Of a DNA stretch of 29,232 bases, positions 1 through 29,232 are shown in pieces. The stretch covers positions 1 to 29,232 of the IMG/VR virus record IMGVR_UViG_3300025873_000028; one strand, given 5' to 3'. The notes below the pieces were generated by a model. It had not been told where the DNA came from. It saw only the letters and a list, made by a program, of their open reading frames with translations, and did no database searches. Position 1 is the stretch's first letter, and each line of letters starts with the position of its first letter. Both the position numbers and the translations under genes were made by a program. The DNA is from a virus.

Positions 1-429
1 AATTGGCGTGGACACCCAGCTCAACTTGCCCGCAATTGCAGCGCCCAAATATTCAGCGTGAATGCGTATGTCCTTCTCGATGGCGTGATCCCCTATCACC
101 AGAACGACTCTAACCAGTGGGCCTGGGTCTCTCGGAATCCAGACCGTGAAGCTGTCAGTTGGATAGCCAGAGGTTGACCTGGGGACAACCCCGCCAGCCG
201 AATACTCGAACACAAACCAAATCCCCAACGTGAATGGCTCTGTCCAGCAGGTGAGCTGGTGGCCGACTCTAAACTCGGTCTCTTTGACTTCGTTGCAACT
301 GAAATCTACGTGTTCCTTTTGGGGGGGCATGACCTCTGTGCTTTCCCACGCTACTGCCAGCAAAGCAAGCCCAATGACAAACACAGAGGCAGCCGTTAGG
401 CGTAACCATTGTTTGGCCCTGGGCTTCAC
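1..429 (-). CDS. Exported or membrane-anchored phage protein of unknown function (partial, 3' end off window)
   Basis: An uninterrupted reading frame of 143 codons runs from a GTG at 429 to the left window edge with no stop. The N-terminus has basic residues (MKPRAKQWLR) followed by a hydrophobic stretch of about 18 residues, typical of a signal peptide or signal anchor. The rest (CNEVKETEF, two Trp and two Cys between residues 40 and 75) looks like a soluble extracytoplasmic domain. The GTG overlaps the stop of the upstream NinB-like gene as GTGA, which supports this start and translational coupling. As the last visible gene of the right early operon it could be a superinfection-exclusion or lysis-related protein, but no family is recognised. 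That the frame is coding is fairly sure; the function is not known. Confidence 0.7.
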   Translation of the reverse strand, partial: MKPRAKQWLRLTAASVFVIGLALLAVAWESTEVMPPQKEHVDFSCNEVKETEFRVGHQLTCWTEPFTLGIWFVFEYSAGGVVPRSTSGYPTDSFTVWIPRDPGPLVRVVLVIGDHAIEKDIRIHAEYLGAAIAGKLSWVSTPI

Positions 430-887
430 GCCGCCTTGTCCTTACCGAGTGTTCCCCAGTCAATCTGTTCCGCGTACATATCAAAAACCTTTTCTATGTA
501 CTCGCTCATCTGCTTCACGCCCATTTCACTTGTCACCGGGACGAATTCCATCGCCTTAACTCTGTTCTCGTAACTCAGTGGTGAGAGCGCCATCTTGCAG
601 AACCCCAAAAACTTTTCGTCATCACGGCACAGTATTGGAATCCCGCAGCGATATTTCAGCTCCAGCCTGGTCGAGTGTTCGTCATTGCCGTTGAGCTGCG
701 ATGCAACGTACTTTACTTGCATTTCCTTCATTTCATTCTGGTCCAGGCTTCTGATGCTCATTTCCTCGACCCTGATTGTCTTATGACTTCCCGCCACATT
801 GACCAATCCGTGCGCCTTAATCTGCTCGGTACACCATTGCGCCAGTTCAATGGTTTGTTCCCTGGTTTTGAGGGTGAATGTTTTCAT
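426..887 (-). CDS. NinB-like phage recombination protein (putative)
   Basis: This 153-residue protein carries the motif RSLDQN at about residues 46-51. That motif is characteristic of the NinB family, which binds single-stranded DNA and takes part in phage recombination. Length is close to lambda NinB (about 146). The middle (residues 75-105) resembles the NinB core only loosely, including 'CRDDEKFLGFCKMALSPLSYENR', so the family call rests mainly on the motif, the size and the position after replication genes, exactly where the nin region lies in lambda. ATG at 887 overlaps the stop of the phosphoesterase gene (ATGA), and its own stop overlaps the next GTG start. If not NinB, it is another phage protein with the SLDQN signature. 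Confidence 0.5.
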   Translation of the reverse strand: MKTFTLKTREQTIELAQWCTEQIKAHGLVNVAGSHKTIRVEEMSIRSLDQNEMKEMQVKYVASQLNGNDEHSTRLELKYRCGIPILCRDDEKFLGFCKMALSPLSYENRVKAMEFVPVTSEMGVKQMSEYIEKVFDMYAEQIDWGTLGKDKAA

Positions 888-2098
888 TTTATTCGCGCAT
901 CGGCCTCGACCACAGGCCGTGGGATTTCATAGGTCAAGGTAGAGTGCTTCCCGCCCTCTTTCTTGAATGTGATCATCTGCATCTGTTGGTCTGAACCGTA
1001 ACCTGCGGAGGTGTGCCAACTGTCCCGTGGTGCCAGGGTTGCAAATGCCTGGACGGTGCAGCCGTCGATCTCGATGACCTTCTCGTGGTGAATATGACCA
1101 ACCGCCCACATCCTGTGAGTTGTCCTGCCCCAGGCTTCCGCCATGTCCCGGGCCATTACGTTGACCAAGCGGGCTGGCTTGATCTTGTCGCCGTGATTTA
1201 TGCCAATGAGCCACTTGCCCCACTCGATGTAGTGCATCCAGGTGTTCGTCTCCAATATCGTTACCCGTGGTTCGTTTTCATAACGCATCGTTAGGGCGAT
1301 TTGGATGCCAATAGCTGTGTCTGGGTCGTGATTACCCCGAGCGTTCACCACGATGATCTTGTCGTGCTTCTGGAGCATTGAGTCGATGCCATATCGCAGG
1401 GTGTCAGCAGCAACCTTCATCACTCGGTGCAGCCTCGTGTCGGTGTCCACCGGGGTTCCCTTGAATGTCGTGTTGTGCGAGGTATTGGTATGGATTAGAT
1501 CGCCCACGTTGACCAATAGACCCGTCTTGGCTTCTGTGGCTCTCGAAACGAGATTGTCGATAGCCTTGCGGACAAACTCCGATGCCGTGTCTGTATCGAA
1601 ATCTGAGTGTTTTGTCTCTGGCGCAAATGCGTACATCCCGAAATGGCCGTCACCAACGAAAATTCCGTTCATCAGGCTGGGGTCGCGCTTCTTGCCGGTG
1701 AGTTTCTGTGGTTTGGCTGGTTTGACTTCTCTCGACAGCTCTTCGATGAAGGTCTTGAACGCCTCTTGCTGCCGCTCTCGGTCCATGTCCGTTTTCAGCC
1801 ACTGCTGTTTAATTTCTCCGTCACCATCCAAAAGTATCGATTTTCCTTTTACGTGATATCCCTCCGGGACGTGTCGAGCCAGGTTGGATTCTGGTGTCCA
1901 CCCGTTTTGAGCTGCGCGCTTTTCTATTGATCTGATGGTCTTGCTAATTGCCCCCGTATCCATGCCCAGCACACGGGCAACTTCGTTGATATTGCTGCCA
2001 ACACGGCCATAGGTCGCATAGATGTTGGCCTGGTTCTCATTCCAGGCGTACTGGGTGAGGCCAGGGTCGAATGGCTTGCATTTGCGTTTACCTTGCAT
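884..2098 (-). CDS. Calcineurin-like metallophosphoesterase with N-terminal HTH domain
   Basis: The 404-residue product has all the metal-binding motifs of the calcineurin-like phosphoesterase superfamily: DGH (about 150-152), GDLIHT (199-204), GNHD (255-258), NHGD (301-304) and GHIHH (334-338). These would bind two metals and hydrolyse phosphodiester bonds, so a nuclease or phosphatase acting on DNA or nucleotides in the infected cell is likely. Residues 24-66 (NENQANIYATYG...NEVARVLGMDTGAISKTIRSIEKRA) form a helix-turn-helix like those that scan DNA. The frame is open up to 2236, but ATG 2098 overlaps the stop of the preceding small gene (TAATG) and has a GGA-rich site upstream, so that start is chosen. 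It lies in the replication operon between the P-like and NinB-like genes, suggesting a role in DNA replication or recombination. SbcD-like exonuclease activity is one option; the substrate is unknown. Confidence 0.8.
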   Translation of the reverse strand: MQGKRKCKPFDPGLTQYAWNENQANIYATYGRVGSNINEVARVLGMDTGAISKTIRSIEKRAAQNGWTPESNLARHVPEGYHVKGKSILLDGDGEIKQQWLKTDMDRERQQEAFKTFIEELSREVKPAKPQKLTGKKRDPSLMNGIFVGDGHFGMYAFAPETKHSDFDTDTASEFVRKAIDNLVSRATEAKTGLLVNVGDLIHTNTSHNTTFKGTPVDTDTRLHRVMKVAADTLRYGIDSMLQKHDKIIVVNARGNHDPDTAIGIQIALTMRYENEPRVTILETNTWMHYIEWGKWLIGINHGDKIKPARLVNVMARDMAEAWGRTTHRMWAVGHIHHEKVIEIDGCTVQAFATLAPRDSWHTSAGYGSDQQMQMITFKKEGGKHSTLTYEIPRPVVEADARIK

Positions 2099-2331
2099 TA
2101 GCCGTCTATCCAATGTTGTTCGCTGAGAATTTTCATGGTTTTGTTTGCCCTTTTTTGAGTCGCTGGACCCATAGTAGGATAATAATATTGGATCATTTCC
2201 ATTTGCGCCCTGGCGGTATTTTGGGGCCGCCGCCACATGGGGCTAACGTGGGACTTTGCTGACCACAGGCCGTTTCGACGCAATATCTCGCGGACATCTG
2301 CACAAGTCTCGTAACAGTCGTCTTGCGTCAC
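2098..2331 (-). CDS. Small phage protein, unknown function (77 aa)
   Basis: A 77-residue frame starts at GTG 2331, overlaps the stop of the P-like gene as GTGA, and is preceded by AGGA about 10 bases upstream. Its stop overlaps the ATG of the phosphoesterase gene as TAATG. These two coupled junctions are the main reason to call it a gene. The N-terminal half (TQDDCYETCADVREILRRNG) is predicted helical with two Cys; the middle has 'MWRRPQNTARAQMEMIQYYYP', the end is basic. No family is recognised. Position between the helicase loader and the phosphoesterase suggests a DNA-metabolism accessory protein. Confidence 0.6.
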   Translation of the reverse strand: MTQDDCYETCADVREILRRNGLWSAKSHVSPMWRRPQNTARAQMEMIQYYYPTMGPATQKRANKTMKILSEQHWIDG

Positions 2332-2726
2332 AGGCCCAGTTCCTGCTTCATCTGCTTGATTTTGCGGTGGAATTCCTCTTTCGGAATCCGTTTCGATTCC
2401 GGTGCTGGTAGGAATGGCCGGTGACACGGAACCTTAACCGGACGACAGTAGCTTTTGAATATCCCGAGATTCAAAAACCCCTGGTGATTCTCTGCCAATC
2501 CCAGTCCGTGCTTCAGTTCGTCTTCAGAGAATTCAAGTAGGGCCTGGGACCAATCGTTGAACATCTGAGACCCGACTGGCTCATGGATAAGATTGAAGCT
2601 AGTGAGCTTCCCCCACACGCGGCTCATCACCAATGCCCGCCGCTTGGACCCTTCGCTCATACGCTCGCTGTTGTTCGTCGAAGTATTCCCCCCGAGACTG
2701 CCTACGATTGCCATTGCTGTTTGCAT
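2328..2726 (-). CDS. P-like phage replication protein (helicase-loader type, putative)
   Basis: The 132-residue product resembles the core of lambda P-like proteins: 'SRVWGKLTSFNLIHEPVGSQMFNDWSQALLEFSEDELKHGL...NHQGFLNLGIFKSYCRP' has the usual pattern of an organism-spanning 'W..L...YG..W....W...L..LS...I..GL' helical domain. P-type proteins recruit the host DnaB helicase to the phage origin. The start at 2726 is chosen because GGAG lies 9 bases upstream; the frame is open to 2879, and a later ATG at 2660 has only a weak site. With this start the gene overlaps the 3' end of the O-like gene by 128 bases in another frame. The next gene starts inside its stop (GTGA). Order O-like then P-like supports the call. 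The first ~20 residues may be absent if the later ATG is used. Confidence 0.6.
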   Translation of the reverse strand: MQTAMAIVGSLGGNTSTNNSERMSEGSKRRALVMSRVWGKLTSFNLIHEPVGSQMFNDWSQALLEFSEDELKHGLGLAENHQGFLNLGIFKSYCRPVKVPCHRPFLPAPESKRIPKEEFHRKIKQMKQELGL

Positions 2727-3402
2727 TTTTATTTTCTCCGTTGGACATTTGGGAATGAAGACTGGCGAATTTTTTCCTGAGATTTGAAACGCTAAGAATC
2801 TGTGATTTCCAGAAACTGTCATGGTTGGCGTATAGAAATACTTGCTCGATCTCTTCGTGCGTGTATCCATCACGCTCACGCATCAAGCGGACAGTGTTAG
2901 CCCAGCTATCAAGATTTGGGGGTTTTGTCTTTGGTGCTGCAATCAAGACGCGATAAAATATCACCCCGGCTAATTCCAGGTCAGCGTCAGAGAATTTATT
3001 CTCGGACTCTTTCTTTACTTCTTTACTTCTTATCTTCTTTACTTCTTCTAGTGTGGTTGTTGGGACGGTGCTGGGCTGGTCGTTGAGCTGGTAGGAATTG
3101 TACGAAAGCACCGTGATTATTGAGTATCGGCTGGTCGTTCGGACGGTGATCGCTTGGTCGTTCACTAGGTTGTTCAAAAAGGCCCTTATTTTGGCCTCAG
3201 ATACGCCCGTTTTTTGACTGTATGCCTTCCTTCCAAACACCAATTGTCCGCGCTCGATGGTGATGTTTTGCCCGTTAAAAAACTTGGTTTTTTTGGAATG
3301 GTTCGCGTCCAAAAGTAGGTGAATCCAAACAGCGAAGTTTTCGGGGTCTTTGACTACCCAGCTCTCCCTGATCTTCCGGTGCAGTTTGATCCAACCGGCC
3401 AT
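2599..3402 (-). CDS. Phage replication initiator (O-like, winged-helix plus C-terminal domain)
   Basis: The 267-residue protein has two parts seen in many phage replication proteins. Residues 1-110 start WIKLHRKIRESWVVKDPENF and continue through 'IERGQLVFGRKAYSQKTGVSEAKIRAFLNNLVNDQAI', a winged helix that usually binds the origin. A low-complexity linker (~115-135) is followed by 'ANTVRLMRERDGYTHEEIEQVFLYANHDSFWKSQILSVSNLRKKFASLHSQM' (about 165-220), the C-terminal domain that in related proteins contacts single-stranded DNA or the helicase loader. The tail is basic and Asn/Gln rich. ATG 3402 overlaps the upstream stop as TAATG. It is followed by the P-like gene, as in lambda. Its own gene often holds the origin; the Lys/Ser-rich linker at about 2990-3070 has short T/C-rich repeats on the plus strand, but I cannot prove an origin. 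Confidence 0.75.
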   Translation of the reverse strand: MAGWIKLHRKIRESWVVKDPENFAVWIHLLLDANHSKKTKFFNGQNITIERGQLVFGRKAYSQKTGVSEAKIRAFLNNLVNDQAITVRTTSRYSIITVLSYNSYQLNDQPSTVPTTTLEEVKKIRSKEVKKESENKFSDADLELAGVIFYRVLIAAPKTKPPNLDSWANTVRLMRERDGYTHEEIEQVFLYANHDSFWKSQILSVSNLRKKFASLHSQMSNGENKNANSNGNRRQSRGEYFDEQQRAYERRVQAAGIGDEPRVGEAH

Positions 3403-3569
3403 TATTCAAGTCTCCAGAACGATATCGCCTCTCTCTCGGCGGCGATCACCTTCAATTGCTCTTCGTAGTCTGCCCTGATTTTTCTTGCGATTTCTTCGCC
3501 GTCAGCTATGCGCTTCTCTGCTTCCAGAATCATTTTATCTCTAGTCTCAAGGTCAATGATGTCTTTCAT
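3402..3569 (-). CDS. Small coiled-coil protein, unknown (55 aa)
   Basis: Hand translation gives a 55-residue frame beginning MKDIIDLETRDKMILEAEKR. It is strongly charged, with a continuous amphipathic helix (EEIARKIRADYEEQLKVIAAERE) likely to form a coiled coil. The stop overlaps the ATG of the replication initiator as TAATG, and the ATG lies 6 bases after the stop of the small membrane protein gene, so it fits the operon without gaps. No clear ribosome-binding site is seen at the first ATG; an internal ATG at residue 13 is possible. No family is recognised. Confidence 0.55.
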   Translation of the reverse strand: MKDIIDLETRDKMILEAEKRIADGEEIARKIRADYEEQLKVIAAEREAISFWRLE

Positions 3570-3575
3570 GAGGGG

Positions 3576-3860
3576 TCACTGGGTCCGCTCAATTGCTGGA
3601 AGATAGTGATCAAGGATCACTGTCTTGCATGTAATCATCACATCAACAGCCTGGTCAGCAACTCTGTAGGTCAGTCGTGGGTAGTTCGCGAACCAGCACT
3701 CGACCCCGTCAACATTCAATGTGACCTGGGGAATTTGTGGCACTGGCACTGGCTCTCCCGCAGTCTCTTGCTGTTCCTTTTCCACTGGGAGCGACAAGAA
3801 TACGATCGCGGTGATGACTGCTCCCGCCATTGCCGCTAGGGTGATTCTGAGTGTTGTCAT
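3576..3860 (-). CDS. Small single-pass membrane or lipid-facing protein, unknown
   Basis: The 94-residue product has an N-terminal membrane segment (LAAMAGAVITAIVFLSLPV, about residues 8-26), then a charged Glu/Gln stretch, a proline/valine linker (EPVPVPQIPQV) and a C-terminal domain with two Cys (VECWFANYPRL and MITCKTVILDHYL). The start at ATG 3860 is chosen for GGAG about 10 bases upstream; an ATG five codons earlier (3875) has a poorer site. The gene overlaps the 3' part of the Cro-like frame by about 150 bases in a different frame. It could be an early phage membrane protein affecting host functions; no family is recognised. Confidence 0.6.
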   Translation of the reverse strand: MTTLRITLAAMAGAVITAIVFLSLPVEKEQQETAGEPVPVPQIPQVTLNVDGVECWFANYPRLTYRVADQAVDVMITCKTVILDHYLPAIERTQ

Positions 3861-4095
3861 GTGGACTGACTCCAAACTTGTGTTCCGCGAATATGTCGGG
3901 GCGCAACTTCTCGCTGGAAATTGTCCCGTTGGTCAGATGTTCGATTTTTTTACAATATACAGGGGGTATTCTCCGGTGGCCTGATACCCACTGACTAACA
4001 AAACTTGGGGCAACACCTAACTCCTCGGCCAAAATCTTCTGGGAACCGAGAACCTCTGCCGCTGCCTTAACTGGATTTTGCATTTTTGGTGTCAT
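3709..4095 (-). CDS. Cro-like HTH transcription regulator
   Basis: Residues ~5-60 (MQNPVKAAAEVLGSQKILAEELGVAPSFVSQWVSGHRRIPP, then CKKIEHLTNG and LRPDIF) match the Cro/YdaS type of phage regulator: a helix-turn-helix with 'LAEELGV..S.VSQWV.G.R.IP' followed by the 'IE..T.G......LRPD' signature. It is the first gene of the leftward early operon that contains the O/P-like genes, so it corresponds to lambda Cro. It would bind the operators at 4128-4141 and 4166-4179 and turn down the repressor promoter. The open frame reaches 4134, but the predicted transcript starts near 4118, so ATG 4095 or 4083 is preferred. None has a clear ribosome-binding site. The frame runs on after the usual Cro end for about 65 residues of Ser/Gly/His-rich sequence that overlaps the next gene. 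That extension is odd and may be only weakly constrained. Confidence 0.75.
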   Translation of the reverse strand: MTPKMQNPVKAAAEVLGSQKILAEELGVAPSFVSQWVSGHRRIPPVYCKKIEHLTNGTISSEKLRPDIFAEHKFGVSPHDNTQNHPSGNGGSSHHRDRILVAPSGKGTARDCGRASASATNSPGHIEC

Positions 4096-4124
4096 CAAAG
4101 TTAAAATCATAAATAGATGGATAA

Positions 4125-4154
4125 ATATTAGCAAATGCTAATTATATTTGTCAA
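4125..4154 (-). promoter_or_regulatory. Leftward early promoter (Cro-O-P operon)
   Basis: On the minus strand a perfect -35 TTGACA (4154-4149) is followed after 18 bases by TAATAT (4130-4125). Transcription should start near 4118, just ahead of the Cro-like gene. An operator (4128-4141) covers the -10 end, so repressor binding would block it. It is the functional counterpart of lambda PR. Confidence 0.65.
4128..4141. promoter_or_regulatory. Operator copy 1 (TTAGCA-N2-TGCTAA)
   Basis: The 14-mer TTAGCAAATGCTAA has perfect 6-base inverted arms. It overlaps the -10 of the leftward promoter. The same motif recurs at 4166, 4800 and 4825, all at promoters around the repressor gene, so it is read as the binding site of the CI-like and/or Cro-like protein. 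Confidence 0.7.
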
Positions 4155-4165
4155 GCACAAATCAA

Positions 4166-4179
4166 TTGACAAATGCTAA
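4166..4179. promoter_or_regulatory. Operator copy 2 (TTGACAAATGCTAA)
   Basis: This copy matches copy 1 at 12 of 14 positions; its changed left arm doubles as the -35 TTGACA of the rightward repressor promoter. A site that overlaps the -35 of the repressor's own promoter would suit Cro-like repression or autoregulation. Confidence 0.6.
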
Positions 4180-4193
4180 TTTCATTGGATAAG
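4166..4193 (+). promoter_or_regulatory. Repressor maintenance-type promoter
   Basis: TTGACA (4166-4171) is followed after 16 bases by GATAAG (4188-4193), or after 17 by ATAAGT, a weaker -10. The start would fall near 4200, giving a leader of about 20 bases before the GTG of the repressor. It is back-to-back with the leftward promoter, their -35 hexamers separated by 11 bases. This is the lambda PRM/PR geometry, although the exact -10 is uncertain. Confidence 0.45.
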
Positions 4194-4219
4194 TTACGAT
4201 TTGTAGTCAGAATGGGAAA

Positions 4220-4546
4220 GTGGACATACAAACTGTCAGAATCAACAATTTACGAGCAACCATTGCCGGGAAGTCTGACAATGCTGCCGATTTTGCGCGT
4301 AAATTCAACCTCGATGCGAGCTACATATCCCAGGTTTTGAACGGCCACAGGGGGTTTGGCGAAAAGGCTGCGAGAAAGTTCGAGAAACAGGCAAAGTTGA
4401 GGCCAGGCGAACTCGATGAGACGAAGTCTGGTGGTCCGATTCAAGAGGTTGGGGCAATCATGAGCGACCTGGGGGCCGACGATCAGCGCCGGGTACTGGA
4501 TGCTGCGCGGGCCTTTCACGCCCTTGCGAAACAGAAAGATCGATGA
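4220..4546 (+). CDS. CI-like phage repressor without a self-cleavage domain
   Basis: This 108-residue protein has a helix-turn-helix at about residues 20-46 (ADFARKFNLDASYISQVLNGHRGFGEKAARKFE), of the lambda-repressor-like fold, and a short C-terminal helix pair ('VGAIMSDLGADDQRRVLDAARAFHAL') that may mediate dimerisation. It has no S24/LexA-type peptidase domain: lambda CI is about 237 residues with an Ala-Gly cleavage site and Ser/Lys dyad, none of which is present. It therefore cannot be inactivated by RecA-stimulated self-cleavage. GTG 4220 is the only start in this frame after the stop at 4190-4192; a typical ribosome site is lacking, so translation may be weak or near-leaderless as for lambda cI. 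It is divergent from the Cro-like gene and flanked by operators on both sides. It could instead be a CII-type activator, but its position argues for the immunity repressor. Confidence 0.7.
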   Translation: MDIQTVRINNLRATIAGKSDNAADFARKFNLDASYISQVLNGHRGFGEKAARKFEKQAKLRPGELDETKSGGPIQEVGAIMSDLGADDQRRVLDAARAFHALAKQKDR

Positions 4547-4634
4547 CCAATTTGGTTAGAATGTCTTGGTGTTCGTAGCTAAGTTGCGGGTATATCTTGT
4601 TGAATTCATCGACTAGCGGATTGGGGTTTCCCAT
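4458..4634 (-). CDS. Candidate LexA-controlled antirepressor (58 aa, unknown family)
   Basis: The frame starts at ATG 4634 with AGGTG eight bases upstream and encodes 58 residues. The N-terminal half (NPLVDEFNKIYPQLSYEHQDILTKLVIDLS) is a convincing pair of amphipathic helices, with wording like the C-terminal 'LS.E.Q..IL......L' helices of phage repressors. The C-terminal 22 residues are Arg/Pro/Gly rich and are encoded antisense to the last 89 bases of the repressor gene, so they may be constrained by it. A promoter with a LexA box lies 60-90 bases upstream. A small SOS-induced protein next to a non-cleavable repressor would fit an antirepressor that binds the repressor, perhaps by mimicking its dimerisation helices. 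That function is inference. If the protein is not made, the same transcript is still antisense to the repressor gene. Confidence 0.55.
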   Translation of the reverse strand: MGNPNPLVDEFNKIYPQLSYEHQDILTKLVIDLSVSQGRERPAQHPVPGADRRPPGRS

Positions 4635-4693
4635 TTGCGGCACCTAACTGCTTGGCTTCCCTGGGTGTTCGTTTTATCAAGCAGTCCGTTGAT

Positions 4694-4722
4694 TTTATAC
4701 TACTGTACATTTTATCAGTAAA
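4694..4722 (-). promoter_or_regulatory. SOS promoter with LexA box, leftward
   Basis: The plus-strand 20-mer TACTGTACATTTTATCAGTA (4701-4720) has the exact outer arms of the gammaproteobacterial LexA box (TACTG-N10-CAGTA) and matches the alternating-TA consensus at 15 of 20 positions. On the minus strand TTTACT (4722-4717) and TATAAA (4699-4694) are 17 bases apart, and the box fills that spacer, so LexA would cover the promoter directly. Transcription would start near 4687 and run into the 58-residue gene. Confidence 0.7.
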
Positions 4723-4799
4723 CAACCCCTGAGCTAATTCCTTAGCGCAGACCTGCCGCCGACCCAATTTCACGGAGCTACAAATTATTTTGAAAATAA

Positions 4800-4813
4800 T
4801 TAGCAATTGCTAT
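4800..4813. promoter_or_regulatory. Operator copy 3 (TTAGCAATTGCTAT)
   Basis: It differs from a perfect TTAGCA-AT-TGCTAA palindrome only at the last base and ends on the first base of the -35 of the rightward early promoter. Same motif as the copies at 4128, 4166 and 4825. Confidence 0.65.
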
Positions 4814-4841
4814 TGACACGATATTTAGCGTTTGCTAATGT
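4813..4841 (+). promoter_or_regulatory. Rightward early promoter (recombination-integration operon)
   Basis: A perfect TTGACA (4813-4818) is followed after exactly 17 bases by TAATGT (4836-4841). Operator copies 3 and 4 overlap the -35 and the spacer/-10. It drives the genes from 4891 towards integrase and corresponds to lambda PL. Confidence 0.75.
4825..4838. promoter_or_regulatory. Operator copy 4 (TTAGCGTTTGCTAA)
   Basis: An inverted repeat with five of six arm bases paired, lying over the spacer and first bases of the -10 of the rightward early promoter. Centre-to-centre distance from copy 3 is 25 bases, which would place two bound dimers on a similar face of the helix. Confidence 0.7.
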
Positions 4842-4890
4842 ACTCCCAGAAGCAGAAAAACAGCAAAAACCCACCCTTGGAGGACTCGAT

Positions 4891-5139
4891 ATGAGTTTAG
4901 CCCTACCGCTAGAAGGAACCCCCGCAAGGGATGCCCTAGACATTCAACACCTAGTTGATGTCACCATAAGCCGAGAGTTTTCAACTCTCTCCGATTCACG
5001 CCAGGCCGCTCGTAAGTCTTTCGGCCCTGGAATCCTCAGAGTCAACACTCTGACCTTGATGGCAGACGGCAGCTTGAAACTGCTTTCTTGGGGGCCAAGG
5101 CTGGGCCGCAAGGTTCTCTGGAACTTCGGCAGGGTCTAA
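4891..5139 (+). CDS. Small first gene of the left early operon, unknown (82 aa)
   Basis: The ATG at 4891 has a strong GGAGG seven bases upstream; the frame is open earlier, but that part overlaps the promoter and operators. The 82-residue product is basic at its C-terminal end (GRKVLWNFGRV) and has Arg/Lys in the middle (SDSRQAARKSFG). It stands where lambda N stands, first after the leftward promoter, yet it has no N-terminal arginine-rich RNA-binding motif, so an antitermination role is only a possibility. No family is recognised. A UUCG-capped hairpin lies 20 bases after the stop. Confidence 0.65.
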   Translation: MSLALPLEGTPARDALDIQHLVDVTISREFSTLSDSRQAARKSFGPGILRVNTLTLMADGSLKLLSWGPRLGRKVLWNFGRV

Positions 5140-5158
5140 CAGACCTCAACCACCACCA

Positions 5159-5174
5159 GGGAGCTTCGGCTCCC
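5159..5174 (+). other. UUCG-capped RNA hairpin
   Basis: GGGAGCTTCGGCTCCC folds into a perfect 6-base stem with a UUCG tetraloop. No T-run follows, so it is not a standard intrinsic terminator. It may stabilise the upstream mRNA or serve as an RNA-binding or processing site. A similar GCTTCGGC-centred stem recurs at 5417. Confidence 0.6.
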
Positions 5175-5184
5175 TAAGCCAGTA

Positions 5185-10225: not shown

Positions 10226-13084
10226 CTAGCTATCCCCTTTGATTAGCAGCTCTGTCGCACTGAGCGCAACGCCCATTTTCTGATAGCCTGTGTCTGATGA
10301 ACTGAGCGTACCGCCATAAGCGGCCCAGTATTCAGCGGCGATTGTAAGACCAGATTGGCTTGCGTTCACACCGCCGAGTATTGTTACATCAAGCGGATTC
10401 CCGTCTGTCCCAGCCTCGGCAGCAATGCCTATTTCGTTATTTACATCTGTGGTTATGGTTGAACCATAAACTACCCCTGTGCCGTAGGATGAGTTACCCA
10501 CATCCGAGTAAGCGATAACAGCCTTGCTAGAGTCTGAATCGAAGGTGGCTGATATGTAGGACGAATTAGCAGATTCAAAAACAACAGTAGTGCCAAAAGA
10601 TATTGCTGTGCCACTCACTGTTCCCTGTATTACTGTACCGTAGTTTGAGTTGCCATTATCATTGTAAGCAATAACGACCTTGTTGACACTTGAATCGAAG
10701 GTGGCTGATATAAAAGTCGTAGTAGCAGCTTCAAAAACAACAGCAGTACCAAACGATATTGCTGTTCCACTTACCGTTCCAACTATTGCTGTGCCGTAGT
10801 ATGAGTGACCCGTATCTCGATAAGCAATAACAGTCTTATTAGAGTTTGAATCGAAGGTGGCTGATATATAAGTCGTATTGGCAGATTCATAAACAACCGG
10901 AGTTCCAAAAGATATTGATGTGCCGCTTACTGTTCCTACAACGGATGTGCCGTAGTCACCGTTACCCCCATCCGAGTAAGCAAAAACAACCTTGTTGCTA
11001 TCTGAATCAAAAGTGGCTGATGTGGCCTGCGTATAAGCAGTTTCAAAAACAACCGAAGTTCCAAAAGATATTGATGTGCCGCTTACTGTTCCAACTATTC
11101 CTGTGCCGTAGCTTGAGTTGGCATCATCCGTGTAAGCGATAACAACCTTGTTAGAGTCTGAATCGAAAGTGGCTCCTATTTCTGTTGTCACAGCAGAATT
11201 AAAAACTACGGCAGTACCAAACGATATTGCTGTGCCGCTAACTGTTCCAACAATGGCTGTGCCGTATAGTGAGTTGCCATTATCTCGATAAGCAATAACA
11301 ACCTTATTAGAGTTTGAATCGAAGGTGGCTGCTATGTTGTAAGTAGCAGCAGATTCATAAACAACCGGAGTTCCAAACGATATTGCTGTGCCACTAACTG
11401 TTCCTACAACGGCTGTACCGTAGACTGAGTTACCATTATCCGCGTAAGCAATAACAACTTTATTACTATTTGAATCGAATATGGTTGATGTGAAGTACGT
11501 GGTAGCAGATTCAAAAACGACAGGTGTCCCTGCCGCTGGAGTGCTTATTGCTCCAGTAGTAGCCTTCACCGTCCCATCGCTCTCTAGCGTAACAATAATC
11601 CCATTAGCAATCGTGCCAGTGGCTGTGAATTCGCGTACTCCACCTGCTGATGTATGTGTATCAATCATCTCCTTAGTGCCAGCCACAGTTGGATAAACCG
11701 TGTCATCTGTACCCGTGACGTTCTCGGCAGATGTTGAGCGTTCTACTAGCCCAGCTAGTGTGGTTGTGGAAGATTTAGTACCCACCAACGGGACGTTACC
11801 CGTAGAAGTTCCTGTTGCTACCAGAGCCGCAGTACCAAGACCAATAACGGAACTATTAGGAAGCCCAGTCGCATTGGTCAACACCCCCGAAGCCGGAGTG
11901 CCTAGAGCGGGGGTGATTAGAGAAGGTGACGTGATCGTGCTGTCTTTTATCAGCAGTCCATCAATCGTCACACCAGAGTCTGCTGTGGTCTCTGATATGG
12001 TGTTGGTTGTGATCGCCTGGCCCGAATCCACAACAATGTTGTAAGCACCTGTTGTGTTCCCAATAGCCAAAGCACCAGATAAGGCGTTAGCAGCAATAAG
12101 CTGGGCATCGACATAGGCTTTAGTAGATTGTTGAGTGGGAACCTTTGTCGCCAGGTTAGACCCCATCCCGTCTTCATCGATGACAAAACTCATACCTGCT
12201 GTGGTTGAGTCTGTGTTCATCGCAGCACCGGCAGCGTTCACGTTTGTTGCGTCTGTCACGTCTGCGGATGCTTCTATTCCGTCAAGTTTGGTCCCGTCCG
12301 TTGACAGGTCTCTGCCATCGACGTTGCTGGTCACAACCACATTGTCTACATAGAGGTTCGCCCATCTTACGCCTGTGGTCCCCAGGTCGTCGGTTGAGTC
12401 TGTATCTGATACGACATTGGCCCCGAAAGTGGCACCGGCATCTTTTAAGATAACCCCGTCCACATTCACGCCATTAGCGGATGTAGTTTCGTTTATAGTG
12501 TCAGTTGAAATGACAGATCCGCTGAGTGCGGTAAAGTCGTTAGCAGTGAATTGGAAGTCATCTGCACCCGCGATTTTAATATCGATCTGGTCATCTGTAT
12601 CAGCAGTGATTGATGAGTCACCGTCAGCGTCCAAGATCAGTTCGTTGCCGTTCAAATCCAACGAGGACCGGCCAACACCCAAAATATCAAACTTGTCATT
12701 GGTGGCGTTATAGACCACCGCAACTATTACGTCCTGAAGCAAGTCCCCGGCATTTAAATTAGAACCGCGAATCTGCAATGCTTTGGCGGCCAACCCATCA
12801 ACGGCCAATGTGGCCGATCCGGTATTAATGGTGCTTATTCTGAACGCAGTAAATCCTATGTCGCCCAGTGCGGCGTGTGAATTGTTCGTAGCCAGGACAT
12901 AGGCCGTCCCGGTTCCAGTTGTGACCAGGCTCCCATCTGTGTCCTGGTACTGCTTTGCGGCAGCGGCCATTAGTTCCCGAATACCATCGTTCAGAGTGCT
13001 AGGCGCTTGATTTTCTGGGAATCCGTCTGGCGGCGCTGAGTTATTGCTGCCCGCAGTAGTGGACCATTGCGAAATATTGCTCAT
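10226..13084 (-). CDS. Tail fibre / receptor-binding protein with seven 52-residue repeats
   Basis: The 952-residue protein starts 'MSNISQWSTTAGSNNSAPPDGFPENQAPSTLNDGIRELMAA', the N-terminus common to many phage tail fibres that attach to the virion. Residues about 150-300 hold the wording 'DADGDSSITADTDDQIDIKIAGADDFQFTA' and 'DVTDATNVNAA' seen in marine-phage fibres. Residues 519-876 are seven tandem repeats of about 52 residues ('ATFDSNSNKVVIAYRDNGNSLYGTAIVGTVSGTAISFGT'). The C-terminal 75 residues are a separate Gly-rich tip. It should bind the host surface. Its ATG overlaps the upstream stop (ATGA). Repeats such as these can vary in number by recombination. The fold of the repeats (perhaps a seven-bladed propeller) is inference. 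Confidence 0.85.
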   Translation of the reverse strand: MSNISQWSTTAGSNNSAPPDGFPENQAPSTLNDGIRELMAAAAKQYQDTDGSLVTTGTGTAYVLATNNSHAALGDIGFTAFRISTINTGSATLAVDGLAAKALQIRGSNLNAGDLLQDVIVAVVYNATNDKFDILGVGRSSLDLNGNELILDADGDSSITADTDDQIDIKIAGADDFQFTANDFTALSGSVISTDTINETTSANGVNVDGVILKDAGATFGANVVSDTDSTDDLGTTGVRWANLYVDNVVVTSNVDGRDLSTDGTKLDGIEASADVTDATNVNAAGAAMNTDSTTAGMSFVIDEDGMGSNLATKVPTQQSTKAYVDAQLIAANALSGALAIGNTTGAYNIVVDSGQAITTNTISETTADSGVTIDGLLIKDSTITSPSLITPALGTPASGVLTNATGLPNSSVIGLGTAALVATGTSTGNVPLVGTKSSTTTLAGLVERSTSAENVTGTDDTVYPTVAGTKEMIDTHTSAGGVREFTATGTIANGIIVTLESDGTVKATTGAISTPAAGTPVVFESATTYFTSTIFDSNSNKVVIAYADNGNSVYGTAVVGTVSGTAISFGTPVVYESAATYNIAATFDSNSNKVVIAYRDNGNSLYGTAIVGTVSGTAISFGTAVVFNSAVTTEIGATFDSDSNKVVIAYTDDANSSYGTGIVGTVSGTSISFGTSVVFETAYTQATSATFDSDSNKVVFAYSDGGNGDYGTSVVGTVSGTSISFGTPVVYESANTTYISATFDSNSNKTVIAYRDTGHSYYGTAIVGTVSGTAISFGTAVVFEAATTTFISATFDSSVNKVVIAYNDNGNSNYGTVIQGTVSGTAISFGTTVVFESANSSYISATFDSDSSKAVIAYSDVGNSSYGTGVVYGSTITTDVNNEIGIAAEAGTDGNPLDVTILGGVNASQSGLTIAAEYWAAYGGTLSSSDTGYQKMGVALSATELLIKGDS
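10457..11530 (-). repeat. Seven 156-bp tandem coding repeats in the tail fibre
   Basis: Seven in-frame units of 52 codons (the last cut to about 46) share the frame GT.VVFES.....ISATFDS.SNKVVIAY.D.GNS.YGT.IVGTVSGT.ISF. The DNA is visibly repeated, e.g. 'CCAAACGATATTGCTGT' or its near copies recur about every 156 bases. Seven matching units suggest a closed beta-propeller of seven blades. Confidence 0.85.
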
Positions 13085-14448
13085 AGTGCGTCAAGCCTCT
13101 CTTGGAATTTGATGTTCTGGGATAGGTCGTCAAGGATTGTAGTCAGGGACGCTGCTCCACTTGTGAAGGCCCTCTCTATCTTTCGGGCCACCTCTGGACC
13201 AAAGTAGCCAGGGTCACTTGCCAGCTTGTTTAAAACTGGTTCAATCCTGTCATCCTTCACCGCGTTATTAATTACAGAAAAAACGGCATTTCGGGGTAGG
13301 GCCGTTATTGCGTCAGAGAATGAAGAGGCCATGTTCATCATTGATGTACTCCGCGATGGAGTGCGACCAAGGCCAGCAATCCCAGCAAACGCTCCCACTG
13401 CGAAGAATCCGGCCACCTTCGCCGTTGTGGTTCCCATCGATTCAAACATGCGCGCAAAGTCCCGCTCCTCACCGCCTGGGGTGAGGTTCTTTGCAATTTC
13501 TAGGAACATAGCCATTCCCGCAGCACCTCCGGCAATCCTCAGTCCTTTACTTGCGATGTTTCCACCGCCAGAAAGACCAGATAGAGCCGTCAAAGAGATA
13601 CTCCCCGCAGCCTGTGTTCCAGCGGCCCAGGCCGCAACCTCTAAGGGGTCGCCGTTATCAATCATGGCTATTGTTGCACCCTCCAGACCAGCCCCGACAA
13701 GTCGCGGAAACCTGGTAGCTACCCACTGGGCAGTGTTTGAGGTGGAGAATGCGTTGTTCACTGCCCGACTGAGGCTTACTGCGCCCCCGCTGCTCGGACC
13801 CGCAGCAGCTCCCCGCATAAACCCAAATCCATTACGCGCCGCCAGCGTCTGGCGGGCAATATCCCTGATTGCGTTTGTTGCTGCTGCTGGAGACCTGGCG
13901 GCGCTAACCATTAAAGCCGGACCAAATAAATTACCAGCCTCTGCCGAGATTGGATTCTGCGCTCGCGCGGCCTGAGATATCTGCTGTTGCTGCTGCACTG
14001 GATTCTGTGAGAACTGGCTAAAGTCTCCAGTGGCTAATGCAGCCGCACCCTCCCCGGCCATTTGAGTGGCCGCAAAAAGATCATCTCTAGAAGACCTCGG
14101 CAGGTTCACGTTGGGTATCTGGGGAGGACCAGCGCGTTGAGGTGCGTTGGGAAGGTTGGGGAGTTGTGGCATCCACCCCCGCTGAGACTCTGCCCGGGGG
14201 GTGCCGAATAAATCAGTAGTATCTTGGATAACGTCATTTACCGCATTAATCGACGCATTGACTCCTTGCTCCACAAGATTCTGAGAGCCTTCAAACATAC
14301 TGCCGACTAGATTCCTCCCGAAAGTCTGGAATTTTCCTGGGGCGGGGGGGCGGTGCGCGTTGACATTTCCGATTGGAACCCAAACTCCATCGATTAATTT
14401 AACCTGCTCTCCCGTTTGGGGGTTTGTTGCTGTCCTTGCTTCGCTCAT
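13081..14448 (-). CDS. Internal virion (ejection) protein, hydrophobic, 455 aa
   Basis: The product starts 'MSEARTATNPQTGEQVKLIDGVWVP', a start frequent in phage structural proteins of this class, followed by Pro/Asn-rich linker (about 100-125) and a long Ala/Gly-rich hydrophobic part (230-385) with several possible membrane helices ('GLRIAGGAAGMAMFLEIAK', 'KVAGFFAVGAFAGIAGLG'). Ejection proteins of short-tailed phages are stored in the head and enter the envelope to build a DNA channel. Its ATG overlaps the upstream stop and the tail fibre ATG overlaps its stop. Order and composition support the call; no named domain is recognised. Confidence 0.65.
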   Translation of the reverse strand: MSEARTATNPQTGEQVKLIDGVWVPIGNVNAHRPPAPGKFQTFGRNLVGSMFEGSQNLVEQGVNASINAVNDVIQDTTDLFGTPRAESQRGWMPQLPNLPNAPQRAGPPQIPNVNLPRSSRDDLFAATQMAGEGAAALATGDFSQFSQNPVQQQQQISQAARAQNPISAEAGNLFGPALMVSAARSPAAATNAIRDIARQTLAARNGFGFMRGAAAGPSSGGAVSLSRAVNNAFSTSNTAQWVATRFPRLVGAGLEGATIAMIDNGDPLEVAAWAAGTQAAGSISLTALSGLSGGGNIASKGLRIAGGAAGMAMFLEIAKNLTPGGEERDFARMFESMGTTTAKVAGFFAVGAFAGIAGLGRTPSRSTSMMNMASSFSDAITALPRNAVFSVINNAVKDDRIEPVLNKLASDPGYFGPEVARKIERAFTSGAASLTTILDDLSQNIKFQERLDAL

Positions 14449-15491
14449 TTTTGGTCCTCAATGAATCCCGCAGGGGGAGGGGTCGTCATTGCTTTAATCC
14501 TTTCTCTTAATAGCTGAGCGCCTTCGGAGGAATTAAGCACCCCATCATCGATCTCATCTTCGTCGATTATAGCTTTGAGGTATGAGTCAAGAATCGAGAT
14601 GTTCGACCCCATCTGGAGGTTTGATGATGGGAGCTGGTTGGCGAAGAACGCCAGCTTGTTGTTCGATCCCAGGAAAGTATCTGGAATGAGCTGAGACCCC
14701 AACCTACTGAAGCTCTTATTCATCTTTTCAATTCTTTCTGCAATATCTCCCGCGTCCATCGACCCGCCAAACAGGTTCTGGATGGCGGCTTGTGCTGACG
14801 AACCCGTCCGAATGAAGTCAGTGAAAAGCCCAGGCTCTGCTGGTGTTCCCCTAGCCTCGTCAAACAGATCAAGCAGACTGCTAATCTCGGCTATGCTTTG
14901 ACTCGCCCCGACTTTCCTTCTGCGGACATCTTGCTCTTGCTGCAAGGATGCCTGTGCGTTTTCTCGTAGTAATTCCTTCAACTGCTGTGCATCTAGCAGA
15001 CCCGCAATGTGATCCAGGGAGCTTGTCCCTTTGCCCTGGAACTTCATGAAGCCTTGTCTATCACGGGGGCCGCCGCCCATACGTATCCAGTCTTGCAGGG
15101 CCTTGGAAGTTGCTACTGGGGCCATCTGTTGGTTAATTAATGCCTCGGTGAACCCCTGTGGGTTAGCCTGTGCCAGAAAACCTTGTAATTGCTGCTGTTG
15201 GTTCTGGATTGCATCTGGCGCTCTGATTGCCGCAGGGATGTTAGACGCGGGGTTGCTCAGTAAGCCCTGGATTCCCTGGAACGCCTCTTGCTGTCTTTTC
15301 TGTGCGGACAGTTGGTTTCTCTGTGCCTGGAGCTGCTGAAACTGAGCGGTCCGGCTGTTGGCGAAATCGGTTGCCTCGGCGAATCTTTGCCCGAGGTTCA
15401 CGGGTAGCCCTGGCCTTCTTCCGCCCGCCCCCAATAGTCCGATACCCAAGTTGAATGTGGGGTTGCCCAATAGACCTTGCAAATTTGGCAT
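14445..15491 (-). CDS. Internal virion (ejection) protein, 348 aa
   Basis: A Gln/Asn/Ala-rich protein with a coiled-coil stretch near residues 45-75 ('QFQQLQAQRNQLSAQKRQQEAF'), an Ala/Gln-rich middle, and 'LKELLRENAQASLQQEQDVRRRK' around 170-192. The C-terminal domain is acidic ('AIIDEDEIDDGVLNSSEGAQ'). It lies between two other ejection-type proteins. Start ATG 15491 overlaps the previous stop as TAATG. Composition, order and coupling match ejection proteins; sequence alone gives no family name. Confidence 0.65.
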   Translation of the reverse strand: MPNLQGLLGNPTFNLGIGLLGAGGRRPGLPVNLGQRFAEATDFANSRTAQFQQLQAQRNQLSAQKRQQEAFQGIQGLLSNPASNIPAAIRAPDAIQNQQQQLQGFLAQANPQGFTEALINQQMAPVATSKALQDWIRMGGGPRDRQGFMKFQGKGTSSLDHIAGLLDAQQLKELLRENAQASLQQEQDVRRRKVGASQSIAEISSLLDLFDEARGTPAEPGLFTDFIRTGSSAQAAIQNLFGGSMDAGDIAERIEKMNKSFSRLGSQLIPDTFLGSNNKLAFFANQLPSSNLQMGSNISILDSYLKAIIDEDEIDDGVLNSSEGAQLLRERIKAMTTPPPAGFIEDQK

Positions 15492-17845
15492 TATCCGAAT
15501 GCTCCCAATAATCCACCCAGAACACCGCCAGCTTGTGAGCCACTCATACCGAACAAATCAAACCCTTTGGGCAGAAGCCCGCCGAGCTGACTTCCCAGAA
15601 GGCCACCGCCCAATCCGGTGAGCCATTTGTTTTGGTCCTGCATCGGGACTGCCTGAGAATTACCCATGAAGACTGTAGGGTTAATATTACCGAAAGATGA
15701 CCCGAGTAACTCCTGCATGGCGCTGACATCCCCGAGTTTTTCGCGCTCGGACTGAGCCTGTTGTAGGTTGCCAATATCGCCCAGGATTCCAGACTGCAAC
15801 AATCCCAACTGCGGAAGTGCGGCAGCCGCGTTGATCTGCCTGGTCCTTTCTCTGTCGGCGATATTTGTGAACTGCTGCCCCGCGTTCTGTTGTGCATCGA
15901 CAATCGAAGTAGCAGCATTTTGCTGCAATGTTCTGTCATTGATGCCAGAGGTATTTAGAATATCCGATGCGTTGACTTGTCTGCCGCGCTCTTGACTGAA
16001 CAGCCCCGCGAATGCGTCACTTGCTGCTTGTTGCATTGCTGTTTGGGCCAGTCCACCCTCGGCTGCCCCTGGTCCACCCGTGGCGAACCGAGACAATATT
16101 CCCGGCCTGGCAGCTCGGATTGATGCTTGTACAGCCTCATCGAATGCGGGATTCCCGTAGAGGTAATTGCCACTCGCGGTGCCTTCTAGCTGCGTGTTCG
16201 CTATAGGATTTAATGCCGAAGTGCCGGAAAAGGTGTTCAGTTTGCTAAGCCCACTTGGATTTTCCAGTAGGCCAGCGCCTCGATTGAAAAGCGCCTTTAG
16301 GTCTGTGTCATCTGCCACGCCCCTTAACACATCTTGTGCTTGGGTCAGAAACCCATCAGGGTCTCTTGCCATTGCCTCGGCAAGCCCTTGTGACTCAACT
16401 TGAAGCGGGTTGAATGGGGATACCAGGGCTTCTGGTTGAGACAACAGCTTGTCCAGAGAACTCAAAGCACCCGTGGAAGTGTCAGCCGAATCGACTACGA
16501 ACTGCTCCAGAAATGGGGGTATCGTAACGCTTGTGCTGAAGGTTTCGCCGCTGGGTGCGGCCCCAAATAACCCCGTCCTCTGTGCGGAGGTAAATGCAGG
16601 TATGGCCGCCGCTGCGGCTCCAACCCCAGGAAGAAGGGAAAAGCCTGTGCCATCGTCGGTGTCTGTATCAGTGGACCCCCCGCCCACAACGCCAGTGGTG
16701 CCGGACCCCCCGCCCACAACGGGAGTGGTATCGTCAGTGTCGTCAGTGGTCCCCCGTGCGTTATATGCAGCCCTGGCGATATCCCTTGGAACACCATAGA
16801 AATCAGCGGCATCGTCAATTGAGACTTTCCCCGAGTCAACGAGTCCGGCAATCTTGTCCTGCTCTTCCTGCGAGTAATCCCCGTCAACTGGAATGCCTAA
16901 TGCTTCTAACGGTGATTGTCGTGCATCGTAAGCCCCTTGAGCAACTGCCCTCGGAACCCCATAAAAGTCTGCGGCTTCGTCCACTGTAACTGCGCCGTCC
17001 TTGATAAGCCCGACAACCTTATCCTGTTCCTCGGTTGAGTAATCCCCGTCAATAGGGATGCCCAATGCTTCCAGCGGTGACTTGCGCGAATCTAATGCGG
17101 CCTGGGCGATAGCCCTTGGAACGCCAAAGAAGTCTGCGGCCTCATCGATAGTAATCACACCGTCTTCGATAAGCCCGACAATCTGGTCCTGCTCTTCTTG
17201 TGAGTAATCGCCGTCAACTGGAATGCCCAATGCCTCTAACGGTGACTGCTGAACGGGGGATGTGTTTGGGCTTCCAGCGCCGGGGACACCACCAACAACA
17301 GCGGCAGAGATTGGTTGGGTACTTACAGCCCGCTGCGCTGCCTCTGGTGAAACGCCATAGAAGTCTGCGGCTTGGTCGAGGGTCACCACACCCCTGTTTA
17401 TAAGGTCTACGACTTGAGCTTGTTCTTGGGCCGAGTAATCCCCATCAGCGGGAATGCCCAATGCCCTTAGCGGGGATGCGGGTGGAGATACGCCGGGGAA
17501 GTTTACTTTGTGCGTGTTTGCGGCTTGAGTGATGACAGAAACAGGTATCCCGGAAACATCCGAAAAGTCTCGAAGGCTGATGTCGTTTGAGGCGGCAATG
17601 TCGGCAATGAGCTGGGTCTTTTCGGCATCGGTTCGATTCGATGCGAGTATTGCGTCAACCCCAGACTTGATGAATGCGTTTCTTTGGCCTCTTGTCATCA
17701 CGGGAGGCGGGCCAAAACTTCCTGCGTCACCAGCCTGGGCCTGACCCACGGGGCTTCCAGAGCCGCCAATGCCAAACGGACCAGCATAGGGGTCGAAATT
17801 GGTATAGTCGATGTAAGATGCAGCATCTTTGGTCATATCTGTCAT
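15491..17845 (-). CDS. Large internal virion (ejection) protein with four HTH-like 55-residue repeats
   Basis: The 784-residue protein has four copies (residues 124-173, 201-255, 256-310, 311-365) of 'SPLEALGIP.DGDYS.EEQ..VVGLI.DG.VT.DEAADFYGVPR.IAQAA', a helix-turn-helix-like unit in which 'DEAADFYGV' resembles a sensor of regular DNA-binding helices. A Thr/Asp/Gly linker (~366-415) is followed by a C-terminal part with 'GNYLYGNPAFDEAVQASIRAARPGILSRFATGGPGAAEGGLAQTAMQQAASDAFAGLFSQERGRQ' wording familiar from marine podovirus internal proteins, and a Gly/Leu-rich end. A trailing 'LGGLLGAFG' suggests membrane contact. The start ATG 17845 has only a weak ribosome site (GTGAG); ATG 17836 is an alternative. 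Confidence 0.65.
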   Translation of the reverse strand: MTDMTKDAASYIDYTNFDPYAGPFGIGGSGSPVGQAQAGDAGSFGPPPVMTRGQRNAFIKSGVDAILASNRTDAEKTQLIADIAASNDISLRDFSDVSGIPVSVITQAANTHKVNFPGVSPPASPLRALGIPADGDYSAQEQAQVVDLINRGVVTLDQAADFYGVSPEAAQRAVSTQPISAAVVGGVPGAGSPNTSPVQQSPLEALGIPVDGDYSQEEQDQIVGLIEDGVITIDEAADFFGVPRAIAQAALDSRKSPLEALGIPIDGDYSTEEQDKVVGLIKDGAVTVDEAADFYGVPRAVAQGAYDARQSPLEALGIPVDGDYSQEEQDKIAGLVDSGKVSIDDAADFYGVPRDIARAAYNARGTTDDTDDTTPVVGGGSGTTGVVGGGSTDTDTDDGTGFSLLPGVGAAAAAIPAFTSAQRTGLFGAAPSGETFSTSVTIPPFLEQFVVDSADTSTGALSSLDKLLSQPEALVSPFNPLQVESQGLAEAMARDPDGFLTQAQDVLRGVADDTDLKALFNRGAGLLENPSGLSKLNTFSGTSALNPIANTQLEGTASGNYLYGNPAFDEAVQASIRAARPGILSRFATGGPGAAEGGLAQTAMQQAASDAFAGLFSQERGRQVNASDILNTSGINDRTLQQNAATSIVDAQQNAGQQFTNIADRERTRQINAAAALPQLGLLQSGILGDIGNLQQAQSEREKLGDVSAMQELLGSSFGNINPTVFMGNSQAVPMQDQNKWLTGLGGGLLGSQLGGLLPKGFDLFGMSGSQAGGVLGGLLGAFG
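16751..17476 (-). repeat. Four tandem coding repeats (~165 bp) in the ejection protein
   Basis: Units begin at about 17476, 17245, 17080 and 16915. The last three are adjacent and exactly 165 bases apart; the first is separated by a spacer of Gly/Val/Pro. At DNA level the phrase TCCCAATGCxTCx(A/T)AGCGGTGA recurs in variant form at 16900, 17065, 17230 and 17460. Confidence 0.8.
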
Positions 17846-17850
17846 TTTGT

Positions 17851-18135
17851 TTAACTCACAATTGCTCTGTCAGTGTTTCTTCGCCAGTTTGTGCCGTCCG
17901 AGAAGGCCAGTACAGCGCCCCCAGTTTCGTCCGATACATATATTGTTGCCCCTTCCCACAAACTAGCAGTAGGGACTGTAGCTACCGTGTATGAGACCAA
18001 TTCGAGCGGTTTTAGCATCGGTTTAGTCCCATCGATGGGAAGGCCGACGTTAGCCCTAATAGCGATTAATCTTCGGTGTTCATCGGGGTTTGTGTGTTTA
18101 AGGGGCGCTTCTGGCCTCTGCCTGATATTAGGCAC
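17851..18135 (-). CDS. Small structural protein with fibre-type C-terminal module (94 aa)
   Basis: Residues 45-94 read 'ELVSYTVATVPTASLWEGATIYVSDETGGAVLAFSDGTNWRRNTDRAIVS', a beta module ('ATxP.A....GA.I.V..E.GG...AFSDGTNWRR..DRA.I.') that in other phages often ends tail-fibre or tail-spike-associated proteins. The first 45 residues are basic and Pro-rich. It overlaps the tail-hub gene by 8 bases and precedes the ejection proteins. Probably a tail-tip component. Confidence 0.65.
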   Translation of the reverse strand: MPNIRQRPEAPLKHTNPDEHRRLIAIRANVGLPIDGTKPMLKPLELVSYTVATVPTASLWEGATIYVSDETGGAVLAFSDGTNWRRNTDRAIVS

Positions 18136-19609
18136 GTCTGCCAGCCTTCGGTGCGTCTTCCTTGTCTATTTGCACCCCTATCGCGTCAGTCCACGAGTCC
18201 CCGCTGACCGTTAGCCTAATCCTGTGGTAGTTGTCATTGACCCTTTTGGTGAATCTGCCTGTAGAGCTTTGGGCCAGGCTGGCCCCCCAGGACACAGCAT
18301 CCGACTGGATACTTCTTTGTCCCACCTCAGCGGTAACGGTCCCACCGTCTACTAAAGGCTTGAATGCCTTTAAAGCGGTCTTAGAACCGGAGTTCAGTTC
18401 AACCTCGCCAGTCTCAAGGGTGGCGGTCATGTTCTGGCCGCTGAAAAACCCCATTTTCTTGCTGGTGTTGAATGCGGCAACCTTGGATGACAGGGCCTTA
18501 AAAGTGCCTGAGTCCAGAGAAATGTCCATTGTGTCGAGATTGGTAAATCCGTAGCTATCAAGACCATCGAGGGTGATCGCGATCCCCTTGGACTTCATGA
18601 TCATTTCGACTTCTTGTTCTACCAAGGCCCATTTATCAAACGTCTTGTCATAGATAATGATTTTATTTGGCTTGCCAGATGAACTACCCGAGCCTGGGAA
18701 GCACCACAGGATTCTGTTGTTAGTTGGGTCTGGCATGGAAAAGACTTTATGCGGATAGTCCGAGTCATACTCAGAGAAGAACCATTGATCTACCCGTCCC
18801 GCGCCGATTGGGGTAATGCCCGTACCATTCCCAGAGATCAGTATAAAACCCTGGTCAGATATTAAATAAACGTCATCGCCCAACGAGGTAACCGATCCAG
18901 CGGTCACGGTTCCAATTTGGGGCAAAATCTCATCGATCTGAAATACTACCGGCGCACCCACAAAGGTCATGCGGAAAATACTTCTCTCGGAAACTATGAT
19001 CCCAACCTCACCCCCTACGATATTTTTAATGGGGCCGCCCGTTGTTAGGTCTCTGTAATCGGAAAGGGTCGAGGGTGCCACGGTCCAGTCTGTCTCATCG
19101 CCTATCGCGCTCCACCGCACCCTATTGGGTACGTTCCCATCCGAGGAATCCCATGTATTTGAGGCGACAACGAAATCACCAATTACGGCGATATTCCGGG
19201 CCTTAAATGCTGTGGATAGGTCAGTAAAGTTTGCGCTTCCCATAGTGACTTGTTGGGGAACATCTGAGAAGTTAGTGGCTAATACTTTGTTCTTCCACCT
19301 GGCGAAATTCCACACCTCGCCGGAACCCGTGGTGTATGTCGTGGCAGATTTGGAAACCGTTGTCCAGGTGAAGTCTGACGAATCAAGCTCGTAGAGTTTT
19401 GTCTCATCGCCCACGTACAAGTGTGAAGAATCATCCTTGTCGAATGCCTCAATTCCACCCCTGGGGAATGCGGTAATCGCTGTGGTGAACACATTTAATG
19501 CAGGGAACGGCTGGAAACTTCTCTGGGCAGGTACGGCGTTAGTGATTTGAACACTGCCTGATCCAAGATCGGCCCCATCGGGACTCCAGTCAGAGAAGGG
19601 GATTATCAA
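18128..19609 (-). CDS. P22 gp10-like tail hub / DNA stabilisation protein
   Basis: The 493-residue product is beta-rich with regular 'WNFARWKNKVLATNFSDVPQQV', 'VRWSAIGDETDWTV' and 'GGPIKNIVGGEVGIIVSERSIFRMTFVGAP' motifs. The 'R.RWS..GD..DW.........G..T.G......G.I...I' pattern is that of packaged-DNA stabilisation (gp10-type) nozzle proteins, which form a beta-propeller ring under the adaptor and hold the tail. ATG 19609 overlaps the adaptor gene stop as ATGA. Order adaptor, hub, ejection proteins matches short-tailed phages. The C-terminal 100 residues ('MTATLETGEVELNSGSKTALKAFKPLVDGG') form an additional beta domain. Confidence 0.75.
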   Translation of the reverse strand: MIIPFSDWSPDGADLGSGSVQITNAVPAQRSFQPFPALNVFTTAITAFPRGGIEAFDKDDSSHLYVGDETKLYELDSSDFTWTTVSKSATTYTTGSGEVWNFARWKNKVLATNFSDVPQQVTMGSANFTDLSTAFKARNIAVIGDFVVASNTWDSSDGNVPNRVRWSAIGDETDWTVAPSTLSDYRDLTTGGPIKNIVGGEVGIIVSERSIFRMTFVGAPVVFQIDEILPQIGTVTAGSVTSLGDDVYLISDQGFILISGNGTGITPIGAGRVDQWFFSEYDSDYPHKVFSMPDPTNNRILWCFPGSGSSSGKPNKIIIYDKTFDKWALVEQEVEMIMKSKGIAITLDGLDSYGFTNLDTMDISLDSGTFKALSSKVAAFNTSKKMGFFSGQNMTATLETGEVELNSGSKTALKAFKPLVDGGTVTAEVGQRSIQSDAVSWGASLAQSSTGRFTKRVNDNYHRIRLTVSGDSWTDAIGVQIDKEDAPKAGRRA

Positions 19610-20232
19610 GGCGTGTCACCCGCAGGTCTCGACACTACGTGAGAGGGTCTGCGAATGCGCTTGGTCAGTCCGTTGAGACCGTCAGCAGCTTCCTGGTAGA
19701 GTGCCTTCCACACGATTAGCCTGGGGTCATCCATCAAGAATGGTGCCGAAGCTATCAGCGCCCCATACAGATAACAGGCCGGATCAGCCGCGAGGATGTT
19801 GTTTGAAGTGTTTGAATCGCTAAGAGCCGTTTCGGGCTTGTAGTAAACAATCTCGCCCGAGTAACTAGAGTCTGGTGATCTATCAAATTCAAACTCACTT
19901 CCTATCGTGAAGAATTTAGGCTTGCCGCTGGTTTCCTGTCTCAGTCGATTCATCTCGTGATAATTCACATACTTCAAATTGGTCACAGGATTGGTCAGCA
20001 GTCGAAAGGTCAGGGTCTCTAACAGACCCGAGGGGAATGCTATTTGGCGAGAGTCCACAGTAATACTTGCGCGGGTTATCTGCTCTTTAATTCTGATGCC
20101 GCCCTTGTCTGTTGAGCGTTTGTGTGTCGCTTCAACAAGGGAAATGAAATCAGGTATCTCGCTGGTCAAGTCATCGCGGTCTAGGTGATTCGCGATTGAC
20201 GTTTTGAGATCAGAAAATGTGCTTAAACTCAT
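19606..20232 (-). CDS. Phage adaptor / head-tail connector protein
   Basis: This 208-residue protein reads 'TFSDLKTSIANHLDRDDLTSEIPDFISLVEATHKRST' at the start, a helical pattern typical of the adaptor (gp4/gp6-type) proteins that sit between portal and tail, followed by 'LTFRLLTNPVTNLKYVNYHEMNRLR' and 'YCYLYGALIASAPFLMDDPRLIVW' near the end ('ADPACYLYGALIASAPFL'), again common to that family. It would dock the tail to the portal ring. Overlaps both neighbours by ATGA. Confidence is good for the family. Confidence 0.75.
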   Translation of the reverse strand: MSLSTFSDLKTSIANHLDRDDLTSEIPDFISLVEATHKRSTDKGGIRIKEQITRASITVDSRQIAFPSGLLETLTFRLLTNPVTNLKYVNYHEMNRLRQETSGKPKFFTIGSEFEFDRSPDSSYSGEIVYYKPETALSDSNTSNNILAADPACYLYGALIASAPFLMDDPRLIVWKALYQEAADGLNGLTKRIRRPSHVVSRPAGDTP

Positions 20233-20582
20233 GCGTAGTGACTCGCCTGGAATTTTCTATGGTCGCGCCCTTTGGTGAGTTGCTTCCAGAGAGCTTTCGA
20301 TCTGTCCGTTTTCGAGGACATTAATTCCCTCATCACATCAACGGGTTTGACCCCCCACGTCTTCGCGGCTGAGTAACAAATCTCATTAATGATGTTGGCG
20401 GGAATCGATGCCATAAAGCAAAAGTCTTTGCCCTTGTTTTGAGCTAGATATTTTGCCTTTTTAAAAACTGGGTCTGCACTCTGAAGCGTTTGGGTCGTGA
20501 ATACATCATCCCCATTCGCGTCAGTGTGCAGCCATGTTTTTGTTGTTATGCCAGCGGCATACTCAGTGTCTAACAACTTCAC
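20229..20582 (-). CDS. Head-completion or structural protein, conserved, unknown role (117 aa)
   Basis: The product starts 'MKLLDTEYAAGITTKTWLHTDANGDDVFTTQTLQSADPVFKKAKYLAQNKGKDFCFMASIPANIINEI' and ends with Lys/Arg. The form 'G....W.H...DGD....QTQ.....L..AK..R.....K.....ASIP..V..E...' is one that I recall from several phage head-region proteins of unknown function. Its position between capsid accessory proteins and the adaptor suggests a minor head or completion protein. Coupled at both ends (ATGA). Confidence 0.6.
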   Translation of the reverse strand: MKLLDTEYAAGITTKTWLHTDANGDDVFTTQTLQSADPVFKKAKYLAQNKGKDFCFMASIPANIINEICYSAAKTWGVKPVDVMRELMSSKTDRSKALWKQLTKGRDHRKFQASHYA

Positions 20583-20899
20583 GCAGTATAGCCGGACATC
20601 ACAGCAGAGCCGGAATTGCCACCAGTGCCAGAAGCCTCTAAAACCAGATTGGCAACCGTCCCAGGGGACAGCTTAATCGGCTTGGAAAGGTTCAGGGCAA
20701 ACGAGTCATAGACCAGCCACCGCGCAACTTCCGTACTGCCTTCCTTCAAGATTAGGGTCTTGCCGGACTTCGTTGCACTATAACCACCAGACACGCTGGT
20801 GATGTAGTGGCTAATTCCACCACTAGGGGCTGCCTTGGTGGCAGTCGCAGTGGCATTATCAGCAGTCGTAACATCGACCCATGAGCTGTGATAGATCAT
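20579..20899 (-). CDS. Structural beta protein (106 aa)
   Basis: A beta-rich sequence with Gly/Ser/Thr repeats, 'HYITSVSGGYSATKSGKTLILKEGSTEVARWLVYDSFALNLSKPIKLSPGTVANLVLEASG'. It resembles decoration- or head-fibre-like domains in that it is short and rich in beta strands, but no family can be named. The ATG overlaps the previous stop as TAATG. Confidence 0.6.
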   Translation of the reverse strand: MIYHSSWVDVTTADNATATATKAAPSGGISHYITSVSGGYSATKSGKTLILKEGSTEVARWLVYDSFALNLSKPIKLSPGTVANLVLEASGTGGNSGSAVMSGYTA

Positions 20900-21264
20900 T
20901 AGCCTGGCTCCAACTCAAAAGTGATAGCCACTGCAATCGTATTGGTACTAGCGCCATCTGTTTCGATCTCGACAGCCTGGGATGACGTGAAGCTGTTTAA
21001 GGCTGTGGGGCTTGTTGAGTCAACATCTCCGGCAGCAGAGCCGGAAGCCGTGACAGTGATCAAACCGCCAGTCACCGCAGTGCCGCCGATCTTCGCCGTT
21101 AAATCAGCATCAGCAGTGGCGATGGTGCCATTGATTACAGAGTATATTTTGCGAATCTTTCCGTTAAAGCCAGGTACAAAATACTTCTGTCCTGCGGTGG
21201 AAATATCAGAAATCTGCATAGTAACAAACTTATTCTGCAAGGGGGGTACGTAAGGGTATGCCAT
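20899..21264 (-). CDS. Structural beta protein, decoration-like candidate (121 aa)
   Basis: The 121-residue protein is beta-rich and Thr/Ala/Gly-rich ('GFNGKIRKIYSVINGTIATADADLTAKIGGTAVTGGLITVTASGSAAGDVDSTS'). It is the first gene after the major capsid and its terminator, a usual place for capsid decoration proteins, and has a good GGAGAG ribosome site. Function by position only. Confidence 0.6.
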   Translation of the reverse strand: MAYPYVPPLQNKFVTMQISDISTAGQKYFVPGFNGKIRKIYSVINGTIATADADLTAKIGGTAVTGGLITVTASGSAAGDVDSTSPTALNSFTSSQAVEIETDGASTNTIAVAITFELEPG

Positions 21265-21308
21265 TTTTTCTCTCCAAGGCTAAAGAATGATGAGCCTTAT
21301 TTGGGATT

Positions 21309-21332
21309 AAAAAAGGCTCCCGAAGGAGCCTT
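21309..21332 (-). terminator. Terminator after the major capsid gene
   Basis: On the minus strand AAGGCTCC-TTCG-GGAGCCTT is followed by a T-run (A-run at 21309-21314 on the plus strand). It lies 20 bases after the capsid stop. Such partial terminators keep capsid mRNA levels above those of the downstream tail genes. Confidence 0.8.
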
Positions 21333-21352
21333 GTTTAATTTGGTGGTTAAGC

Positions 21353-22300
21353 CTAACTTACAGTCAGGTCGTTGATGATGCCGCCAGACTTCTCTTGGCC
21401 CGCATGAACAGCGTACTCGCACAAGATTTGACGACGATCTGTGTCACCAGTCTTGGCAAGCTCTTCTGTAATCATGTTGCGACCAGGAAGGAAGGCAACG
21501 CCCCAATTATCCATGTCCAGCACAAGAGCGGTACGAGACTCTTGAAATCTGTTAGGGATAATCTTCAGTTCGCCAAAGTCGGACTCATACACGTCAAATG
21601 TGGCGTGTAGAACCTTGTCTTCGGCCTTCTGCATATTGCTCCTGCCTTGTGAAAAGCTGGAAGCAACCTGTCTATTGAACGCACCAACAGACAAGACGTT
21701 GGGTGTTCCACCTTCATCGAATGCCAGCCTGAGAACATTTCTCAGTTGGTCTTCGGTGAATGCCCTGGCTGTTCCATCAGTGTGCGCGTCTGAGCCATCG
21801 CCTGTTGCGGCGGTAGCGTTTGAAGCGTCATTGATGTTGGTGAAAATCCATGTAGGCACACCAGCAGTTTGTCTAGCAGTTGAATCGTTGCCAGCAACCT
21901 GGGCCTTGTTGTCAAGAATTGATTTCTCAACATCGCGCTTCAGTTCCTTGCCCTTCTTCATCATCTGATAGTCCATCTCGTCAGATCGACCCGCTGCTTT
22001 TACTGCACGAGCGGTGCCGGTCACACGAGCGACCTTGTCAGAGATTTGGGTGTAGTTGAAGAGTCTGGAAGTTGCTCCCCCAGCGTCAGTGGTCGCCTCG
22101 TCGCCTTCTATAACTGCGTTAGCAGCAGCGGCTGCGAGTGAATCGGTCTGCCACTCATGCTTGGTGGAGGTTGCTTCCATGTGTCGTGCGGAAGATAAAA
22201 ACGGCACATCGACAGGGGACACGTTGTAGATCACATCGCTGAGGTCTTCGCGGACCCCGACCATGTCGTTTGTCGCAAATGTGTTGGTAGGTTGAGCCAT
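21353..22300 (-). CDS. Major capsid protein, SU10 type (HK97 fold)
   Basis: The 315-residue protein begins 'MAQPTNTFATNDMVGVREDLSDVIYNVSPVDVPFLSSARHMEATSTKHEWQTDSLAA', the start of the SU10 (DUF5309) major capsid family. 'DKVARVTGTARAVKAAGRSDEMDYQMMKKGKELKRDVE' forms the HK97 spine region. It builds the icosahedral shell by polymerising on the scaffold. The strong AAGGAG site lies inside the scaffold gene's end, and its ATG overlaps that stop as TAATG. The length is typical. Confidence 0.92.
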   Translation of the reverse strand: MAQPTNTFATNDMVGVREDLSDVIYNVSPVDVPFLSSARHMEATSTKHEWQTDSLAAAAANAVIEGDEATTDAGGATSRLFNYTQISDKVARVTGTARAVKAAGRSDEMDYQMMKKGKELKRDVEKSILDNKAQVAGNDSTARQTAGVPTWIFTNINDASNATAATGDGSDAHTDGTARAFTEDQLRNVLRLAFDEGGTPNVLSVGAFNRQVASSFSQGRSNMQKAEDKVLHATFDVYESDFGELKIIPNRFQESRTALVLDMDNWGVAFLPGRNMITEELAKTGDTDRRQILCEYAVHAGQEKSGGIINDLTVS

Positions 22301-23385
22301 TAGGAATTACTCCTTCGTAATTTCAGTAAAGCAACGCCAGCGTCTTCCGCTGCCCGACTGTTCGGGTTAGCGTTAATGACGTTAATCAGGTCTTGCTTTT
22401 GTGTTTGGTTGGTTTCGGATTTGTGCGTAGTCCCAGAACGTAAAGTTTTGGGAACCATCTTTAATTTCTTTTGGGCCGGGGCCACCTTGTTGTTCATTTG
22501 ATCGAACAGCATTGCTTTCCGGGCCATTACTACCTGTCTGTGGTCGTATGCTTTGGCGACTTCTTCTGGTGAGAATCCTTGGGTTATAAGGTACTCGCCA
22601 ACCGCAGCCTGTTCTGTTTTGGCTACTTCTGCATCTGCCCACTCGGGTAGTTTTTCTAAAAGTGATTCGTGTTCTGAAGTCAGGTTTTGGGACATGGTGT
22701 TGTCCGATTCCCGCTTCACCTTCTGAGAATATTGCTGATAAGAGGTGGCGATCTCTCGCACCTCGACATCCACCGCCGCTTTACGGTTTGCAAATTCTTG
22801 TTGTCTTGCAGACCATTCGGCAGGGTCATCGACCCGCAATTTTTCCCAGTCAACTCTTCCAGCGTCTGTATCGATCTTCGTCTTTTGTCTTTGAAGAACG
22901 CCAGCCGCGACCTGGAAGGCTGTCTCTAACTCTTGCTGCTTGTTGGCTAACGCTTGGTATTGCGCTTTTGCCTTTTCCTTAGCATCATCCAAACGCTTCT
23001 CGGCGGCTTGTGTGAGTTGGTATGACTTCACGACATCGCTGAATTTCGCGCTAGACGATTCCCCGTCTACTTTTACATCGATCTCTAGCGAGTTGAACCA
23101 CTCGGGGTCGAAGTCGCTGGACTCGATTAACTGCCGAACCGTTGAGATGGTTTCTCTCTCAAGCTCTGGCGGTGCCTCTTCAGGTAAGTCTGGTGAGGCT
23201 TCTTCTGAGGTTTCTGTCGGTACTTCTTTTGTTACTTCTTTGGGTGCTTCTTCTGAGACTTCTTCGGGGGCCTCTTTGGGCGATTCTTTAACTTCGCCGT
23301 GAAAACCGGAACCAAATGCCTCTTGTGCAATTTCTGACATGCTTCTTTCGGGTTGAGCCTCTGGTGTTGAGGTTTCTTCTGCCAT
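22300..23385 (-). CDS. Scaffolding protein
   Basis: This 361-residue protein precedes the major capsid gene, with an acidic Pro/Glu/Thr/Ser-rich section (about residues 30-85: repeated EAPEEVSEE-type units) and a long charged helical part ('DAKEKAKAQYQALANKQQELETAFQVAAG'). Both are typical of phage scaffolds, which are disordered, acidic and lost on maturation. ATG 23385 is chosen because it has GGAG eight bases upstream; an earlier ATG at 23397 would lie against the T-run of the terminator. It also includes 'AAVDVEVREIATSYQQYSQKVKRES', coiled coil. Confidence 0.8.
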   Translation of the reverse strand: MAEETSTPEAQPERSMSEIAQEAFGSGFHGEVKESPKEAPEEVSEEAPKEVTKEVPTETSEEASPDLPEEAPPELERETISTVRQLIESSDFDPEWFNSLEIDVKVDGESSSAKFSDVVKSYQLTQAAEKRLDDAKEKAKAQYQALANKQQELETAFQVAAGVLQRQKTKIDTDAGRVDWEKLRVDDPAEWSARQQEFANRKAAVDVEVREIATSYQQYSQKVKRESDNTMSQNLTSEHESLLEKLPEWADAEVAKTEQAAVGEYLITQGFSPEEVAKAYDHRQVVMARKAMLFDQMNNKVAPAQKKLKMVPKTLRSGTTHKSETNQTQKQDLINVINANPNSRAAEDAGVALLKLRRSNS

Positions 23386-23397
23386 TTTGCTCTCCAT

Positions 23398-23421
23398 AAA
23401 AAAAGACCCCGAAGGGTCTTT
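23398..23421 (-). terminator. Terminator-like hairpin before the scaffold gene
   Basis: On the minus strand AAAGACCC-TTCG-GGGTCTTT is followed by T7 (A-run 23398-23404). The ribosome site of the scaffold gene follows immediately. No promoter is visible between it and the scaffold gene, so it is probably leaky or an mRNA-processing/stabilising hairpin. Confidence 0.75.
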
Positions 23422-23439
23422 GTTATTTAACGAATCGTA

Positions 23440-23709
23440 TTATTTGAAATACTTTTTGTTCCCCAGTTTCGAGCTGGCCGTTTCACCGGCTGAAACATAT
23501 CGGATAAAATCCTTCTTCATGCTCTGTTGTGCATCACATAAAGCCTTGATCTCAGTCAGCCTTTCCGTGTCGGAAATCTTCGCTTCCCTGAACTCCTTAA
23601 ATAAATTCCGGTCTGCTGATTCCCACCATTGAGTTAAGGTCTCATTTTCCAAAAGCGTCTTAGCCTTTGCCCCTAAATCAATCGCCCTCCTGCTTTTATC
23701 CTCGGTCAT
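23440..23709 (-). CDS. Small head-region protein (89 aa), conserved unknown
   Basis: The product is short, charged and helical: 'DLGAKAKTLLENETLTQWWESADRNLFKEFREAKISDTERLTEIKALCDAQQSMKKDF'. Small proteins with this 'A..LL.......A......W....D...R......................' helical pattern occur just upstream of the scaffold gene in many short-tailed phages, where they may help portal or scaffold assembly. AGGAGGATAA precedes ATG 23709. Function inferred from place. Confidence 0.65.
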   Translation of the reverse strand: MTEDKSRRAIDLGAKAKTLLENETLTQWWESADRNLFKEFREAKISDTERLTEIKALCDAQQSMKKDFIRYVSAGETASSKLGNKKYFK

Positions 23710-23749
23710 TTATCCTCCTAGATATTGGTCTTGTGGTGCTGGCTTGTGG

Positions 23750-23755
23750 TAAAAT
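23750..23755 (+). promoter_or_regulatory. Extended -10 promoter candidate for the plus-strand gene
   Basis: TGGTAAAAT at 23747-23755 has the TGn extension before TAAAAT. A weak -35-like TTGGTC lies 19 bases further upstream. It is followed at 23764-23769 by the AGGAGA site and ATG 23777 of an opposite-strand gene. Confidence 0.4.
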
Positions 23756-23776
23756 CAAGCTCTTAGGAGAGTCGCC

Positions 23777-23986
23777 ATGCGCCAATATTTCCCCATGATA
23801 AACACTGAAGTTAGCATTCCAGAGGATATGTTCGATGCGCTGTTCATGCTGGAAGTGAGCCGATCAATGACGGGCCTGAAAAACATCTCGCACAAGGAAG
23901 TTATAGACTTTCTGTCATCGGAAATAGATGGCTTCTCGCCAGAATCTTTCGATCCCAACTTTCTCCTTAAAGCCTCAAATTTTTGA
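23777..23986 (+). CDS. Lone plus-strand gene inside the head module (moron candidate, 69 aa)
   Basis: The 69-residue product, 'MRQYFPMINTEVSIPEDMFDALFMLEVSRSMTGLKNISHKEVIDFLSSEIDGFSPESF', reads as a real, mostly helical protein. It is on the strand opposite to all its neighbours. AGGAGAG with 6-base spacing precedes the ATG, and an extended -10 promoter lies about 22 bases upstream of the gene. Its last 20 bases overlap the 3' end of the polyvalent-domain gene tail to tail. A self-standing gene inserted among late genes is what is called a moron; such genes often change the lysogen's phenotype or block competing phages. No family is recognised, so the function is open. Confidence 0.65.
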   Translation: MRQYFPMINTEVSIPEDMFDALFMLEVSRSMTGLKNISHKEVIDFLSSEIDGFSPESFDPNFLLKASNF

Positions 23987-25514
23987 GTATTTGCTCGGTT
24001 ATTGTCCCGGTGTAGGGCTTCATCTGGAGCGCCCTGACATCTCTTGCGCTGGGAACCGCAGCATCCGTCATCCCCCTATACCTTGCCAATTCCGGGAGTA
24101 GCTCGAATGCCCCGACCTGCTCTTTCAGAACGCCCAAACCAGCACCTGGAAGTCCTGCCGCATAGGTTGGGTGACCGGACCTCTCAATTATTTGTGGCGC
24201 GGGGTTAACAACACCAATATTTTGCAACCCTGCTACGGGGGCATCAAGTTGGTTTGGGTCCGAAACAACAAGCCGAGCCTCGGTGAGAGAGAGGCTCCCC
24301 TTGTCCCTATACCCTCTATCCAATATTTGCTGAATGACCTTGCGTTGATCTCCTGATAGTTCAGATAGTTGAGCCACTGAATCTGGGCTATCTAACCCAT
24401 TGAACTCGGGCGATGTTATCGTCACCTTTTTTGCTTTACCTGTGACGGCATCTTTTTTCCATACAGTTCGACCAACGCTCCTTATTATTCTATTGGCTTC
24501 TTTAATATCGCTGGATGACATATTCGCCCTGGCGTAATTGAGCATAGCCTCAGTGGTCATTGTTGAGTAATCCCCGCCAGATGGTGTCATTCTCCAGGGA
24601 AGGAATAACGGGGACTGCCCCGTATCTTTGCTTATTTTTTGTGCTGCGGCTTGCATCTGCCTGACCACCCTTGGGTCTGATGCCCACACCTGTCCCTCAT
24701 TCATAGTGTCAAACATATAGTCTTGACCTCCCCGCAGGTTTACAGGCGAGTCAAACTGGGTGTTATTTATACCCGTCAAAGACCCGCCAGCGGCGGTTCT
24801 GTCAGACATAGTCGTTATAAATGGCCGCCCCTCTAGGTCAACTATACTGACCCCAGGCGCATCTATGTTCCTTGACTCGTAAGACGGGGTAAGCGCAGAA
24901 ACCCTTTCGGACTCTGCTGGGGTAACCATCCCTTGGGGCTTGTTGATTCTTTCAGAGAACCTTATGTCCGCACCCGAGAAACGGTGTGGCGAACCATGCC
25001 AAGCATCAATGTTCCGCTTGATCTGGGGAAGTACGGCAGCTATCGCTGGGGAGACCGAGAGTGCGCCCCCGGCAGCACCAGCACCAGTGAGCGAGGCGTT
25101 AAACCAGGTTCTGGATTCAGGATCAGTGAAGTACATCTCCGCGTCAGCAACAAGGCCGGTTAGGTCGCCCAACCCGTTAAATCCCATCGTCAGGAACGCA
25201 GCTTTCTGAGCTGTCGTAAGCCCCTCGGTTATCATATCCACAAAGCCCTTGACCTCTTGGAACTTGTTATCGAGGACAACTTTGAGGTATGCGGGGGAGG
25301 CGAGTGTGTTTTCGGCCATGAATCGCAGGTGCGGCTCTACCGACTTGGCCGCGCCAACGGCTATGTCCTTGGCAGATTCGGCTCTGCCCGCCCACTTCTC
25401 CCTGCTGGCGTTTTGTCGGTCCACGCTGGCCTGGATTCCCGCAACCGAGGCGGGTTGATTCAGTCTGATTGAGCCAAGACCCCTGACCCTGACTAGGACC
25501 GAGTTATCGGCCAC
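23967..25514 (-). CDS. Polyvalent-type virion protein with ART-like 'AWHGSPH' motif
   Basis: The 515-residue protein has an N-terminal helical/Ala part (1-155) with a hydrophobic stretch, then 'DAWHGSPHRFSGADIRFSERI' near residue 172. This is the start of the domain found in many phage polyvalent proteins, often annotated as ADP-ribosyltransferase-like. The following 'SIVDLEGRPFITTMSDRTAAGGSLTGINNTQFDSPVNLRGGQDYMFDTMNEGQVWASD...LFLPWRMTPSGGDYSTMTTEAML' is a further widely shared polyvalent-protein region. It is encoded between portal and scaffold and its ATG is 10 bases inside the portal gene's end. It could be ejected with DNA to modify host targets. The ART core (three motifs) is not clearly complete, so activity is uncertain. 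Confidence 0.6.
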   Translation of the reverse strand: MADNSVLVRVRGLGSIRLNQPASVAGIQASVDRQNASREKWAGRAESAKDIAVGAAKSVEPHLRFMAENTLASPAYLKVVLDNKFQEVKGFVDMITEGLTTAQKAAFLTMGFNGLGDLTGLVADAEMYFTDPESRTWFNASLTGAGAAGGALSVSPAIAAVLPQIKRNIDAWHGSPHRFSGADIRFSERINKPQGMVTPAESERVSALTPSYESRNIDAPGVSIVDLEGRPFITTMSDRTAAGGSLTGINNTQFDSPVNLRGGQDYMFDTMNEGQVWASDPRVVRQMQAAAQKISKDTGQSPLFLPWRMTPSGGDYSTMTTEAMLNYARANMSSSDIKEANRIIRSVGRTVWKKDAVTGKAKKVTITSPEFNGLDSPDSVAQLSELSGDQRKVIQQILDRGYRDKGSLSLTEARLVVSDPNQLDAPVAGLQNIGVVNPAPQIIERSGHPTYAAGLPGAGLGVLKEQVGAFELLPELARYRGMTDAAVPSARDVRALQMKPYTGTITEQILKNLRL

Positions 25515-27561
25515 CGACTAATGCGCCCGTCATCGGATCATAGTCAAACACCTGGGCATCTGGAATGTCCGTTTTGTATTTCAATTCCATTTCGGTCAGG
25601 TCGTTCCTCATGCTCTCAAGCTCCAACATCACATCATCAGAATGTCGTTCATCGGTCTTCTGGATTTTGAGCATTTCCCGCTCGTGCTGTAATGCGGTTT
25701 TATTCAACTTGTCCTCGTAGGCCCTAAGTTCCTGCTCTTTTTGACCTAACAGTTGAGCCTGTTGCTGGATTTGCATTTGCTCTTGTGAGGACGGTGGTGC
25801 TTGCGTATCACCTGGGTTGGTGAAGAACATCTCGGGGTCTTTCAGGTTTGCGTTCCTGACTATCTCTGCTGCGGTGTTAAACACGTTCATTGGGCTTACG
25901 GTTAGGTTCATGCCCCCGGCGGCTATCATTGATGTCTGTAGGTCTTTAATTGCGCTCAAATGGATCAAATTCGACTCTCTTGAGCCTATCCCCAGGCCGA
26001 TATTTACGGTCACATCGGGGCGATTTCGCCATGATGCGGGGTCTACATCGACCCATTCACCGCGTAATTTCGCCACTTCTACCCTGTCCTGGTGCTTCCT
26101 CAACAGCTCGTGGATATGTAAAAACAGCGACTTAATGCCTGTTTCTGCGAATATCCGCGCAATTAGCTCGATCTTGCCTTTTGCCATGTCCATCGAGGCG
26201 CTCAGTACGCTCGTTTGGATGTGTTTCAATTGATCTGGCGAGAGTGCGTCAGAGTCTGATTGAACGCCCGTTCTGTCCCTTTTTACGTTGTCCCAGTATT
26301 CAAGCATCGGGAAAGCTGCCGCAGCGGTGAAAGGTGTGGTCATTGGGGCGTATGCCTCACTGACTGGTCGGTCAAATACGGTCACAGAGCCTATTTCGGT
26401 GGATAGAAGATCATCCATCGTAGTCTCGCCAATCGCCTGTTCGTATACCGCGTGTCCTGGGTTATTTGTTTGGTAGAGGTTGTCCAGTATCTGCCTGGTC
26501 AGAGTGGTATTGACCTTCTGGATGTCCATCACCAATTCAGCAGGACAGGTGCCAAAATGCTTGTGTGGTAGCGGTTTTGACGATAAAACGTGGAAAGGCT
26601 GCCTATCAGCCGGATCGTTGGACAAAAGCACACTATTTGAGGTGAATATCTGCCTTAATTCCGACCTGCCATCGCCCTCTAAATCGATGTATATGTACGC
26701 CTCTCGGACCTTAACTTCTTCCTGGGACTTGTCAGGCCGCCCAGTTCTCTCTTCATCCAGGCCCCTTCTAGCGATTAATTCCTCGGAATCCCAATTTCTG
26801 CCCTCTGCTGGTAGGCCAGAGACCACATCATTCTCGAAACCCATCTCTAGCAGCTCAGAACGCTTGATATTGCGCTCTTGACCGACCATTCTGGCTTTAG
26901 AGGGGTTCACTTTGGTGGCGTCAGATGAGATTCTGTACTCTTCTGGGGGGACGTTTTCGACCCTTATGGCCCGTCTTTTGGTGGTCCTTTTGAACCGAAT
27001 GTCGTGCAAAGTGATCTTTGCGATCTGGTTGTTGATGACCGTCTCACCGAAATGCTCATCTCGTTCAACGGCTTCTAGCTCTTCATCTTCTAAGAGCTTG
27101 AAAACCTCTGGCTCGGTGAGATTTGTGTAAGATTCTTCGGTGATTACCTCGGAATCATCCCACCACGCCTTGACTATGCCGTTTTTCTGGACTAAAGCGT
27201 CAAAAAACCAGTGGTGAAGGGTCAAAAAGCTGTCTTCGTTCTTCTTAAAGAAGACATGAGAGATGTAATCAGTCTCTTGAGCCGCCAATGGCTCATCCTC
27301 GGGTCCGGTTGCGTCGAAAGACACCAAATTATCTTTGGTAGCGAACAACCGCAGCAGTGATGGCATAATTCCATCGACCACATCCGAAACGTCCGAGCTT
27401 ACTACCTGGGACTTGCCCTCGACCTCATTCCCCAGGGGTTCAGAGTTGTAATAACGCCACGCGTTAGCACGTTCAATAGAAATCTGGCCGTCAGATGAAC
27501 CCATAGCCGATTCAAATTCCTGGTCCACCATTGAGAGGATTTCGCGGTCACTCAGTTTCAT
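25504..27561 (-). CDS. Portal protein
   Basis: The 685-residue product matches the large portal proteins of short-tailed phages: 'ERANAWRYYNSEPLGNEVEGKSQVVSSDVSDVVDGIMPSLLRLFATKDNLVSFDATGPED', then 'YISHVFFKKNEDSFLTLHHWFFDALVQKNGIVKAWWDDSE'. 'VPPEEYRISSDATK' and 'DIQKVNTTLTRQILDNLYQTNNP' are also typical. Twelve copies form the DNA entry ring at one head vertex. The C-terminal part (about 600-665) is a Gln/Glu-rich coiled coil (barrel-like). ATG 27561 overlaps the 42-residue gene's stop as TAATG. Length is within the family range. Confidence 0.9.
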   Translation of the reverse strand: MKLSDREILSMVDQEFESAMGSSDGQISIERANAWRYYNSEPLGNEVEGKSQVVSSDVSDVVDGIMPSLLRLFATKDNLVSFDATGPEDEPLAAQETDYISHVFFKKNEDSFLTLHHWFFDALVQKNGIVKAWWDDSEVITEESYTNLTEPEVFKLLEDEELEAVERDEHFGETVINNQIAKITLHDIRFKRTTKRRAIRVENVPPEEYRISSDATKVNPSKARMVGQERNIKRSELLEMGFENDVVSGLPAEGRNWDSEELIARRGLDEERTGRPDKSQEEVKVREAYIYIDLEGDGRSELRQIFTSNSVLLSNDPADRQPFHVLSSKPLPHKHFGTCPAELVMDIQKVNTTLTRQILDNLYQTNNPGHAVYEQAIGETTMDDLLSTEIGSVTVFDRPVSEAYAPMTTPFTAAAAFPMLEYWDNVKRDRTGVQSDSDALSPDQLKHIQTSVLSASMDMAKGKIELIARIFAETGIKSLFLHIHELLRKHQDRVEVAKLRGEWVDVDPASWRNRPDVTVNIGLGIGSRESNLIHLSAIKDLQTSMIAAGGMNLTVSPMNVFNTAAEIVRNANLKDPEMFFTNPGDTQAPPSSQEQMQIQQQAQLLGQKEQELRAYEDKLNKTALQHEREMLKIQKTDERHSDDVMLELESMRNDLTEMELKYKTDIPDAQVFDYDPMTGALVGGR

Positions 27562-27689
27562 TAATGTTTCGTTCCCTTGGGGGTTTTGGTCAGTTTCTGT
27601 ACCACCTGGGCGGTCTCAGCTAAAAGACTCTCAACTGCGTCAAGCCTGTCCTGTAAATCTTTGATTTCCTGCTCGTGTTTTATGCTCAT
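27561..27689 (-). CDS. Tiny coiled-coil protein between terminase module and portal (42 aa)
   Basis: Hand translation gives 42 residues beginning MSIKHEQEIKDLQDRLDAVE, with a heptad pattern up to about residue 32 and a basic tail. ATG 27689 overlaps the upstream stop as ATGA, and its stop overlaps the portal ATG as TAATG; this exact fit is the evidence. It may be a small assembly chaperone. Unknown family. Confidence 0.6.
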   Translation of the reverse strand: MSIKHEQEIKDLQDRLDAVESLLAETAQVVQKLTKTPKGTKH

Positions 27690-28210
27690 ACAATGGCTAT
27701 CCTCTTTTGGTGTTTCCGTTTCGATCTCGGTGGTGCCTGGCGCTTCGCAAAATTCAGTTGCGATATAGCGTGTCTCGTTGCTGACATGAGCGGGAAGGTG
27801 TCTCGGGGAATCTTTTGTTTATCCCGGCTGAATCCCTGCTTTTCCTCAAGCCAATTTTTGAGTCGCTTATCAACTTTAAATCTGTGGGTCCGCATCCGTT
27901 CCCAGATGTCTCTTGAGATCGCTTCTGCCATCGAGTCAGAGTCATCATTGGAATCTCGCAGCATCTTGCAGCCCCGCTCTAGCAATTTGTCTGCGGTGTC
28001 CTTTGCCTTCTTTTCCCAGGCTACGGGAATCCACCGGCCCCTGGCGTTTATGCCCTCGGCGATTACCGCTAGAACCTCGCGCTTAAAAATACATGCGTCA
28101 TAGAGGTGGATGCAGTCATCGGTCTTGTTTTGAGCCAGCCAGACCATCGCTATATCACCATCCGATTGGACGTGTACCCCCGCTATTCGCTTCCAGCTCG
28201 ACTCAATCAC
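27686..28210 (-). CDS. Unknown protein coupled to terminase (174 aa)
   Basis: The product starts 'MIESSWKRIAGVHVQSDGDIAMVWLAQNKTDDCIHLYDACIFKREVLAVIAEGINARGRWIPVAWEK'. The alternation of strands with the pattern 'GVH.Q.DGD.A.VWL........LYDA' is reminiscent of an RNase H-like fold, as in the nuclease half of large terminases, but the conserved acid triad is not obvious. The tail is very basic (RSKRKHQKR), suggesting nucleic-acid binding. It overlaps the terminase stop (ATGA). It may help packaging or be an alternative nuclease domain. Family not named. Confidence 0.6.
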   Translation of the reverse strand: MIESSWKRIAGVHVQSDGDIAMVWLAQNKTDDCIHLYDACIFKREVLAVIAEGINARGRWIPVAWEKKAKDTADKLLERGCKMLRDSNDDSDSMAEAISRDIWERMRTHRFKVDKRLKNWLEEKQGFSRDKQKIPRDTFPLMSATRHAISQLNFAKRQAPPRSKRKHQKRIAIV

Positions 28211-29232
28211 TCCAGAATGTCCTCCTCCTCGACGGGGAAGACTAACGCCCTGCCCCGCTCCTCATTAGCGACAGAACAGGCCATCGCCAGGCTAACCATC
28301 CCGTCTATGCGCCCCCGTGACTTTGCTTTGTCCAGCTTCCTGTCACCGGCCTCGTTGTATTTCACAACCGAGTTGGCCGCACACATATTCAATATGGGGT
28401 GATTGCCGTGTCTCAATTTGGCGTTTAAGAGTAATGATTCCAAAACCCTAAGCGCCGGACCCATCGAGACATACCCTTGCCCGAATTCGACAAACCTCTC
28501 ATCGATCAGGGACTCGCTCAAACCGGCCCTGATCAGCCAGGGCTTGAGGTGCCGCATGTTGTATCGATCAAATGCGATGCGGGCAATGTTGATTGTGTTG
28601 AATAGGTCGGCTATGTACTGAGCCACATACTCATATTCAATAGACTTGCCAGGGGTCGTGGTCAGGTGGCCTTCTTTGGCCCACAGGTCGTAGGGTACGC
28701 GGTCCTTCCTGGCCCTCTCTGTCAGCCCTTCCTCGGGTAGCCAAAAGGTAGCCTTCACGTCAAACGTATCACCAGACGGATCGACCAGTACCAATGCGGT
28801 TAAATCGTTCGTCTCGGATAAGTCCAGACCCCCATAAACCTCGCCGGTCAAATGCCCCATCTCGCCCGATTGAATCCAAACGGACTTGGTGACAAATGGG
28901 TTGTAAGCCTCGACCCGCTGATTAAGTATCAGGTTTCGATACTCAGCCTCTCGGGAGGGCATTCGCTTGGCATCCTGCGCCATTGCGAGGACTTCTTTTG
29001 CATTCTGAAAATCACCGAAGGCTGGATTCGCCATTCGTATGGTTTTCTCGCAAAATGCGTCTTCACCCTCGGGGGCCGTCCAAAGGAACAGCTTGGTCCT
29101 GGGGTCGTGCTTTTGCTTTGCATCGTCGATGAGAACGCTTAACAGATCAGCATCACTCGGCGCTTGGGTCGAGATGATGATCGACAAAGGATTCTCGTGC
29201 GCGGATGTGGCCGTTTCCAGCGCTTCATACAG
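28207..29232 (-). CDS. terL: Terminase large subunit (partial, N-terminus off window)
   Basis: The frame is open to the right edge and continues, 341 codons visible plus stop. Upstream of TTG 29187 it reads '...LYEALETATSAHENPLSIIISTQAPSDADLLSVLIDDAKQ', so that TTG is internal. 'STQAPSDADL' is the ATPase motif III region of HK97-type large terminases. 'YGGLDLSETNDLTALVLV' (about 28800-28835) has the first acidic residue of the RNase H-like nuclease. 'IAFDRYNMRHL' and the C-terminal 'KSRGRIDGMVSLAMA' are usual nuclease-domain motifs. The Walker A/B part lies beyond the window. It cuts and pumps DNA into the head, followed by the downstream portal gene. Confidence 0.88.
   Translation of the reverse strand: MYEALETATSAHENPLSIIISTQAPSDADLLSVLIDDAKQKHDPRTKLFLWTAPEGEDAFCEKTIRMANPAFGDFQNAKEVLAMAQDAKRMPSREAEYRNLILNQRVEAYNPFVTKSVWIQSGEMGHLTGEVYGGLDLSETNDLTALVLVDPSGDTFDVKATFWLPEEGLTERARKDRVPYDLWAKEGHLTTTPGKSIEYEYVAQYIADLFNTINIARIAFDRYNMRHLKPWLIRAGLSESLIDERFVEFGQGYVSMGPALRVLESLLLNAKLRHGNHPILNMCAANSVVKYNEAGDRKLDKAKSRGRIDGMVSLAMACSVANEERGRALVFPVEEEDILE

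Follow-up and report, generated by a model that had tools for sequence, protein, structure and literature searches.

The immunity region of the viral contig IMGVR_UViG_3300025873_000028, which we analyzed as a window covering the whole 29,232-base IMG/VR record, is probably an SOS-responsive lysis/lysogeny switch in which a 58-residue protein inactivates a short repressor, most likely by pairing with the C-terminal hairpin of that repressor. The small gene (4458-4634, minus strand) lies behind a promoter carrying a LexA box and converges on the repressor gene (4220-4546, plus strand), whose product has no S24 peptidase domain. A first-pass annotation of this DNA had proposed a small gene under LexA control beside a non-cleavable repressor, and this proposal is well supported by the present analysis, which also found the same layout in unrelated phages. 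The best reading of the small protein is that of a putative antirepressor.

The window encodes head, portal, scaffold and terminase proteins together with an ERF-type annealing protein, a DnaD-like helicase loader and an integrase, and can therefore be assigned to a temperate tailed phage. The phage records yielded no near relative; searches with the integrase and replication genes gave no close relative and led to phages with other immunity regions, and no tRNA or attP clue to the host was detected. The immunity region mirrors that of lambda and comprises, in order, a Cro-like gene on the minus strand, PR, two operators, PRM, the repressor gene on the plus strand, a gap of ~250 bp, and two further operators with PL. 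The Cro-like gene (3709-4095, minus strand), which is the first after PR, encodes a YdaS-type HTH protein (Pfam YdaS_toxin, 1.6e-19; PHROG_35, 2.8e-20). PR (TTGACA-18-TAATAT, 4125-4154, minus strand, toward cro) and PL (TTGACA-17-TAATGT, 4813-4841, plus strand) rank first and second among the promoter candidates in the contig, and a putative PRM for the repressor (TTGACA-18-TAAGTT, 4166-4195, plus strand) ranks eighth. Four predicted operators have the consensus TTAGC-N5-GCTAA: TTAGCAAATGCTAAT (4128-4142), TTGACAAATGCTAAT (4166-4180), TTAGCAATTGCTATT (4800-4814), and TTAGCGTTTGCTAAT (4825-4839). The PL operon starts with a gene identified by its PHROG match (PHROG_15793, 4891-5139, plus strand), whose protein has relatives in Pseudomonas and Bordetella phages, and continues with ERF-type recombination and integrase genes. 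The ~250 bp gap, which corresponds in position to rexAB in lambda, is occupied by the small ORF and the LexA box.

According to Pfam and PHROG matches, its sequence and a structural model, the repressor is a CI-like protein of 108 residues that consists of an HTH domain followed by a C-terminal helical hairpin (residues 73-83 and 86-107 in the model). Residues 1-71 share 46-55% identity with the HTH domains of repressors from Pseudomonas phages LPPA56 and PG1, which are longer and of the S24 type. Neither Pfam nor PHROGs revealed an S24 peptidase domain in the 108 residues, whereas the relatives with the same HTH carry one, which agrees with the earlier description of a 108-residue repressor devoid of this domain. 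Since the domain is missing, the repressor cannot cleave itself with RecA. A fold search with the repressor gave a Rep-Ant repressor/antirepressor complex (PDB 5d50) as the top match (E 0.013) and also the SinR/SinI entry 1b0n (E 0.12). We also surveyed the HTH family of this repressor (57 short-repressor ORFs, including that of the window, some of them cut by locus ends). A LexA box within 2.5 kb was found for only two, namely the window, where it follows the repressor by 155 nt, and L099, where the distance is 1.9 kb, so the layout is rare within this family. A large group of short relatives of ~141 aa in Pseudomonas (L019-L111) has no LexA box within 2.5 kb.

The LexA (SOS) box TACTGTACATTTTATCAGTA at 4701-4720 has both arms exact and scores 18.1 bits, against 17.1-28.2 bits for known E. 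coli boxes and 9.9 bits for the next-best site in the 29 kb; the scoring matrix was built from 18 E. coli LexA boxes. In Pseudomonas and Bordetella hosts, the LexA box is of the CTG-N10-CAG type. A better site occurred in only one of 60 order-2 Markov simulations of the contig. With a looser LexA consensus allowing up to three mismatches, this box was the only site in the contig (0.27 expected), and such a site was present in 24% of shuffled contigs. The box lies between and over the elements of a sigma-70-type promoter on the minus strand (TTTACT-17-TATAAA, 4694-4722), which ranks 6th of 292,040 candidates in the contig and would serve the small gene. The presence of a LexA box at the promoter, as judged from the DNA sequence, is a feature of the class of LexA-controlled antirepressors, and LexA would be expected to bind here. 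An alternative promoter on the plus strand (TTATCA-16-TATACT, 4674-4701) ranks 15th of the 292,040 candidates and shares the same box, which may therefore act in both directions; SOS might thus fire divergently, toward both early operons.

The small gene comprises 58 codons, preceded by the Shine-Dalgarno sequence AGGTG (4641-4645, minus strand), and its 3' end overlaps that of the repressor gene in antisense by 89 bp (4458-4546). Re-examination confirmed what had been reported of these control elements, namely the exact TACTG and CAGTA arms of the box, the geometry of TTTACT and TATAAA upon it, and an ATG at 4634 that opens, behind AGGTG, 58 codons down to 4458. The box exceeds every other site in the contig by 8 bits. 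The 29 codons outside the overlap show a coding signal of 0.14 bits per codon, which corresponds to the 28th percentile of true genes and is higher than that of 97% of wrong-frame open windows. The overlapping half, which is antisense to the repressor, scores like non-coding sequence. AlphaFold, run on the single sequence, predicts a helical hairpin at residues 6-38 (helices 6-17 and 20-38, with a pLDDT of ~90 over residues 11-30), although a single-sequence model is weak evidence and helical hairpins are common. The predicted disordered tail (residues 39-58) falls entirely within the overlap with the repressor gene. In our reading, the ORF encodes a genuine short protein, the last third of which is a by-product of the overlap. 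Both helices had been described as amphipathic, but the amphipathicity of the second is not significant.

No homologue of the small ORF was found in the viral, genome, phage and plasmid collections. The only match among the viral contigs (L001) lies in an unrelated gene, involves the antisense half of the ORF and is due to chance. Phage and plasmid matches were likewise due to chance; the genome contigs gave no match, and a single weak match among 369 genomes of one class lies inside a 372-residue frame. Pfam and PHROGs yielded no family match up to E 10, and a fold search against solved structures found no meaningful match. The suggestion of a new antirepressor family amounts to this lack of homologues in the collections searched.

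The hairpins predicted for the two proteins are alike in plan, with helices of 11 and 22 residues in the repressor tail and of 12 and 19 residues in the small protein, each pair joined by a two-residue turn. SinR, which also carries an HTH domain followed by a C-terminal helical hairpin, is about the size of the window repressor; SinI is a hairpin protein of ~57 aa that inactivates SinR by pairing with its C-terminal hairpin. Because the predicted hairpins match and the repressor fold matches Rep-Ant and SinR/SinI, an exchange of hairpins is a natural hypothesis. In sequence, the small ORF is similar neither to its own repressor tail (p 0.25-0.35) nor to a profile of repressor tails (p 0.34) at a significant level, all shuffle p-values in this study being those of single comparisons, uncorrected for the number made. 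The claim that its helices resemble the repressor helix LGADDQRRVL therefore stands only in that the same kind of hairpin is predicted for both, and we rejected sequence similarity to the tail as evidence. As for the idea that the small protein poisons the dimer, structural plausibility is provided by the matching predicted hairpins, the SinR/SinI precedent and analogue ORFs that match repressor tails, but the small protein itself has no significant sequence match; as similarity to its own repressor tail is not significant, we infer dimer poisoning rather than show it. In the switch as we envisage it, the short CI-like repressor of a lysogen would hold PR and PL through the four operators without being open to RecA-dependent self-cleavage, and host LexA would hold the promoter at 4722-4694. 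DNA damage would remove LexA, and the resulting transcript would yield the 58-residue helical-hairpin protein. This protein would inactivate the repressor; the most likely route is that it pairs with the C-terminal hairpin of the repressor and so breaks up the active dimer, in the way that SinI acts on SinR. PR and PL would then fire, and Cro would take over.

To see how widespread this arrangement is, we used scans of viral contigs with LexA-type patterns, which gave 240 listed loci picked for the box only. Among these box-selected loci, at least 15 combine a short repressor, a convergent small gene and a LexA box (14 by a layout filter and L252 by inspection), the filter requiring a small ORF that starts after the box and is convergent with an HTH repressor ORF. 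In the 240 listed loci, 15 pairs passed the filter from 482 box placements versus 8 from 4,800 random placements, an enrichment that is somewhat favourable to the claim because the HTH queries included repressors from these loci. All eight random-placement pairs came from loci that also carry a real case. The analogue loci mostly have overlapping 3' ends of small gene and repressor gene. In most of the layout loci listed, the small gene encodes a conserved protein of ~95-116 aa with the motif LRC[RK]PGD, which is PHROG_2529-like and has no Pfam family. This protein is found behind a strong LexA box and convergent with short repressors of several HTH types (L252, L257, L273, L281, L286, L305, L311, L312, L313, L325, L370, and L417, as well as the cultured phages L344-L347); it likely represents a widespread antirepressor family, of which KS9 gp40 would be a cultured example.

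In three loci (L314, L459, and L460), small ORFs of 66, 65 and 50 aa take the place of the LRC[RK]PGD protein. These ORFs are alike among themselves (p 2.5e-4, 2e-3 and 0.056), and those of L314 and L460, not that of L459, beat all 2,500 shuffles each against the repressor-tail profile. The L460 repressor is similar to that of the window (E 2.3e-5). The window has the layout of these three loci, namely a short repressor, a convergent ORF overlapping at the 3' end and a LexA box, and its ORF has position, control and apparent fold in common with theirs; similarity in sequence is not significant (p 0.37-0.74). It appears that the slot is filled either by hairpins resembling repressor tails (L314, L460, and probably L459) or by the unrelated KS9 gp40-like protein. 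A profile of the three ORFs (A6), run over 791 genomes, produced mostly chance matches, with no LexA box near any of them. One match (L469), from an unrelated genome, falls on the C-terminal tail of an HTH regulator, which is consistent with an origin from such tails.

Four cultured Burkholderia phages (KS9, Bcep176, BgManors32, and Magia), found by tblastn protein similarity without using the box for selection, all have a LexA box of 21-24 bits located 25-30 nt upstream of a gene convergent with a short repressor, and this slot contains a conserved protein family. The annotated 3' ends of the gene and the repressor overlap in KS9, Bcep176 and Magia. KS9 gp41 is described as the repressor on the basis of a knockout (Lynch et al. 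2010, cited in PMC8310193). The gp40/gp41 pair resembles the window in having a short repressor and a convergent, 3'-overlapping gene behind a LexA box; however, gp40 is a 95-aa protein of another family (with PHROG_2529-like relatives) whose function is putative, whereas the window ORF is a 58-aa predicted helical hairpin that is not gp40-like and has no PHROG match up to E 10.

SOS-controlled small antirepressors for non-cleavable repressors are already known, as in the Gifsy phages (PMC3121763) and as Tum of coliphage 186, and so are orphan inactivators of cI (PMC10432266). GfoA, GftA, GfhA and FsoA of Gifsy-1, Gifsy-2, Gifsy-3 and Fels-1 are products of small genes directed against non-cleavable repressors, and the Gifsy gene promoters have a LexA box (PMC3121763), all of which they share with the proposed window gene. 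The Gifsy genes, however, map next to dinI, outside the immunity region and at some distance from it (PMC3121763), whereas the window gene sits within that region, converges on the repressor gene and overlaps it; a tblastn search with the small ORF over the phage records, the only comparison made here, gave no match to a Gifsy (GftA group) antirepressor. According to its sequence-record annotation, Tum is encoded by a LexA-repressed gene and inhibits DNA binding by CI, much as proposed here, but it is DinI-like, has 146 aa and is encoded far from cI. A Tum or DinI-like identity of the small ORF was rejected for want of a match by phmmer, blastp or Pfam, as was the antirepressor of the N15 immunity region, where only chance-level matches were obtained across the N15 frames compared. 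In the TF-smORF modules of Vibrio phages, the partner cI is inactivated by a tiny orphan protein with no proteolysis involved, but these modules are driven by phage transcription factors independently of SOS (PMC10432266) instead of by LexA. In the Salmonella phage Rep-Ant pair (PDB 5d50), a phage repressor is inhibited by a phage antirepressor; it is the window repressor, not the 58-aa ORF, for which this is the top fold match. The SinR/SinI pair differs from that of the window in being neither from a phage nor controlled by LexA, and the small ORF has no match to Pfam SinI up to E 10. The apparent novelty lies in the placement of the gene within the immunity region, where it converges on the repressor gene and overlaps it, together with the use of different proteins in one slot; a literature search returned no description of this convergent overlapping position, which is weak evidence of absence.

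The main rival to an antirepressor protein is an RNA effect, in which the SOS promoter fires antisense over the whole repressor gene, collides with PRM transcription and reads on beyond PR to cro and the genes of replication, which would lower repressor synthesis and at the same time express the lytic genes directly. We consider it unlikely as the principal mechanism. The minus-strand promoter does point at PR and cro, lying ~600 nt upstream on the same strand with no intrinsic terminator found in between, and the analogue loci share this orientation and, for the most part, the 3' overlap. Since the transcript crosses the repressor gene in antisense and heads for cro without an intrinsic terminator, a contribution of RNA to the switch is possible. 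The first-pass annotation took into account neither this antisense course across cI toward cro nor the plus-strand promoter that the box also overlaps. An untranslated antisense transcript, however, would probably be stopped by Rho, and an RNA-only mechanism has no need of the conserved protein family seen in the Burkholderia slot. The antisense RNA folds no better than shuffled sequences (z +1.0), and a structured antisense RNA was rejected accordingly. A quite unlikely alternative is that the small gene is real and SOS-induced but encodes a host-directed moron or accessory SOS protein. The ORF has no homologue, and position alone is no proof of its role because LexA-controlled DUF1654 genes also adjoin S24-type repressors; against this, the gene lies within an immunity region at the position used by its analogues, where a repressor without a cleavage domain leads one to expect another SOS input. 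Such DUF1654 genes are present in Pseudomonas prophages (L016, L094, L115, and L117, among others), where each is driven in the plus direction by a LexA box lying 104-142 nt beyond an S24-type repressor; that of L116 converges on its repressor.

The same prophages lend some weight to the idea that the box mainly controls the plus-strand promoter at 4674-4701, which would read past PL into the early operon and leave the minus-strand ORF incidental. The rank of this promoter is high and the box begins at its -10 element, but the minus-strand promoter scores higher (10.06 vs 9.65), a strong PL already serves the next plus-strand gene, and relatives of the layout use the convergent direction, which makes this explanation very unlikely. 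That the box or ORF is fortuitous, the prophage being non-inducible by SOS or responding to another trigger, is highly improbable: sites with up to three mismatches are not rare in shuffled contigs and the ORF is short, but chance would hardly place a box of 18 bits on a top-ranked promoter in the sole gap of the immunity region, and the non-overlapping 29 codons carry a codon signal.

The preferred reading, a protein that inactivates the repressor, extends to a broader one that we put forward tentatively, at slightly less than even confidence. The loci described here would represent a recurring and apparently unnamed prophage SOS switch, in which the 3' end of the gene for a non-cleavable short repressor is overlapped by a convergent, LexA-controlled inactivator gene. 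Different proteins would occupy the slot, among them stand-alone repressor dimerisation hairpins (the window, L314, L459, and L460) and the KS9 gp40-like family, so that inactivators would have arisen time and again at a single fixed position, perhaps with some help from the antisense transcript. Many temperate phages have non-cleavable repressors, and the way in which damage induces these phages has mostly escaped notice, the inactivators being encoded by tiny orphan genes. If the position convergent with the repressor and behind a LexA box is indeed fixed, inactivator genes could be found without homology, and the unannotated gp40 slot of the Burkholderia phages would be explained. The small proteins encoded in this layout, which may take repressors apart, also form a natural set that can be tested directly.

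Two further ORFs of the window gave weak Pfam matches. A 153-aa ORF beside the exonuclease (426-887) has a sub-threshold match to peptidase C4 that is probably due to chance, and a 784-aa protein (15491-17845), possibly repetitive, has several overlapping weak matches of HTH type.
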